DNA of 64,000 nucleotides from Sporosarcina ureilytica. GTDB taxonomy: Bacteria > Bacillota > Bacilli > Bacillales_A > Planococcaceae. A program made the position numbers and the translations under genes. Location: contig NZ_CP017560.1 in the NCBI RefSeq assembly GCF_001753205.1, forward strand, positions 1,302,001 through 1,366,000, read 5' to 3'. This document shows positions 1 through 64,000 of this stretch, piece by piece. The notes under the pieces are model-generated. The model worked only from the letters and a program-made list of their open reading frames with translations. It had not been told where the DNA came from and searched no databases. Within the stretch, counting starts at the first letter, position 1. Every line of letters begins with the position of its first letter.

Positions 1-2
1 AA

Positions 3-962
3 AAACAACGGGCAAAACAAAAAAAGAGAAAGAGTTCGAATGACCCGGATAACACAGTTAAATTTAACGGTCCTTTTCAGATTAAAAAATATGTGAAGCT
101 AACAATTGGTCTTACTGCCGTATTTGCAGTGCTCGTTATTCTTTTGGCGAATGTTTTTGTCGTCAAAGAAAATGAGTATCGTGTCGTTCGTCAGTTCGGG
201 GAGATTACACGGATTGTTGATAAGCCAGGGCTTAACATGAAGATACCGTTTATTCAAAGTGTCATGACCTTGCCAAAAAGTCAAATGACGTATAATGTTT
301 CAGAATCAGAAATTAATACAAAAGATAAAAAGAGAATTATTATTGATAATTATGCGGTATGGAAAATTAATGACCCAGTTAAAATGATTTCGAATGCCAG
401 AAATATTGTCAATGCAGAAGGGCGTATGAATGAATTTATTTATTCTGTCGTCCGAACAGAACTCGGTCAACTCGATTATGTAGATGTTGTCAATGATGAA
501 AACTCTTCCCGTGGTAGTTTAAATGATCGTGTTACGGAACGAGTCAACGAGTTACTGGAAAGAGGGAATTTTGGCATTGAATTGGTAGACGTTCGAATCA
601 AGCGTATTGACTTACCAGAGGAAAACGAACAATCGATTTATACGAGAATGGTTTCCGAAAGACAATCAATTGCACAGAAGTATCTATCTGAAGGAGACGC
701 GGATAAGCGTCGAATTGAAGCGGAAACAGATCGAGAAGTACAAGAGATGCTCGCTACTGCAGAGAAGGAAGCAGCACTTATCCATGCGGAAGGTGAAGCA
801 GAAGCGGCAAAAATTTATAACGAAGCTTTTTCTAAAGACCCGGAATTTTATCAGTTGTATCGAACATTACAATCGTATTCCAAGACGATTGGTGAAGACA
901 CAATGATCATCCTCCCGGCAGATTCACCGTATGCAAAGATTCTAACGGGTTATATCGAATAA
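3..962 (+). CDS. hflC: HflC, SPFH-family modulator of FtsH (5' partial)
   Basis: Prohibitin/SPFH-family membrane protein; HflC with HflK forms a cage around the FtsH protease. The frame is open from the left edge with no ATG, GTG or TTG before the GTG at 93, and that GTG has no ribosome site, so the true start is probably left of the window. The residues just before 93 (GPFQIKKYVK) look like the short cytoplasmic tail that precedes the membrane helix in this family. Visible order: one N-terminal helix (LTIGLTAVFAVLVILLA), SPFH domain from VVKENEYRVVRQFGEI, a charged E/A/K-rich helical stretch, and the conserved end SPYAKILTGYIE. A hflK partner is expected just upstream. Counting from 93 gives 289 residues; the visible frame has 319. 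Confidence 0.9.
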   Translation, partial: KQRAKQKKRKSSNDPDNTVKFNGPFQIKKYVKLTIGLTAVFAVLVILLANVFVVKENEYRVVRQFGEITRIVDKPGLNMKIPFIQSVMTLPKSQMTYNVSESEINTKDKKRIIIDNYAVWKINDPVKMISNARNIVNAEGRMNEFIYSVVRTELGQLDYVDVVNDENSSRGSLNDRVTERVNELLERGNFGIELVDVRIKRIDLPEENEQSIYTRMVSERQSIAQKYLSEGDADKRRIEAETDREVQEMLATAEKEAALIHAEGEAEAAKIYNEAFSKDPEFYQLYRTLQSYSKTIGEDTMIILPADSPYAKILTGYIE

Positions 963-976
963 CTTGAAGGCTAAGG

Positions 977-1036
977 CCGTCATTTTCATTTCCACTATCG
1001 TACATGGTAGAATGGAGAGAAGATGACGGTTTTTAC
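977..1036 (+). terminator. Terminator after hflC
   Basis: CCGTCAT pairs with ATGACGG around an inner imperfect stem (TTTCCACTA with TGGTAGAA), followed by a T-run. It separates hflC from polA. Confidence 0.6.
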
Positions 1037-1092
1037 TTTCACGAATTTAAACACTAGTGGTGTATTGACTGATAATGAGGAGTGGAATATAT

Positions 1093-3717
1093 TTGACAAA
1101 AAAGAAGATCGTACTGCTTGATGGGAACAGTCTCGCGTATAGGGCGTTTTTTGCCTTGCCGTTATTAACGAACGATCAAGGTATTCATACAAATGCAGTT
1201 TATGGTTTTACAATGATGCTGCAAAATATTTTAGAAGAAGAAAAGCCGACGCATATGCTCGTCGCTTGGGATGCCGGTAAAACGACTTTTCGTCATAAAA
1301 CATTTGAAGAATATAAAGGAGGACGTCAAAAGACGCCATCCGAGCTTTCAGAGCAATTCCCTTATTTACGAAAAATGTTGAAGGCGTATAATATACCACA
1401 ATATGAACTTGACCAATATGAGGCAGATGACATTATTGGGACATTAAGCCATCAAGGGGACAAAGAAGATTATGAAGTCGTTGTCATTTCTGGTGATAAA
1501 GACTTAACACAATTGACGACTGACCGTACAACGGTATTTATTACTAGAAGAGGGATAACCGACACAGAGAAATATACACCAGATCATGTGGTGGAAAAAT
1601 ATGGCATACAACCTCATCAAATTATCGATATGAAAGGACTTATGGGGGATTCTTCGGATAATATTCCAGGGGTTCCAGGAGTCGGTGAAAAGACAGCTTT
1701 AAAATTGTTGAAAGAATATGGATCCATTGAGGAAATCTATGCTTCACTCGATAAAATTACAGCGAAGAGGTTAAATGAAAATTTAACAAAATATGAAGAA
1801 ACGGCATATATGAGTCGTGATTTAGCTACGATTGTTGTAGATGCGCCAATTACCATTTCAATTGATGATCTATCTTATAGCGGTCCAAATATGGACGAGC
1901 TCATTAACATTTATCAAGAGTTGAAATTCAATACATTGCTAGAAAAGCTCGGCGGGACTCCAATCGAGGAGAAGCAGGAAGATGTTGAAGTGACAACTGT
2001 GACGGAGATAGATGAAAGTCTACTTTCAAATGAAATGGCACTTCATATAGAAATGATGGATGAAAACTATTTGCGGGCGAATATCGAAGGTGTTTCACTT
2101 ACAGATGATTCAAGGACATTGTATTTGCCATTTGAAGTTGTCCAAAAGTCTGATACATTCCAAACTTGGTTAAAAGACGATACGAAAAAGAAATTATGTA
2201 CGGACTCTAAAGCTGCACGTGCCTCACTAGCTCGCCATGGAATTGATGTAAATGGCATTGATTTTGATTTGCTTCTAGGCTCTTATATTGTCAATCCGTC
2301 AACTTCATCAACAGACGTCGCATCGATTGCCAAACAATTTGGCTATACGAATGTGCAGCAAGATGAAACGGTTTATGGGAAAGGTGCTCGAAAAGCGTTA
2401 CCAGAAAGCGACGTCCTTGCAGAACATGCTGGGCGAAAAGCTTTGGCGGTTTGGCATCTTCGTACGACAATCGAAGAACAGTTAAAAGAGAATGAACAAT
2501 TTGATTTATATCATGAACTTGAATTGCCGCTTGCACTCATCCTAGGGAAAATGGAGTCTACTGGGGTAGCTACTGATAAGGAAGCATTAGCGAAGATAGG
2601 GACGGAACTTTCTGCAAGAATTACGGACTTAGAAACATTAATTTATGATATTGCGGGTGAAAAATTTAATATTAATTCTCCGAAGCAATTGGGTGTCATT
2701 TTATTTGAAAAGATTGGGCTAACACCAATTAAAAAGACAAAAACCGGTTATTCAACGGCGGCTGATGTGCTTGAAAAGCTAGCAAGCGAACATGAGATTA
2801 TTTCTCATATTTTACTGTACCGTCAACTGGCAAAATTAAATTCGACGTATATTGAAGGGTTATTAAAAGAAATTCATGAAGACGGAAAGATTCATACACG
2901 TTTCCAACAAGCTTTGACAACGACAGGTCGACTAAGTTCTATTAATCCAAACTTACAAAATATCCCTGTCCGTTTGGAAGAAGGACGGAAAATTAGAGCT
3001 GCTTTCGTTCCTTCAGAGGAAGGTTGGTCACTATTTGCCGCGGATTACTCGCAAATCGAATTGCGCGTACTGGCGCATATGTCGGAAGACGAAAAGTTAA
3101 TCCAAGCGTTTAAAGACAATGCAGACATTCATAGAAGTACGGCGGCAGATGTGTTTGGTGTCGATGTAGACGAAGTAACCGCCGAAATGCGTGATGCTGC
3201 GAAAGCAGTCAACTTCGGGATTATATATGGAATTAGTGATTATGGATTATCCCAAAACTTAAATATTACGAGGAAAGAAGCGGCGCAGTTTATTGATACT
3301 TATTTAGCAAGCTTTCCAGGTGTGAAACAGTATATGGATGATATTGTTCAAACAGCAAAGGAACAAGGGTATGTAACGACTTTATTGAATAGAAGACGTT
3401 ACTTGCCAGAAATTAAGAGTTCCAATTTTAATTTACGAAGTTTTGCTGAGCGTACAGCGATGAATACACCTATCCAGGGAAGTGCCGCGGATATTATTAA
3501 GCAGGCGATGATTGATATGGATGCTCGACTTGAAAAAGAAGGATTGCAAGCAAGAATGCTTCTTCAAGTTCATGACGAGCTCATTTTTGAAACACCAGAA
3601 GAGGAAATTGAAATACTAGAAAAAATTGTACCAGAAGTGATGGAGGCAGCAATTGCGTTGAATGTTCCATTAAAAGTGGAGTCTTCACACGGAAAATCTT
3701 GGTATGATATGAAGTGA
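1093..3717 (+). CDS. polA: DNA polymerase I
   Basis: Family A DNA polymerase for Okazaki fragment maturation and repair synthesis; 874 residues from the TTG at 1093, chosen because AGGAGTGG lies just upstream and the protein then begins MTKKKIVLLDGNS as in homologues (an ATG at 1075 would place the ribosome site inside the gene). Order: 5'-nuclease domain (about 1-290, DGNSLAYRAFFALP), a 3'-5' exonuclease-like fold (about 300-470), and the polymerase domain with motif A DYSQIELRVL (D651), motif B KAVNFGIIYG (K704) and motif C VHDELIFE (H827, D828). The proofreading site looks dead: the usual DxE is HIE (ALHIEMMDEN) and the late Asp motif reads AEHAGRKA, as in Geobacillus polymerase I. mutM follows after 9 nt, so the two are probably cotranscribed. 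Confidence 0.97.
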   Translation: MTKKKIVLLDGNSLAYRAFFALPLLTNDQGIHTNAVYGFTMMLQNILEEEKPTHMLVAWDAGKTTFRHKTFEEYKGGRQKTPSELSEQFPYLRKMLKAYNIPQYELDQYEADDIIGTLSHQGDKEDYEVVVISGDKDLTQLTTDRTTVFITRRGITDTEKYTPDHVVEKYGIQPHQIIDMKGLMGDSSDNIPGVPGVGEKTALKLLKEYGSIEEIYASLDKITAKRLNENLTKYEETAYMSRDLATIVVDAPITISIDDLSYSGPNMDELINIYQELKFNTLLEKLGGTPIEEKQEDVEVTTVTEIDESLLSNEMALHIEMMDENYLRANIEGVSLTDDSRTLYLPFEVVQKSDTFQTWLKDDTKKKLCTDSKAARASLARHGIDVNGIDFDLLLGSYIVNPSTSSTDVASIAKQFGYTNVQQDETVYGKGARKALPESDVLAEHAGRKALAVWHLRTTIEEQLKENEQFDLYHELELPLALILGKMESTGVATDKEALAKIGTELSARITDLETLIYDIAGEKFNINSPKQLGVILFEKIGLTPIKKTKTGYSTAADVLEKLASEHEIISHILLYRQLAKLNSTYIEGLLKEIHEDGKIHTRFQQALTTTGRLSSINPNLQNIPVRLEEGRKIRAAFVPSEEGWSLFAADYSQIELRVLAHMSEDEKLIQAFKDNADIHRSTAADVFGVDVDEVTAEMRDAAKAVNFGIIYGISDYGLSQNLNITRKEAAQFIDTYLASFPGVKQYMDDIVQTAKEQGYVTTLLNRRRYLPEIKSSNFNLRSFAERTAMNTPIQGSAADIIKQAMIDMDARLEKEGLQARMLLQVHDELIFETPEEEIEILEKIVPEVMEAAIALNVPLKVESSHGKSWYDMK

Positions 3718-3726
3718 GGGAAATAG

Positions 3727-4599
3727 ATGCCAGAACTACCTGAAGTAGAAGGTCTCGTACGTGCACTGGCTCCTGAAGCTGTTGGCAGAGTGATTCAAGA
3801 CGTTTCTATTTCACCGATTGTTGTTGAATCAAAAGAACGCGGCAGAGAAGCGATTATTAAAGGGATGTCAACCGAGCAGTTTATTCAAAATATGAAAGAC
3901 ATGACCATTGTAAATGTAACACGCCGCAGTAAATATATTTATATGGATTTAGAACGAAACGGTCAATCCTATCTCCTCGTCAGCCATTTAGGCATGACGG
4001 GGGCATGGTTTACCGTCAATTCGATTGAAGAGGTCATGGAGGAAAAGTTTCGCAGACATATCCATGTGACCTTTACGATGAAAGACGGGGGACTCCTTAT
4101 TTACTCTGACATTCGAAGATTTGGGGAACTACGCTTATTAAATATTGAAGCAGATCATCCGCCTTTATTAAAAATGGCGCCTGAACCATTCGATGACGAT
4201 GCATGTACGCATTTTATCGATTGTACTTTGCTCCCTAGATATGCAAGAAAGCCGATAAAAGAAGTGATTATGGATGGTCAAGTTATCTCGGGGTGCGGCA
4301 ATATTTATGCCACGGAAGCGTTATTTAAAATGAATATTCACCCCGCAAGGAAAGTGGAGAGAATTAGCTTAAAAAGAAAGCAAGAATTGTTTCAAGTGAT
4401 TGTCGATATTTTACAAGAAAGTATCGATGCCGGAGGAAGTACAATTTCAGATTACCGTAATATAAACGGTGAAGCAGGAACGATGCAAGACAGGTTGAAA
4501 ATGTACGGTCAAAAAGAATGTCCGACATGTGAGGTAGAAACCAAGAGTATGCAAATAGGCGGAAGAACTTCTGTCTACTGTCCGAAGTGTCAACGTTAA
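3727..4599 (+). CDS. mutM: Formamidopyrimidine-DNA glycosylase
   Basis: Base-excision repair glycosylase/AP lyase that removes 8-oxoguanine and formamidopyrimidines. The N-terminus MPELPEVEGLV carries the catalytic Pro2 and Glu3, followed by the conserved VSHLGMTGAW stretch and IRRFGELRL. The C-terminus has the helix-two-turn-helix (GCGNIYATEALF) and a zinc finger CPTC...CPKC ending at residue 289, with the conserved Arg in GGRTSVYC. 290 residues, slightly longer than the usual ~274. It starts 9 nt after polA with GAGGG as ribosome site, matching the conserved Bacillus polA-mutM pair. ytaF, which follows mutM in B. subtilis, is missing here. Confidence 0.97.
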   Translation: MPELPEVEGLVRALAPEAVGRVIQDVSISPIVVESKERGREAIIKGMSTEQFIQNMKDMTIVNVTRRSKYIYMDLERNGQSYLLVSHLGMTGAWFTVNSIEEVMEEKFRRHIHVTFTMKDGGLLIYSDIRRFGELRLLNIEADHPPLLKMAPEPFDDDACTHFIDCTLLPRYARKPIKEVIMDGQVISGCGNIYATEALFKMNIHPARKVERISLKRKQELFQVIVDILQESIDAGGSTISDYRNINGEAGTMQDRLKMYGQKECPTCEVETKSMQIGGRTSVYCPKCQR

Positions 4600-4607
4600 T
4601 CGTGTGG

Positions 4608-4658
4608 GGGTTCGGTTTTGTATAATTTTGTAACTGCAAAATTATACAAATTGAACCC
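4608..4658 (+). other. Long near-perfect hairpin between mutM and coaE
   Basis: GGGTTC then TGTATAATTTTG on the left pair with CAAAATTATACA and GAACCC on the right, giving about 22 bp around a 6-nt loop. No T-run follows, so it is not a canonical intrinsic terminator in the forward direction; it could attenuate transcription or protect mutM mRNA ends. Confidence 0.6.
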
Positions 4659-4739
4659 TTCGCTGTTTTGAATGGCTTTCAAGCGTAACTGGATAATTAG
4701 CAGAACATAAAATAATATCATCAAAATTGAGGTGACGAA

Positions 4740-5354
4740 ATGATAATAGGATTAACAGGTAGCATTGCCAGCGGAAAGAGCACGGTTTCTTCCTTATTAC
4801 GAAAAAAGGGATACCCGATAGTAGATGCAGACGAAATTGCAAGACGCGTCGTTGAACCGGGTACGTCTGTCATTAAGGAAATCGGAAAGACATTTGGGCA
4901 AGAGGTGATTCAAGAAGACGGCTCACTTAATCGTGAAAGATTAGGACAATTGGTTTTTGGAAATGAAAAGGATCGAGAAAAACTAAACGCGATTATTCAC
5001 CCCGCGATTCGAACCGAAATGTTGCGTCAAAAAGACGAACATATATCGAATGGGGCAAACACAATTATTATGGATATTCCTCTATTATTTGAAAGTAAAC
5101 TTCAATCTTTCGTGGACAAAATACTTGTCGTGACCGTTACGCCTGAAATTCAAAAAGAACGGCTCATAGCTAGAAATAATTTGACTGAAAAAGAAGCGGA
5201 CAATCGCATTAAATCTCAGCTTTCATTGGAAATAAAAGAAGCGGGGGCAGATGCAGTCATTGACAATAATGGCACGGTAGAAGAGAGTGAAAAGCAACTA
5301 GAGGCTATCCTCAAAAAGTGGTGTGCTGGACATTCTGTTAGTTCGGAATTATAG
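4740..5354 (+). CDS. coaE: Dephospho-CoA kinase
   Basis: Last step of coenzyme A synthesis, phosphorylating the 3'-OH of dephospho-CoA. P-loop GSIASGKST at residues 7-15, then the family signature VDADEIARRVVEPG and a DIPLLFES stretch. 204 residues, normal for the family. The start ATG has GAGGTGACG upstream. It lies between mutM and gapB as in B. subtilis, but 140 bases after mutM, with a hairpin in the gap, so it may have its own promoter. Confidence 0.95.
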   Translation: MIIGLTGSIASGKSTVSSLLRKKGYPIVDADEIARRVVEPGTSVIKEIGKTFGQEVIQEDGSLNRERLGQLVFGNEKDREKLNAIIHPAIRTEMLRQKDEHISNGANTIIMDIPLLFESKLQSFVDKILVVTVTPEIQKERLIARNNLTEKEADNRIKSQLSLEIKEAGADAVIDNNGTVEESEKQLEAILKKWCAGHSVSSEL

Positions 5355-5368
5355 AATAATATAATTGT

Positions 5369-5441
5369 TATAATTAATTGTGTTTTTCTATATTAATTGT
5401 GTTATACTAATACACGAAAAGAACGAAATGAGTATAACATA
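5369..5441 (+). promoter_or_regulatory. gapB promoter with CcpN-type operator boxes
   Basis: TGTGTTATACT at 5398-5408 fits the CcpN box TRTGHYATAYW at every position and contains a possible -10 (TATACT). AGTATAACATA at 5431-5441 is the same motif, also perfect, on the opposite strand. TGTGTTTTTCT at 5379-5389 matches 9 of 11. CcpN represses gapB and pckA during glycolytic growth in B. subtilis. The consensus is from memory; the repressor gene is not in the window. Confidence 0.65.
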
Positions 5442-5459
5442 GTTACAGGGGGATTTATA

Positions 5460-6482
5460 ATGACTACTTCTATTGCGATTAACGGCTTTGGGCGAATTGG
5501 GCGAATGGTTTTTCGCCAAATGATTATGGAAGATGAAGTTGAAATCGTAGCGGTGAATGCATCTTATCCATCAGAAACACTTGCACATTTACTTAAGTAT
5601 GACACAAATCATGGAACTTTTGACGGAAGTGTAATAGCTGAAGAAAATGCCTTAATTGTAAATGGTAAGCGCGTTCAACTTGTGTCAGATCGCGATCCAC
5701 GGAATCTTCCATGGAAAGATTTAGATGTGGATATCGTTATAGAAGCAACAGGGAAGTTTAATTCGCGTGACAAAGCTGCCTATCATCTTGAAGCGGGCGC
5801 GAAAAAAGTTATCTTGACAGCACCTGGTAAAAATGAAGATATTACGGTCGTTATCGGTGTGAATGACGATAAGCTTGATTTAGAGAAGCATGAAGTCATT
5901 TCAAATGCAAGTTGTACAACGAATTGTCTAGCTCCTGTAGCTAAAGTTTTGAATGATACATTTGGAATTGAAAATGGACTTATGACAACGGTTCATGCTT
6001 TTACAACTGACCAAAACAACTTAGATAATCCGCACGGCGATATGCGACGGGCACGTGCATGTGCACAATCGATTATCCCAACATCTACAGGTGCCGCGAA
6101 AGCGCTTTCGCTTGTTCTTCCGGAGTTGGAAGGGAAGATTCACGGAATGGCACTTCGTGTTCCAACGCCGAACGTTTCACTAGTTGACTTAGTCGTTGAT
6201 GTAAAGCAAGATGTAACTGTTGAAATGGTCAACCAAGCATTTATTGATAAAGCTGAAGGGGAACTCGCGGGTATTTTACGCTTCACAACAGAGCCGCTAG
6301 TTTCTGTAGACTTTAATACATCAACAGAATCAGCAATTGTCGATGGTTTATCTACCATTGTGATGGGAGACCGCAAAGTAAAAGTACTTGCATGGTATGA
6401 CAACGAATGGGGTTATTCCGCACGTGTTGTAGATTTGGCGAAAAAAGTAGGAAAAGATTTAAAGGCTAAAGTTAAAGCATAA
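5460..6482 (+). CDS. gapB: Gluconeogenic glyceraldehyde-3-phosphate dehydrogenase, GapB type
   Basis: Phosphorylating GAPDH, 340 residues. Start ATG at 5460 follows CAGGGGG; a longer frame begins upstream but runs through the promoter. N-terminal Rossmann motif INGFGRIGR; catalytic Cys152 in SNASCTTNCLAP; His in the TTVHAFT stretch; C-terminal WYDNEWGYS. At the position where NAD-specific GapA has an acidic residue (NDLTD), this protein has NASYPSETLAHL, typical of NADP-preferring GapB, which works in gluconeogenesis. The operators upstream support CcpN control. It lies between coaE and nrdR, while speD and the other B. subtilis genes of that interval are absent. Confidence 0.95.
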   Translation: MTTSIAINGFGRIGRMVFRQMIMEDEVEIVAVNASYPSETLAHLLKYDTNHGTFDGSVIAEENALIVNGKRVQLVSDRDPRNLPWKDLDVDIVIEATGKFNSRDKAAYHLEAGAKKVILTAPGKNEDITVVIGVNDDKLDLEKHEVISNASCTTNCLAPVAKVLNDTFGIENGLMTTVHAFTTDQNNLDNPHGDMRRARACAQSIIPTSTGAAKALSLVLPELEGKIHGMALRVPTPNVSLVDLVVDVKQDVTVEMVNQAFIDKAEGELAGILRFTTEPLVSVDFNTSTESAIVDGLSTIVMGDRKVKVLAWYDNEWGYSARVVDLAKKVGKDLKAKVKA

Positions 6483-6488
6483 TAAAAG

Positions 6489-6524
6489 TAAGAGTAGGGG
6501 AGGAAAATCCCCTACTCTTTTTAA
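6489..6524 (+). terminator. Terminator after gapB
   Basis: AAGAGTAGGGGA pairs perfectly with TCCCCTACTCTT around GGAAAA, followed by TTT. It ends the gapB transcript before nrdR. Confidence 0.9.
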
Positions 6525-6583
6525 GTTTTGTCTTTTTCTGTTATAATGATATATATTATGAAAGATAAAGTGGAGGACTTTTT

Positions 6584-7048
6584 ATGAAATGCCCAGCCTG
6601 TCAATATAACGGCTCTAAGGTCGTCGATTCTCGACCAGCAGATGCAAATAAATCCATCCGTCGCCGTAGAGAATGTGAGTCATGTGGATTTCGATTTACA
6701 ACATTCGAAAAAATAGAAGATACCCCGTTAATTGTCGTGAAAAAAGATGGTTCACGGGATGAGTTTGTTGGAAGAAAAATTTTACGAGGATTAATTCGAG
6801 CTTGTGAAAAACGACCAGTTTCGCTTGAGGATTTAGAGAACATCGTTTATATTATCGAAAAAGAGTTGAGAAGTTCTGGCGTTGTTGAAATTGATTCTAA
6901 AGATTTAGGTGAAATGGTTATGGAGAAATTGGCAGATGTAGATGAAGTGGCATATGTCAGGTTTGCCTCCGTTTATCGCGAGTATCAAGACGTAAGTGTC
7001 TTTATTGAAGAGTTGAAAAATTTACAAACACTGACTAAAAGAGATTAA
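6584..7048 (+). CDS. nrdR: Transcriptional repressor NrdR
   Basis: Represses ribonucleotide reductase genes in response to bound dATP/ATP. 154 residues. N-terminal zinc ribbon with CPAC (residues 3-6) and CESCGF, DNA-binding basic stretch IRRRREC, then an ATP-cone domain beginning about residue 49 ([16 protein letters not shown]). Ribosome site GTGGAGG. It opens the nrdR-dnaB-dnaI cluster seen in most Bacillales; dnaB starts 17 nt later. Confidence 0.97.
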
Positions 7049-7065
7049 CGATTGGAGGGGGATAA

Positions 7066-8454
7066 ATGGTCGCGCTCTTTAGGGAATTACAGCCAATGGA
7101 TGGATACAGAATACGATTGTCGCAACCATTTTCCAATTATGATCGGCAACTCCTTACATTATTCTATCAACCGCTAATCGGTTCTGAGGCGATGAGTTTG
7201 TTTATGACGCTTTGGGCGGATGCTGAACAAGTGGAGGAACGTGAATATAATCATTATCATTTAATGAATTTATTAACAATGCCGCTAGCACCAATATTCG
7301 AAGCGCGGATTTCTCTTGAGGCAATCGGTTTAATGCGTACGTATGTAAAAAATGAAGGTGATGTGCGAACGTTTTTATATGAATTGTCTCCGCCGCTTGA
7401 TGCAAAAGCTTTTTTCGAAGATCCATTGTTATCTACTTTTCTTTTTAGTAAAATCGGTGAGCAAGCATACCGTAATTTAAGAAGTCGATTCACAGTTGTG
7501 AATGCGGAACTAGACGAGTTTAAAGAGGTTTCGAGAACTTTTCTTGACGTGTACAAGCCGGTTACTCATCGAATAGATATAGATGAAGGGGAAAAGCATG
7601 CAATGATTGGGCGTAGAAATGCGGAAGGGGTTCCATTTGAGCAAGAGGAATTTGATTTTAGTTTATTACGTTCAGGATTGTCTGAGCAAATGGTTCCACA
7701 AGCTGCATTAGCTTCTGTGTCAAAGGAGCTTATTTCAAAGTTGGCATTTCTTTATTCATTAACGCCTTTAGATATGCAAAAGGTTGTAATGATGGCGCTT
7801 GATGAGAATTTAGAGCTTCCAGAAGCTAGACTTCGAAAAGCGGCAGCTGATTTTTATAAAATGAATACATCGAAAACGCCACCAGTCTTGGAAAAGACTT
7901 TCACACAACCACCACCAAAGCCGACTGTTGAACTAAAGGAAATGACTAGAGAAGAAGAACTGATTTACTATCTAGAAAATACAGCGCCAATCGATATGTT
8001 ACGAGATTTGAATGGTAAAGAACCGCTGCCCGTCGATGTGCAACTTGCGGAAAGACTTGTCAATACGCACGACTTGCCAGTTGGGGTTGTCAATGTACTA
8101 TTGCAATTCGTATTTATTCGTAATGACGGAAAAATTACGAATAATTATGTAGAGCGAATTGCTTCTCATTGGATGAATAAAAAAGTATCCAATGCAAGAG
8201 AGGCATTGGAATTTTCACGTAAAGAACATGATAAATATATGCAGTGGAAAAATGAAGAGAAGAAACCTGCCACGTACAACCGGAAACCAGTTCGTGAAGG
8301 AATGGTACCGGAATGGTTTTATAAAAAAGAGGAGCAGGAAAAACCTGAAACAAAAGAAAAACAACAAGATTCTACTGAAAGCAATGCGGATATCGAAGAG
8401 CGCCGTAGAAAGTTGCGTGAAAGATTAAGCCGAAGAAGTAAAGGGGTGAACTAA
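7066..8454 (+). CDS. dnaB: Replication initiation and membrane attachment protein DnaB
   Basis: Bacillus-type DnaB (not the helicase): with DnaD and DnaI it loads the replicative helicase at oriC and restart sites. 462 residues. N-terminal winged-helix part (FSNYDRQLLTLFYQPLIGSEA), a linker around 260-300, then a DnaB/DnaD-type C-terminal domain with the NNYVERIASHWMNKKVSN stretch around 365-385, and a charged K/E/R-rich tail ending ERLSRRSKGVN. Ribosome site GGAGGGGG. The dnaI start lies 1 nt after the stop. Confidence 0.95.
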   Translation: MVALFRELQPMDGYRIRLSQPFSNYDRQLLTLFYQPLIGSEAMSLFMTLWADAEQVEEREYNHYHLMNLLTMPLAPIFEARISLEAIGLMRTYVKNEGDVRTFLYELSPPLDAKAFFEDPLLSTFLFSKIGEQAYRNLRSRFTVVNAELDEFKEVSRTFLDVYKPVTHRIDIDEGEKHAMIGRRNAEGVPFEQEEFDFSLLRSGLSEQMVPQAALASVSKELISKLAFLYSLTPLDMQKVVMMALDENLELPEARLRKAAADFYKMNTSKTPPVLEKTFTQPPPKPTVELKEMTREEELIYYLENTAPIDMLRDLNGKEPLPVDVQLAERLVNTHDLPVGVVNVLLQFVFIRNDGKITNNYVERIASHWMNKKVSNAREALEFSRKEHDKYMQWKNEEKKPATYNRKPVREGMVPEWFYKKEEQEKPETKEKQQDSTESNADIEERRRKLRERLSRRSKGVN

Positions 8455-8455
8455 T

Positions 8456-9406
8456 ATCGAACCGATTAAAGAAACATTAAAAAGAGTCGTGAATGCACCG
8501 AGTTTTGCAGCACGCTATGATGAAATGCGACGGGAAATTTTGGAGAATGCCGATGTCCAACAGTTTTTATCTGATCATGCTGATCAATTAAATAAAGATA
8601 TTGTTGACCGCAGTTTAGGTAAACTTTATGAGTTTACGACAGCATCACATGGTTGTGGTAAATGTAACTCGTTAACAGAATGTGCCAATATTATGAATGG
8701 CTTTGAGCCGAAATTAGTGTTGAAGAGAAATTTAATTGATATAGATTATGTGAAATGTCCCTCAAGACTCATTGAGGATGACCGTCGCAGTGTATCTAAA
8801 ATGATTGAAAGTATGTATATGCCTAAAGACGTCATGGAAGCAAGACTTGAAGATATAGATTTTGAAGGAAATGCACATAAAAGTCGTTTAACAGTCATTG
8901 AAAAAGCGGAGAAGTTTTTATACGAATTAGATGAAACTGGAAAGTTGCCACAGCGCGGTCTATATATCCATGGTCCTTTCGGGATTGGGAAGTCATTCAT
9001 TCTCGGTGCGCTTGCGAATGAACTTGCCCAGCGCCGAATAAGAACAGTCGCTGTGTATGTGCCAGAATTTCTACGGGAAATTAAACAATCCATTCAAGAG
9101 CAAACGTTAAATGAAAAAGTAGACTATGTGAAAAAAGCACCGGTGTTAATTTTAGATGATTTCGGGGCAGAAGCGATGACTGCTTGGACGAGAGATGAAA
9201 TTCTTGGGGCGATTTTACAATATCGTATGGCAGAACAATTGCCAACATTTTTCACATCTAACTTAAGTTTCAAAGAATTGGAGCATCATTTAACGTATAC
9301 GCAGCGTGGTGAAAAAGACGTTGTGAAAGCCGCTAGAATTATGGAGCGTATTCAAACAGTTGCACGACCTGTTGCGTTAAGCGGTGAAAACAGGCGTTTA
9401 AAATAA
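8456..9406 (+). CDS. dnaI: Primosomal protein DnaI, helicase loader
   Basis: AAA+ ATPase that loads the DnaC-type replicative helicase. Zinc-binding region CGKCNSLTECAN near 60-75, Walker A GPFGIGKS at 173-180, Walker B LILDDFGAE with Asp234/235, sensor stretch TFFTSN. The frame has no ATG, GTG or TTG before a GTG at 8489, but homologues begin MEPI and here EPIKETLKRVV lies upstream, preceded by ATC at 8456 with AAGGGGTG 7 nt before it. I therefore place the start at an AUC codon, giving 316 residues (B. subtilis about 311). The fallback start is GTG 8489, which has no ribosome site and loses 11 conserved residues. Confidence 0.93.
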   Translation: MEPIKETLKRVVNAPSFAARYDEMRREILENADVQQFLSDHADQLNKDIVDRSLGKLYEFTTASHGCGKCNSLTECANIMNGFEPKLVLKRNLIDIDYVKCPSRLIEDDRRSVSKMIESMYMPKDVMEARLEDIDFEGNAHKSRLTVIEKAEKFLYELDETGKLPQRGLYIHGPFGIGKSFILGALANELAQRRIRTVAVYVPEFLREIKQSIQEQTLNEKVDYVKKAPVLILDDFGAEAMTAWTRDEILGAILQYRMAEQLPTFFTSNLSFKELEHHLTYTQRGEKDVVKAARIMERIQTVARPVALSGENRRLK

Positions 9407-9504
9407 AGTCTAAATGAATCCATATAATTAAGTAATACAAAGATTTTCAATAAAGTTTGCAATTGTAACATAAGCATTGTATAATCGACAATAATATCAT
9501 GATG

Positions 9505-9765
9505 AAATGCATCGATAAGGACAACAATTGATTAGATTTACCGCCAGAGAATAGGGTCATCGGCTGGAAGCCCTGTAGGTTAAACAATCAATTTACCACC
9601 TTTAAGCAGCATTGGTGAACAACAAAGTAGCCAATGACGGTCCCGGCCCGTTAGCCGATGTAAAGCTTCGTTAATCTTTTTTGTGTTGGATTAACAGAAG
9701 AAGGGTGGAACCACGAGCAAACGCTTCGTCCCTTTTCCAGGGATGGGGCTTTTTTTATTTTCATA
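9505..9765 (+). promoter_or_regulatory. Threonine T-box leader of thrS
   Basis: T-box motif AAGGGTGGAACCACGAGC at 9701-9718, stem I elements CCAGAGAATAGG and GGCTGGAAGCC upstream, and a candidate specifier ACC (Thr) at 9595-9600 (TTTACCACC). A terminator with a long T-run (about 9723-9757) follows the T-box. Uncharged tRNA-Thr would bind and prevent termination, inducing thrS. Confidence 0.93.
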
Positions 9766-9785
9766 AAATAAGGAGTGTTTTAAAA

Positions 9786-11717
9786 ATGGCAGAAATGATT
9801 AAATTACAATTTCCAGACGGTACGATAAAGGAATTTCCGAGCGGTACTACGACTGAAGATGTTGCAGCATCGATTAGTCCTGGATTAAGAAGAAATGCAA
9901 TTGCAGGAAAGCTAGATGAAACGTTAATTGATTTCAAAACACCGATTGAGTCAGATGGAAAAATCTCCATTATCACGCCGGACTCACCGGAAGCACTTGA
10001 GATTTTGCGCCATAGCTCAGCACACGTGCTTGCACAAGCTGTTAAGCGATTATTCAAAGATGCAAAGTTTGGCGTTGGGCCAGTCATTGAAAACGGTTTT
10101 TATTACGATGTAGATTCGTCTGAGCCGATTACAGCTGAAGATTTACCTGCGATCGAAAAAGAAATGAAGCAAATTATTAATGAAAACTTTGAAATCAAAC
10201 GAATCGAAGTATCACGTGAAGAAGCGAAAAAACGCTTTAAAGAAATTGGCGATGAATACAAATTAGAATTAATCGATGCGATTCCTGAAGGGGAACAAGT
10301 AACGCTTTATGAACAAGGAGAGTTTGTGGACTTATGCCGCGGCATCCACGTTCCATCCACGTCAAAATTACGCGAATTTAAATTATTAAGCGTTGCAGGT
10401 GCTTATTGGCGCGGAGATTCAAACAATAAAATGTTACAGCGTATCTACGGAACAGCATTTTTCAAAAAAGATGAACTGAAAAAACACTTGAAAATGCTTG
10501 AAGAAGCGAAAGAGCGCGACCATCGTAAAATTGGACGTGAATTAGATTTATTCATGAACTCTCAGAAAGTTGGTCAAGGACTTCCAATGTGGCTACCAAA
10601 AGGTGCGACAGTTCGTCGTATCGTTGAACGTTATATTGTCGATAAAGAAGAAAAACTTGGCTACCACCACGTTTATACACCAGTACTAGGTAGTTCCGAG
10701 TTATACAAAACAAGTGGACATTGGGATCACTATCAAGACGACATGTTCCCAGTTATGAGTATGGACAATGAAGATTTAGTCCTTCGTCCAATGAACTGTC
10801 CACACCATATGATGATTTATAAAAATGGTATTCACTCTTATAGAAACTTACCATTAAGAATTGCAGAACTTGGTACAATGCACCGTTATGAAATGTCCGG
10901 CGCATTATCAGGACTACAACGTGTTCGTGGCATGACATTAAACGATGCGCATATTTTTGTAAGACCTGATCAAATCCAAGAAGAGTTTAAACGTGTTGTT
11001 CAGTTAGTTATCGATGTCTATAAAGACTTTGATATTACAGACTACTCATTCCGTGTCTCTTATCGCGATCCGGAAGATAAAGAAAAATACTTTGACGATG
11101 ATGCAATGTGGGACCGCGCACAAAGCATGTTAAAAGAAGCGATGGATGACCTCGGTTTAGACTATGTAGAGGCAGAAGGCGAAGCAGCGTTTTACGGTCC
11201 TAAATTGGATGTTCAAGTAAAAACTGCACTCGGCATGGAAGAAACATTATCAACCGTACAACTAGACTTCTTATTACCAGAGCGCTTCGACTTAACATAT
11301 GTAGGTGAAGATGGTAAGCACCATCGTCCAGTCGTCATTCACCGTGGTGTTGTAAGTACAATGGAACGTTTCGTTGCATACTTGATTGAAGAGTACAAAG
11401 GCGCATTCCCAACATGGTTAGCACCAGTTCAAGTCCAAGTAATCCCGGTATCACCGGACGCTCATTTCGACTATGCAAACGACGTTCGTGAAAAACTAGT
11501 AGCAGCTGGCTTCCGTGTTGAACTAGACGAGCGTGACGAAAAAATCGGCTATAAAATCCGTGAAGCACAAATGCAAAAAATCCCTTATATGCTCGTTTTA
11601 GGTGATAATGAAATTGAATCCGGCGAAGTCAACGTCCGTAAATACGGCGAGAAAAAGTCAGAAAGCATTCCTTTTGAATCGTTTATTGAACTGTTGAATG
11701 GTGAAGCGAAAAAATAA
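9786..11717 (+). CDS. thrS: Threonyl-tRNA synthetase
   Basis: Class II aminoacyl-tRNA synthetase, 643 residues from the ATG at 9786 (AAGGAGTG upstream); a longer frame from 9681 runs through the T-box and is not used. Order: TGS domain ([16 protein letters not shown]), editing domain with [10 protein letters not shown] near residue 80, catalytic core with motif 2 [19 protein letters not shown] and zinc ligands in RPMNCPHHM, and a C-terminal anticodon-binding domain ([15 protein letters not shown]). The single-gene transcript is controlled by the leader. The conserved neighbours dnaI upstream and infC downstream match B. subtilis. Confidence 0.97.
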
Positions 11718-11805
11718 GTAACTCTGATCTTTCATAACTTAACTTTAAATGTATTTCACTAAGGTTTAATTTTATTCATACATGCTTTTTTATTAAAGTG
11801 TCTTC

Positions 11806-11990
11806 GTTGATTGGAGTGGAGGGCGGCGAGTGTGCTCTCAAACGCTTCGCTCTTTGGTCGCAAAAGCCGTTCTTCGTGACGGCTCTTCCAGTGGGATTAA
11901 CCGGACAGGTAAGACCCCGCAGGGAGCGAAGCGACTGAGGAGGCTTACCGCCGGCCCCACGGAAAGCGTCCGCCCGGAACGGAAATCAAC
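11806..11990 (+). repeat. Interspersed repeat, copy 1
   Basis: 185-bp GC-rich element with complementary ends (GTTGATT...AATCAAC, GGGCGG...CCGCCC) and internal inverted repeats (GGTAAG with CTTACC; GAGCCG with CGGCTC-type arms). Most of it recurs at 27117-27325. It lies between thrS and the infC promoter. A long frame across it is not coding. Confidence 0.85.
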
Positions 11991-12009
11991 ATTTATTGGA
12001 ATTAACCTG

Positions 12010-12038
12010 TTGACACATAGAAAACAGCGTGATATGAT
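12010..12038 (+). promoter_or_regulatory. Sigma-A promoter of infC-rpmI-rplT
   Basis: TTGACA at 12010-12015, 17-nt spacer, TATGAT at 12033-12038. A near-consensus promoter directly before the leader. Confidence 0.85.
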
Positions 12039-12059
12039 TATAAAGGTTAAGGAAATAAC

Positions 12060-12215
12060 TGAATACAGTTTGTGGTATAAGCAGGAGCTACCCGCTTCTC
12101 ACCTGATTGACACGAAATCGTTGTTGACAGGTCAACACTTGAATGACTTTATCGTACAAATTTGTACGTATTCATACGCGGGTAGACATGCATTAATGTC
12201 TACCCGTTTTTTTAT
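12060..12215 (+). promoter_or_regulatory. Ribosomal protein L20-type leader with terminator
   Basis: Structured leader containing CAGGAGCTACCCGCTTCTC and TCGTACAAATTTGTACG, ending in a strong terminator CGGGTAGACAT-loop-ATGTCTACCCG plus seven T at about 12180-12214. Position and layout match the infC operon leader of Bacillales, where L20 binds and favours termination. Confidence 0.8.
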
Positions 12216-12297
12216 TGGATGGACCTGTGGAGTCGTCAGCTTTGGATGACGTACCCAAACCATGTATTCTCGAGACATTATCCGGAGGTGGATTACT

Positions 12298-12813
12298 ATT
12301 AGTAAAGACATGAACGTAAATCAGGGGATCCGTGCCCGTGAGGTTCGCTTAATTGATCAAAACGGTGAACAGTTGGGAATTAAATCCCGAAATGAAGCAC
12401 TTGAAATTGCATCTCGTGTTAATTTAGATCTTGTTCTTGTCGCACCAAAAGCAAAACCCCCAGTTGCTCGTGTCATGGACTATGGAAAGTTCAAATTTGA
12501 GCAACAAAAAAGAGAACGTGAAGTACGTAGAAATCAAAAAGTTATCAATTTAAAAGAAGTGCGTTTAAGCCCGACAATTGATGAACATGATTTTCAAACG
12601 AAACTTCGTAATGCAATTCGGTTTTTGCAAAACGGTGACAAAGTAAAAGCGTCAATTCGTTTCAGAGGCCGTGCAATTACGCATAAAGAAATCGGACAAC
12701 GTGTCCTAGACCGTTTCGCCGAAGAGTGTAAAGAGCTAGCTACAATTGAACAACGACCGAAAATGGAAGGTCGCAGCATGTTCTTAGTCCTAGCACCAAC
12801 TGTTGAGAAATAA
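12298..12813 (+). CDS. infC: Translation initiation factor IF-3
   Basis: Binds the 30S subunit, prevents premature 50S joining and rejects non-canonical start codons. 171 residues from an ATT codon at 12298 with GGAGGTG 7 nt upstream; the protein then starts [19 protein letters not shown], as in relatives, and AUU starts are a conserved autoregulatory feature of infC. Both family domains are visible: N-terminal ([18 protein letters not shown]) and C-terminal ([14 protein letters not shown] ... RGRAITHKE). First gene of the infC-rpmI-rplT operon. Confidence 0.96.
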
Positions 12814-12843
12814 TCTACAACGAAGATTTAGGAGGAACCATTT

Positions 12844-13044
12844 ATGTCTAAGATGAAGACTCATAAAGGATCAGCGAAGCGTTTCAAAAAAACAGGTACA
12901 GGTAAGCTAAAACGTGGCCGTGCATACACAAGTCACCTTTTCGCAAACAAAACGACTAAAGCAAAACGTCACCTGCGTAAAGCTTCACTTGTTTCTTCAG
13001 GCGACTACAAGCGTATTCGCGAAATGATCACTAACATGAAATAA
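12844..13044 (+). CDS. rpmI: 50S ribosomal protein L35
   Basis: 66-residue, very basic protein starting [20 protein letters not shown] and ending REMITNMK, the L35 pattern. AGGAGG lies 8 nt before the ATG. It sits 30 nt after infC. Confidence 0.97.
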
Positions 13045-13077
13045 TATTGGTTGATTCAAGCAATCAAAACCAATATC
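13044..13077 (+). other. Hairpin between rpmI and rplT
   Basis: ATATTGGTT-GATT pairs with AATC-AAAACCAATAT in the 101-base gap. No T-run, so it is more likely a processing or mRNA-stability element than a terminator. Confidence 0.5.
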
Positions 13078-13145
13078 ATTTCAATTCATTAACAACAATT
13101 CATTAGAAAATTTATATTCGGACAGAATAGCAGGAGGTAATTACT

Positions 13146-13505
13146 ATGCCACGTGTAAAAAGTGGAGTAGAAAGACGCAAACGTCGTAATCGCGTATTAA
13201 AATTAGCTAAAGGTTACTATGGCTCAAAACATAGACTTTATAAAGTTGCAAATCAACAAGTAATGAAATCATTTAACTATGCATACCGGGATCGTCGTCA
13301 AAAGAAACGTGAATTCCGTAAACTATGGATTACACGTATTAATGCAGCAGCACGTATCAATGATCTTTCATATAGCCAAATGATGCACGGTCTTAAAGTC
13401 GCAGGTATCGACATTAACCGTAAAATGCTTGCTGACCTTGCAGTAACTGATGCACAAGCATTCGCACAACTTGCGGAAACTGCAAAAAAAGCAGTTGCAA
13501 AATAA
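13146..13505 (+). CDS. rplT: 50S ribosomal protein L20
   Basis: 119-residue basic protein: N-terminal RNA-binding tail ([20 protein letters not shown]), then [15 protein letters not shown] and the globular domain [12 protein letters not shown]-like ([20 protein letters not shown]). L20 is a 23S assembly protein and the usual regulator of this operon through the leader at 12060-12215. Ribosome site CAGGAGG. Last gene before a terminator. Confidence 0.97.
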
Positions 13506-13516
13506 TTTAGATTAGT

Positions 13517-13562
13517 AAAAGCCGTTCTTTTCTCGTTATTCGAGAAGGGATGGCTTTTTCTT
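13517..13562 (+). terminator. Terminator of the infC operon
   Basis: AAAGCCGTTCTTTTCTCG pairs, with a few mismatches, with CGAGAAGGGATGGCTTT, followed by T-rich sequence. Confidence 0.85.
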
Positions 13563-13638
13563 TTCACATCGGAATGATTTTTTAATCGACAGGTGAAAAT
13601 GATTTTGTATTATACTAGTAAAGAAAGGGGCGGAATCT

Positions 13639-13959
13639 GTGCAAGAAGTTATTCTTATGTGGATAGGGGTTATGTCGTTATGGGCATTTTCGGCAATGGG
13701 CTACGATAAGCGGCAATCGAAAAAGAAAGAGAAAAGAATTCCGGAAAAAAATCTCTGGTTACTTGCATGTATCGGTGGCGGCATCGGCGCTTACTTAGGC
13801 ATGCAAATATTTCGCCATAAAACGAGACATACTTCATTCCGCGTTGGCTTTTTAATGTTAGCACTTGCATATGGCGCACTTATTCTTTATTTACTTGGGA
13901 TTGGTGCCTACGATATCAACCGTATAAATGTTACATATGGTGAAAGTGTTCTTTGTTGA
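13639..13959 (+). CDS. ysdA: DUF1294 membrane protein, YsdA-like
   Basis: 106-residue protein starting at GTG 13639 after AAAGGGGCGG. Small integral membrane protein of the DUF1294 family; function unknown. Helix 1 (VILMWIGVMSLWAFSAMGYDKR), a basic loop with the family motif RIPEKNLWLLACIGGGIGAYLGM, the RHKTRHTSFRVGF motif, and a final helix (LMLALAYGALILYLLG). It follows rplT as ysdA does in B. subtilis. Confidence 0.88.
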   Translation: MQEVILMWIGVMSLWAFSAMGYDKRQSKKKEKRIPEKNLWLLACIGGGIGAYLGMQIFRHKTRHTSFRVGFLMLALAYGALILYLLGIGAYDINRINVTYGESVLC

Positions 13960-13976
13960 CGATAAGTAGATATAAA

Positions 13977-14004
13977 ATCAGCCAAACCATTTTAGTTTGG
14001 CTGA
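13977..14004. terminator. Hairpin between convergent ysdA and ysdB
   Basis: ATCAGCCAAAC pairs perfectly with GTTTGGCTGAT around a 6-7-nt loop between two genes that face each other. T-runs are weak, so it may serve both strands. Confidence 0.65.
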
Positions 14005-14037
14005 TGACGACAGACTCTTAAGTAAGATAAAATAACA

Positions 14038-14418
14038 TTAATTCTTCATAAGCTTTTCGATTGGATTTTTCCAGTTAATTTCAGCAGTTGGATAATTGGA
14101 TTGAATCTCTGATTGTAGAAAAAGAAAGTCATCTTTTGTAAAGCCTTGTAATTTTGCTTCATTTTTAACCCAAACGAAGATGGTGACTACATCAAAAGAA
14201 TTTTTAGTCGTGCCTAAATACTTTTCCCCTTCGAACATGGCGCCTTTATACGTAATAAAAAAGTTTTTGCGTACATTTTTAACATCATCGTAAAAGTAGT
14301 ATCGTTCAGCTTCATATGCATCATCTAATTTCCGTTTAGGATCAGTCAGATAACGAATCCCACGGTAAAACAAATAAATAATTAAAACGATGATGGCGAT
14401 GCGAATTAAGAGTCCCAT
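14038..14418 (-). CDS. ysdB: YsdB-like sigma-W regulon protein
   Basis: 126-residue protein with one N-terminal helix (MGLLIRIAIIVLIIYLFYRG) and a cytosolic-looking domain: DPKRKLDDAYEAERYYFYDD, VRKNFFITYKGAMFEGEKYLGT, and a YPTAEINWKNPIEKL end. It resembles B. subtilis YsdB, whose function is unknown but which belongs to the sigma-W cell-envelope stress regulon. A perfect sigma-W promoter lies just upstream, and AAAGGGGG precedes the ATG. Unlike B. subtilis, where ysdA and ysdB are neighbours in one direction, here the gene is inverted relative to ysdA. Confidence 0.82.
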   Translation of the reverse strand: MGLLIRIAIIVLIIYLFYRGIRYLTDPKRKLDDAYEAERYYFYDDVKNVRKNFFITYKGAMFEGEKYLGTTKNSFDVVTIFVWVKNEAKLQGFTKDDFLFLQSEIQSNYPTAEINWKNPIEKLMKN

Positions 14419-14455
14419 AAAGGTTCCCCCTTTTTAGAAAAATATAGTCACCACT

Positions 14456-14483
14456 TATACGGATGACATTCAAAAAGGTTTCA
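14456..14483 (-). promoter_or_regulatory. Sigma-W promoter of ysdB
   Basis: On the minus strand TGAAAC (14483-14478), 16-nt spacer, CGTA (14461-14458): a full match to the sigma-W consensus TGAAAC-N16-CGTA. Confidence 0.85.
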
Positions 14484-14561
14484 ATAAAAAGTATGAATTA
14501 AAGATTATATTTTTAAAAGTTCATTTCGAAATGCTAAATAAACGATAATGAGGGATAAACA

Positions 14562-14996
14562 TTGGAATTTACATTAAAAATTAACTTAATGCACGAAGAT
14601 GCGCAGATGCCAAATCGGGCAAATGAAGGAGATGCTGGACTCGATATCTTTTCGGTTGAAGAGAAAATCGTGAAAGCAGGCGAGACATCTTTGATAAGTA
14701 CGGGGATTCAAATGGAATTGCCTAAAGGAACTGAAGCGCAAATTAGGCCAAGAAGTGGCTTAGCATTAAAACACGCAGTTACGGTTTTAAATAGCCCAGG
14801 AACAATTGACGAAGGCTATAGGGGAGAATTAAAAATTATATTAATTAACCACGGAAAAAAAGATTTTAAAGTGGAAAAACATATGAGAATTGCACAAATG
14901 GTCATTGCGCCAGTCTTGCAAGTGACGCTGGAACAGACAAAAAATCTTACGGATTCGGATAGAGGACAAGGCGGATTTGGATCCTCCGGGAAATAA
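14562..14996 (+). CDS. dut: dUTP diphosphatase
   Basis: Trimeric dUTPase (dUTP to dUMP + PPi), keeping uracil out of DNA. 144 residues from TTG 14562 after GAGGGAT. All five family motifs are visible: 1 EGDAGLDIF, 2 RPRSGLALK, 3 [13 protein letters not shown], 4 [10 protein letters not shown], 5 [10 protein letters not shown] at the C-terminus. Transcribed alone, with a terminator after it. Confidence 0.96.
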
Positions 14997-15009
14997 ATAA
15001 AAAAGTGGA

Positions 15010-15052
15010 AGAGAAAAGTTGATGTGATTGAAAATCAACTTTTCTCTTTTTT
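15010..15052 (+). terminator. Terminator after dut
   Basis: GAGAAAAGTTGAT pairs perfectly with ATCAACTTTTCTC, followed by TTTTTT. Confidence 0.9.
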
Positions 15053-15209
15053 GCGTTCAAAAAAATGACTTAAGAATATCTCTTTATCATCAGCTACTAA
15101 TTTCCTACTATCATGCATAGAGTTAGGTACGGGAAATTATTAAGTGAGGAGGAGACAACTTTAACAGCTGTTCAAACAGAATATTAAATTTAAGGGGGGA
15201 GTAGAACGA

Positions 15210-16952
15210 ATGAATGCAATCGTATTGGCGTTAATTGGTATGTTGATTTTGGCACTAGGCTATCGTTATTATTCAAAAATTGTTGCGGAAAAAATATTTC
15301 GCCTTGATCCCAATTATGTGACACCTGCTCATCGTTATAAAGATGATGTCGATTTTGTTCCGACGAACAAATTCGTTTTATGGGGACATCATTTTACGTC
15401 TGTTGCAGGTGCAGCACCGATTGTTGGACCGGCAATTGCTGTTTATTGGGGATGGCTGCCTGCCTTTTTATGGGTCATTCTTGGTACAGTTTTCGCGGCA
15501 GGGGTGCATGACTTTGGGACGCTCGTACTTTCTGTGCGTCATAAAGGACAATCTGTTGGTACACTTGCACACCGACTCATTGGTCAGCGTGCAAAAATAT
15601 TGTTTTTGTTCATCATTCTAATTTTAGTTTTAATGGTAAACGCTGTATTTGCGTGGGTCATTTCGAATTTATTTATACAGTTTCCAGCGAGTGTACTTCC
15701 GGTGTTTATTCAAATCCCACTTGCGATTTGGATTGGGCATGCCGTTTATAAGAGAAAACAAAAAATGCTTGTTCCGTCGCTTATTGCACTTGCGGTTATG
15801 TATATTGCAGCTGTATTTTCCAGTGAGTTCAGTTTCCTTCAAATCGACCTTGTAAGGTATATGGGCGGGGAAAATGGAGCCGGACTGTTTGGACTTGGTG
15901 CTGTTTCAACAGCATTCTTCATCTGGATTGTCGTCTTAATGATTTATGTGTATATCGCTTCGGTTCTTCCGGTATGGAAATTGTTGCAACCCCGTGACTT
16001 TATTAACTCACATCAACTTGTAGTAGGCCTTGGTATTTTGTATATTGGCCTATTATTTGTGAACCCAACAATTACGGCGCCTGCGACAAATGCAGTGAGT
16101 GACGTATCTTGGTTTCCTTTACTCTTCATAACCATCGCTTGTGGGGCAATCTCAGGTTTCCATGGATTAGTTTCTTCAGGAACCTCATCAAAACAATTGA
16201 ATAAAGAAACGGACGCTCGATTCGTCGGTTATCTAGGGGCAGTTGGAGAAGGTGTGTTGGCGTTAATTTCTATTATTGCCGTCATTACATTTTTCCCGAA
16301 TAAAGAGGCGTTTTCTGCTTCCTATTCCAGTTTTGCTGCAGCTAGTTCTGGAGGACTAGGGAACTTTGTAAAAGGGGCTAGTAATCTTGCGATGGGTCTC
16401 GGAATTCCGCCAAGTATTTCGACGACAATCGTTTCAATCATTGTTGTCAGTTTCGCGGCGACTACACTCGACTCGTCTTTACGATTAATGCGGTATATTA
16501 TTTCTGAGCTCGGTGTTGAATATAAAATACCTGTACTAGAAAAGAAGCATGTAGCTACATCAGTTGCAGTCGTTTCAAGTGCAGCATTGGTTCTATTACC
16601 GAAGGGTCCTCAAGGATTTGGGTCTGGTGGCTATTTACTATGGCCGCTTTTCGGAACCGCAAACCAACTATTAGCTGGAATTAGTTTACTCTTAATTTCC
16701 ATTTGGTTGAAGCGGCTTGGCAGGAACTACATGGTCACCATTATTCCGATGGCGTTTGTCATGTTTATGACACTTTGGGCGATGTTCCAGCAAGTCATCT
16801 TTGAATGGTCTTGGCTGGGCACCAGCTCAAATATGCTCCTGTTCATCTTCGGAGCAATTATCTTCGTCTTTGCGGTTTGGATCATGCTAACCGCAATTTC
16901 GGCCCTGTCAGGGAAGTACGACAATAAAGTTTCTAGTAAAGAGGAAGACTAA
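15210..16952 (+). CDS. cstA: CstA family carbon-starvation/pyruvate transporter
   Basis: Polytopic inner-membrane protein of 580 residues with about 15 hydrophobic segments. CstA-family proteins take up pyruvate (and peptides) when carbon is scarce. Family signatures: DPNYVTPAHRYKDDVDFVPTN, GHHFTSVAGAAPIVGPA, VHDFGTLVLSVRHKGQS and SGTSSKQL, the last being the helix that follows GFHGLV. Ribosome site AAGGGGGGAG. No two-component or regulatory gene is adjacent, and the single-gene unit is closed by a hairpin. Confidence 0.93.
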   Translation: MNAIVLALIGMLILALGYRYYSKIVAEKIFRLDPNYVTPAHRYKDDVDFVPTNKFVLWGHHFTSVAGAAPIVGPAIAVYWGWLPAFLWVILGTVFAAGVHDFGTLVLSVRHKGQSVGTLAHRLIGQRAKILFLFIILILVLMVNAVFAWVISNLFIQFPASVLPVFIQIPLAIWIGHAVYKRKQKMLVPSLIALAVMYIAAVFSSEFSFLQIDLVRYMGGENGAGLFGLGAVSTAFFIWIVVLMIYVYIASVLPVWKLLQPRDFINSHQLVVGLGILYIGLLFVNPTITAPATNAVSDVSWFPLLFITIACGAISGFHGLVSSGTSSKQLNKETDARFVGYLGAVGEGVLALISIIAVITFFPNKEAFSASYSSFAAASSGGLGNFVKGASNLAMGLGIPPSISTTIVSIIVVSFAATTLDSSLRLMRYIISELGVEYKIPVLEKKHVATSVAVVSSAALVLLPKGPQGFGSGGYLLWPLFGTANQLLAGISLLLISIWLKRLGRNYMVTIIPMAFVMFMTLWAMFQQVIFEWSWLGTSSNMLLFIFGAIIFVFAVWIMLTAISALSGKYDNKVSSKEED

Positions 16953-16960
16953 CAAAGGTT

Positions 16961-16993
16961 GAAGGGATGGCGCTATAGTCTATCCCTTCTTTA
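16961..16993 (+). terminator. Terminator after cstA
   Basis: GAAGGGAT pairs with ATCCCTTC around a 13-nt loop, followed by TTTAC. Confidence 0.6.
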
Positions 16994-17016
16994 CATATTG
17001 GAAAAGGAGGAATTAC

Positions 17017-17274
17017 ATGCTTGATAAAATGAAAGCACTAATTCATTGGTATGAAGAAGTGTTAAGCATGCCGCATCGTCGTGAAGTGGCGAGTGAACTT
17101 AGAGACGAAGATGATTTATTTCTGCTTCTGCTTTATTCAGAAATGATTGGCATACCAAACCCGGTATATTACTACACACTAGAACTGTATCCTTATATGA
17201 TTGAAAAATTTCATGATTGGCATTTACGAATGGGAATGGAGAAATCACCGTTGTCTGGATTTCGTTGTTGTTAA
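17017..17274 (+). CDS. Cory-CC-star family protein
   Basis: 85-residue acidic protein ending in two cysteines before the stop (SGFRCC), the feature that names the cory-CC-star family. Visible: an N-terminal amphipathic stretch (MLDKMKALIHWYEEVLSMPH), a hydrophobic patch (DLFLLLLYSEMIGIPNPVYYYTLEL), and a C-terminal helix. No signal peptide. Function is unknown. GGAGG precedes the ATG. The ArsA-family ATPase starts 15 nt later, so the two are cotranscribed, and the terminal Cys pair could bind metal or a thiol partner (inference). Confidence 0.8.
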   Translation: MLDKMKALIHWYEEVLSMPHRREVASELRDEDDLFLLLLYSEMIGIPNPVYYYTLELYPYMIEKFHDWHLRMGMEKSPLSGFRCC

Positions 17275-17289
17275 AAAGGAGCTGAAAAA

Positions 17290-18222
17290 ATGGAGATGTT
17301 AAAGAAAGATATCCTGTTTGTAGGGGGAAAAGGCGGCGTTGGAAAATCAACTTCAGCTGCAGCAATCGCATTAAAGAGTGCACAAGAAGGGTATAAAACA
17401 TTATTAATTTCTACAGATCCAGCACATAACGTCGGCGATATTTTTGAAACGAAAATCGGCGGTAAAACGACAGAAGTCTCAAAGAATTTATATGCCCTTG
17501 AAATTGATCCTGAATTAGAAACTGAAAATTATATAAAAAGCGTGAAGGAAAACATTAAAGGCGTCGTTAAATCTGCTATGATGGAAGAAGTACATCGTCA
17601 GTTGGATACAGCAAAAGCATCGCCAGGAGCAGATGAAGCGGCGTTATTCGATAGATTAATAAACATCATCTTGGAAGAACGTACGCATTTCGATAAACTG
17701 ATTTTTGATACAGCACCCACGGGTCACACAATCCGTCTCCTATCTTTACCTGAATTAATGGGCGTTTGGATTAAAGGACTGCTTGAAAAACGAAGAACGA
17801 CGAATGAAAATTATTCGAGATTAATTAATGACGGCGAACCTGTGGAAGATCCCATTTATGATGTATTGCGTGTAAGACAAGCCCGTTTTTCCAAAGCACG
17901 TGAAATATTGCTAGATGAATTGCAAACAGGCTTTATATTCGTTCTCAATCCCGAGCGCTTACCCATTTTAGAAACAAAAAAAGCAATTGAACTGCTAAGC
18001 AATTATGATTTACAGGTGTCTACACTCATTGTGAATAAAGTATTACCAGATGATGTAGATGGAGATTTCATGATTGAACGTAAAAAACATGAGAAACAAT
18101 ATATTGATAAAATAGAAGAAACATTTTCTGAGCAAAAATTACTGTATATACCACTATTCTCCAAAGACATTGTGAGTAGAAAACAATTAACGCTTTATAG
18201 TCATTATTTTGAGGAAGGATGA
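17290..18222 (+). CDS. ArsA/Get3-family ATPase
   Basis: Single-domain, 310-residue ATPase of the ArsA/Get3 branch of the SIMIBI class. Deviant Walker A GKGGVGKST at 13-21, STDPAHNVGD (switch region and ADP-contact motif) near 40-50, and DTAPTGHTIRLLSLPE from Asp140. Arsenite pumps carry two fused copies and ars operons; neither arsB nor arsR is present, so arsenite transport is doubtful. More likely it handles a client protein or metal together with the cory-CC-star partner upstream. Its stop overlaps the start region of the following oxidoreductase gene. Confidence 0.88.
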   Translation: MEMLKKDILFVGGKGGVGKSTSAAAIALKSAQEGYKTLLISTDPAHNVGDIFETKIGGKTTEVSKNLYALEIDPELETENYIKSVKENIKGVVKSAMMEEVHRQLDTAKASPGADEAALFDRLINIILEERTHFDKLIFDTAPTGHTIRLLSLPELMGVWIKGLLEKRRTTNENYSRLINDGEPVEDPIYDVLRVRQARFSKAREILLDELQTGFIFVLNPERLPILETKKAIELLSNYDLQVSTLIVNKVLPDDVDGDFMIERKKHEKQYIDKIEETFSEQKLLYIPLFSKDIVSRKQLTLYSHYFEEG

Positions 18223-18227
18223 GGCAA

Positions 18228-19214
18228 GTGAAAGCTTTTGTGCATGAGTTTGGTCAATTGAAAATTAAGGGAATGGAAGTCCCGACTGCAAGTGACGGAG
18301 AAGTCGTTGTTGCACTTAGGACCGCTGGCTTAAATCGACGTGATCTATATATCCCAAATCGTCGAGGAGACGAAGCAGGGGCCCTCATTTTAGGTTCTGA
18401 TGGGGCAGGGGTTATTGAGGCGATTGGTGAAGGCGTTACAAATGTTTCAGTAGGTGATGAAGTGATGATTAACCCGGCACTTCGTTGGAATGAAAACAGC
18501 GTTGCACCGCCAAAAGAGTTTGATATTTTAGGGATGCCGGATAACGGGACATTTGCAGAAAAAATTGTATTGTCGGCGGAACAAGTAGAAAGAAAACCGG
18601 AATATCTTACTTGGGAAGAGGCCGGGGTTGTCGCGTTAGCTGGCTTAACGGGATATCGCGCTTTGTTTACAAAAGGTAAATTACAAGCTGGAGAGACGGT
18701 CTTCATTCCAGGTGCAGGAAGCGGAGTTGCGACGTATTTAATTTCATTCGCTAAAAATATTGGAGCACGCGTGATTGTAACATCTCGAAGTGAAGATAAA
18801 CGTAGACAAGCATTAGCATTAGGCGCCGATATTGCGCTCGATACGAACGAAGATTGGGGACTAGCGTTAGCGGAAGAAACGATAGATCTCGTAATCGATA
18901 GTGTAGGACGTGCAACATTTAACCGTTCTTTAGACATCTTGAAAAAGGGCGGGCGAATTGTCGTCTTTGGCGCGACAACTGAAGATACGGTGGATTTAGA
19001 TTTACGGAACTTCTTTTACAGCCAGTTCCAATTACTTGGTTCAACAATGGGAAGCCGTGAGGAATTGCGTGAGATGATTGCACATATTGAAAAATATGAA
19101 ACACGTCCAGTCCTTGATAAAGTATTCGATCTTCAAGACGCGGCTGAAGCGTTTCGTTATTTAGAAGAGAGCAAAAACTTTGGGAAGATTGCTTTGCGAA
19201 TTAATGCCAATTGA
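18228..19214 (+). CDS. MDR-family zinc-independent alcohol dehydrogenase/quinone oxidoreductase
   Basis: Medium-chain dehydrogenase/reductase of 328 residues. GroES-like N-terminal domain (MKAFVHEFGQLKIKGMEV, LNRRDLYIPNR, LGSDGAGVIEAIGEGV) and Rossmann NADP-binding domain with GAGSGVATYLISFAKNIGA near 165-180 and TSRSEDKRRQALALGAD. The structural-zinc cysteines are absent, pointing to a quinone-oxidoreductase or enoyl-reductase type; the substrate cannot be told. I chose GTG 18228 (GGATGAGG 5 nt upstream, protein begins MKAFVHE); an ATG at 18219 overlaps the arsA-like stop as ATGA. Third gene of the cory-CC-star operon. Confidence 0.88.
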   Translation: MKAFVHEFGQLKIKGMEVPTASDGEVVVALRTAGLNRRDLYIPNRRGDEAGALILGSDGAGVIEAIGEGVTNVSVGDEVMINPALRWNENSVAPPKEFDILGMPDNGTFAEKIVLSAEQVERKPEYLTWEEAGVVALAGLTGYRALFTKGKLQAGETVFIPGAGSGVATYLISFAKNIGARVIVTSRSEDKRRQALALGADIALDTNEDWGLALAEETIDLVIDSVGRATFNRSLDILKKGGRIVVFGATTEDTVDLDLRNFFYSQFQLLGSTMGSREELREMIAHIEKYETRPVLDKVFDLQDAAEAFRYLEESKNFGKIALRINAN

Positions 19215-19285
19215 TAACAGGTTCACTTAAGTGTTAAATCAAAACCAGAAAAATATTCACAGACACAACACAGTAGATAAGCTCG

Positions 19286-19332
19286 AAAAGAAGGATAGGT
19301 AAGCAGTTAAACTGCATAACCTATCCTCTTTT
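19286..19332. terminator. Bidirectional terminator
   Basis: AAAAGAAGGATAGGT pairs with ACCTATCCTCTTTT (one mismatch), with an inner GCAGTTAAACTGC palindrome. A-run on one side and T-run on the other fit use by both the oxidoreductase operon and the convergent minus-strand operon. Confidence 0.85.
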
Positions 19333-19345
19333 GTACGCTAATCCT

Positions 19346-19516
19346 TTAAATGTCCAGCTTGTTTGTTGAGGTTTTTAATGTTTGCGTAGAATCAAGATAA
19401 ATGTCTAAAAATGTACCATCAGTAAATTTGATTACTACTGCACTAGGCGTAATCGCAACATCTTCCACTGTCAATCCTTTCAGTTTTTCAGGTGAAACTG
19501 TATAGTTATTCTCCAT
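19346..19516 (-). CDS. Small hypothetical protein downstream of tyrosine phenol-lyase
   Basis: 56-residue frame starting at ATG (19516) with AAGGGAC about 8-10 nt upstream on the minus strand; that site overlaps the end of the lyase gene, whose stop is only 19 nt away, so translation is probably coupled. Sequence begins MENNYTVSPEKLKGLTVED and has a compact beta-rich look (VAITPSAVVIKFTDGTFLDIYLD). No signal peptide, helix or known motif. I do not recognise the family. Confidence 0.65.
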   Translation of the reverse strand: MENNYTVSPEKLKGLTVEDVAITPSAVVIKFTDGTFLDIYLDSTQTLKTSTNKLDI

Positions 19517-19535
19517 TTTATAAAGTCCCTTCAGT

Positions 19536-20966
<1,431 letters not shown>

Positions 20967-21126
20967 TCAACCCCTTTTAAAATGATTCCGTCTCTATTAA
21001 TATATATGTTAGTAATAGTTGGACAATTATCAGACCTGTCGGAGATTGTTCACATTTATTCATAAATTTCACGGTATTCTAGACAAAGTACGGTATAATA
21101 AAAGAAAAAGCTGGGGGACGATATTC

Positions 21127-22806
21127 ATGACTGAGAAGATTATGCCATTGACAGATTTAGAAATTGCTAAACAAGTAGACATGAGGTCAATTTGGGACAT
21201 TGCAAAGCGTGCAGATATTCCAGAAGACGCAATCGAACCTTATGGCAAATTTAAGGCCAAAATTGACCCGACAAAAATTAAAGCAAAGAAAAAGCAAGGA
21301 AAAGTCATTCTTGTCACAGCAATTAGTCCAACACCAGCTGGAGAAGGTAAGTCGACAGTCACTGTTGGTTTGGCGGATGCGCTTACAAAGCTTGACAAAA
21401 ATACGATGATTGCATTACGTGAACCATCACTAGGACCTGTTATGGGAATGAAAGGCGGAGCAACAGGTGGCGGATACGCACAAGTTGTCCCAATGGAAGA
21501 TATCAACCTACACTTTACTGGTGATATTCATGCAATTACAACGGCCAATAACGCATTAAGTGCATTCATCGATAATCATATTCATAGAGGCAATGACCTT
21601 CGTATCGATCCGCGCAGGATTACATGGAAACGTGTATTAGATATGAATGACCGAGCGTTAAGACAAGTCACCATTGGATTGGGCGGTCCAGCACAAGGGG
21701 TTCCCCGAGAAGATGGTTTTGATATTACGGTTGCTTCAGAAATTATGGCGATATTTTGTTTGGCAACAGATTTGTCAGACTTGAAAGAAAGGTTATCACG
21801 TATTGTTATCGGTTATACGTATGACAAAGAACCCGTAACTGTTCAAGATTTAGGTGTTGAAGGGGCACTTACGTTGTTATTGAAAGAAGCATTTAAGCCC
21901 AATTTGGTGCAAACGATTGAGGGTACCCCGGCCCTTATTCACGGTGGACCGTTTGCCAATATTGCACACGGATGTAACTCCTTAGTTGCAACGAATATGG
22001 CAAGAAACTTAGCTGACTATGTTGTAACGGAAGCAGGGTTTGGTTCAGACTTAGGTGCGGAAAAGTTTATGAATATAAAAGCAAGAAATGGAGCATTTTC
22101 ACCGGAAGCTGTTGTCGTTGTAGCGACTGTTCGTGCGCTTAAAATGCACGGTGGAATTTCAAGAGACGCCTTACAAGCGGAAAATGAAGATGCTGTGTTA
22201 AGAGGACTCGTTAATTTAGCGAAGCATATTGAAACTGTTCGAACGTTTGGTGTTGAACCAATCGTTTCTGTGAATCGATTTATTACCGATACGAGTGCGG
22301 AGATTGAAGCGATTCTGTCATGGTGTCAGAAGCATAATGTTCGAGTCGCAATAACCGATGTATGGGAAAACGGAGGAGAAGGCGGTTTAGCGTTAGCAAA
22401 GGAAGTATTAGAAGTCGTAGAGAGCGAAAATCACTTTGCTCATTTATATGATGTAGAAGAATCTGTCAGAACGAAAGTAGGAAAAATCGTTCAACAAGTC
22501 TATGGCGGAAAAGATGTCATTTTCACGGATGAAGCCATGCGCGATTTACAAATGATTGAACAGAATGGCTGGAATATATTACCGATTTGTATGGCGAAAA
22601 CACAATATTCCTTTTCCGACGACCCTAAATTATTAGGGAGACCCGAAGCATTTTCAATTACCATAAGGGAAATTATACCGAAATTAGGTGCAGGTTTTCT
22701 AGTTTGTTTAACAGGTGATATTATGACAATGCCTGGTTTACCCGCACAACCTGCCGCGTTGAATATGGATGTTGATGTTGATGGAAACGCAATTGGATTG
22801 ATTTGA
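21127..22806 (+). CDS. fhs: Formate-tetrahydrofolate ligase
   Basis: ATP-dependent synthesis of 10-formyltetrahydrofolate from formate and THF, feeding one-carbon metabolism. 559 residues from ATG 21127 after GGGGGA; an upstream extension of the frame lacks a ribosome site. P-loop-like [15 protein letters not shown] near residue 64-78, then [23 protein letters not shown] and the C-terminal [15 protein letters not shown], all family signatures. It is divergent from the lyase gene and ends at a strong terminator. purU at 58.4 kb would run the reverse direction, releasing formate. Confidence 0.96.
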
Positions 22807-22835
22807 TTCTCACGAATTGATTGAATAAATTTTTT

Positions 22836-22872
22836 AAAAGAGCAGGTAGCCTTTGAAGCTACCTGCTTTTTC
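22836..22872 (+). terminator. Terminator after fhs
   Basis: AAAAGAGCAGGTAGC pairs with GCTACCTGCTTTTT around CTTTGAA. Confidence 0.92.
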
Positions 22873-22966
22873 AAGAAATGAGTAGATTATGGAAATAACA
22901 GGGAAAGTGGATCATGGATGCATGGGAAAGTTGAATGGTATCCAGAAAAGAGGGAGAAAGAAACAC

Positions 22967-24460
22967 GTGAACAGATATCATAGTTTGTATTTAACAGTGG
23001 TACTCATTTGTTTTTCTTTATTCATATCTATTGCCATCGCTTCATTTGATTATCGAAAAGTTCAAGATCAACTCCGATTGAATCATGAAAATGAGATTGA
23101 CATGATTGGAGACACGGTCGTACAATCCTTGCATACGATTGACCAAGTTTATAAAATTACGGATGAAACGACTGCAAATAAAATGGAAGAAAACACGGCT
23201 ATTTTACTTGAACACTATGAACAAAATCCGTTTTTTGGGGAGTGGGATTTTGCTCAATTGAAGAAGCAATTTGGTATGGATATATTCATTATTGATGATA
23301 ACAACATAGTGATACATAGTAGCTTTGAACAAGATCTTGGTTTAGATTTTGATGAATGTTGTGGTTCATTTGGCAAACGTCTCCACGAAAGGAGAATAAG
23401 TGGTGATTTTTACCATGATGGGATGGATATTCATCAAGCGACTGGAGAAATAAAAAAGTTTAGTTATATGGCAACGCCAGATCGAAAATATTTACTGGAA
23501 CTCAGTGCATCACTAGAAAATGACAATATATTTAATCGGTTTAACTTTTTAGAAACGATTGCTCAGTTGGAAAAAGATTATGCACCCATACATTCGATTC
23601 ATGTTTATAGTCCAAATGGCATTATTCTTGGGTATACAGATAAAGATGGAAAGTCGAAAGAAGTTTTAGATGACATGCGTCCTGTTTTTTTAGAAGCGCG
23701 AAGGACGGGTGAACCGAAAGAAGCAGTCAGGACGGAAGAACAAGGCATCGTGACCTATCGCTATATCCCTTATGTGGCGGATGCGGACCAAGAACTTCCT
23801 ATGAGAAGGATTGTCGAAATTGTTTATAATGAAGCCGAATTGGAAGGGTTACTAAAATTTTATCGAGATGAATTTATTTACCAACAGTTAATTATTGTAA
23901 TAGCTGTCATTTTATTAGCAATTATTATTGGTAGATTAATCGCGAAGCCAATTCACCTGGCCTTACATGATAGTTTAACAGGCTTGAAAAATCGAGCTGC
24001 ATTTGAAATGGAGATAAGGAAAAGATTAAGTAGGAAACATGAACATGTCGCGTTAATGATGATAGATATGGATAATTTTAAACAAGTAAATGATCGGCTA
24101 GGACATGCTGAAGGGGATCGTATATTAGTCGAGACAGCGAAAATCATTCAAAAAGTTGTCGGTGATAAAAACGTTGTGGCAAGAATCGGCGGTGATGAAT
24201 TTGTTGTTGTTTATTCCAATGTAACGCGAGAGGAACAGACAAAAATAGCATCCTCATTAATTCAAAAGTTAAACGAAGTATACAAAGAGTTAAACGAACA
24301 GCTTCATGCTGAAGTTTCCATTAGTATCGGAATTGCGTATGCAACAAACAATGAACAGTTGGAAACATTGTATAATCGAGCGGATAAAGCGCTTTATTGT
24401 GCAAAAGAAAATGGCAAGAATCAGTATAGATATTACGAGACGACTATGAATGCATACTAG
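22967..24460 (+). CDS. Membrane-bound diguanylate cyclase (GGDEF)
   Basis: Two helices (YLTVVLICFSLFISIAIAS near the N-terminus and QLIIVIAVILLAIIIGRLIA near 310) enclose an extracytoplasmic sensor domain of about 270 residues, followed by a C-terminal GGDEF domain: DSLTGLKNRAAFE, MIDMDNFKQVNDRLGHAEGD, and the intact active site GGDEF at 408-412. It should make cyclic di-GMP. The sensor contains a Cys pair (DECCGSFG). No EAL domain. I prefer GTG 22967 (GAGGGAG 10 nt upstream, 497 residues) over ATG 22889, which has no ribosome site. The signal sensed is unknown. Confidence 0.88.
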   Translation: MNRYHSLYLTVVLICFSLFISIAIASFDYRKVQDQLRLNHENEIDMIGDTVVQSLHTIDQVYKITDETTANKMEENTAILLEHYEQNPFFGEWDFAQLKKQFGMDIFIIDDNNIVIHSSFEQDLGLDFDECCGSFGKRLHERRISGDFYHDGMDIHQATGEIKKFSYMATPDRKYLLELSASLENDNIFNRFNFLETIAQLEKDYAPIHSIHVYSPNGIILGYTDKDGKSKEVLDDMRPVFLEARRTGEPKEAVRTEEQGIVTYRYIPYVADADQELPMRRIVEIVYNEAELEGLLKFYRDEFIYQQLIIVIAVILLAIIIGRLIAKPIHLALHDSLTGLKNRAAFEMEIRKRLSRKHEHVALMMIDMDNFKQVNDRLGHAEGDRILVETAKIIQKVVGDKNVVARIGGDEFVVVYSNVTREEQTKIASSLIQKLNEVYKELNEQLHAEVSISIGIAYATNNEQLETLYNRADKALYCAKENGKNQYRYYETTMNAY

Positions 24461-24487
24461 CGAATAAATCGTTAGTATGTTTTTTAA
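24452..24487 (+). terminator. Terminator overlapping the end of the diguanylate cyclase gene
   Basis: GCATACTAGCGA pairs with TCGTTAGTATG (one mismatch), loop ATAAA, followed by TTTTTT; the left arm includes the last codons and the stop. Confidence 0.8.
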
Positions 24488-24664
24488 TCCCTAAAAATCA
24501 TTATGATGCAAGAAAAGCTAATGGAAGAATGAAATCAATTCGTATGGAGTACTTATATAATAATGAGAGATGAAAGTCATTTTTCGTGAAATGGCTATTG
24601 CATGCTAGTTTAGGAATTCAGTGTTCGATTTTAATCGGATGATAAACAAAAAGGGGGATGGGAA

Positions 24665-25135
24665 ATGGTAAAAGAAGACGATGATTTTTTGGTAAGGGAA
24701 AAACAAAAAGAGGCTAACATGAAAGTAGAAAGAAAAGAAGGAGAGCCAACGCAAGCATTCAAGGGGGCTTCTATTGCGGCACTTATTATTGGAATGTCAG
24801 CTTATTTACTAGGTCTGTATAACGCGGCCATGGAACTGAATGAGAAGGGCTATTACTTTGCAGTGCTCATATTTGGACTCTATGCGTCTATATCTTTGCA
24901 AAAAGCAGTGAGAGATAAAGAAGAGGGAGTCCCCGTGACGAATATTTACTATGGGATTAGCTGGTTTGCCATGATTATCGCAATCCTATTAATGGCGATT
25001 GGGTTATACAATGCAGGAAGTATTATTTTAAGTGAAAAAGGTTTTTATGCGATGGCATTTGTATTAAGTATATTTGCAGCAATTACTGTCCAGAAAAATG
25101 TAAGAGATACAAAAAGTGCTAAAGAAATAGAGTGA
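24665..25135 (+). CDS. YiaA/B two-helix-repeat membrane protein
   Basis: 156-residue membrane protein with a charged N-terminus and two copies of a YiaA/B-type helix pair: AALIIGMSAYLLGLYNAAMELNEKGYYFAVLIFGLYASISLQKAVRD and a second, similar block GISWFAMIIAILLMAIGLYNAG...EKGFYAMAFVLSIFAAITVQKNVRD (each shown only in part; copies share GLYNA, EKGxY and QKxVRD). Function unknown. Ribosome site AAAGGGGG. Ends at a terminator. Confidence 0.82.
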   Translation: MVKEDDDFLVREKQKEANMKVERKEGEPTQAFKGASIAALIIGMSAYLLGLYNAAMELNEKGYYFAVLIFGLYASISLQKAVRDKEEGVPVTNIYYGISWFAMIIAILLMAIGLYNAGSIILSEKGFYAMAFVLSIFAAITVQKNVRDTKSAKEIE

Positions 25136-25162
25136 TTGAAAAGTTGAACATGTCATAAAAAT

Positions 25163-25208
25163 AAGGCGGAATTACTTTGTGAGTTCACATAGTAATCCCG
25201 CTTTTCTC
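25163..25208 (+). terminator. Terminator after the YiaA/B gene
   Basis: GCGGAATTACT pairs with AGTAATCCCGC (one bulge), followed by TTTTC. The rest of the interval to 25468 holds no gene I can support. Confidence 0.75.
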
Positions 25209-25468
25209 ATTATAACGCTTTATCATCCACGGATTCTAACCACTCTTCAATCAAATCAACAACGGATTTTACGCAGCCACCCTTTCTGTTTGCTCTTTAA
25301 AGAAAAATTCCATACTCATCGAATGTATTTCTGCCGCGGTTCCACGCTTGCAATCAGATGATAAAGTTAACTCTTTTATTTAAATTTAACCAAGGTATGA
25401 TACTTTTTGGGATACTCATGATACAATAGCTTAATTGAAACTGTATATTGGAACGAAAGGTGAGAATT

Positions 25469-25759
25469 ATGGAAATAACAGAATATATTGCAGAAAAAAT
25501 TGTAGATCCTACGGGGCTTATTAGCGGAGAACGATACGAATTTCGACTGTTCGTCATGCTGAACGAAGAGGATGAGCTCTATACTGATGCTGGAGTTGGC
25601 GTAAGGGCAATTTTAGCGGTAGATGAAGAGCAAGACCGACTCGTCGTTGCACACTTTTTTGATCGGGCAACAGATGAACCCTTTGATTTTGAATTGGAAG
25701 AAGAAGAACTTTCAACAATCCTTACATTTTGTAAAGCGCATTATCATGAAGCAGAATAA
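25469..25759 (+). CDS. Small conserved protein, possibly DUF6509
   Basis: 96-residue acidic protein from ATG 25469 (GAAAGGTGAG upstream); an upstream TTG in frame lacks a ribosome site. It begins MEITEYIAEKIVDPTGLISGERYEF, which resembles a small family common in Bacillaceae that I associate with DUF6509; it ends with an acidic helix (FELEEEELSTILTFCKAHY). No membrane helix or catalytic motif. Function unknown; family name from memory. Confidence 0.65.
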   Translation: MEITEYIAEKIVDPTGLISGERYEFRLFVMLNEEDELYTDAGVGVRAILAVDEEQDRLVVAHFFDRATDEPFDFELEEEELSTILTFCKAHYHEAE

Positions 25760-25905
25760 AAAACGCCTACCCATAGAAGTGTTGTTAAAATAAAAGAATA
25801 GAAAATAAAATAACTCTTTTTAAATCAGAATAAGTGTCTTTTTTGTTCATTTAGTAGATAATGGTCTTATGATGGTTTCGAAAGGTTATTTTTTTATTCA
25901 CCTTT

Positions 25906-25934
25906 TTTACGAAACGCGACGAAAAATTTATAAT
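25906..25934 (+). promoter_or_regulatory. Promoter of the ferredoxin-NADP reductase gene
   Basis: TTTACG at 25906-25911, 17-nt spacer, TATAAT at 25929-25934, just ahead of the GGAG ribosome site. Confidence 0.75.
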
Positions 25935-25950
25935 AACTGGAGTGTTATAT

Positions 25951-26934
25951 ATGGAGAGAGAAATTGTTGATATTACAATTATCGGGGGAGGACCGACTGG
26001 CTTATTCGCATCATTTTATGCGGGGATGAGAGAAATGTCGGTTAAGATCATCGATAGCCTTCCACAATTGGGTGGTCAACTTATTGAGCTTTATCCAGAT
26101 AAATATATATATGATGTAGGCGGTTTCCCGAAAATACTAGCGAAAGATTTTGTTGCAAATCTTGTCACACAAGCACATTATGCCAAACCGGAAATTTTAC
26201 TCGGAGAAACAGCATTATCAATTGAAAAGCATGATGATTATTTCGAGCTCAAGACAGATAAAGGTGTCCATTTAACGAGAACGATTTTACTCACAGTTGG
26301 GATTGGTGCATTCCAACCTCGTAAAATCGGTTTGAAAGAAGAGGCCGAATATGAAGGAAAAACATTACACTATGGAATTAAGGATTTAACAATTTTTAAA
26401 GATAAAAATGTTGTCGTCTGTGGTGGGGGAGATTCAGCAGTAGACTGGGCGTTAATGCTTGAGGATATTGCAGCTTCAGTGACGTTAATTCACCGTCGCG
26501 AACGTTTTACGGCACATGAAACGAGTGTCAACCAGTTAATGGATTCTAAAGTAGATGTAAAAACTTCACTTTCAATTAAAGAAATCATTGGAGACAATGG
26601 TGAAATCAACGAAATTCTGGTCGCATCTAGAGACGGCGAAGAAGAAAGAATTTCAACGGATCACGTCATTGTTAATTACGGTAATATTTCTTCATTAGGA
26701 CCATTGAAAGATTGGGGTCTTGAAATGGAACGTAACTCCATCTTGGTCAATACGAAAATGGAAACAAATATTGAAGGGATTTACGCTGCAGGGGATGTCA
26801 CAACGTTTGACGGCAAAGTAAAGTTAATCGCCGTTGGACTTGGTGAAGCCCCAATTGCTGTCAACCATGCGAAAGCCTATGTAGATCCGAAAGCAAGACT
26901 ACAACCACTACACAGCACAAGTGTTTTTAGTTAA
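25951..26934 (+). CDS. Ferredoxin-NADP(+) reductase, thioredoxin-reductase-like (YumC type)
   Basis: FAD flavoprotein of 327 residues that moves electrons between NADPH and ferredoxin/flavodoxin. FAD-binding GGGPTGLFASFYAGMR near residue 12 and NADP-binding GGGDSAVDWALML near 160; second FAD motif GIYAAGDVTTFDGKVKLIAVGLGEA. It lacks the CxxC of true thioredoxin reductases, and the C-terminal tail (HSTSVFS) is typical of the YumC/YcgT group. Start ATG 25951 after GGAGTG. Confidence 0.94.
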   Translation: MEREIVDITIIGGGPTGLFASFYAGMREMSVKIIDSLPQLGGQLIELYPDKYIYDVGGFPKILAKDFVANLVTQAHYAKPEILLGETALSIEKHDDYFELKTDKGVHLTRTILLTVGIGAFQPRKIGLKEEAEYEGKTLHYGIKDLTIFKDKNVVVCGGGDSAVDWALMLEDIAASVTLIHRRERFTAHETSVNQLMDSKVDVKTSLSIKEIIGDNGEINEILVASRDGEEERISTDHVIVNYGNISSLGPLKDWGLEMERNSILVNTKMETNIEGIYAAGDVTTFDGKVKLIAVGLGEAPIAVNHAKAYVDPKARLQPLHSTSVFS

Positions 26935-26983
26935 TGATATGTGATTCTCATTTGTAATGATGTGAATGAATCAAATTTTAAAG

Positions 26984-27020
26984 GACCACCCAGAAATAAA
27001 CGGGTGGTCCAATTTTTTAT
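26984..27020 (+). terminator. Terminator after the ferredoxin-NADP reductase gene
   Basis: GGACCACCC pairs perfectly with GGGTGGTCC, followed by AATTTTTTA. Confidence 0.9.
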
Positions 27021-27116
27021 TTTCTATCTGTTAACAGAATGAATTTCATTATTTTTAATTTTGGAACTGGATACGATATTATAATAAATTCACTTTAAAT
27101 TATTCATGGTATCTTC

Positions 27117-27325
27117 GTTGATTGTAGTGGAGGGCGGCGACTGCGTGCTCTCAAACGCTTCGCTTTTTGGTCGCAAAAGCCGTTCTTCGTAACGGCTCTT
27201 CCTGTGGGATTAGCAGGGAAAAAGGTAGTTCACTTTTTCCTAGGTAAGACCCCGCAGGGAGCGAAGCGACTGAGGAGGCTTACCGCCGGCCCCACGGAAA
27301 GCGTCCGCCCGGAACGGAAATCAAC
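27117..27325 (+). repeat. Interspersed repeat, copy 2
   Basis: Same element as 11806-11990, in the same orientation, but 24 bp longer: where copy 1 has ACCGGA, copy 2 carries about 30 bases containing a self-complementary GGGAAAAAG...CTTTTTCC hairpin. Ends and GC-rich core are nearly identical. Confidence 0.85.
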
Positions 27326-27384
27326 ATTATTAAGGTTAATCTCAAGATAGTAATTGAATTTTGAAATTAAATGAAAAAGAAATA

Positions 27385-28491
27385 TTACAGATACAAAGAA
27401 ATACCCAGGATTAATAACAGTGGACCAAAGAAAATTAAGTAACTGATTGGATTGCCAAAGTTTACCGTCCAACCAACACCAAATCGTTTTTCTATAAAAA
27501 TGGAAGGGTCATCTTTGTTCACATAAATCACGCCAAGCTTCCAATATTGATCATCGTCAAAATTTGTAATCCCTTCTACTTCTTCTTCTGTAATTTGAAC
27601 ATCGAGACGTGCACCGCCTTGACCCACTTTAAAAGCATAAACTGCAGTCATTCCAAAAATAATAATGATAAATGCAATCGGCAGAGCGAGTACAATAGCG
27701 GTTCCGCCGATATTTTCATGTATCGTCATTAATTGTAAAAAAGCAAATAAGATTGTTAGAAGAAGGGCTGTTGCAAATAAAAGCCAACTGGAATACTTTC
27801 GAAAAGCTAGCTGTTGGGCCCGTGATTTCTTTTTGCGATTCGCTTGGATTTTAATGCCAGATCTTTTAGTTAATTCGTTAATTCCGACCATCATCCCTTG
27901 CATAATGAGTAAAATAAGTAGGAGAGCAATTGCCGAAAAAGGTGTTTTCTCAGTAAATGCATCGGGTTGACCATCGATCCCCCAGTGCGTTGGGATAAGT
28001 TCAGGTAAACTTGGATAATGAATCGTTGTGTAAATAATCAGCCCAATTGTTATGACCATGGGCAAGAGAAAAATTGTAAAAGGTAACATTTCATCAGCGG
28101 TTCTGGCAGCAATATCAACTAATCGAACTTGTTTTAAATTTGCTCCCCATTGATTTTCCGTTTTTAACTTTGAGGTTTTGGCGTGGAAAACAAAGTATAA
28201 AGCCATACTTAAAATCAAAATAGCAAATTGAATTGCAACGCCGCTTATCATCATTTTCTCTTCAAGTGGTTTGGCGTTCATTGCCCATATCATAAATGCG
28301 GTAATCGTTAGAATTCCGATAATGAAGACTATGGATGCATACATTTTTTTATAAAAAAGAAGTTTTTCGTTTTTTGTATAACCATTTGGGATGGTTACAC
28401 CGAAAACGATTGTTGGTTTTAATAAATAGGGAATAGCAGCCTGGATTATGATAATAAAAGTAGCTATAGCTAGTAATAAAGCAATTGTCAT
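27385..28491 (-). CDS. DUF1648/DUF5808 membrane protein
   Basis: 368 residues with about eight helices. The middle has the DUF1648 motif YPSLPELIPTHWGIDGQPD (a similar motif occurs in SdpI-type immunity proteins), and the C-terminal third has the DUF5808 motif DDDQYWKLGVIYVNKDDPSI. It is the second gene of a two-gene operon, its ATG overlapping the GntR gene's stop by 4 bp. YtrA-type GntR regulators usually control a membrane protein or ABC transporter in their own operon. A role in envelope stress or antimicrobial-peptide resistance is inference. Confidence 0.85.
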   Translation of the reverse strand: MTIALLLAIATFIIIIQAAIPYLLKPTIVFGVTIPNGYTKNEKLLFYKKMYASIVFIIGILTITAFMIWAMNAKPLEEKMMISGVAIQFAILILSMALYFVFHAKTSKLKTENQWGANLKQVRLVDIAARTADEMLPFTIFLLPMVITIGLIIYTTIHYPSLPELIPTHWGIDGQPDAFTEKTPFSAIALLLILLIMQGMMVGINELTKRSGIKIQANRKKKSRAQQLAFRKYSSWLLFATALLLTILFAFLQLMTIHENIGGTAIVLALPIAFIIIIFGMTAVYAFKVGQGGARLDVQITEEEVEGITNFDDDQYWKLGVIYVNKDDPSIFIEKRFGVGWTVNFGNPISYLIFFGPLLLILGISLYL

Positions 28492-28868
28492 TGATCTCCC
28501 TCCTTGATACTTATCATGATGTCTGAAGAAAGTTGATGAACCTGTTCTTCTGTTAAACCATTCGCGAGTAATTCTGCCATCATTGGACGTATTAGATGAG
28601 TGAATTGTTGAAGTTTCGCTTCGTCTACTGTTCGCTGTTGAACAATGGTTCCTGACTTTGGAATAATTTGTACAAGACCTTTTTTTTCAAGTTCACGATA
28701 CGTTTTATTCACCGTATGCATATTTATCCCAAGATCAGAAGCAAGAGCGCGCACGGACGGTAAAGTATTTCCCGTTTGGAGCGTCCCGTTTGCAATTGCT
28801 TCTATTAAGCCATTCATTAATTGGATGTAAATGGGTACTTCCGAATCCATATCTATTTCAATAAACAT
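28488..28868 (-). CDS. GntR-family regulator, YtrA subfamily
   Basis: 126-residue repressor: N-terminal winged helix-turn-helix (IYIQLMNGLIEAIANGTLQ, LPSVRALASDLGINMHTVNKTYRELEKKGLVQ) with a short C-terminal helical tail instead of a large effector domain, the mark of the YtrA group. AGGAGGG precedes the ATG. A perfect palindrome upstream is the likely autoregulatory operator. Confidence 0.92.
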   Translation of the reverse strand: MFIEIDMDSEVPIYIQLMNGLIEAIANGTLQTGNTLPSVRALASDLGINMHTVNKTYRELEKKGLVQIIPKSGTIVQQRTVDEAKLQQFTHLIRPMMAELLANGLTEEQVHQLSSDIMISIKEGDQ

Positions 28869-28933
28869 ACGATCCCTCCTCTGAACGCCTAAAAATCAAT
28901 TTCGTTCGGCCTTCTATACTCATAACTTTTATG

Positions 28934-28966
28934 CGAAAGTGTTATATGTTTATTATAACACTTTCG
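28934..28966 (-). promoter_or_regulatory. Palindromic operator of the GntR operon
   Basis: CGAAAGTGTTATA and its exact complement TATAACACTTTCG are separated by 7 nt. Thirteen perfect pairs located 66 bases before the regulator gene; the minus strand contains TATAAT-like sequence here, so binding would block the promoter. Confidence 0.75.
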
Positions 28967-28985
28967 TCGGATTTATTCTATAATA

Positions 28986-29030
28986 AAAAGGCCCTCACTT
29001 TTTGAATGAATCTCAAAAAGTGAGGGCGTT
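28986..29030 (-). terminator. Terminator after the polysaccharide deacetylase gene
   Basis: GCCCTCACTTTTTGA pairs with TCAAAAAGTGAGGGC; on the minus strand a run of T follows. Confidence 0.9.
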
Positions 29031-29035
29031 TATTG

Positions 29036-30505
29036 TTATTCACTTAATTCGGAAATCGTGACGAATTGAAAGTCGTTTTCCGCTAAATAAGCGAGAACAG
29101 CGTCAAGCCCATCAGCGGTCGATGTGTGAATATCATGCATGAGAATAATGCTGCCGTCTCTCGTGTTTTGTTTTACATATGAAAGCAGTTGACTTGCATT
29201 TCTGTGTTTCCAATCGAGTGTATCAACGTCCCATAAAATCATTGATAAGTCTGTTAGGTTTAATACGTTGTCATTAAAAGCACCGTATGGGGGACGAAAA
29301 ATTTCTGGTTTTTGACCTGTTACTTCTTCGATAATCGTAGTAGTTCTATCAATTTCACTTGCGATTTTATCATTATTCGCCTTTGTTAAATCAGGATGCG
29401 TCCAAGAGTGGTTACCGAGTTCGTGCCCGGCTTCGTGAACGCTTTTGGCAATTTCAGGATAATATTCAACCCGGCTACCTAGCATGAAGAAGGTGGCTTT
29501 TGCATCATATCGCTCCAACGTTTCTAATATCCGTGTTGTCACTTTCGGGTCGGGACCGTCGTCAAATGTCAGGGCAACTCTTTTTTGCTTGGGAATTTCT
29601 TCATGCTCCACATTATTGTTTCGAATCTCTTTATTCTTTGTAGCCTCCTGTTGATTAATGGCTGATTGAGCTGTGTTCGGTTTTTCTGTCTTTTCCTCTA
29701 CGATTAAAGCTTGAAGAAATTCTGTAAGTAAAGGATTGATCGTTTGATAGGGAATCGCAACGATTGGAATCCCTGCCTCGCTGTTTGCCAGTTTATTATA
29801 TTCGAAATAAAAGATAATTTCATTTTCTGCTAATGCGAAGTTTTGAAAGTTTTCCCAAATGGGTTGTGTGTGAATGGCTACTTGCTCAGGTAATAAATGA
29901 TTGATAAGTGCTTCATCTTGATAAAGGCGTTCTTCTGTGAGCTGTGAGATTTCCAGCAGATGTTGTAGATGATAATCGAAAACATGTTCAATTGTAATGC
30001 GGTCACCAGTATCAGGGTTTAGTCGGAAAGTGTGAATGCTGATTTCGCCTTCGTTGTCGCCGATGTATTCATTTTTTACGATTACAAAAGAATAAATTCC
30101 ATTATGTTCAAAGGTTTCAAATGAAATGTTCAATTCACTTGGAAATGTTTGGTGATTTTGTTTGTACGCTGCTATGTCAGTTAAATAATTGTATTTTAAT
30201 GTTTTTATGTATTTTTTTACTTCATCATTGAATTGAATATGTTTGCTTTGTGGATATTGAATGGCAAACGGCGCATTCAGGTCGTTTGAAATTTCCGTAA
30301 CGATTTTAATGCCGGAAAAACTTGATTCAATTTCATCAATTGTTGATGGAATCGTATCAGTGACTGAAAGACTGGATGTTGCTGATGTGCTGCTATTTAG
30401 AAAAACAAATAAAAAATAACCGAAGCAAAGAACTAATACGATGGTCATGCAAGTAAGCATAATATCGAGCAAAGGAAAGCGCTCTGTGAACTTTGGTTTT
30501 TTCAT
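29036..30505 (-). CDS. Membrane-anchored peptidoglycan/polysaccharide deacetylase, PgdA-like
   Basis: 489 residues from the ATG at 30505, which has AAAAGGAG 7 nt upstream. One N-terminal helix (IMLTCMTIVLVLCFGYFLFVF), an extracellular DUF3298/RsiV-like region (about 55-275), a linker, and a C-terminal NodB domain with all catalytic motifs: TFDDGPDP, HSWTHPDL (metal ligands), RPPYGAF, DVDTLDW and ILMHDIH. This layout resembles the N-acetylglucosamine deacetylases that confer lysozyme resistance, such as Listeria PgdA. Transcribed alone. Substrate is inferred from the fold and the layout. Confidence 0.88.
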   Translation of the reverse strand: MKKPKFTERFPLLDIMLTCMTIVLVLCFGYFLFVFLNSSTSATSSLSVTDTIPSTIDEIESSFSGIKIVTEISNDLNAPFAIQYPQSKHIQFNDEVKKYIKTLKYNYLTDIAAYKQNHQTFPSELNISFETFEHNGIYSFVIVKNEYIGDNEGEISIHTFRLNPDTGDRITIEHVFDYHLQHLLEISQLTEERLYQDEALINHLLPEQVAIHTQPIWENFQNFALAENEIIFYFEYNKLANSEAGIPIVAIPYQTINPLLTEFLQALIVEEKTEKPNTAQSAINQQEATKNKEIRNNNVEHEEIPKQKRVALTFDDGPDPKVTTRILETLERYDAKATFFMLGSRVEYYPEIAKSVHEAGHELGNHSWTHPDLTKANNDKIASEIDRTTTIIEEVTGQKPEIFRPPYGAFNDNVLNLTDLSMILWDVDTLDWKHRNASQLLSYVKQNTRDGSIILMHDIHTSTADGLDAVLAYLAENDFQFVTISELSE

Positions 30506-30759
30506 ACTGAAACTCCTTTTTATACTTTCATTCATCAAATGGGTGTTTTTGACTAATGAAACAGTTACATTGAATTTTTTGTCGAATTTTAGCGCCTATC
30601 TACTATTGAAGTATACTAGATATATGCAGTCATTCCAATCATTATTGGTAGTGTTTATTATAGAAGTAACACTTTTTTTGATTAAATAATTATGGTATAA
30701 TGTCAACATCTCAATTTATGAAAAATATTTGTGACAAATATAACAAGGTGGTTTGAAAA

Positions 30760-31743
30760 ATGGAAAAAGGCACATATCGGGTTCTTTTATTTTACAAATA
30801 TGTAACGATTGAAGATCCTGAAACAGTTGTTGCTGAGCATTTAGAAGCATGTAAGGAAATGGGATTAAAAGGCCGAATTTTTATCGGAACAGAAGGAATC
30901 AACGGGACTTGTTCAGGAACAGTTGAACAAACGCAAGCATACATGGACATGATGAATGCCGATGAACGTTTTAAAGATATTGTCTATAAAATTGATGAAG
31001 CGGATGGTCATACATTCAAAAAAATGCATGTGCGTGTTCGCGAACAAATTGTTAATTTAAGCTTAGAAGACGATATAAATCCAAATAAATTAACAGGGAA
31101 TTATTTAAGCCCAGCAGAATTCTTAGAGAAAATGCAAGATGAGGATGCTGTCATTATCGATGCTCGAAACGATTATGAATTCGACTTAGGACATTTCCGT
31201 GGAGCCATTCGTCCAGATATACGAACGTTTAGAGAGCTTCCAGATTGGATTCGTGAAAACAAAGAACAATTCGAAGGCAAGAAGATTTTAACGTATTGCA
31301 CGGGCGGTATTCGATGTGAGAAATTCTCAGGTTGGCTCGTACGAGAAGGTTTTGAAGATGTTAACCAACTTGAAGGCGGAATTGTTTCTTACGGTAAAGA
31401 TTCTGTGGCAAAAGGTCAATTATGGGATGGGCAATGTTATGTATTTGATGAGCGAATCGCTGTCCCAGTCAACCAAGTAGAACATGTGATTGTTGGTCGT
31501 GACCACTTCGATGGTGAGCCATGTGAGCGTTATGTAAACTGTGCGAATCCTGAATGTAATGCACAGATTTTATGCTCGGAAGAAAATGAACATGTATATA
31601 TGCGCAGTTGTACAGATGAGTGCCGTGTACATCCACGAAACCGTTACTTTACTGAACATAATATGACTGTTGAGGAATTTAATGCGCGTCTTGCAGAAAT
31701 TGAACGTCGCCGTGGGAATGAACTTATTTCAACGGAAGGTTAA
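30760..31743 (+). CDS. trhO: tRNA uridine(34) hydroxylase TrhO, rhodanese family
   Basis: Oxygen-dependent hydroxylation of tRNA U34 to ho5U in decoding boxes read by (m)o5U tRNAs. 327 residues: N-terminal acylphosphatase-like domain ([27 protein letters not shown]), a rhodanese domain (about 125-215) with active-site Cys180 in [13 protein letters not shown], and a Cys-rich C-terminal part ([27 protein letters not shown]). AAGGTGG precedes the ATG; an extended -10 TGGTATAAT lies near 30693-30701. Confidence 0.95.
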
Positions 31744-31800
31744 AACTAGTTTTTTACAAATGACTGCGTTGATTCTTTTATAAACATGAAAGAAATAAAT

Positions 31801-31846
31801 GAGATCGTTTAGATGGAAAATATCCCGTCTAAACGATTTCTTTTTG
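31801..31846 (+). terminator. Terminator after trhO
   Basis: GAGATCGTTTAGATGG pairs with CCCGTCTAAACGATTTC (mismatches near the loop), followed by TTTTT. Confidence 0.85.
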
Positions 31847-32031
31847 AATGAATAGGATAAGATTGTTATCCGAGCGTATAGATGGAGATTTGATAGTGAA
31901 ACGCTTGTTGATAATTAATTCAATCAGATTGCTATTTCAAATTCTTTATGTTGTCATATTTTCATTCTCAATCGAAGTCTAAAAGTGGTATACTAGTTGC
32001 ATTCAAATGTAAAAATGGAGGATTTTTGTTT

Positions 32032-32853
32032 ATGCAATGGAGAAATATATATCGCGGTTTCTTTATCGGAATTAGCGATCTCATTCCTGGCGTGAGTGGG
32101 GGAACAATCGCATTCATCTTAGGAATTTATGAACAATTACTAACTGCAATTAGCGGTTTCTTTAGTCGGGACTGGAAAAAGCATATTGGATTTTTACTGC
32201 CGCTTGCGATCGGAATGGGTGGCACATTATTGATTTTCAGTCGACTGATTGAATACTTATTAAAAAACTATCATGCACAAACACAATTTTTCTTTCTAGG
32301 GCTCATTATTGGTGTGGTGCCTTTTATTTCAAAACAAGTCAATGTCAAAAAGAATTTTAAGCTTGGACATTATTTACTTGTCATTATTGTAGGGGCTGCG
32401 CTTGCATCACTGGCGTTTGTAAGCCCACAAGATTATGGAACAATTACGAAACTAACCTCTTCTAATGCGCTCGGTTTATTCCTAGCGGGTTGGGCCGGAA
32501 GTATGGCGATGCTATTGCCGGGGATTAGTGGTTCATTTATCTTATTATTACTCGGTGTATATTCGACTGCAATTAGTGCGTTATCGAATTTAAATCTACC
32601 AATTATTATAGTAATTGGCTCGGGTGTAATTGTTGGATTTATTGTCAGCAGTAAGGTGATTCGTTATTTACTTGAACGATTCAAGTATGGTACATTTGCT
32701 GTCGTGATTGGGCTTATCATTGGATCAGTATTTGTAATTTATCCTGGATTACCTAAGGATGGCACATTTTTAATGATGAGTTTGCTTACATTTTTTATTG
32801 GCTTACTTGTCGCGAGTTTATTTAGCTCATTCGATAATAAATCATCGATATAA
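32032..32853 (+). CDS. DUF368 membrane protein, PopT-type undecaprenyl-phosphate translocase
   Basis: 273 residues, mostly membrane helices, from ATG 32032 (AATGGAGG upstream). The DUF368 signature GISDLIPGVSGGTIAFILGIYE is at the N-terminus and a second inverted copy of the motif, AMLLPGISGSFILLLLGVY, near 160. Members of this family were shown to return undecaprenyl phosphate across the membrane for wall polymer synthesis; I assign that role by family, not by residue evidence. Extended -10 TGGTATACT at 31986-31994. Confidence 0.87.
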   Translation: MQWRNIYRGFFIGISDLIPGVSGGTIAFILGIYEQLLTAISGFFSRDWKKHIGFLLPLAIGMGGTLLIFSRLIEYLLKNYHAQTQFFFLGLIIGVVPFISKQVNVKKNFKLGHYLLVIIVGAALASLAFVSPQDYGTITKLTSSNALGLFLAGWAGSMAMLLPGISGSFILLLLGVYSTAISALSNLNLPIIIVIGSGVIVGFIVSSKVIRYLLERFKYGTFAVVIGLIIGSVFVIYPGLPKDGTFLMMSLLTFFIGLLVASLFSSFDNKSSI

Positions 32854-32936
32854 TTTAGATACTTACAAAGTTAACGTGTGAATACGATTTGCTTCGTGTA
32901 ATTGAAGAGTTACGCGAGAAGGAAGAGTCAATGTTT

Positions 32937-32966
32937 GAAAAACGCCTAGTGATTAGGCGTTTTTTA
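32937..32966 (+). terminator. Terminator after the DUF368 gene
   Basis: AAAAACGCCTA pairs with TAGGCGTTTTTT around GTGAT. Confidence 0.92.
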
Positions 32967-33123
32967 AATTGGCTGAATGAAGATGGTTAAGAAAAACGGA
33001 AAAATTGATAGAGAAATAGGGCAGCAATTTGTGCTACACTGAGGTAAGAAATGATGTCGATTGTTGTAGAAAATAAATGTTAAATCGCGATAATTTAGTT
33101 AAATGAAAGGGGAGGAGTGGACT

Positions 33124-34905
33124 TTGCTAATAAAAGCAACAGAGGTTTTACGAGATTATTTTGGATATGACTCGTTTAGAACAGGACAGGAGCAAGTCAT
33201 TGAAAGTGTTTTGCAAGGGAAGGACACGCTATGTGTGATGCCGACTGGCGGAGGAAAATCACTTTGTTATCAAGTACCAGCACTTGTGATGGAAGGAACT
33301 GTGCTTGTCATTTCACCGCTCATTTCATTGATGAAAGACCAAGTAGATGCACTGAAAGAAGCAGGGATTTCAGCGGCTTATATTAATAGTACAATGACTT
33401 CAGAAGAATACCAGGAGACAATGGAAGCGACGATTCGAGGAGAGTATCGTTTATTATACATTGCGCCTGAGCGACTTGATTCTCCTTCTTTTACAAATCG
33501 TTTGCAACTTATGAACGTGCCAATTGTGGCCATTGATGAAGCCCATTGTATTTCTCAATGGGGCCATGATTTTAGGCCGAGCTATCGAAATATCCGTAAA
33601 ATGGTTTCTCTTTTTCACGAAAAGCCGGTTGTTCTCGCATTAACGGCAACAGCAACACCAGCCGTTCGGGAAGATATTTGTTCACAACTGACAATTGACG
33701 AAGAAAATACAGTCATGACAGGATTCGAGAGAGAAAACTTAACTTTTTCAGTGATTAAAGGCCAGGACAGAGAAAAATTTGTCATTGATTATGTAAAGAA
33801 AAATGAGGGCGAAGCGGGAATTATCTATGCGGCAACGAGAAAGGCAGTCGATCATCTGTATGAAGTACTTTCAAAACGTGGTGTACCTGTAGGAAAGTAT
33901 CATGCAGGTCTGTCTGACATAATGCGTCAAGAAGGTCAAGAACAGTTTTTAAATGATGAAACGTCCGTCATGATTGCGACAAATGCATTTGGAATGGGAA
34001 TCGATAAATCCAATATACGGTATGTGATTCATTACCAAATGCCACGTAATATGGAAAGTTATTATCAAGAAGCTGGACGTGCTGGACGCGATGGGTTAAA
34101 AAGTGATTGTACATTGTTGTTTTCATCGCAAGACGTGCAAACGCAACGCTTTTTAATCGACCAATCATTAGATGAATCGAGAATTCCGATGGAGTTACAG
34201 AAGTTACAGTCAATGGTCGATTATTGTCATACTGAAGTTTGTTTACAGAAGTTTATCATTCAATACTTTGGCGAAGAAGATGTATCCGATTGTGGTAGAT
34301 GTGCGAACTGTACAGATACACGGGAAAGCTTAGACGTGACCGAAGACGTACAGAAAGTATTATCTTGCGTAATTCGGATGGGCCAACGATTTGGTAAAAC
34401 GATGATTGCACAAGTATTAACAGGATCGCGAAATAAAAAAGTGAAAGATTTCGGATTCGATAAATTAACGACGTATGGCATTTTAAAAGGTAGAAGTGCA
34501 AAAGACGTCTCTGATTTTATTGAGTTTATTATTTCGGAAAACTATTTGGGGGTTGAACACGGTCAATTTCCAATTATTTATGTGGCAGAGGCCGGAAAAG
34601 ATGTTTTAACAGGCAAGCAGAAAGTGTTTCGCAAAGTATCTGTCGTCACGAAACAAATTACGGTGGACAATCCGTTATTTGAAAAACTTCGTGCATTACG
34701 CCGTCAATTAGCGCAAGACGCTGGCGTTCCTCCGTTTGTTGTCTTCTCAGATAAATCGTTACATGATATGGTAAGTCGCATGCCAACGACTGAAGAGGCG
34801 TTTTTAGAAGTCAATGGTGTGGGGCTTACGAAGTTGGAAAGATACGGCGAGCCATTTTTGGAGGAAATTCAAGCCTATCAAAATGAGACTGTATCGACTA
34901 CTTGA
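33124..34905 (+). CDS. recQ: ATP-dependent DNA helicase RecQ
   Basis: 3'-5' helicase for recombination and fork repair. 593 residues from TTG 33124, preferred because GGGGAGGAG lies just before it and the protein then starts MLIKATEVLRDYFGYDSFR like homologues. Walker A TGGGKS, DEAH box AIDEAHCISQWGHDFRPSY, helicase C with AGRAGRDGLKSDC, RecQ-Ct zinc cluster (CHTEVCLQKF, CGRCANC), winged helix, and a C-terminal HRDC domain (about 510-590). Transcribed alone. Confidence 0.95.
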   Translation: MLIKATEVLRDYFGYDSFRTGQEQVIESVLQGKDTLCVMPTGGGKSLCYQVPALVMEGTVLVISPLISLMKDQVDALKEAGISAAYINSTMTSEEYQETMEATIRGEYRLLYIAPERLDSPSFTNRLQLMNVPIVAIDEAHCISQWGHDFRPSYRNIRKMVSLFHEKPVVLALTATATPAVREDICSQLTIDEENTVMTGFERENLTFSVIKGQDREKFVIDYVKKNEGEAGIIYAATRKAVDHLYEVLSKRGVPVGKYHAGLSDIMRQEGQEQFLNDETSVMIATNAFGMGIDKSNIRYVIHYQMPRNMESYYQEAGRAGRDGLKSDCTLLFSSQDVQTQRFLIDQSLDESRIPMELQKLQSMVDYCHTEVCLQKFIIQYFGEEDVSDCGRCANCTDTRESLDVTEDVQKVLSCVIRMGQRFGKTMIAQVLTGSRNKKVKDFGFDKLTTYGILKGRSAKDVSDFIEFIISENYLGVEHGQFPIIYVAEAGKDVLTGKQKVFRKVSVVTKQITVDNPLFEKLRALRRQLAQDAGVPPFVVFSDKSLHDMVSRMPTTEEAFLEVNGVGLTKLERYGEPFLEEIQAYQNETVSTT

Positions 34906-34935
34906 TAGCGGGAAAAAATGAAGTAACTAAAATAA

Positions 34936-34981
34936 AAATCCGTTTGCATTCTATGAAATTTTGAATGCAAACGGGTTTTTT
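34936..34981 (+). terminator. Terminator after recQ
   Basis: AAATCCGTTTGCATTC pairs with GAATGCAAACGGGTTT, followed by T. Confidence 0.92.
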
Positions 34982-34999
34982 AGTTTAGAGGTATATGGT

Positions 35000-35352
35000 A
35001 TTAAAAGTTCGCAAAGTATTTTAAGAAGTAAGCAACGTTTCAGGAAAGTACGCAACGTCTTCATGGAAGTAATCAACGCTTTAAGAAAAGTTCTCAACGC
35101 TGTCAGAACAGTATGCAACGTAATCGAAAGTACGCAACGTCTTCATGGAAGTAATCAACGCTTTAAGAAAAGCTTTCAACGCTTTCAGGAAAGTATGCAA
35201 CGTAATCGAAAGTACGCAACGTCTTCAGGGAAGTAATCAACGCTTTAAGAAAAGTTCTCAACGCTGTCAGAAAAGTATACAAGGTAATCAAAAGTACACA
35301 ACGTCTTCATGAAAGTAATCAACGTTTTGGGAAAAGCTCTCAACGCTATCAC
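35000..35352. repeat. Tandem minisatellite of ~21-bp units with 82-bp higher-order period
   Basis: About 17 head-to-tail units of the form AAGTNNNCAACGYTTTCAGGA. Units of four types (TACGCAACGTCTTCATGG, TAATCAACGCTTTAAGAA, TTCTCAACGCTGTCAGAA, TATGCAACGTAATCGA) recur in order, giving a super-repeat of about 82 bp starting near 35045, 35127, 35209 and 35291. The short unit is 19 bp and breaks any frame, so the array is noncoding. It lies between the recQ terminator and the queF terminator. There are no spacers, so it is not CRISPR. Confidence 0.9.
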
Positions 35353-35358
35353 ATAAAT

Positions 35359-35397
35359 AAAAAAACAGGTGAGGAATAAAAATACACTCCTCACCAG
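35359..35397 (-). terminator. Terminator after queF
   Basis: On the minus strand CTGGTGAGGA pairs with TCCTCACCTG-type arm, followed by seven T. Confidence 0.85.
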
Positions 35398-35402
35398 TTG
35401 TA

Positions 35403-35900
35403 TTATCGATTATCAATTTTCTCCGGATTCATATCATGATTCATCAACCGATGTTCAGCCATTTGCTCAAATTTTGTGCCTGGCTTTCCGTAATTGCAAT
35501 AAGGATCAATCGAGATGCCGCCACGTGGGGTGAACTTGCCCCACACTTCGATATACCGCGGGTCAATCAGTTCAATTAAGTCATTCATAATAATATTGAT
35601 GCAATCTTCATGGAAATCACCGTGATTCCTAAAGCTAAATAAATATAGCTTCAGAGATTTACTTTCAATGATTTTTTTATCCGGAATAAAGCTAATATAC
35701 AATGTTGCGAAATCCGGTTGACCCGTTTGTGGGCATAGTGTTGTAAATTCCGGACAATTAAATTTCACGAAATAATCCCGATGCGGGTGTAAACTATCGA
35801 TAGCTTCTAAGACGCTAGGATTATAAGAATAAGCGTATTCTGTATTTTGATTGCCAAGAAGGGTTAAGTCATCTAATGATGATTGCTCTCTTGTAGACAT
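35403..35900 (-). CDS. queF: NADPH-dependent 7-cyano-7-deazaguanine (preQ0) reductase
   Basis: Reduces preQ0 to preQ1 in queuosine biosynthesis. 165 residues, the single-domain (type I) length, from the ATG at 35900. Active-site Cys in [19 protein letters not shown], the QueF motif [20 protein letters not shown], and the C-terminal [10 protein letters not shown] longer frame runs into the riboswitch and is not used. Expression is controlled by the preQ1 riboswitch directly upstream. No other queuosine gene is nearby. Confidence 0.96.
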
Positions 35901-35997
35901 AAAAAAACCTCCCATTTTAATTGGAACGTGGGAGGTTTGTAACGATTCAAATCGCAACGTATAGTTTTTTATAGAGGGTCGCTATAAACCTCTCCCG
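35901..35997 (-). promoter_or_regulatory. preQ1-I riboswitch with overlapping terminator
   Basis: Aptamer at 35961-35995, read on the minus strand: AGAGG, loop TTTATAGCGA, CCTCT, then the A-rich tail ATAAAAAACTA, matching preQ1 class I. Expression platform: AAACCTCCCA (35938-35929) pairs perfectly with TGGGAGGTTT (35914-35905), followed by T, then ATG at 35900. The right arm contains the queF ribosome site GGGAGG, so one hairpin can both terminate and hide the site. Confidence 0.92.
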
Positions 35998-36025
35998 GTC
36001 AATTATTTATTTTCAAAGTAAAACA

Positions 36026-37195
36026 TTAGCCTATCGTTTGTATATTGTCAACAGACTTTTTCTGCGTCATGCCGAAAAGCGCATAGGCGGCAATAGCAAG
36101 AAGGAGAATGCCTGTTAACATAAATGATCCTTTAAACTGCAAATCTAAGAATCCAATGACACTCGAACCTGCAACGGTACCAATTGAAAAGAATGCATAA
36201 AAATAACCGTATGCTTTTCCGCGAAATTCGGGTGAGGAAGAATCGATTAACAATGAGTTGATCGATGGGAATAAAAATGCAAAACCAACTCCATAAACAA
36301 TCATAGCCCCGTATAACAGGGTTAACTCTTCGAATTGGCTTAATAATAACATGCTAACCCCCATGAGGGATATGCCAAATGCAAGTGTAATAATTGGACG
36401 TGCATGGTCAAAGATGCGGTTGATGGGTAGTAAAAAGATTAACACAGCTGTAAAACCAAATGCGCTTAGTAACATGCCGCTCGTTTTGGCATCAAAGCCA
36501 AGCGCCACAACTTTAAGCGGTAAAACAAGTGCCAATACCCCTTGTGAAAACATAAGGAAGAATGCACCCGCAAAAGCTCGAATCATACCTGAAGATTGAA
36601 ATAAATGTCGAACTCGAGTTTGTGTTGCTTGATTGCCCGATTTTTTCTTCGGTACAAAATTAAACGAACGCAATGCGAGCATCGCGATGATCGCAATAAC
36701 GAACATAATTGTCCCATTGATTGCCATTACGAATGCGGTACTCGTTTTTGCACCAACGATCCCGCCATAAGCTGGCCCGATAATGGCAGCTAATCCAACG
36801 AAAGCACCGGATATCGCCACGCCACGTCCACGTTTCGTTTTTTCAGTACGATTCGCAAGAAAAGTAAAAGCAGCCGGTACAATGAGACCTTCCATAAAGC
36901 CATGTAAAAAACGAATTCCTAGTAAACTAATAGGATCCGCAATGATAGAGTAAAGAAATAAAGAAATAGCGGTGGCAAACAAACCTATTACGAGAATGAT
37001 AAATGGTCCACGCTTATCTGTCATAAAGCCGGAAAGTACATTTCCAATCATATTCGTAAATGAATAGAGTCCTACCGCTAAGCCCGTAATAAAAGGCGTC
37101 GCACCTAGTGAATCAGCGAATGGACTCATAATCGGTAACTGTGAAAATAAATCTAAAAATGAAATAAACACAATTAAATAAACAAAATTGCGCAA
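36026..37195 (-). CDS. MFS transporter, DHA1-type
   Basis: 389-residue permease with 12 predicted helices. MFS signature between helices 2 and 3: GFMTDKRGPFIILVIGL (variant of GxLaDrxGrr), and a central cytoplasmic loop KKKSGNQATQTRVR. Probably a drug or metabolite exporter; substrate unknown. It lies upstream of and codirectional with queF, ending only about 30 bases before the aptamer, so the queF promoter may lie within its 3' end or queF may partly rely on read-through. No regulator adjacent. Confidence 0.85.
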   Translation of the reverse strand: MRNFVYLIVFISFLDLFSQLPIMSPFADSLGATPFITGLAVGLYSFTNMIGNVLSGFMTDKRGPFIILVIGLFATAISLFLYSIIADPISLLGIRFLHGFMEGLIVPAAFTFLANRTEKTKRGRGVAISGAFVGLAAIIGPAYGGIVGAKTSTAFVMAINGTIMFVIAIIAMLALRSFNFVPKKKSGNQATQTRVRHLFQSSGMIRAFAGAFFLMFSQGVLALVLPLKVVALGFDAKTSGMLLSAFGFTAVLIFLLPINRIFDHARPIITLAFGISLMGVSMLLLSQFEELTLLYGAMIVYGVGFAFLFPSINSLLIDSSSPEFRGKAYGYFYAFFSIGTVAGSSVIGFLDLQFKGSFMLTGILLLAIAAYALFGMTQKKSVDNIQTIG

Positions 37196-37317
37196 TTTAA
37201 TAAGCCTCTTTTCATGTGAAATACATTACTTTTACTTTAACATTGTTTATGCTTAAGATGATATGGAAAAGTATTGATTTTCATCTGATAATTAATATGT
37301 AAAAAGGAGAATGGGAC

Positions 37318-38304
37318 ATGACAGAAAAAATTAGAATTGGCATTGCAGGATACGGAAATTTAGGCCGGGGGGTTGAGTCTGCAATTTATCAAAATGAAGA
37401 TATGGAACTAAAGGGTGTATTTACTAGAAGGAACCCGGGAGATGTAAACCTAATAAACGAATCAGTTCCTGTTTATGCACTAAATCGTATAGAAGATTTT
37501 AAAGAGAAAATCGATGTACTTATTTTATGTGGAGGCTCAAAAAATGATTTGCCAGAACAAGGACCGATGTTAGCCGAGCATTTTACAACGATTGATAGCT
37601 TTGATACACACGCGGACATCCCAAAACATTTTGATGCGGTGGATAAAGTCGCCAAGCCCAATAAAAAGACAGCGATTATTTCAGTAGGATGGGACCCAGG
37701 TTTATTTTCAATGAACAGATTATTCGGGGAATCTGTGTTAGCGGAAGGCACTACATATACATTTTGGGGGAAAGGGTTAAGCCAAGGACATTCCGACGCG
37801 GTTCGTAGGGTTCCAGGCGTGAAAGGAGCCGTTCAATACACCATTCCGAACCCGGAAGCAGTTGAACAAGTGCGAAGTGGATCCCTGCCCGAATTAACGA
37901 CGCGTGAACAACATACGAGAGAATGCTACGTCGTTCTTGAAGAAGGCGCAGATGCAAAAGAAGTAGAGCAGGCAATCGTTACAATGCCAAATTACTTCAC
38001 CAACCACGACACAACAGTCCATTTTATTTCTGAAGAAGAACTAAAACGAGACCATGCTGCAATGCCACACGGTGGATTTGTGATTCGTAGTGGAAAAACA
38101 GGTGAGGGAAATAATCAAGTGATTGAATATGCATTAAAACTAGAGAGTAATCCAGAGTTTACAGCGAGCGTTTTGGTCGCCTATGCAAGAGCGGCGTTCC
38201 GTTTAAATCAAAATGGCGACTATGGGGCGAAGACAGTCTTTGATGTGGCACCAGGATTACTTTCGCCGAAAAGCGCGGCTACACTACGTAAGGAATTGTT
38301 GTAA
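37318..38304 (+). CDS. ddh: meso-Diaminopimelate D-dehydrogenase
   Basis: NADP-dependent enzyme that makes meso-diaminopimelate from tetrahydrodipicolinate in one step (and the reverse oxidative deamination). 328 residues. Rossmann motif IGIAGYGNLGRGVESAI at residues 6-22, then CGGSKNDLPEQGP, SVGWDPGLFSMNR, and the substrate loop GKGLSQGHSDAVRRVPGVK near 152-170, all typical. AAAAAGGAG precedes the ATG. Known from L. sphaericus and Corynebacterium; most Bacillus use the acetyl branch instead, so this supports a Planococcaceae host. Confidence 0.95.
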   Translation: MTEKIRIGIAGYGNLGRGVESAIYQNEDMELKGVFTRRNPGDVNLINESVPVYALNRIEDFKEKIDVLILCGGSKNDLPEQGPMLAEHFTTIDSFDTHADIPKHFDAVDKVAKPNKKTAIISVGWDPGLFSMNRLFGESVLAEGTTYTFWGKGLSQGHSDAVRRVPGVKGAVQYTIPNPEAVEQVRSGSLPELTTREQHTRECYVVLEEGADAKEVEQAIVTMPNYFTNHDTTVHFISEEELKRDHAAMPHGGFVIRSGKTGEGNNQVIEYALKLESNPEFTASVLVAYARAAFRLNQNGDYGAKTVFDVAPGLLSPKSAATLRKELL

Positions 38305-38388
38305 GGGAAAGTTGAATAGTAAATGTTTTGAAAACGAGCTCCAATTAGAATATACTAAATAAGCTTAACTACTTAGGGGGTCGAAAAA

Positions 38389-39477
38389 TTGACGAAACTA
38401 GACGAAACATTGACGATGTTAAAAGAATTAACAGATGCAAAAGGCATCCCAGGAAATGAGCGCGAACCACGTGAAGTAATGAAAAAATATATAGCACCAT
38501 TTGCTGATGAAATTGAACAAGACGGCTTGGGCTCTTTAATCGCAAAGAAAACAGGCGATGAAAGCGGACCGAAAGTGATGGTTACAGGACACCTTGACGA
38601 GGTTGGCTTTATGGTCACGAAAATAGACAATAAAGGATTTCTTTCATTTCAAACAGTTGGCGGCTGGTGGTCCCAAGTAATGCTAGCCCAACGCGTAACA
38701 ATTGTTACACGTAAAGGTGACACAGTAACGGGCGTTATCGGTTCAAAGCCACCGCATATTTTATCGCCAGAAGCACGAAAGAAGCCAGTTGACATTAAAG
38801 ATATGTTCATTGACGTCGGTGCTACTTCTAAAGAAGAGGCGATGGAGTGGGGGATTTTACCAGGCGATATGGTTGTTCCTTATTTTGAATTTACTGTGAT
38901 GAATAATGACAAGCACCTTCTTGCCAAAGCATGGGATAATCGGATTGGTGTTGCAATCGCGATAGACGTACTTAAAGGCTTGAAAGAGGAAAAACATCCG
39001 AACGTTGTCTATAGCGTGGGTGCTGCACAAGAAGAAGTTGGCCTGCGTGGTGCAAAAACGGCTGCAACAAAAATCCAACCTGATATTGGTTTTGCGGTAG
39101 ATGTCGGCGTTGCTGGTGACACACCTGGAATTTCAGAGAAAGAAGCGACAGGAAATATGGGAGACGGTCCACAAATTTTACTGTTTGACGCATCCATGGT
39201 GTCTCATAAAGGGTTACGTGATTTAGTCATCGATACGGCTGAAGAAAAGGGCATTCCTTATCAATTTGGAACAATGTCTGGTGGCGGAACAGACGCAGGT
39301 GCTATCCATATTTCAAATAATGGCGTACCATCCTTAGCAATTTGTATTCCAACTCGTTACATTCACAGCCATGCCGGAATTTTACACCGTGATGATTATG
39401 AAAATACAGTGAAGCTTCTCATCGAGGTCATTAAGAAATTAGACCGTGACACAGTTAATTCAATTACATTTGAATAA
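38389..39477 (+). CDS. M42-family metallo-aminopeptidase (YsdC/FrvX type)
   Basis: Cytosolic di-zinc peptidase forming large tetrahedral shells in homologues; trims peptides. 362 residues from TTG 38389 (TTAGGGGG upstream). Metal and catalytic residues: [10 protein letters not shown] (His), [10 protein letters not shown] (bridging Asp), QEEVGLRGA (catalytic Glu pair), AVDVG (Asp) and [10 protein letters not shown] (last His). B. subtilis YsdC lies near ysdA/ysdB; here it is 24 kb away, beside ddh. Confidence 0.93.
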
Positions 39478-39487
39478 ATATCATAAT

Positions 39488-39523
39488 AAAAATGTCCAAA
39501 CAATCATTGTTTGGACATTTTTT
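39488..39523 (+). terminator. Terminator after the M42 peptidase gene
   Basis: AAAATGTCCAAACA pairs with TTGTTTGGACATTTT around ATCA, then T. Confidence 0.95.
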
Positions 39524-39573
39524 CTTTTTGATTTATAAGATTTTAAATTATTGATTAAGTTATAATAATTCAC

Positions 39574-39602
39574 TTGACTTTATAAATATACACACATATA
39601 CT
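39574..39602 (+). promoter_or_regulatory. Promoter of argF
   Basis: TTGACT at 39574-39579, 17-nt spacer, TATACT at 39597-39602. I looked for an ArgR box and found no convincing one. Confidence 0.75.
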
Positions 39603-39640
39603 ATTTTATACAATCAAAAATAAGTAGAGGATGATCGATA

Positions 39641-40603
39641 ATGGTGCAATTAAACTTACTGGATAATGATATTGAAGCGGATTTAAAAGGTCGGGATTTA
39701 TTAAGTTTGCTAGATTTTACGAGTGAAGAAGTCGTTTTTTTCATTCAGAAAGCCGTTGAAATGAAGAAAGCAAAGGAAGAAGGTAAAGAAAATCTACCGC
39801 TCGTAGGGAAGACACTCGGAATGATTTTTGAAAAAAATTCAACGCGAACGAGAATATCATTTGAAGTAGGGATGATTCATCTAGGCGGTCATGCGATTTA
39901 TATGAATGCGAAAGAATTACAACTTGGCCGCGGGGAATCGATTCATGATACAGCGAAAGTGCTATCTGAATTTGTGGATGGTGTAATGATACGTGCCAAT
40001 TCACATGAAGATGTAAAAGAGTTAGCAAAATATTCATCAATTCCGATTATTAATGGTTTAACGGATGTTTATCATCCGTGCCAGGCGTTGGCTGATTTAC
40101 TGACGATTTTTGAAGTGAAAGGAACTTTTGAAGGTAAAAAACTCGCTTATGTAGGGGATGGAAATAATGTTGCCCATTCATTAGTTGTCGCCGCGGCACA
40201 TGTAGGTATGGACGTGGTCGTAGCTACACCGAAAGGCTATGAATGTGACGATGCGATTATTCAAAAGGCAAAGAAAATTGCAGAGCAGAACGGGAGTCTT
40301 TTTGAGCTAACGAATGATCCGATAAAAGCTGTAACCGATGCCGATGCGATTTATACAGACGTCTGGACGAGTATGGGGCAGGAGGAAGAAACTGTACAGC
40401 GACTTAAAGACTTTAAAGATTTTCAAATTAACGATGCATTAGTCGCCAACGCGAAAGATGATTATATGTTTTTACATTGTCTACCTGCTAATCGCGAAGA
40501 AGAAGTTGCGACGTCTGTCATTGATGGTCCAAACTCTTATGTTTTTCACCAAGCGGGGAATCGACTGCATGCACAAAAAGCTGTTTTAGCAGCATTACTA
40601 TAA
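39641..40603 (+). CDS. argF: Ornithine carbamoyltransferase
   Basis: Condenses carbamoyl phosphate and ornithine to citrulline. 320 residues. Carbamoyl-phosphate site [12 protein letters not shown] near residue 68, [12 protein letters not shown] near 147, ornithine-binding [10 protein letters not shown], and the Cys motif [11 protein letters not shown] near 285. It stands alone: no argC, J, B, D, carAB or arcA, arcC nearby. It could be biosynthetic argF or a catabolic arcB; the sequence alone does not decide. Confidence 0.94.
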
Positions 40604-40651
40604 GTGCATCCAAAGTATTGGAAAAGTTTCAAATGGTATGATTTTAAAATC

Positions 40652-40775
40652 TTGAAGTTTATGATGAAGTAGTCTATACTATAAGTAAGTTAATAGTACT
40701 GGTTTGAGTCATTGAGAGACCTCTCGGAGACAATTGTGTACGCAATTGTCTTCCTTGAGGTCTCTCTTTTTTGTT
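40652..40775 (+). promoter_or_regulatory. glpD promoter and leader terminator (probable GlpP target)
   Basis: Promoter TTGAAG (40652-40657), 17-nt spacer, TATACT (40675-40680). Leader hairpin: GAGAGACCTC (from 40714) pairs with GAGGTCTCTC, with inner GAGACAATTG/CAATTGTCTT arms, followed by TTTTTT near 40768-40772. The B. subtilis glpD leader has such a terminator, overridden by GlpP with glycerol-3-phosphate; glpP lies just downstream. Confidence 0.85.
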
Positions 40776-40808
40776 GATTGTTCTAAACGAAGAAAGGGGA
40801 TTAATAAA

Positions 40809-42452
40809 ATGATAAATTTTTCATCTTTAAATAGGGTAGAAACATTGAACAAACTTGAGTCAGAGGAATTTGACCTCATTATAATTGGCGGCGGGATTAC
40901 AGGTGCTGGAATTGCATTAGATGCAACAACACGAGGATTAAAAACAGCACTTGTTGAAATGCAAGATTTTGCCTCAGGAACATCCAGCCGCTCTACGAAA
41001 CTTGTACACGGAGGATTACGTTATTTAAAACAATTTGAAATAAAAGAAGTAGCTGAACTTGGTAAAGAACGAGCAATAGTTTATGAGAACGGCCCCCATG
41101 TGACGACCCCCGAGTGGATGTTACTACCTTTTCATAAAGGAGGCACGTTTGGAAAGTTCTCGACATCATTTGGCTTGAAAGTGTATGACTTCCTTGCTGG
41201 AGTTAAGAAGTCAGAGAGAAGAAAGATGCTTACGAAGGAAGAAACAATGAAAAAAGCGCCGCTCGTAAAAAAAGAAGGGCTATTAGGCGGAGGCATTTAT
41301 GTAGAATATCGAACAGACGACGCACGATTAACGATTGAAGTCATTAAGGCCGCCGCGCAAAAAGGGGCAACGATTGTTAATTATGCGAAGGCACAAAGAT
41401 TTATATACAACAATAAGAATAAAATTGCCGGTGTAGAAGTTGTAGACAAACTCACAGGAAAAAAGACAGAAATAAAGGCAAAAGCGGTCATTAACGCAGC
41501 TGGTCCCTGGGTAGATAAAGTAAAAGCTATTGAAGGCGGAGAAAGTAATAAACATTTAATTTTATCAAAAGGTGTTCATGTTGTATTTGACCAAAGCGAC
41601 TTCCCTCTCCAACAAGCAGTCTATTTTGATACACCGGATAAACGCATGGTGTTTGCAATTCCGAGAGATGGGAAAACGTATGTAGGTACAACGGATACTT
41701 TTTACGACGGAGACCCGAAAGTGATGCAAATAACTGAAACTGATCGGACTTACATATTAGATGCGATTCATTATATGTTCCCAAAGTTAAAATTAACAGA
41801 ACAACATATTGAATCGAGTTGGGCGGGCGTCAGACCACTTATTCATGAAGAAGGAAAAAATCCTTCGGAAATTTCGAGAAAAGATGAAATATGGGAGTCG
41901 GAAACAGGACTCATTACGATGGCAGGTGGAAAATTAACAGGTTATCGTAAAATGGCAGAAACCGTTGTTGATAAAGTAACAGATAGATTGAGTAAAGAGG
42001 GAAACATGCACTTCAAGCCATGTACCACTAAGGAAATGCCGATATCTGGGGGAGACATAGGCGGTTCTGCAAATATGGCAGTTTTTCTTAAGAAAAAAAT
42101 AGAGCTAGGAAAAAGTATAGGGCTGACAGAAGAAGAAAGTCGGAAATTAGCCGTATTATACGGAACCAATGTTGATCTAGTATTTTCATTTATAGAAAAA
42201 GAGGAATCCGAACTTCCAAGTGTCTTATATGCACAACTTCTTTATGCGATTCACCATGAAATGGCAGTAAAACCGGTTGATTTCTTTATTCGTAGAACTG
42301 GAGACTTACTATTTAATATAAAACTGGTAAACTTATGGAAGGATCAAGTAATCGAAGAAATGACAAAAATATTCAACTGGACTGAGCAGGAACGTACACA
42401 ATATACAGAGGAACTGGAGAAGGAAATTATGTGGGCGACAACTGTGGTCTAG
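40809..42452 (+). CDS. glpD: Aerobic glycerol-3-phosphate dehydrogenase
   Basis: FAD enzyme that oxidises glycerol-3-phosphate to dihydroxyacetone phosphate and passes electrons to quinone at the membrane. 547 residues from ATG 40809 (AAAGGGG upstream). FAD-binding [15 protein letters not shown] near 28-42, [19 protein letters not shown], and [21 protein letters not shown] (substrate region); C-terminal cap domain to 547. First gene of the glycerol cluster and preceded by an antitermination leader. Confidence 0.97.
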
Positions 42453-42516
42453 TAAAATAACTTGAACATGTTGAGAGATATCCTAAATGAAAACTGAAGA
42501 AAGGTGAATCTTTGCC

Positions 42517-43086
42517 ATGCCATTTCAAAAACAAAAAATATTACCAGCAGCTCGGGATATTAAAAGTTTTGAACAGTTATTACAAAGTGATTATGAATAT
42601 ATTGTTTTATTAGAAGTCCATATTAGCCAATTAAAAAATCTTAGGGAACTAGCGAATCAACATAAAAAGAAGCTGATTATCCACGCGGATCTCATTCAAG
42701 GGTTAAAAACAGATAATTATGCTGCAGATTTCTTATGCAATGATATTAAACCAGGAGGCATTATTTCCACTCGCTCTAATATGCTTCTGAAAGCAAAAGC
42801 AAAAGGAATAATTGCGATTCAACGAATGTTTTTATTAGATACAATAGCGCTTGAAAAGAGTTATTCACTCATTGAAACAACCCAACCAGATTTTATCGAA
42901 ATGCTGCCTGGTGTAATTCCAGAACTCATCAGTGAAGTATATGAACGGACCGGAATACCTATTATTAATGGTGGATTAATTAGAACGATGTTGCATGTGG
43001 AGGAAGCATTATCAGCAGGAACAGTTGCTGTTACTACTTCAGATAAAGAATTATGGGAAAATATTAATAATAAGTTGACGGATTAA
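42517..43086 (+). CDS. glpP: Glycerol uptake operon antiterminator GlpP
   Basis: TIM-barrel RNA-binding protein that, with glycerol-3-phosphate, prevents termination in the glp leaders. 189 residues: LPAARDIKSFEQLLQSDYEYIVLLEVHIS, KKLIIHADLIQGLKTD, LCNDIKPGGIISTRSN, and a C-terminal NGGLIRTMLHVEEALSAGTVAVTTSD. It lies between glpD and glpFK, with a terminator-bearing leader on each side. In B. subtilis glpP precedes glpFK and glpD follows; the order here is glpD-glpP-glpFK. Confidence 0.94.
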   Translation: MPFQKQKILPAARDIKSFEQLLQSDYEYIVLLEVHISQLKNLRELANQHKKKLIIHADLIQGLKTDNYAADFLCNDIKPGGIISTRSNMLLKAKAKGIIAIQRMFLLDTIALEKSYSLIETTQPDFIEMLPGVIPELISEVYERTGIPIINGGLIRTMLHVEEALSAGTVAVTTSDKELWENINNKLTD

Positions 43087-43137
43087 GGAATCATTGGTAT
43101 GATTTCCTTAAGTTAATAAAATCGTGGTTGAGTTTAG

Positions 43138-43192
43138 GAGTCCACACTTAAATCTTGCGTTTAGCAAGTTTTTAAGTGTGGACTTTTTCTAT
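43138..43192 (+). promoter_or_regulatory. glpFK leader terminator (probable GlpP target)
   Basis: AGTCCACACTTAAA pairs with TTTAAGTGTGGACT around an inner CTTGCGTTTAGCAAG stem, followed by TTTTTC. The 5' flank GGTTGAGTTTAGGAG resembles GGTTTGAGTCATTGAGAG of the glpD leader, a possible shared GlpP contact. Confidence 0.8.
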
Positions 43193-43243
43193 CTTAAAAC
43201 CCATACCACATTTTATCAACTATAAATGAGGAGGGGGAACAAA

Positions 43244-44074
43244 ATGACAGCATTTTTAGGGGAACTTGTCGGGACAATGATTTTAATCATTTTTGGTGCT
43301 GGTGTTGTTGGCGGCGTTGTCATGAAAAAATCCAAGGCAGAAGGGGCAGGATGGATTGTTATAACAGTTGGTTGGGGACTGGCTGTTACGATGGGCGTTT
43401 ATGCAGTAGGCAATATAAGTGGGGCCCATTTAAATCCAGCGGTGACTGTTGGTCTTGCAACGATTGGGGCGTTTCCGTGGGCGGAAGTGCCGATGTATAT
43501 ATTTGCACAAATGATGGGCGCGATGATTGGAGCCATTATAGTGTACTTTCATTATTTACCACATTGGGGAGAAACGGAAGATCAGGATGCCAAGTTGGCC
43601 GTATTTGCAACGATTCCTGCAATTCGACATCCGCTATCAAACTTAACGAGTGAAATTATTGGAACATTTATTTTAATTCTAGGACTACTTACGATTGGTG
43701 CAAATGAGTTTACAGAAGGGTTGAATCCACTCATTGTTGGTGCGTTAATTGTTGCCATTGGTATGTCTCTTGGAGGAACGACAGGATATGCAATCAACCC
43801 TGCACGCGACTTAGGGCCTCGAATTGCACACTTCATCTTACCGATACCTGGTAAAGGAAAATCAAATTGGAACTACGCATGGATACCTGTTGTTGGACCT
43901 ATTCTAGGCGGCGTGTTCGGCGCATTATTTTATAAAAAGCTCTTTGAAGGTTCTAATCATATTGCATTTTGGATTGTAGGTGCGATTGTGTTAGCCGTAT
44001 TGCTAAGTGCGCAATATTCAATTCGTAAAGAACAATCAAAAATGACTGAACGTGTTACGGCTGAAAGGGTTTAA
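43244..44074 (+). CDS. glpF: Glycerol facilitator, aquaporin family
   Basis: Six-helix channel with two half-helices, 276 residues from ATG 43244 (GAGGAGGGGG upstream). The two NPA boxes are SGAHLNPAVTVG and GYAINPARDLGPR; the Asp after the second NPA (NPARD) marks a glycerol-conducting aquaglyceroporin. glpK follows after 38 bases. Controlled with glpK through the leader at 43138-43192. Confidence 0.96.
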   Translation: MTAFLGELVGTMILIIFGAGVVGGVVMKKSKAEGAGWIVITVGWGLAVTMGVYAVGNISGAHLNPAVTVGLATIGAFPWAEVPMYIFAQMMGAMIGAIIVYFHYLPHWGETEDQDAKLAVFATIPAIRHPLSNLTSEIIGTFILILGLLTIGANEFTEGLNPLIVGALIVAIGMSLGGTTGYAINPARDLGPRIAHFILPIPGKGKSNWNYAWIPVVGPILGGVFGALFYKKLFEGSNHIAFWIVGAIVLAVLLSAQYSIRKEQSKMTERVTAERV

Positions 44075-44106
44075 GTTATAATAGATAGTAAATGAAATGG
44101 GGATGA

Positions 44107-45606
<1,500 letters not shown>

Positions 45607-45614
45607 TCGGGAAG

Positions 45615-45651
45615 CAAAGTCCTCATGCCGGTAAGTGCATTGAGGACTTTT
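45615..45651 (+). terminator. Terminator after glpK
   Basis: AAAGTCCTCA pairs with TTGAGGACTTT, followed by TTG. Confidence 0.8.
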
Positions 45652-45697
45652 GTGCGCTTAGTTTTGTTGATTTAGCATTATTTTAAGTTGATTTATC

Positions 45698-45730
45698 AAA
45701 AGACTAGGATAAATACCTAGTCTTTTTTTG
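45698..45730 (+). terminator. Second terminator, bordering the group II intron
   Basis: AAAAGACTAGG pairs perfectly with CCTAGTCTTTT around ATAAATA, with more T after it; the intron begins only five bases after the T-run. Confidence 0.9.
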
Positions 45731-46259
45731 TATAGTGTGCCCGGCATGGATAATCGCTAGGCGGTGAAAGTCCGCTACAGGCTTGGCAGTAGGAACTGTT
45801 AGCAGAAGGCAAGGGTGTCCATCGAGAGGTGGAATCTGAAGGAAGCCGTATGCAAATTCTTGAACTGACGAACAGAAACTATATACAAGGCTGAATTGGG
45901 ATGGATAAGTCTGCTATTCAAGATGAAGTCCGATACTGCCCGAATCCCATACAGTAAATATAGCAGTTACATGAGAAGAAAGTGATTATTCTTACCCGGG
46001 GAGGTCTTACGGGGGTTATTCAATTAACAATCGGATTAGTGATAGTTCGATGAACCGTGAGAAGTCAGCAGAAGCCATAATAGTTCCCACTGCGGGAATG
46101 AAGGGCTGAACAATCTTAAATCTTGAGAAAACAAGGAGGTGTAGACATCACCGCCAAAGCACAGAAAACACCGCGGTAATGACCAAAAGGTGGCTACCTA
46201 TGGAGAGATAAGTTGGAAACGAAAGGGTACATAGGAGTGTGTAGGGATGTCGCATAGAT

Positions 46260-47120
46260 ATGAAAGAACAAGATGGTATCAACTTAATCGAACAGGTTAT
46301 CACAGATGATAATCTTTGGAGAGCCTATGAGAAAGTCAGAAAGAATAAAGGGGCGCCAGGAGTAGATGGGGTTACGGTCTACCAACTAAAGGGACATATG
46401 GAAAGGTTTTTCCTACCTTTAAAACAGAAGTTAAAGGATGGAACCTACCAACCACAACCCGTAAAACGGGTTGCGATTCCCAAAGCTGATGGGTCGAAAA
46501 GACACTTAGGTATTCCTTGTGTCTTAGATAGGGTCGTGCAGCAAGCAATTTTACAAGTCATAGAGCCAATTATTGACCCATACTTCTCAGAAAATAGCTA
46601 CGGGTTTCGAAAGGGTAGAAGTGCCCACCAAGCCATAAGAAAAGCTGAAGAATACTATCGAGAAGGCTACAGAGTAGTTGTAGACTGTGATTTGAAAAGC
46701 TACTTTGACACCATCCATCATCAAAGAATCCGTGGCTATCTGGAATACTTCATCTCAGATAAAATTGTACTTCGTCTTATCTGGAAATTCTTGCGCTCAG
46801 GCATTCTTGACAAAGATATTTACATCGAGACGACGAAAGGTGCACCGCAAGGTGGACCGTTATCGCCAATTTTAGCAAATGTTTATCTTAACTTGTTAGA
46901 CAGGGAGCTTGAGAAAAGAGGACACCGTTTTATCCGGTATGCGGATGACTTTGTCATTTATGTTAAAAGTAGACGTGCAGGTGAACGGGTCATGGCAGGG
47001 ATCACAGACTTCTTAGAAAAAGACCTTCAACTGACAATCAACCAAAGTAAGAGCCAAATATGTGGTGCGACAAAAGCAACATTCCTTGGTTTCAACATAC
47101 AAAATCTCATGGGAAAGTAG
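46260..47120 (+). CDS. Group II intron reverse transcriptase, first frame
   Basis: 286 residues carrying the reverse transcriptase domain of the intron-encoded protein: RT0/1 NKGAPGVDGVTV, RT2 KRHLGIPCVLDRVVQQAI, RT3 YSFRKGRSAHQAI-type (NSYGFRKGRSAHQA), VDCDLKSYFDTI, GAPQGGPLSPILANVYLN, and the catalytic YADD in IRYADDFVIYV. The frame stops at TAG 47118, exactly where the maturase domain should begin. The expected continuation (VGCRPSRSAKQ) is in the -1 frame, joined at a slippery G GGA AAG. The product is either an RT-only protein plus a frameshift fusion of 428 residues, or the gene is inactivated by a one-base deletion. Confidence 0.88.
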   Translation: MKEQDGINLIEQVITDDNLWRAYEKVRKNKGAPGVDGVTVYQLKGHMERFFLPLKQKLKDGTYQPQPVKRVAIPKADGSKRHLGIPCVLDRVVQQAILQVIEPIIDPYFSENSYGFRKGRSAHQAIRKAEEYYREGYRVVVDCDLKSYFDTIHHQRIRGYLEYFISDKIVLRLIWKFLRSGILDKDIYIETTKGAPQGGPLSPILANVYLNLLDRELEKRGHRFIRYADDFVIYVKSRRAGERVMAGITDFLEKDLQLTINQSKSQICGATKATFLGFNIQNLMGK

Positions 47121-47142
47121 GTTGCCGACCAAGTAGGTCGGC
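47111..47142 (+). promoter_or_regulatory. Candidate -1 programmed frameshift signal
   Basis: Heptamer G GGA AAG (47111-47117) in the correct X XXY YYZ phase, immediately before the zero-frame TAG; 6-nt spacer; then GCCGACC (47124-47130), loop AAGTA, GGTCGGC (47136-47142), a perfect 7-bp GC-rich hairpin extended by a wobble pair. A -1 slip gives MGK-VGCRPS, restoring the maturase frame. Confidence 0.6.
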
Positions 47143-47545
47143 GAAACAAAGATTTAAAGGAAAGCTGAGGAAGCTAACAAGTCGGAAACGACCTGGAACT
47201 TTCTTAGAAATCATCACGAAGATAAACCAAACAACAACCGGTTGGATTAACTATTATGGGATTGCGAATATGAAATCCTTTATTGAAACAACTCAACAAT
47301 GGTTAAATCATAGATTAAGACAATTGATATGGAAAAGGTGGAAGAAAATTAGGACAAGGTATACGATGCTTCGTAAATATGACATTGACCATGAAGATGC
47401 GAAGAAACTAGCTAATACCCGAAAAGGTTACTGGCGTATATCCAGAAATGCGATTATCCATCGTGCCATAACAAAAGAAAGACTCACGAAGTGGGGATTA
47501 AAAGATATGTCCCAACTTTATGAGTCTAGATACTTAAAAGGTTGA
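47117..47545 (+). CDS. Group II intron maturase (domain X) part, -1 frame
   Basis: About 142 residues in the frame -1 relative to the reverse transcriptase: VGCRPSRSAKQRFKGKLRKLTSRKR, TTTGWINYYGIANMKSFIETTQQWLNHRLRQ (maturase X, group II intron-specific motif), and the end MSQLYESRYLKG. It has no good start or ribosome site of its own, so it would be made only by frameshifting from the upstream frame. No endonuclease domain follows. Confidence 0.8.
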   Translation, partial: VGCRPSRSAKQRFKGKLRKLTSRKRPGTFLEIITKINQTTTGWINYYGIANMKSFIETTQQWLNHRLRQLIWKRWKKIRTRYTMLRKYDIDHEDAKKLANTRKGYWRISRNAIIHRAITKERLTKWGLKDMSQLYESRYLKG

Positions 47546-47697
47546 ACCGCCGTATACGGAACCGTACGTACGGTGGTGTGAGAGGTCGGCTAATCAATTA
47601 ATGGTTAGCCTCCTACTCGATTTAAACATAACATAATGTTAATAATACTTTACACCATGTTAAGTTTACTGTACATTTACATTAGGAGGTGGCAAGT

Positions 47698-47913
47698 TTG
47701 TTAAGAAATCGTTTAAAAGAATTGAGAGCACGTCATAATTTCACGCAAATTGAATTGGCAAAGATTGTTGGGGTTACTCGGCAGACAATTGGATTTATTG
47801 AAAAAGGGGAATTTTCACCGTCAGTTACATTAGCTTTAAAACTTGCCCGTGCTTTGGAATGCGATATCAATGAATTATTTTGGTTGGAAGGGGAGGAAGG
47901 AAATGAAAAATGA
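47698..47913 (+). CDS. XRE-family helix-turn-helix regulator
   Basis: 71-residue regulator that is almost only a helix-turn-helix: LRNRLKELRARHNFTQIELAKIVGVTRQTIGFIEKGEFSPSV, ending LECDINELFWLEGEEGNEK, a common pattern for YozG-like one-domain regulators of membrane protein operons. I chose TTG 47698 (AGGAGGTG 6 nt upstream) over GTG 47689, which overlaps that site. A possible promoter TTTACA-17-TACATT lies at about 47650-47678, just downstream of the intron end. The next gene overlaps by 11 bases. Confidence 0.88.
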   Translation: MLRNRLKELRARHNFTQIELAKIVGVTRQTIGFIEKGEFSPSVTLALKLARALECDINELFWLEGEEGNEK

Positions 47914-48409
47914 TATGCGTGTCACATTGCCGCTTTGGCAAATGGCGGCTATTGCCTTATTAATGGTTATTACGATTACGATGGGTTTAGCGACAAAAGT
48001 GACGAACTTTACAAATGATCGTTTAGAATTTGAAATAACATTTGGAAGTTATCTTGGGGGGATTTTCGCATGTGCAATGGTTGCATTCCTAATTTTCTTT
48101 GTCTTGTTCTTAATCAACATTCAAAAACATAACAAAAGGTTTCCCGACAAGAAAATAAATACTTTTACGTTTAAACCTCAGGAATATATTGAAGACGATG
48201 AGTGGTTCGATGAAATGACGAAACGTGCAACGAAGAAAGTTTATTCATATTATTCATGGACGTTGCCATTGCTTGTAGGATTTTCCTTGGGTGGATTTTT
48301 AGGTAGAACTGTCATTTTGGTTGGGATTTTGCTAATCGCGATGGGACAATATTGGATTTATTACTCAACGATGAGAAAAATGTTAAAGAGTGCGGAGGAA
48401 GATGAATGA
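47903..48409 (+). CDS. Four-helix membrane protein of unknown function
   Basis: 168 residues from ATG 47903 (GGGGAGGAAGG upstream). Two N-terminal helices (MAAIALLMVITITMGLA; YLGGIFACAMVAFLIFFVLF), a charged cytosolic loop with EYIEDDEWFDEMTKRATKKVY, and two C-terminal helices (LPLLVGFSLGGFLG; ILVGILLIAMGQYW). Such proteins are often paired with a one-domain XRE regulator. Overlaps the regulator by 11 bases and the next gene by 4 bases, so the three are one operon. I do not recognise a named family. Confidence 0.75.
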   Translation: MKNDMRVTLPLWQMAAIALLMVITITMGLATKVTNFTNDRLEFEITFGSYLGGIFACAMVAFLIFFVLFLINIQKHNKRFPDKKINTFTFKPQEYIEDDEWFDEMTKRATKKVYSYYSWTLPLLVGFSLGGFLGRTVILVGILLIAMGQYWIYYSTMRKMLKSAEEDE

Positions 48410-48864
48410 TTGAATATTTATTAGTTTTTTTAGGAGCTGCGATTCCCTGGTTAGAAATTGCCCTTGTGATTCCTTTGGGAATCATTAGTGGGCTTTCACC
48501 ATTTTGGGTAATGGTCACCGCGTTTACCGGTAATTTACTGACAGTATTGCTCGTGATTATTGGTTTTCAAAGAGTAAAAGAGTGGGTTGAAAGCAGAAGA
48601 AAGAACAGTAAAAAAGAGCCGTCCAAAAGAACAGAACGAGGCAAACGAATTTGGAATAAATACGGAATGCCAGGCGTAGCCCTCCTCGGTCCGTTTGTAA
48701 TTGGAACACATATTTCCGCATTTATCGGATTGTTATTCGGAGCAAATAAAGCAAATGTAACATTTTGGATGGTTGTCAGCATCGCACTTTGGACACTTGT
48801 TTTTGGTATTCTTACAGCAATGGGCTTTGATTTTTTTGTTGTCAGGAACGCCAGTGCAAATTAA
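48406..48864 (+). CDS. Small multidrug export family protein (PF06695-like)
   Basis: 152-residue membrane protein with the family pattern: N-terminal PWLEIALVIPLGIISGLSP, a basic loop (ESRRKNSKKEPSKRTERGKRIWNKYGMPG), then LLGPFVIGTHISAFIGLLFGANK and a final helix. The family name rests on weak functional evidence; transport substrate is unknown and a DedA/VTT-like lipid role is possible. Start ATG overlaps the previous stop as ATGA. Last gene of the XRE operon. Confidence 0.82.
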   Translation: MIEYLLVFLGAAIPWLEIALVIPLGIISGLSPFWVMVTAFTGNLLTVLLVIIGFQRVKEWVESRRKNSKKEPSKRTERGKRIWNKYGMPGVALLGPFVIGTHISAFIGLLFGANKANVTFWMVVSIALWTLVFGILTAMGFDFFVVRNASAN

Positions 48865-48923
48865 TGGAGGATCCGAGTATCGCTAAAGAAAACCGCTTTA
48901 TTAGCAGAAGGTTCTAGAATCAT

Positions 48924-48956
48924 AAAAGCCGCCCAATTCATTTAGGCGGCTTTTCG
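48924..48956 (+). terminator. Terminator after the XRE operon
   Basis: AAAAGCCGCC pairs perfectly with GGCGGCTTTT around an 11-nt loop; the symmetrical A/T flanks could also serve sspI from the other strand. Confidence 0.88.
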
Positions 48957-49000
48957 TATGATGGGGGCCCCTTTTTACAAGGAATTCATTTGAACCGTTT

Positions 49001-49213
49001 TTAGCTCGCTGCAAATACTTGGGCTAATTCATCAGCCATTTTTGCTTTTTCTTGCTCGCCTGCATGGTTCCAAAGTTTTTCGAAAAACACGCCTAGTCCT
49101 GGTAGTAAGTGTTCCTCTCCACGTTGAATTGCATCTTCGACGACATTACGAACTTGTTCTGCTGAGTTATTAGTCATATTCGTAGTAATGGCATCTCGTA
49201 TTTGAAAATTCAT
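49001..49213 (-). CDS. sspI: Small acid-soluble spore protein SspI
   Basis: 70-residue minor spore protein, made in the forespore under sigma-G in B. subtilis. Recognised by IRDAITTNMTNNSAEQVRNVVEDAIQRGEEHLLPGLGVFFEKLW, of which DAIQ-GEE-LPGLGVxFE is the family core. AGGAGG lies before the ATG. As in B. subtilis it is beside and divergent from ysgA. It is direct evidence of sporulation. Confidence 0.93.
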   Translation of the reverse strand: MNFQIRDAITTNMTNNSAEQVRNVVEDAIQRGEEHLLPGLGVFFEKLWNHAGEQEKAKMADELAQVFAAS

Positions 49214-49304
49214 CTTATCATCCTCCTAATATCATTTTGGACAGATTTATCGCCAACTATACCGACTTTTGGTACACTTAAAAGAAAAAGGCGGTACGCT
49301 TTAC

Positions 49305-50069
49305 ATGAAACGAATCGAATCAATTCAAAATGCACTCGTGAAACATTGGAAAAAACTTGTTCAGACTCGAAAAGAACGTGATAAATCAAAGGAGTTTATC
49401 GTAGAAGGTTTTCATCTAGTGGAAGAGGCATTGAAAACTGAAAATGCTGTATTGACATTAATGAAGCGAGAAGATGTCGAACTCCCGGAAAACTGGAATA
49501 TAGAAAATGTTGTTGTGAATGAAATAACAAGAGCAGTTGCAAAGGAAATTTCGGAAACGGAGCAATCTCAAGGCGTTTATGCGCATTGTCGTCAACCGGA
49601 ATATACAGAAGCCTCTTATAGAAATTGGAAAAAGCTTCTGTTTATCGATGCAGTGCAAGATCCAGGAAATGTAGGCACAATGATTCGAACAGCCGACGCT
49701 GCCGGAATGTCCGCTGTGATTATAGGAAAAGGCTCAGCGGATCCATTTAATCCGAAGACAGTTCGTTCTGCACAAGGTTCTCATTTCAATATTCCAGTAG
49801 TGAGAGGAGATTTAACGGAATGGATTCAAAAAGCAAAAGAAAATGACATTAAAGTCATTGGCACAAGCTTGGAAGAGTCTGTTTTATATAAAGAGGTACA
49901 ACCGAGTGGAAAATTTGCACTGATTGTTGGAAACGAGGGCAGTGGGATGAGTCCAGAACTCCTCGCACAAACAGATACAAATGTCAGAATTCCAATTCAC
50001 GGAAAAGCAGAATCTTTAAACGTTGCTGTCGCGACGGGCATTCTTCTATATGCATATTCGGAAGAATAA
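49305..50069 (+). CDS. SpoU (TrmH)-family RNA 2'-O-methyltransferase, YsgA-like
   Basis: SPOUT-fold methyltransferase of 254 residues from ATG 49305. N-terminal substrate-binding domain (IESIQNALVKHWKKLVQTRKERDKSKEFIVEGFHLVEEAL), then the knotted catalytic domain with motif 1 LLFIDAVQDPGNVGTMIRTADAAGM, motif 2 FALIVGNEGSGMSPEL and motif 3 VRIPIHGKAESLNVAVATGILLY. Target nucleotide unknown, probably 23S rRNA. Sits between sspI and pheST as in B. subtilis. Confidence 0.92.
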   Translation: MKRIESIQNALVKHWKKLVQTRKERDKSKEFIVEGFHLVEEALKTENAVLTLMKREDVELPENWNIENVVVNEITRAVAKEISETEQSQGVYAHCRQPEYTEASYRNWKKLLFIDAVQDPGNVGTMIRTADAAGMSAVIIGKGSADPFNPKTVRSAQGSHFNIPVVRGDLTEWIQKAKENDIKVIGTSLEESVLYKEVQPSGKFALIVGNEGSGMSPELLAQTDTNVRIPIHGKAESLNVAVATGILLYAYSEE

Positions 50070-50139
50070 GTGGGCAGAATGTTGAAGGACAAAGAATTAT
50101 CGGGTATACTAACTGTATATTGTTTATAAAAGCAATGAT

Positions 50140-50430
50140 TGGGAAAAGTTGATGATAGAAAAGTCGTCAGGAAGTTTGCACCTTGACTGAAAGTGCAAAT
50201 CGATTTTGTTTATTAATGTTCACCCCATGAGCTGCCGCCAGGACTAGAAAGAATTCTATAAAGGCGCGCCGGCACCGGACCGTTATGCCGATATTTGAGT
50301 GATTACACGATGACAAAAGTACAATTTGTGTACTTAATTGTATGACTAATAAATTGTCGTCAATGTGTAATAATCAGGGTGGTACCGCGAAGAAAATATC
50401 CTCGTCCCTTTTATAGGGACGTTTTTTTGT
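50140..50430 (+). promoter_or_regulatory. Phenylalanine T-box leader of pheST
   Basis: T-box CAGGGTGGTACCGCG at 50375-50389, candidate specifier TTC (Phe) at 50219-50221 in ATGTTCACCCC, stem I features before it, and terminator CGTCCC-TTTTAT-AGGGACG plus seven T at about 50403-50427. Uncharged tRNA-Phe would allow read-through. Confidence 0.93.
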
Positions 50431-50511
50431 GCTTAATTTAGAAGAGGCTTTTCTGAAATTGATCCAATTAACCACTCGCTAAGATTCTAAAATTCGAAAG
50501 GAGAATAAGAA

Positions 50512-51549
50512 ATGGAAGAACGATTAAATGAATTGAAAGAAGAAGTACTTGCTAAAATTCAAGAGGCTAGTAACACAAAAGCTTTAAATGATGTCCGTGT
50601 TGCTTATTTAGGGCGAAAAGGTCCGATTACTGACTTATTAAAGGGAATGGGGAAATTACCACCTGAAGAACGTCCAAAAATGGGCGCACTTGTGAATGTC
50701 ATCCGTGAATCAGTAACAGAAGTTTTAGAAGCACGCATGGCTAAGCTCGAAGAAGAAGCAATTAATGCACAGCTAGAAAAAGAGTCGATTGACGTGACAC
50801 TTCCAGGGCGTCCTATAAAAACAGGAAATCATCACCCGCTTACACGTGTTGTAGAAGAAATTGAAGATTTCTTTTTAAGCATGGGGTATGAAATTGCAGA
50901 GGGACCAGAAGTTGAAAAGGATTATTATAACTTCGAAGCACTTAATTTACCGAAAGGGCATCCAGCTCGCGATATGCAAGACTCTTTCTATATTTCTGAA
51001 GAGATTCTCTTACGTACACATACATCACCTGTTCAAGCGCGCACGATGGAAGTGAAAAAAGGAGAACCTATTAAAGTCATCTGTCCAGGAAAAGTTTATC
51101 GCCGGGATAGTGATGATGCGACGCACTCTCATCAATTTACGCAAATTGAAGGACTCGTTGTTGGTGAAAACATTCGCATGAGTGATTTGAAAGGAACACT
51201 TTCTTTATTTGCAAAAGAAATGTTTGGCAACGACCGTGAGATTCGTCTACGTCCAAGTTTCTTCCCGTTCACAGAACCGTCTGTTGAAATGGATATTTCC
51301 TGCTTTAAATGTGGTGGAGATGGATGTAATGTTTGTAAGAAGACAGGCTGGATTGAAATCTTAGGTGCTGGTATGGTTCATCCGAATGTTTTAGAAATGG
51401 CTGGCTATGATTCTTCAGTTATGACTGGCTTTGCATTTGGGATGGGACCTGAACGAATTGCGATGTTGAAATATGGTGTAGAAGACATTCGTCATTTCTA
51501 CACGAATGACGTAAGGTTTATTTCACAATTTCACCGGACAGAAGCATAA
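50512..51549 (+). CDS. pheS: Phenylalanyl-tRNA synthetase alpha subunit
   Basis: Catalytic alpha chain of the (alpha beta)2 class II synthetase. 345 residues: N-terminal coiled coil (about 1-90), then motif 1 around [24 protein letters not shown], motif 2 region [25 protein letters not shown], and motif 3 [17 protein letters not shown]. Zinc-like Cys cluster [26 protein letters not shown] before ATG; pheT starts 12 bases later. Confidence 0.97.
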
Positions 51550-51561
51550 GGAGGAAGTTAA

Positions 51562-53973
51562 ATGTTAGTTTCAACAAAATGGCTAAAAGAGTATGTCAAT
51601 ATAGATGAAATTCCAGTTGAAGAACTGGCAGAAATAATTACGCGCTCAGGAATTGAAGTAGACGGACTAATTGACCGTTCACAAGGCATGACAAATGTGG
51701 TTGTGGGGCATGTCTTAGAATGTTCAAAACATCCTGAAGCAGATAAATTAAGCATTTGTCAAGTGGATGTAGGAGAAGAAACTACACAAATTATTTGTGG
51801 AGCGCCAAACGTTACAGCAGGACAAAAAGTGATCGTAGCTCGTCCAGGTGCTGTCTTACCAGGTGATTTTAAGATTAAAAAAGCAAAACTTCGCGGAGAA
51901 GAATCGAATGGAATGATTTGTTCACTTCAAGAACTAGCAATTGAAGGTAAACTTGTGCCCAAAGAGTATGCGGAAGGAATTTACGTGCTACCTGAAGATG
52001 CAGTCGTTGGTTCAAATGCGTTAGAATTATTAGATCTAAATGATACAGTGCTTGAATTTGATTTGACGCCGAATCGTTCTGATGCTTTGAGTATGCTAGG
52101 TGTTGCATATGAAGTGGCAGCAATTTTATCACAAGAAGTGAAGCTTCCGGAAATTAATTACGAAACGTCTTCAGAAAAAGCTGAGGAGCTTTTAAAGCTA
52201 CGTATTGATGCAAAAGAAGAAAATCCGATGTATGTTGCAAAGGTCATTAAGAATGTCAAGATTGCTGAATCACCATTATGGCTTCAAAATCGTCTTATTG
52301 CGTCAGGCATCCGTCCACATAATAACGTAGTCGATGTCACGAACTATATTTTATTGGAATATGGCCAACCTCTTCACGCATTCGACTATGACCGTTTAGA
52401 GACGGGGGAAATCGTCGTACGTCTTGCGAATGAAGGAGAAAAAATTACGACGCTTGACGAAACAGAACGTACGTTAAAATCACATCAACTTGTGATTACA
52501 AACGGTCAAGAACCTGTTGCAATTGCTGGTGTAATGGGTGGCGCAAATTCAGAAGTACATGACGGAACGACAACGGTAGTTATTGAATCTGCTTACTTCC
52601 AACCGGCGACTGTCCGTCGTACTTCGAAAGAACACGGTTTACACAGTGATGCAAGTACACGATTTGAAAAGGGCGTTGACCCAGAACGTGTAGAAGCGGC
52701 GGCAGAACGTGCTGCACAACTGATTGCTGAATTAGCTGGTGGAGACGTACTAGAAGGTTCAGTAGTGATTGATGAACTGGATAAAACACCAGTTCAAATT
52801 ACGATATCACCTGACTATATTAACAATCGACTTGGGATGAAAATTTCTCTTGAAGAGATGATGTCAATTTTAAATCGTTTGAAATTTGGTGTAGAAGCCA
52901 TCAACGGAAAACTTGTGATTGATGCACCGACGCGCAGACAAGATATCCGCATTAAAGAAGACATTATCGAAGAAATTGCAAGAATGTATGGCTATGATCA
53001 TATTCCAATGACATTGCCAGTAACTGAATCAACGCCGGGTGGACTGACACCTTACCAAGAAAAACGCAGAACAGTCAAAGCATTCCTAGAAGGTGCTGGT
53101 CTTTATGAATCCCTGACGTATTCATTGACATCTGAAAAGTCAGCGCATAAATACGCACTGGAAACAGCGCCGACAACTAAACTGTTAATGCCAATTAGTG
53201 AAGAACGTAGTGTCTTACGACAAAGTATTATTCCACATTTATTAGAAGTCGCAACATACAATGTCGCACGCCGAAATGATTCTGTAGCGCTATATGAAAT
53301 TAGTTCAGTATTCCTTGATGAAGAAGAAGACGGATTGCCGAAAGAAGTTGCGCATGTCGCTGCGGTTATGACTGGAAAATGGGTAGACCATGCTTGGCAA
53401 GCTGAAACGAAAAAAGTTGATTTCTTCGTGCTAAAAGGAATTGTCGAAGGCATGATGGAAAAGCTTGGGTTAACGGAAGGGCTCTCATTCGAAACTGCAG
53501 TGCTTGATGGTATGCATCCTGGACGTACGGCGAATATTTACTTAAATAACAAACGCATCGGTTTCCTTGGTCAATTACATCCTACTGTACAAAACGACCG
53601 TGACTTAAAAGATACGTATGTTATGGAAATGAATTTTGATAAGATTTTATCGTTGGATGTGGGTGAACTTCTATATACGCCAGTTCCGCGTTTCCCATCT
53701 ATTACGAGAGATATTGCATTAGTCGTTTCAAGTGAAACATCAGCAAGTACACTTGAAAGAGTGATTCAACGTGCAGGTGGTAAATTGCTGAAAAACGTGA
53801 AGCTGTTTGATTTGTATGAAGGGGATAATGTTGAGAGTGGTAAGAAATCTATTGCATTCTCTTTAACTTATCAAGATCCAGAAAGAACGTTAACTGATGA
53901 AGAGGTAGTCAAGGCACATGACAAAGTACTCGCAGCCCTCACATCAGAAGCGGGCGCTTTATTAAGAGGATAA
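51562..53973 (+). CDS. pheT: Phenylalanyl-tRNA synthetase beta subunit
   Basis: Editing and tRNA-binding beta chain, 803 residues. N-terminal tRNA-binding OB domain (VVGHVLECSKHPEADKLSICQVDVG), B3/B4 editing domain (about 210-400; NNVVDVTNYILLEYGQPLHAFD), B5 domain, catalytic-like domain, and C-terminal ferredoxin-fold anticodon-binding domain (PRFPSITRDIALVVSSE...). Ribosome site AAGGAGG. Cotranscribed with pheS, ended by a terminator. Confidence 0.97.
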   Translation: MLVSTKWLKEYVNIDEIPVEELAEIITRSGIEVDGLIDRSQGMTNVVVGHVLECSKHPEADKLSICQVDVGEETTQIICGAPNVTAGQKVIVARPGAVLPGDFKIKKAKLRGEESNGMICSLQELAIEGKLVPKEYAEGIYVLPEDAVVGSNALELLDLNDTVLEFDLTPNRSDALSMLGVAYEVAAILSQEVKLPEINYETSSEKAEELLKLRIDAKEENPMYVAKVIKNVKIAESPLWLQNRLIASGIRPHNNVVDVTNYILLEYGQPLHAFDYDRLETGEIVVRLANEGEKITTLDETERTLKSHQLVITNGQEPVAIAGVMGGANSEVHDGTTTVVIESAYFQPATVRRTSKEHGLHSDASTRFEKGVDPERVEAAAERAAQLIAELAGGDVLEGSVVIDELDKTPVQITISPDYINNRLGMKISLEEMMSILNRLKFGVEAINGKLVIDAPTRRQDIRIKEDIIEEIARMYGYDHIPMTLPVTESTPGGLTPYQEKRRTVKAFLEGAGLYESLTYSLTSEKSAHKYALETAPTTKLLMPISEERSVLRQSIIPHLLEVATYNVARRNDSVALYEISSVFLDEEEDGLPKEVAHVAAVMTGKWVDHAWQAETKKVDFFVLKGIVEGMMEKLGLTEGLSFETAVLDGMHPGRTANIYLNNKRIGFLGQLHPTVQNDRDLKDTYVMEMNFDKILSLDVGELLYTPVPRFPSITRDIALVVSSETSASTLERVIQRAGGKLLKNVKLFDLYEGDNVESGKKSIAFSLTYQDPERTLTDEEVVKAHDKVLAALTSEAGALLRG

Positions 53974-53986
53974 TCAAGATAACTAA

Positions 53987-54026
53987 AACGAACCGTCCCA
54001 TATGACAAGGGGCGGTTCGTTTTTTG
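53987..54026 (+). terminator. Terminator after pheST
   Basis: ACGAACCGTCCC pairs with GGGCGGTTCGT (one bulge), followed by TTTTTT. Confidence 0.92.
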
Positions 54027-54033
54027 TAAGTGT

Positions 54034-54109
54034 CAGTCACCCATCCAAACATTCATGTTAGTTGAAATAAACATGGATTTTTAAACATTCGCGTTTGTTT
54101 GGGTGACTG
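54034..54109. repeat. Inverted repeat downstream of the ger operon
   Basis: CAGTCACCC (54034-54042) and its perfect complement GGGTGACTG (54101-54109) flank about 58 bases with further partial pairing (CCAAACA with TGTTTGG; CATGTT with AACATG). It could terminate the minus-strand ger operon, though a clear T-run is missing. Confidence 0.55.
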
Positions 54110-54125
54110 GTACTTTTATCACATG

Positions 54126-54284
54126 TCATTTCTTTAAAACCAAAACTAGTAACGCTGGAATACAGAACGCCATAAATGCAATGAAAACACTTGCGAATTT
54201 ATTCTTCTCTTGCCAAGTCGAGTGTGCAAGGTCAAAAGTAAAATACATGATATATAAGGAAATACCGATAAGAAGAAACTTCAA
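54126..54284 (-). CDS. Small two-helix protein closing the ger operon
   Basis: 52-residue frame from TTG (54284), 5 bases after the gerC stop, with GGAAAGG about 10 nt upstream inside gerC. Sequence MKFLLIGISLYIMYFTFDLA, a short polar loop HSTWQEKNKFAS, and VFIAFMAFCIPALLVLVLKK give two membrane helices. Some ger operons encode a small two-helix D subunit that modulates the receptor; position and topology fit, but length is short and homology is unproven. A forward-strand frame covers the same bases but has no ribosome site. Confidence 0.6.
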   Translation of the reverse strand: MKFLLIGISLYIMYFTFDLAHSTWQEKNKFASVFIAFMAFCIPALLVLVLKK

Positions 54285-54289
54285 TTCAA

Positions 54290-55528
54290 TCAGTCCTTTC
54301 CTTTGTCTTTAATCACTTCAGGCTTTATTTGAGGGCCTAGACTTTCGATAATTACATCAAATTCTACGTGTACGATTGCATTTGCATATTTTTCTACCCA
54401 ATTATATTTGTAATATTCATCAATCGTCCAAAATTGTTGACGTGCGTTTAAATACCACGAAAAAGGTTCACTACGAAATTCTTCTTGTGTTTTTTTGATA
54501 AGGTCCATCGCGCTTTTTTCTAAATCCTCTTTAATGGCCTGTTTTAGCTTTTGTTGGTTCCTTAAGTTTGTTGTGTAATTTGCTAAACTATTATTTGAAA
54601 AAACTTGTACTTTCACTGGAACAGTAACATTTACTTTAGGCAAGTCAGTTTTAAGATCGAGTTTCACTTTTGTCTTCCCGTTCATCATAATTTGGACAGA
54701 GATTCGATAGTCGTCATTAATGGGGTCAGGGAATGATTGGGTGATAAAGTGAGAAAGTGATTTTGTTCTTAGAAATAGGGCCATTCGCGTTTCTTCGCCT
54801 GTTAATACGCCGACCATTTTCCCGTTTTTGAAAACTGCCGCCCCTATCATTTGCACAGGGTCTCCAGACTTTTGGGGAATTTGTCCTGCAATATAGTCGT
54901 CCTCATTCCACTTTAGTTTTTCATTTTTATCAGCTGTTGCGTAGTTCGCCAGGAATAATTCGCCAGACATTCGCTGAAAATAACGATTTAAATCAGAAAT
55001 AGGGACCAATCCCGTGTTTATCCATCTTTGCTCCATATAAAAGTAATATTTATGTGGACGTGTTTCAAGCTCGGGTTTATTCGCTTGAATAAATTCTTGT
55101 GCTTTTTCTTTACTTACAATTAGAGAGTTTTCTAACCTCATTTGTGGGTCAAACATCGCGGAAGCAATCGTATGATGAAACAGTTCATTTTTTGCTAACT
55201 TTTCTCCTACAATAATCGTTTTTAAATGGTCGAAGTTTAATTCTCTAGTGATCACACTATTTGCTAACTCTTTTGCTGACAATAAATCAGATGTTGTAAA
55301 GGTTACAATATCACTAGCCGGTTCGTTTGGTGCTTCTCCTGCGGATGATGAACCAACTTGCGGGTTGGCAATTTGAAAGGTGACGTCAATCAAGCGTTCG
55401 TCATCTTCATTTATATCAAGCCCAATCACAACTACATATGCATACTGTTCAAGTTCGAGTTTATCCCCACAACTTGAAAGAAGGAGAACAGAAAATAGAC
55501 TAAGCAGTAGCGTTATTCGTTTCTTTAT
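54290..55528 (-). CDS. Germinant receptor subunit C (lipoprotein, GerAC family)
   Basis: Lipoprotein subunit of a GerA-type nutrient receptor. The frame includes a full lipoprotein signal, KKRITLLLSLFSVLLLSSC, upstream of any ATG/GTG/TTG; the only sensible start is ATA at 55528, with GGAGAGGAGGAG just before it, inside the end of the B-subunit gene. That gives 412 residues with lipobox LSSC. A GTG at 55429 would remove the signal and the conserved YAYVVVIGLDI start of the mature protein. C-terminal domain has WYLNARQQFWTIDEYYKYNW and VEFDVIIESLGP. Overlaps gerB by 29 bases, so translation is likely coupled. Confidence 0.88.
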   Translation of the reverse strand: MKKRITLLLSLFSVLLLSSCGDKLELEQYAYVVVIGLDINEDDERLIDVTFQIANPQVGSSSAGEAPNEPASDIVTFTTSDLLSAKELANSVITRELNFDHLKTIIVGEKLAKNELFHHTIASAMFDPQMRLENSLIVSKEKAQEFIQANKPELETRPHKYYFYMEQRWINTGLVPISDLNRYFQRMSGELFLANYATADKNEKLKWNEDDYIAGQIPQKSGDPVQMIGAAVFKNGKMVGVLTGEETRMALFLRTKSLSHFITQSFPDPINDDYRISVQIMMNGKTKVKLDLKTDLPKVNVTVPVKVQVFSNNSLANYTTNLRNQQKLKQAIKEDLEKSAMDLIKKTQEEFRSEPFSWYLNARQQFWTIDEYYKYNWVEKYANAIVHVEFDVIIESLGPQIKPEVIKDKGKD

Positions 55529-56621
55529 TTTGCTCTCCTCCTCTCCATTTACTTAAAGTCCATAGCAAGAAAGGGAGCCCTATAGTTATCCACGAACCAA
55601 TTTTAAACAAGATACCTCGAAAAGGAGTTAAGGTATATGTGTTTTCTGGTAATAAACTGCTAAGGGCTAGAAGGCCGACTAAAGGTACGAGTAGCTTTTC
55701 GAATTTTTTAAACTGGATCGCGCCACCTAAAAAAAATGCTAATAAATATAAGTAAATCGCAAATTTAAAAAGCGATGCAAAGATCCAAAAATAGAAAAAT
55801 GCTCCTTCTACGTGTGTGAGACTTGGTCCAAACTCGGCGATTCTCGTTAGTTCTTGATGTGGATAGGCCATGCGTTTTGTGGAAGGATAGTCAAACACCA
55901 TCATATAAGTCGCAAGAAACACCATCAACTTGACGATTGTGACTCCCAAACCAAGAAGGGAAGATAGTTGAAAGTTTCTGTAAGTCCGGACATAAGGGAA
56001 GAAAGCTGCAAGTAGAATAAATTCCCCAAGTATAAAACTGTGATTAAAACTTTCCTTTAGTAGTGTCCCTAGGCCAGGTCCTGCTAATGGAAATAACCTC
56101 AACCAATTAATGTCTTTCCAAACGACGACAAGTAAAGTAAGTAGCGTGATTTGGAATACTGGTAAAATCAGCCAAGAAACATTGGCGATTGCTTTTAGTC
56201 CACGTTTGGCAATAAAGAAACTGGTGAATAACAAAGCAAAGGTTAACAAGACAATCGATGTTTTTTGGTAAAAAAGTGTATTTGTAATTGATACATAACT
56301 TTTACTTCTAATGGTGATTGCTAAAAACAATAGAAAAAATAGGATGAAACAAATGAATGAGCCAAAAATTCTCCCCGAAAGATGAAAAATAAGGTCGACT
56401 AACCCTCTTTGGTATTTTTTAATTAACGATAATAATAATAAAAAGGGAATACCGACTATGATTAACTGAAAAAAAGGCATGAGCCACGTGGCATTTCCCC
56501 CCTGTTGAAAAAGGTAGGCAGGTGTTGAATCTGTGACTTTCATACCGATAGTCAGCAAAATCATGGAGAAATATTCCCGTGTTCCTATTTTTTCATCTTT
56601 AATTTTCATCATTGTTTCCAT
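55500..56621 (-). CDS. Germinant receptor subunit B (GerAB family)
   Basis: Integral membrane subunit related to amino-acid permeases, with about ten helices; thought to bind the germinant. 373 residues, beginning METMMKIKDEKIGTREYFSMILLTIG and containing the family features LFPLAGPGLGTLLKES (near 180) and YPSTKRMAYPHQELTRIAEFGP. The start could be either of the first three Met; all lie within the overlap with the A-subunit gene (23 bases). Its 3' end carries the start of the C subunit. Confidence 0.92.
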   Translation of the reverse strand: METMMKIKDEKIGTREYFSMILLTIGMKVTDSTPAYLFQQGGNATWLMPFFQLIIVGIPFLLLLSLIKKYQRGLVDLIFHLSGRIFGSFICFILFFLLFLAITIRSKSYVSITNTLFYQKTSIVLLTFALLFTSFFIAKRGLKAIANVSWLILPVFQITLLTLLVVVWKDINWLRLFPLAGPGLGTLLKESFNHSFILGEFILLAAFFPYVRTYRNFQLSSLLGLGVTIVKLMVFLATYMMVFDYPSTKRMAYPHQELTRIAEFGPSLTHVEGAFFYFWIFASLFKFAIYLYLLAFFLGGAIQFKKFEKLLVPLVGLLALSSLLPENTYTLTPFRGILFKIGSWITIGLPFLLWTLSKWRGGEQNKETNNATA

Positions 56622-58155
56622 CGCCTTTCGGTTTTGGTGCCCTTACCTTTTGTTTAGGTGACATGGACTGCGGCCTGATCCACTGTTTCCAAATAGGCGG
56701 CCGCATCACTAAATCTTTAGAGGATGGGTAATGTGGCGAGAGTGGTGCGAAAAAGGGTACGCCAAACGACTTCATTGAAACGAGATATGCCGTTAGAAAA
56801 GCAGCGACAACCGCAATACCGATAAAACCAAATAAAGAAGCAACAAATAAAAAAACGAAGCGTAACATCCTAATGGCAATGTTCAAGCTTACGTCAGGAA
56901 TCGTAAAAGAAGATAGCCCGGTAAGTGCTACAATAACGACCAGTATAGGGCTGACGAGATTCGCTTCTACAGCGGCTTGTCCAAGAATAAGTGCACCCAC
57001 GATTCCGATTGTTGGACCAAGTGTACTTGGGACACGTACGCCTGCTTCACGTAAAATTTCAAATGATACTTCCATGATTATGATTTCAACGATAACGGGA
57101 AAAGGGATTCTTTCCCTCGTTGCTGCAATTGCAAGCATTAAATCAGTCGGAATCATTCCGGTATGAAAAGTTGTCACCGCAATATAAAGCGCAGGCAATA
57201 GTAGGGCTATAAAAAGAGCAGCTATACGTATGATGCGAAGAAAGTTTCCATATGGCATACGTAAATATTGGTCTTCCACGGTATGGAAAAATGACCAAAA
57301 CGTGGTCGGTGCAATAAGTGCAGTCGGAGAATTCTCCATAATTAAGACAATATGTCCTTCCAATATAAAAGATGCAGCACGGTCTGGCCGTTCAGTCATT
57401 AATGTCGATGGGATAAGAGAATAAGACCTTTCTTCGATATACTGCTCAACTTGAGATAGAGTCAAAATTGAATCTGTTTCAATTTTTTTTAATCTTTTTT
57501 TTATATCTTCTATAATATGACTATCCGCAATGTTTTTTAAATACATGATGGAAATTTGTTGTTCGGATTGTTTACCAATCGTTACTGTATCGCATAAGAA
57601 GTCAGGATTTCGAATTTGTTTGCGTAAGAGGGAACGATTTATCGCTGCTGATTCGTTAAATGCAGCTTTGGGTCCGATAATCGTCGTTTCAGTTGATGGT
57701 TCCGAAACAGAACGATTTTCAAATTTGACGGTCCCGACTGAAATTGCACAAGCTTCATTGTCTACAAGGATAACCGTGTTGCCATTAACTAAGCTTTGCT
57801 GTACTTCATTAACTGTTGAAATGAGTTTCGCATCTGCAGTTGGTAGAATTGTTGTCATTAGCAAAGATACAAAGTCGATATTCGGAAGTGGACCATCCGA
57901 TTTTGTAAATAAAGGTTCTAAAATGGTTGTATCAATAAGGTGAATATCAACGGTACCCTCAATATAGAGTACGGTAATATTTTGATTATACAAAGGAAGA
58001 AAAAGATGCCGAATTTTTAAGGCATTGTTTGTCGGGTAAGAAAAGACTGTTTTTAATTCATTAAGATTGGATAATAAATCATTTGATAATGAATTTCCAT
58101 TCGATTTAGTTGGTTTTTCTTCACTTGAATTTTGTTTGTTTTCAGAGTTAGACAT
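56599..58155 (-). CDS. Germinant receptor subunit A (GerAA family)
   Basis: First subunit of the GerA-type receptor, in the spore inner membrane. 518 residues from the ATG at 58155, chosen because TGGAGG lies 7 nt upstream. N-terminal hydrophilic domain (about 1-290) rich in Ser/Asn at the start, with the family block IKIRNPDF-like LLRKQIRNPDFLCDTVTIGK; then about five helices with MPYGNFLRIIRIAALFIALLLPALYIAVTTFH and EILREAGVRVPSTLGPTIGIVGALILGQAAVEA; proline-rich basic C-tail. On the minus strand CATACT (58192-58187) may be a sigma-G -10. Operon order A-B-C plus a small gene. Confidence 0.93.
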   Translation of the reverse strand: MSNSENKQNSSEEKPTKSNGNSLSNDLLSNLNELKTVFSYPTNNALKIRHLFLPLYNQNITVLYIEGTVDIHLIDTTILEPLFTKSDGPLPNIDFVSLLMTTILPTADAKLISTVNEVQQSLVNGNTVILVDNEACAISVGTVKFENRSVSEPSTETTIIGPKAAFNESAAINRSLLRKQIRNPDFLCDTVTIGKQSEQQISIMYLKNIADSHIIEDIKKRLKKIETDSILTLSQVEQYIEERSYSLIPSTLMTERPDRAASFILEGHIVLIMENSPTALIAPTTFWSFFHTVEDQYLRMPYGNFLRIIRIAALFIALLLPALYIAVTTFHTGMIPTDLMLAIAATRERIPFPVIVEIIIMEVSFEILREAGVRVPSTLGPTIGIVGALILGQAAVEANLVSPILVVIVALTGLSSFTIPDVSLNIAIRMLRFVFLFVASLFGFIGIAVVAAFLTAYLVSMKSFGVPFFAPLSPHYPSSKDLVMRPPIWKQWIRPQSMSPKQKVRAPKPKGDGNNDEN

Positions 58156-58427
58156 GGGTAAACCTCCAGGAAAATTGCTCAAATAAAGTATGTCCTACTA
58201 TAAGTGATACAATACGTCCGGTGGCTCTCTTAGTTAGATAAGAGGATAATTAGTTTGATGAAAACGTGTTGAAAGTTTGGTCTTGAAAACTAGGTTATCC
58301 AAAAATTACTCCTAAACGAAATATAGTTAATTAATTCTTATCGATAATTTGAACGGTAATCCTTGAGAAGATGTCCGGTATATCCGATAATAGGATATTA
58401 TTATGTTGAAACAGGAGAAGTGTATAT

Positions 58428-59333
58428 ATGTTAAATCGAGAAATAGATCATATAAAATCCCAACAAATTAAAAGAAATGAAAATCAAGGCCGATTATTGG
58501 TCAGTTGTCCAGACAAGCCAGGGATTGTTTCTGTATTGTCGACGTTTTTGCATCAGCAAGGGGCGAATATTATTGAATCAAGTCAGTACACAAGTGATCC
58601 ACAGAATGGTACCTTTTTCATTCGTATCGAATTTCACTGCGAGGATTTAGTGGCAAAATCAGCACGTCTTGAAAAAGACTTTGAAGAGATAGCTAAGATT
58701 CATTCAATGGACTTCCGGCTTGCCTATGGGAGTGAACGAAAACGTTCGGCGATTTATGTTTCTAAAGAAACGCATTGTTTGATGGAGTTATTATGGGAAT
58801 GGCAAAGTGGGGACTTGGATACGGAAATTGTTGTTGTCATTAGTAACCACGAGGAAGCACGGAATATGGTTGAAGCTTTAGGAATTCCTTTTTATTACAT
58901 TCCTGCGAATAAAGATATCCGACAACAAGTCGAGGCTGAGCAAATTCAACTTATGGAAAAATATGACGTTGATTTGCTAATTCTTGCAAGATATATGCAA
59001 ATCTTAACGCCTAATTTTGTTAGTCGTTTTGCAAATCGGATTATTAATATTCACCACTCTTTCTTGCCGGCATTTATCGGTGCAGGGCCATACGAGCGTG
59101 CGTATGACAGAGGTGTGAAATTAATTGGGGCGACGTCTCACTATGTAACGAATGATCTTGATGAAGGTCCTATTATTGAGCAGGATGTTGTACGTGTAGA
59201 CCATCGGGACCATGTGGCTGATTTGAAGAAAATCGGAAGCCAAGTTGAGCGAAGTGTCCTTGTGAAAGCAGTTAAATGGCATCTTGAGGACCGGATTATT
59301 GTTCAAGATAATAAAACGATTGTGTTCCACTAA
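58428..59333 (+). CDS. purU: Formyltetrahydrofolate deformylase
   Basis: Hydrolyses 10-formyl-THF to THF and formate. 301 residues: N-terminal ACT domain (LLVSCPDKPGIVSVLSTFLHQQGANIIESSQ), then a formyltransferase-like hydrolase domain with LARYMQILTPNFVSRFANRIINIHHSFLPAFIGAGPYERAYDRGVKLIGATSHYV, including the catalytic Asn-His region and the Asp of DEGPIIEQD. Ribosome site CAGGAGAAG. Together with fhs at 21 kb it can balance the formyl-folate pool. Confidence 0.95.
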   Translation: MLNREIDHIKSQQIKRNENQGRLLVSCPDKPGIVSVLSTFLHQQGANIIESSQYTSDPQNGTFFIRIEFHCEDLVAKSARLEKDFEEIAKIHSMDFRLAYGSERKRSAIYVSKETHCLMELLWEWQSGDLDTEIVVVISNHEEARNMVEALGIPFYYIPANKDIRQQVEAEQIQLMEKYDVDLLILARYMQILTPNFVSRFANRIINIHHSFLPAFIGAGPYERAYDRGVKLIGATSHYVTNDLDEGPIIEQDVVRVDHRDHVADLKKIGSQVERSVLVKAVKWHLEDRIIVQDNKTIVFH

Positions 59334-59343
59334 CATTTATTGA

Positions 59344-59386
59344 AAAAGCACGGCTATCTAGAATCTAACTAGACAGCCGTGCCTTT
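59344..59386. terminator. Terminator between convergent purU and rnhC
   Basis: GCACGGCT pairs with AGCCGTGC, with an inner TCTAGAATCTAACTAGA stem; T on the plus side and A on the other. Confidence 0.85.
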
Positions 59387-59443
59387 TGGTTCCAAAAGAT
59401 GCGTGAACTTATCATTTCGTTCTCTATCAATAAGTGTGTTCGT

Positions 59444-60379
59444 TTATCTTTTTTTACTTGAAACGAGTTTCATCGCTTTTTCCCGATTCGCAAAATGCCA
59501 TTTCGTCATCGTTTTTAAAGTGGCTTCACCGTGTTTCAATAGTATTTTTGCAGCGACTTGATCAACTTTTGGCCCTGCGCCTTTTGGAAGTTGAAAGCCG
59601 GAAAGTTCGCTTAATCTGTCCATCTCTTTTAGAAAGGCGACACGGGCTATAATAGAGGCGGCTGCAACGGAAACATGTAGACCTTCAGCTTTTGTCGAGA
59701 GAACAAGATTTTCTCGAATGACTTCAGGTTCATCCTTCAAATAGTTGTAATAAACCCCGCGTTGTGCAAATTGGTCGACTAAAATATAGTCGGGTTTTTC
59801 ATCTGCCATTTTCCGAAGCACATGTTTGAGTGCCTGGTTATGTAATAGCGCTTTAATCTTTCCTTGAGAGTTGCCTTGTTGTTGAATTTCATTATATTTC
59901 GGGTTAGATACCGTTAAGACGCTATGGACAAGTGTCGCTTCCAAGTCAGGTGCGATTTGTCGCATAAGGTCATCGGTTAATTGCTTGGAATCTTTGACGC
60001 CTAGCTCACGAACAAGTTCAATTTTGTCTGCTGGCACATAGCAAGCTGCAACTGTGACTGGACCGAAAAAATCTCCTGTACCTGTCTCATCTGATCCTAC
60101 AACAGATAGCATGCTTAAATTAGCTGGCAATGTATCACCTTTTGGACTTGATTTTTCGGTCGTTTTTTTATTTTCAACATTCCCCCAACGGCTTGCTTCG
60201 CGGCTTGCTCCTCCTCCTTGAAATAAAACTTTACCTGAGTTATACACCGTAATGGCGGTATCTGAAGTTTTAGCTGCAAATCTTACGCCGGGGGCATTCC
60301 GAACAACTTTCGCGCTTGTATAGGTTGTAATTAATTCAGTGATTTTTTTCTCGTTTAATTTTAATACTTGGTTGGACAT
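59444..60379 (-). CDS. rnhC: Ribonuclease HIII
   Basis: Removes RNA from RNA/DNA hybrids. 311 residues with the N-terminal TBP-like substrate-binding domain of RNase HIII (MSNQVLKLNEKKITELITTYTS ... PGVRFAAKTSDTAITVYNSGKV) and a catalytic domain with GSDETGTGDFFGPVTVAA (the DE of the DEDD set), KDSKQL, and DYILVDQFAQ. Divergent from zapA, as in B. subtilis. Confidence 0.96.
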   Translation of the reverse strand: MSNQVLKLNEKKITELITTYTSAKVVRNAPGVRFAAKTSDTAITVYNSGKVLFQGGGASREASRWGNVENKKTTEKSSPKGDTLPANLSMLSVVGSDETGTGDFFGPVTVAACYVPADKIELVRELGVKDSKQLTDDLMRQIAPDLEATLVHSVLTVSNPKYNEIQQQGNSQGKIKALLHNQALKHVLRKMADEKPDYILVDQFAQRGVYYNYLKDEPEVIRENLVLSTKAEGLHVSVAAASIIARVAFLKEMDRLSELSGFQLPKGAGPKVDQVAAKILLKHGEATLKTMTKWHFANREKAMKLVSSKKR

Positions 60380-60472
60380 TGAAACAACAACTTCCTTTCG
60401 TCTACTTTGTTCACAAATGACTCGTTTTCATGGTATGATAGGACACAGAGTTTTACAGGGGGTGTCAAGTCC

Positions 60473-60733
60473 TTGGCAGATGAACAGAAAACACGTATAG
60501 CGGTTGAAATATATGGTCAAACGTATAACATGGTTGGTACAGAAACAAGCAGTTATATGCGTCAAGTCGCGTCTATTGTTGATGATAAAATGAGAGAGAT
60601 TAGCGAACGTAACCCAAGCCTCGACACTGCTAAAATTGCAGTTCTTGCTGCGGTTAATAGTGTACATGATTATCTTAAATTAAAAGAGCAAGTTGAACAA
60701 ATGGAAGAAGAATTGAAAAATTTGAAGGGCTGA
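60473..60733 (+). CDS. zapA: Cell division protein ZapA
   Basis: Small FtsZ-ring stabiliser. 86 residues from TTG 60473 with CAGGGGGTG upstream; a longer frame starting at 60407 contains that site. N-terminal beta strands ([17 protein letters not shown]), then [37 protein letters not shown] and a C-terminal coiled coil ([14 protein letters not shown]). First of zapA-cvpA-polX-mutS2; cvpA starts 9 bases later. Confidence 0.95.
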
Positions 60734-60742
60734 CGGTCTCAC

Positions 60743-61282
60743 ATGCTAGATTTACTCATTCTACTCCTCTTGGTAGGCGGATTAATCACCGGTTACAGAA
60801 GAGGATTAATTGTACAAGCGATACATATGACAGGTTTTATTATAGCGTTAATTATTGCTTACTTATATTATAAGGACCTTTCGGAAAAATTTGTCCTTTG
60901 GATTCCTTATCCAGGCGTCACTGCAGATTCGAAATTATCGTTTACTGTCGGTGAACTTGATTTGGATATAACCTTTTATCGCTTACTCGCTTTTGTATTA
61001 ATTTTTATTGTGGTGAAATTTGGTTTACAACTAATTGCATCCATGTTCGATTTTTTAAAGTATTTACCAGTATTAGGTTTTGTAGCCCGTTTGTCGGGAG
61101 CAGTTTTAGGGTTGGTTGAATTTTACATAGCCATTTTCCTTATTTTATATGTCGCTTATTTATTACCAATCGATTTTATACAAGCAATCATTCAGAAATC
61201 CATAATCGCAAGTGCGATGTTTGAACATACGCCACTATTATCCGAAAAAGTGAAAAATTGGTGGTACGTTTATAAGAGTTAA
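60743..61282 (+). CDS. CvpA family membrane protein (YshB)
   Basis: 179 residues with four helices: DLLILLLLVGGLITGYRRGLIVQAIHMTGFIIALIIAYLYY at the start with the family pattern GYRRGLIVQ, then FYRLLAFVLIFIVVKFGLQLIA, and VLGFVARLSGAVLGLVEFYIAIFLILYVAYLLP. CvpA proteins are linked to colicin V export and envelope integrity in E. coli; the role in Bacillales is unknown. Conserved second gene of the zapA cluster. Confidence 0.9.
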   Translation: MLDLLILLLLVGGLITGYRRGLIVQAIHMTGFIIALIIAYLYYKDLSEKFVLWIPYPGVTADSKLSFTVGELDLDITFYRLLAFVLIFIVVKFGLQLIASMFDFLKYLPVLGFVARLSGAVLGLVEFYIAIFLILYVAYLLPIDFIQAIIQKSIIASAMFEHTPLLSEKVKNWWYVYKS

Positions 61283-61283
61283 C

Positions 61284-61316
61284 AGCTTCCCCCTTCATAA
61301 GGAGGGAAGTTTTTTA
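61284..61316 (+). terminator. Hairpin between cvpA and polX
   Basis: CTTCCCCCTT pairs with AAGGAGGGAAG (one bulge) around CAT, followed by TTTTTT. It may only partly reduce read-through, since polX and mutS2 usually follow in the same unit. Confidence 0.75.
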
Positions 61317-61339
61317 AAGAGTAAGTAGGAGGTTTTTCA

Positions 61340-63046
61340 TTGAATAAAAAAACAATTATCCGGACATTTGAAAAGATTGCATTATATATGGAGTTACTTG
61401 GGGAAAATCATTTTAAGGTCGCGGCATTTAGAAGAGCAGCAAATGTGCTCGAATTAGACCCGCGTAGCTTAGCAGAAATGGATGATATTTTAAGTTTAAA
61501 AGGCATCGGAAAAGGAACAGGCGCTGTGATTACAGATTTAATGGAGAAAGGCGAGTCTGATTTGGTTTTGGAATTAGAAGAAACTGTTCCGAAAGGCCTT
61601 ATTCCATTACTTAAAATCCCTGGTCTTGGTGGAAAACGTATTGCCAAATTACGTCAAGAACTAGGGGTCGATTCCGTAGAGACATTACGACAAGCTTGTA
61701 CGGATGGAGCGGTTCAAAAAGTGGCGGGATTTGGTAAAAAGACGGAGGAAAACATTTTAGCCGCTATCGAAGCATTCGAAACGAGAAGTGAAAAATTTCC
61801 AATTTGGAAAGTCAAATCAACCGTTTCCTTAATTGATCGTACTTTGGCGAACATATCCGAAGTGACACGTTTTTCCGTAGCAGGCAGTTACCGAAGAACA
61901 GAAGAAGAGAGTAGCGACGTCGATTTTATCGTGGTGACTGATGAGCCGGCCGTCGTGCGTGAAGAAATATTGACGCAGTTACCGATTCTTGAAACGATTG
62001 CAGCTGGTGATGCGAAGTTATCCGTTACACTGGATGTCGCAGACCCAATTGATGCTGACTTCCGTTTTGTGAGAGATGAACAGTTCGCAACAGCAATCCA
62101 TCACTTCACAGGTTCAAAAGATCATAATGTTAGGATGCGTCAACTTGCGAAGTCAAAAGGTTGGAAGATTAGTGAGTACGGCGTGGAAGATGATCAAGGT
62201 GAAATGCATACATTTGACACTGAAAAGGCATTTTTTAACCATTTTGATTTACCATTTATTCCACCGGCACTTAGACAAGATGGACGTGAACTCGACCGGG
62301 TGGATGAAATTGAAACACTCATAGATATAAAAGATATACGTGCGGATTTACACATGCACACAACGTGGTCGGATGGTGGCTATTCGATTCGTGAAATGGT
62401 GGAGGGAGCACGTGCAAAAGGGTATTCACATATTGTGATTACAGACCATTCCCAGTTTTTAAGGGTTGCAAATGGCTTAACACCTGCTCGTTTACGTGAA
62501 CAAATCGCGGAAATCCACGCGTTAAATGAACAATATGATGATATTGAAATATTTTGTGGGACCGAGATGGACATATTGCCTGATGCGACGCTCGATTTTG
62601 ATTATGAACTACTTCAGGAACTAGACTTTGTAATCGCAGCAATCCATTCAAGCTTTAACCAATCACAAGCTCAAATTATGGAAAGGCTACATGCAGCGAT
62701 GGAAAATCCATACGTGAATATGATTGCCCATCCAACAGGTCGTATTATCGGACAACGTGAAGGATATCGTGCAGATGTTTCTCAGCTCATTGAATGGGCG
62801 AAAAAATATGGGAAAATTTTAGAGTTAAACGCGAATCCACGTCGACTGGATTTGAAAAAAGAGTATTTAATTGAAGCACAAAATGCAGGTGTCCCAATTG
62901 CAATTAATACGGATGCCCATGCGATAGACCAATTAGACTTCATGCCAACAGGTGTAAATTACGCGAAAAAAGCATGGTTGAAAAAGGAAAATGTCGTCAA
63001 TACATGGTCGCTTGAAAAGTTTATAGCTGAAGTTGTGAAAAAATGA
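61340..63046 (+). CDS. polX: DNA polymerase X / 3'-5' exonuclease PolX
   Basis: Bacterial family X repair polymerase with a C-terminal PHP nuclease. 568 residues from TTG 61340 (AGGAGG upstream). Helix-hairpin-helix elements (LKGIGKGTGAVITDL; KIPGLGGKRIAKL), palm motif VAGSYRRTEEESSDVDFIV with catalytic Asp pair, and PHP domain from about 335: DLHMHTTWSDGGYS, VITDHSQFL, GTEMDIL, AIHSSF, MIAHPTGR and NTDAHAIDQLDF, giving metal ligands. Its stop overlaps a possible mutS2 ATG. Confidence 0.95.
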   Translation: MNKKTIIRTFEKIALYMELLGENHFKVAAFRRAANVLELDPRSLAEMDDILSLKGIGKGTGAVITDLMEKGESDLVLELEETVPKGLIPLLKIPGLGGKRIAKLRQELGVDSVETLRQACTDGAVQKVAGFGKKTEENILAAIEAFETRSEKFPIWKVKSTVSLIDRTLANISEVTRFSVAGSYRRTEEESSDVDFIVVTDEPAVVREEILTQLPILETIAAGDAKLSVTLDVADPIDADFRFVRDEQFATAIHHFTGSKDHNVRMRQLAKSKGWKISEYGVEDDQGEMHTFDTEKAFFNHFDLPFIPPALRQDGRELDRVDEIETLIDIKDIRADLHMHTTWSDGGYSIREMVEGARAKGYSHIVITDHSQFLRVANGLTPARLREQIAEIHALNEQYDDIEIFCGTEMDILPDATLDFDYELLQELDFVIAAIHSSFNQSQAQIMERLHAAMENPYVNMIAHPTGRIIGQREGYRADVSQLIEWAKKYGKILELNANPRRLDLKKEYLIEAQNAGVPIAINTDAHAIDQLDFMPTGVNYAKKAWLKKENVVNTWSLEKFIAEVVKK

Positions 63047-63063
63047 AAGGAAGTGTACAGACA

Positions 63064-64000
63064 TTGGAATCCCGTGTCTTACAAACACTTGAATACAATA
63101 AAATTATAGAATATGTCGCAGAACATAGTACATTTTCTGCGGGACAGACACTCATTGAACAATTAACACCCGAAAATAATTTTGAAGACGTCGTTCGACT
63201 CTTAGAAGAGACAGATGAGGCGCTAGCTATTTTACGTTTGCGTGGCAATGTGCCGATGGGTGGGATGAAAGATATTCGTCCACATGCGAAAAGAGCGCAA
63301 ATGGACGGGATGTTAAGTAGTGTAGAGCTGATGGAAATTTCTAGTACGATTCGAGCGAGTCGTATTTTACGTCAGTTTATTGAAACGATCATTGAGGATG
63401 AAGATGTGACAATCCCTCATTTTATTGCTAAAAAAGAAGCATTCCCGATTTTAACGGATTTAGAAAGAGAAATTAATCATTCGATAGATGAAAACGGACA
63501 TGTTATGGACGGTGCATCTGAGCAGCTTCGTTCCATTCGCCAAGGCCTTCGTACGCAAGAAAGTCGTGTGCGTGAAAGGTTAGAAAGTTACACGCGTGGG
63601 AGAAATGCCGCAAAAATGTTGTCTGATGCAATTGTCACGATTCGAAACGATCGTTATGTGATCCCGGTAAAGGCCGAATATCGTTCTCATTACGGTGGCG
63701 TCATACATGATATGTCTTCATCCGGACAAACCTTGTTTATTGAACCAGATGCAGTCGTGCAGGCGAATAATGAAATTCGGAACTTGAAAGTAAAAGAGCA
63801 GGAAGAAGTTGAAAGGATTTTAATTGAACTGTCACTTTCAGTTCAAACAGTGGCGCATGACCTATTTGTACTCGTCAATTTATTGGCCGAAGTCGATGCG
63901 ATTCTTGCAAAGGCTAAGTACGGTACAGCACATAAATATACGAAACCGACTGTTAACGACAAAGGGTATATTCGCCTTTCGCAAGCGACACATCCATTAA
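63064..64000 (+). CDS. mutS2: Endonuclease MutS2 (3' partial)
   Basis: MutS-family ATPase that limits homologous recombination and, in Bacillus, rescues collided ribosomes. The first ~312 codons are in the window; the ATPase and Smr domains lie beyond the right edge. Start chosen at TTG 63064 (AAAGGAAG about 10 nt upstream; begins MESRVLQTLEYNKIIEYV like homologues); an ATG at 63043, in frame, overlaps the polX stop. Visible motifs: GNVPMGGMKDIRPHAKRAQMDGML, LRSIRQGLRTQESRVRERL, DRYVIPVKAEYRSHYGGVIHDMSSSGQTLFIEP. Confidence 0.95.
   Translation, partial: MESRVLQTLEYNKIIEYVAEHSTFSAGQTLIEQLTPENNFEDVVRLLEETDEALAILRLRGNVPMGGMKDIRPHAKRAQMDGMLSSVELMEISSTIRASRILRQFIETIIEDEDVTIPHFIAKKEAFPILTDLEREINHSIDENGHVMDGASEQLRSIRQGLRTQESRVRERLESYTRGRNAAKMLSDAIVTIRNDRYVIPVKAEYRSHYGGVIHDMSSSGQTLFIEPDAVVQANNEIRNLKVKEQEEVERILIELSLSVQTVAHDLFVLVNLLAEVDAILAKAKYGTAHKYTKPTVNDKGYIRLSQATHPL

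Follow-up and report, generated by a model that had tools for sequence, protein, structure and literature searches.

The locus described here, in a window of 64,000 nucleotides from Sporosarcina ureilytica (assembly GCF_001753205.1, contig NZ_CP017560.1, positions 1,302,001 to 1,366,000), is a CstA-CstX-ArsA unit, made up of a CstA carrier, a small protein with a terminal Cys-Cys pair and an ArsA-type ATPase of one domain, whose genes are adjacent and all on the + strand. The carrier gene, cstA (15210–16952, + strand), encodes a CstA-family protein of 580 aa and of the "short" type (PF02554, 483.5 bits against a cut-off of 27). Its stop lies 64 bp 5′ of the small gene on the same strand (17017–17274, +), which encodes an 85 aa cory-CC-star protein ending in Arg-Cys-Cys; this protein was matched over its full length by NF041419 (125.3 bits, cut-off 80), and the codons of its terminal Cys84 and Cys85 are at 17266–17271 (+). 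The ATPase gene (17290–18222, +) encodes 310 aa with strong matches to TIGR00345 (290.6 bits, cut-off 135) and PF02374 (279.5 bits), including the P-loop GGKGGVGKST at 17323–17352 (+). It is followed by the gene for a PIG3-like MDR reductase of 331 aa (18219–19214, +; PF00107 and PF08240), whose ATG lies in a 4-bp overlap with the end of the ATPase gene.

Gene content and predicted structures

The initial annotation had placed the small protein, the ATPase and the reductase at these same positions, and it had correctly given the first as an 85-residue protein with a CC end (the sequence ends GFRCC) and the reductase start as touching the ATPase stop. There are no cysteines in either the ATPase or the reductase, and those of the small protein are only its last two; given a reductase with no Cys, its earlier description as "zinc-free" is plausible. 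The ATPase had been called Get3-like and without an arsenic partner, which agrees with our scan of the seven proteins encoded at 14038–20960 using two profile libraries, where no member of the arsB, acr3, arsP or arsR families was found. The upstream cstA, absent from the operon as first drawn, is the key gene of the locus.

No cre-like site (at most one mismatch) was found 5′ of cstA, at 14.9–15.2 kb, and promoter- or terminator-like sites in 14900–19500 did not exceed the numbers seen in shuffled sequence. A possible stem-loop in the gap between cstA and the small gene (16961–16989, + strand) was taken from the predicted fold of 16950–17020, which has an energy of -16.3 kcal/mol and a z of -1.64 and is not significant alone. 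Among relatives, 35 of 56 intergenic stretches gave z < -2.

The CstA of the window was predicted to adopt a LeuT/APC fold (pTM 0.90). LeuT gave the best Foldseek matches to this model, and the best VIA-align result had a Z of 25.5 and an rmsd of 3.7 over 389 aligned residues; a search by sequence returned no solved structure for CstA. The sole cysteine of the protein, Cys311, belongs to an ACGAxSGFH motif, is invariant in all 131 aligned CstA sequences and, in the predicted model, sits at the break between helices 301–308 and 316–324. In LeuT-fold carriers, such a discontinuous-helix break is usually located at the substrate site. Pairing of this residue with the tail cysteines of the small protein was considered and rejected, as the Cys is also present in 6 long CstA proteins without a CC partner and in 10 with a non-CC partner. 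Because it is invariant irrespective of a CC partner and lies at the modelled helix break, we regard the conserved CstA Cys as not partner-specific. By analogy, the substrate is probably pyruvate or a related carboxylate, and possibly peptides. A passage of PMC10102598 reports a pyruvate-specific phenotype for a Desulfovibrio vulgaris cstA mutant. The window CstA scored 240.2 with NF011590, the equivalog model for the pyruvate/proton symporter CstA, which is below its cut-off of 1188.

For the small protein, the predicted model has two helices (residues 2–39 and 51–71) folded as a hairpin, with GIPNP at the turn, and a free tail at 72–85 (pLDDT 83.7, pTM 0.58); no solved structure was found by sequence. 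With a best 19-residue Kyte-Doolittle mean of 1.14, the window protein appears unlikely to have a membrane-spanning segment. The corresponding means for the 39 sequences of alignment A4 range from 0.72 to 1.77, and six exceed 1.5.

The partner ATPases were compared in an alignment of 91 sequences with more than 40% identity to the window ATPase and a length of at least 280 aa. The P-loop, GGKGGVGKxT, is kept at 95% or more in each column. Cysteine is absent from the last 330 residues in 64 of the 91, and the best Cys column has 8 of 91. As they have no conserved Cys, the partner ATPases have no arsenite site and no Get3 zinc clasp, and a disulfide between the tail and the ATPase was ruled out on the same grounds. 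The locus resembles the ArsAB arsenite pump in that an ArsA-type ATPase adjoins a membrane carrier, but the ATPase has one domain rather than two, the carrier is CstA and the seven proteins scanned include no ars gene. Neither Cys113/172/422 of ArsA nor its arsB partner has a counterpart in the 310 aa, cysteine-free window ATPase, whose partner is CstA. Get3/TRC40 is likewise a single-domain ArsA-type ATPase, with a zinc CxxC at its dimer interface, and a dimer would also be expected for the window protein; in contrast to Get3/TRC40, the window ATPase has no CxxC and is encoded in a carrier operon, and no tail-anchored client was seen.

Distribution of the unit across genomes

We surveyed 398 genomes of the window's class (taken as Bacilli). 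NF041419 was present in 45, every one above the curated cut-off, and a window-type CstA (E ≤ 1e-120) was also present in 45; the two genome sets are identical. All 47 places of the small protein in these 45 genomes are directly 3′ of a short CstA on the same strand, and the small gene comes after CstA at 47 of 49 short-CstA places; the exceptions are second CstA copies in genomes G562 and G732. A single-domain ATPase follows the small gene at 47/47 places (truncated by a contig end in G467), and the whole unit is present twice in G412 and G557. Under independence, identical sets of 45 genomes would give a log10 P of -60; as the genomes are related, this figure was set aside and no P is claimed. 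The linkage of the small protein and the ATPase is far beyond chance. Within the window's genus, 3 of the 10 genomes sampled carry the unit and the other 7 lack all of its parts; the window cory protein is 93% identical to its counterpart in Sporosarcina jiandibaonis.

For comparison, we turned to class genomes in which the small protein is absent; the 20 listed ones all belong to the window's family (333 others being unlisted). The ATPase search matched 5 of these 20, at E 1e-25 to 1e-32, and the matches are ORFs of 589–608 aa, the size of a double-domain ArsA. CstA in the same genomes was of the long type (6), matched only weakly, at E values of about 1e-32 to 1e-36 (10), or not found (4), and the window-type ATPase is absent from the six with only a long CstA.

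A scan with alignment A1 matched at least 593 stretches and confirmed at least 513 relatives, from which the best 80 were retained; judging from the genera named in their titles, we take these 80 all to be from Bacillales. Among these best 80 of at least 513 loci, the small protein ends in CC in 80/80, the ATPase is downstream in 80/80 and CstA is upstream in 77/80. The three loci without CstA comprise two at contig ends (L105 and L122) and one, from Salinicoccus albus (L096), with none in 12 kb. The unit also occurs on plasmids of Pseudochrobactrum algeriensis and Paracoccus aestuarii, where the three genes are annotated as carbon starvation protein A, cory-CC-star protein and ArsA family ATPase, and the MDR reductase is absent.

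More distant relatives separate the parts of the unit. At E 1e-3, NF041419 matched in 23 of 398 genomes of the phylum, 3 of which exceed the cut-off; the one match among 14 control genomes, in Haloferax volcanii, falls short of it. Ten distant loci (L180–L189) have the order CstA, small relative and ATPase, the last as one gene or two in tandem. The small gene of one of them (L185, genome G340) carries an in-frame TAG, and the small relatives at the others end in AIF, ALF, AIY or LFDL rather than CC. As these relatives retain the unit, linkage does not depend on the CC tail. Some distant loci have a second relative nearby, which is His-rich at its N-terminus and ends in HIH or HVH. At seven further distant loci (L173–L179), a CC-ending relative lies away from CstA; the ATPase is 3′ of the small gene in 6/7 (with a gap of ~0.5 kb in L177), and the seventh leaves the contig. 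In the genomes of these seven loci, the CstA-profile matches sit elsewhere, so the small protein and the ATPase are separable from the cstA locus. A CstA-profile match was found in 20/20 genomes checked, as only a CstA fragment in two of L173–L179. The core is the carrier, the small protein and the ATPase, with the CC tail strongly conserved in part of the small-protein family. On a CstA tree built by a quick method, the label "kind of small partner" required 4 changes over 5 groups, which is the minimum.

Published precedent and the YbdD/YjiX parallel

The initial annotation had taken the arrangement to be not yet described. In fact, the CstA-CstX-ArsA unit is already in print and in curated families: it was described by Castillo and Saier (2010, PMC2963123), and the small protein is the curated NF041419. 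The passages of that paper covered here list an ArsA homologue alongside CstA in 26 cases, 24 of which also have the small CstX, report that CstA, CstX and ArsA co-evolve, and propose that ATP hydrolysis by ArsA is coupled to CstA transport via CstX. Their operons consist of CstA, a ~90-aa protein and a single-domain ArsA of ~300–330 aa, with no ars genes, and the window is alike; the cysteines of E. coli ArsA are described there as not kept in the single-domain forms. Oceanobacillus iheyensis and Bacillus halodurans are among the members of their cluster 17. From operon place, size and genera, we infer that cory-CC-star is the CstX of these authors, with one difference: CstX is presented there as a single-TMS protein, whereas the window small protein has no clear TMS. 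The main text of PMC2963123 has 0 occurrences of YbdD, YjiX or selenocysteine, and the CC tail is not mentioned in the section and passages covered. In the literature searched, the name "cory-CC-star" was not found, and searches for CstX with CstA and for CstA with ArsA found no experimental follow-up of the unit.

A parallel arrangement is present in E. coli, where ybdD lies after cstA, and yjiX and then yjiA lie after btsT. YbdD and YjiX both end in RCC, and among 11 YbdD-type relatives taken, one has a CPC end. As in the window, the YbdD/YjiX (PF04328/DUF466) and KCU-star (NF033934) families comprise small proteins encoded 3′ of a CstA-family carrier and bearing a C-terminal Cys pair, and a GxPxxxxY core is common to YbdD/YjiX and cory-CC-star. 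Unlike cory, YbdD/KCU-star goes with long CstA and, at the loci seen, without ArsA; no ArsA gene lies beside E. coli cstA-ybdD or btsT-yjiX. According to passages of Hwang (2018, PMC5847655), pyruvate uptake in E. coli drops to 13% of the wild-type level when cstA is absent and to 20% when ybdD is, and by analogy CstA uptake in the window's unit may need its small partner. YbdD does not occur in Gasperotti (2020). Passages of PMC4607533 (2015), which do not mention CstA, report that some DUF466 members end in Cys followed by selenocysteine and suggest redox chemistry. These YbdD-family selenoproteins would, by analogy only, favour a redox role for the CC pair. Because NCBI names some proteins of this Cys-Sec type "CstA-like transporter-associated (seleno)protein", and the KCU-star selenoprotein model matches both E. 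coli proteins, YbdD and YjiX, with scores under its cut-off, the CstA link is known to curators.

Homology between cory and YbdD/YjiX is not supported, as three hhalign comparisons gave probabilities of 0.9 to 1.1%; the local score was reached by 4 of 200 column-shuffled YbdD alignments and is a hint at most. The window small protein had no Pfam match at E ≤ 0.1, PF04328 included, and none to the KCU-star model at E ≤ 10. Solved structures found by sequence for YbdD were weak chance matches. PF04328 was found in 0/199 genomes of the phylum and gave 3 matches, 2 of them above the cut-off, in 65 chosen genomes. Genomes G416 and G399 encode a YbdD-type protein with an RCC end immediately after a long CstA, and both also hold a short CstA with cory and the ATPase. 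Strict mutual exclusion of YbdD and cory was rejected, since both occur together in the same genomes.

Readings of the mechanism and their meaning

We favour, with a probability of roughly 0.6, a reading of the CstA-CstX-ArsA unit in which the small protein couples an ArsA-type ATPase dimer to a LeuT-fold CstA importer. The single-domain ATPase would act as a dimer, and the two helices of the small protein would sit between it and the cytoplasmic face of CstA. ATP binding and hydrolysis would then gate or energise transport by CstA (energisation being proposed in passages of PMC2963123), and the CC tail may be a thiol switch, redox or metal, on the contact between CstA and the ATPase. The direct observations behind this model are gene content and order, the presence or absence of the genes as a block, the conservation of the CC end and the lack of conserved Cys in the ATPase. 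As E. coli CstA and BtsT have no adjacent ArsA gene, such ATP coupling cannot be general to the carrier family.

The E. coli btsT-yjiX-yjiA cluster, in which a carrier, a small RCC protein and a P-loop NTPase likewise follow one another, points to another possible role for the ATPase, namely that of a YjiA-like maturation factor that would load a metal or redox site formed by the CC tail, or repair it, after which the small protein would activate CstA by itself. YjiA is a cobW-type GTPase (G3E) from a family with metal roles and itself prefers zinc, according to passages of PMC7895991 and PMC2770081, and since the partner ATPases have no conserved Cys, any thiol site would have to come from the small protein. 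We nevertheless consider this unlikely. There is no GTPase gene beside E. coli cstA-ybdD, and at E 1e-15 no YjiA relative was found in the other loci examined, including nine YbdD plasmid loci; the PLSDB annotation of L198, L199, L200 and L202, which is incomplete, shows none either. Moreover, the units without a CC tail still have the ATPase. A more speculative extension, which we rate as quite unlikely, holds that cory and YbdD/KCU-star, which show no detectable sequence relation, converged on a Cys-Cys or Cys-Sec end, CstA importers needing a cytoplasmic thiol tail, and that two cory tails joined by the ATPase dimer would form a four-thiol site, which would replace the zinc clasp of Get3 and make ATP-driven uptake redox- or metal-switched.

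Two further readings start from the initial annotation, which had pointed to client delivery by Get3/ArsA proteins and to a targeting or metal/redox relay. Solved relatives of the ATPase found by sequence were the ATPase ARSA1 and arsenical pump-driving ATPase chains and, behind these, eukaryotic Get3, as would suit a Get3-like targeting factor that assists membrane insertion of CstA or of the small protein. This seems very unlikely to us, as a chaperone retained for a single polytopic carrier would be unusual, and the window-type ATPase is missing from the six listed same-family genomes with only a long CstA. The small protein as a tail-anchored Get3 client is not supported either: it is not clearly membrane-spanning, and an ATPase with 0 Cys cannot have the zinc-binding CxxC of Get3. 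A three-part relay of small protein, ATPase and reductase can hardly be correct. In its favour, all three genes adjoin in the window, with the overlap of reductase start and ATPase stop, and the reductase gene is within 400 bp 3′ of the ATPase in 51 of the 80 named loci (the best 80 of at least 513). However, it adjoins the unit in only 17 of the 45 unit genomes, being elsewhere in 14 and not found at E 1e-70 in 14, 8 of the 20 listed same-family genomes that lack the unit have an unlinked copy, and the protein has no Cys. Given the 17/45 adjacency and its presence in those 8 unit-free genomes, the MDR reductase is a frequent neighbour and no part of the conserved unit. The linkage proposed in the initial annotation therefore stands for the CC protein and the ATPase, at 47/47 places and at 80/80 named loci across Bacillales, and falls for the reductase as a constant partner.

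What is new here is another member of the unit, its side-by-side view with YbdD/KCU-star and the placement of the MDR reductase outside it, so that a puzzling three-gene cluster becomes a recognised importer unit with corrected borders. In the literature searched, the Cys-Cys and Cys-Sec partners of CstA importers and the ArsA ATPase of one CstA type were not found joined. In this family, a LeuT-fold carrier may be driven or gated by an ATPase through a CC-tailed subunit.

A small protein encoded upstream of cory

Among the named loci, which are the best 80 of at least 513 confirmed relatives and are all from Bacillales, 10 encode a protein of ~95–108 residues directly 5′ of cory, the gene for the CC-ending small protein, and the same protein is found in a few other loci. 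Wherever CstA is visible in these loci, the small protein comes after it. Examples lie at 4687–4974 of relative locus L197 and at 486–809 of L155, where the gene adjoins a divergent CstA; further loci are L122, L126, L132, L133, L134, L136, L137, L138, L141, L142, L034, L040 and L042. Pfam gave no match over cut-off for four members and NCBIfam none for three. Thioredoxin_3 matched one member weakly and over part of its length, with an E of 0.0034 that did not reach the cut-off. This protein may be a further accessory.

Other relatives of cory and CstA

Some cory relatives have a His-rich N-terminus and a C-terminus of HIH or HVH (L014, L017, L018, L020, L033), and their genes are located outside the unit of CstA, small protein and ATPase, yet within ~5 kb of one. 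For CC-ending cory relatives encoded away from CstA, an unassigned small protein precedes the relative in four loci (L173, L174, L175, L178); in L173 and L174, the order is a WYL-domain regulator, the small protein and the cory relative.

A conserved membrane-like protein of ~110–120 residues, with the C-terminal sequence GYRMF, is encoded 3′ of long CstA, the type other than that of the unit, in L145, L148, L149 and L150. It was present in 4/6 loci of the window's family that have long CstA and lack a CC partner. Elsewhere in the genome, two further open frames of ~490–510 codons gave weaker matches to the CstA profile (contig G000:C1, 755579–756073 and 1212643–1213110), and these are probably other carriers of related fold.

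Downstream genes and the cstA–cory gap

Oriented toward the cstA–cory–ATPase operon is a tyrosine phenol-lyase gene (19536–20960, minus strand; TIGR02618, over cut-off), an enzyme that yields pyruvate. The adjoining 56-residue ORF (19346–19516, minus strand) had no match over cut-off in the family-library scan.

Within the operon, the gap between cstA and cory contains a possible stem-loop at 16961–16989, with a z of −1.64 that is not significant by itself. Folding of the corresponding gap in relatives (40 shuffles each) gave z < −2 in 35 of 56, the other 24 of the 80 named loci being excluded as they were without CstA or had a gap outside 40–200 nt. Possibly, this stem-loop controls the ratio of the carrier to its partners.
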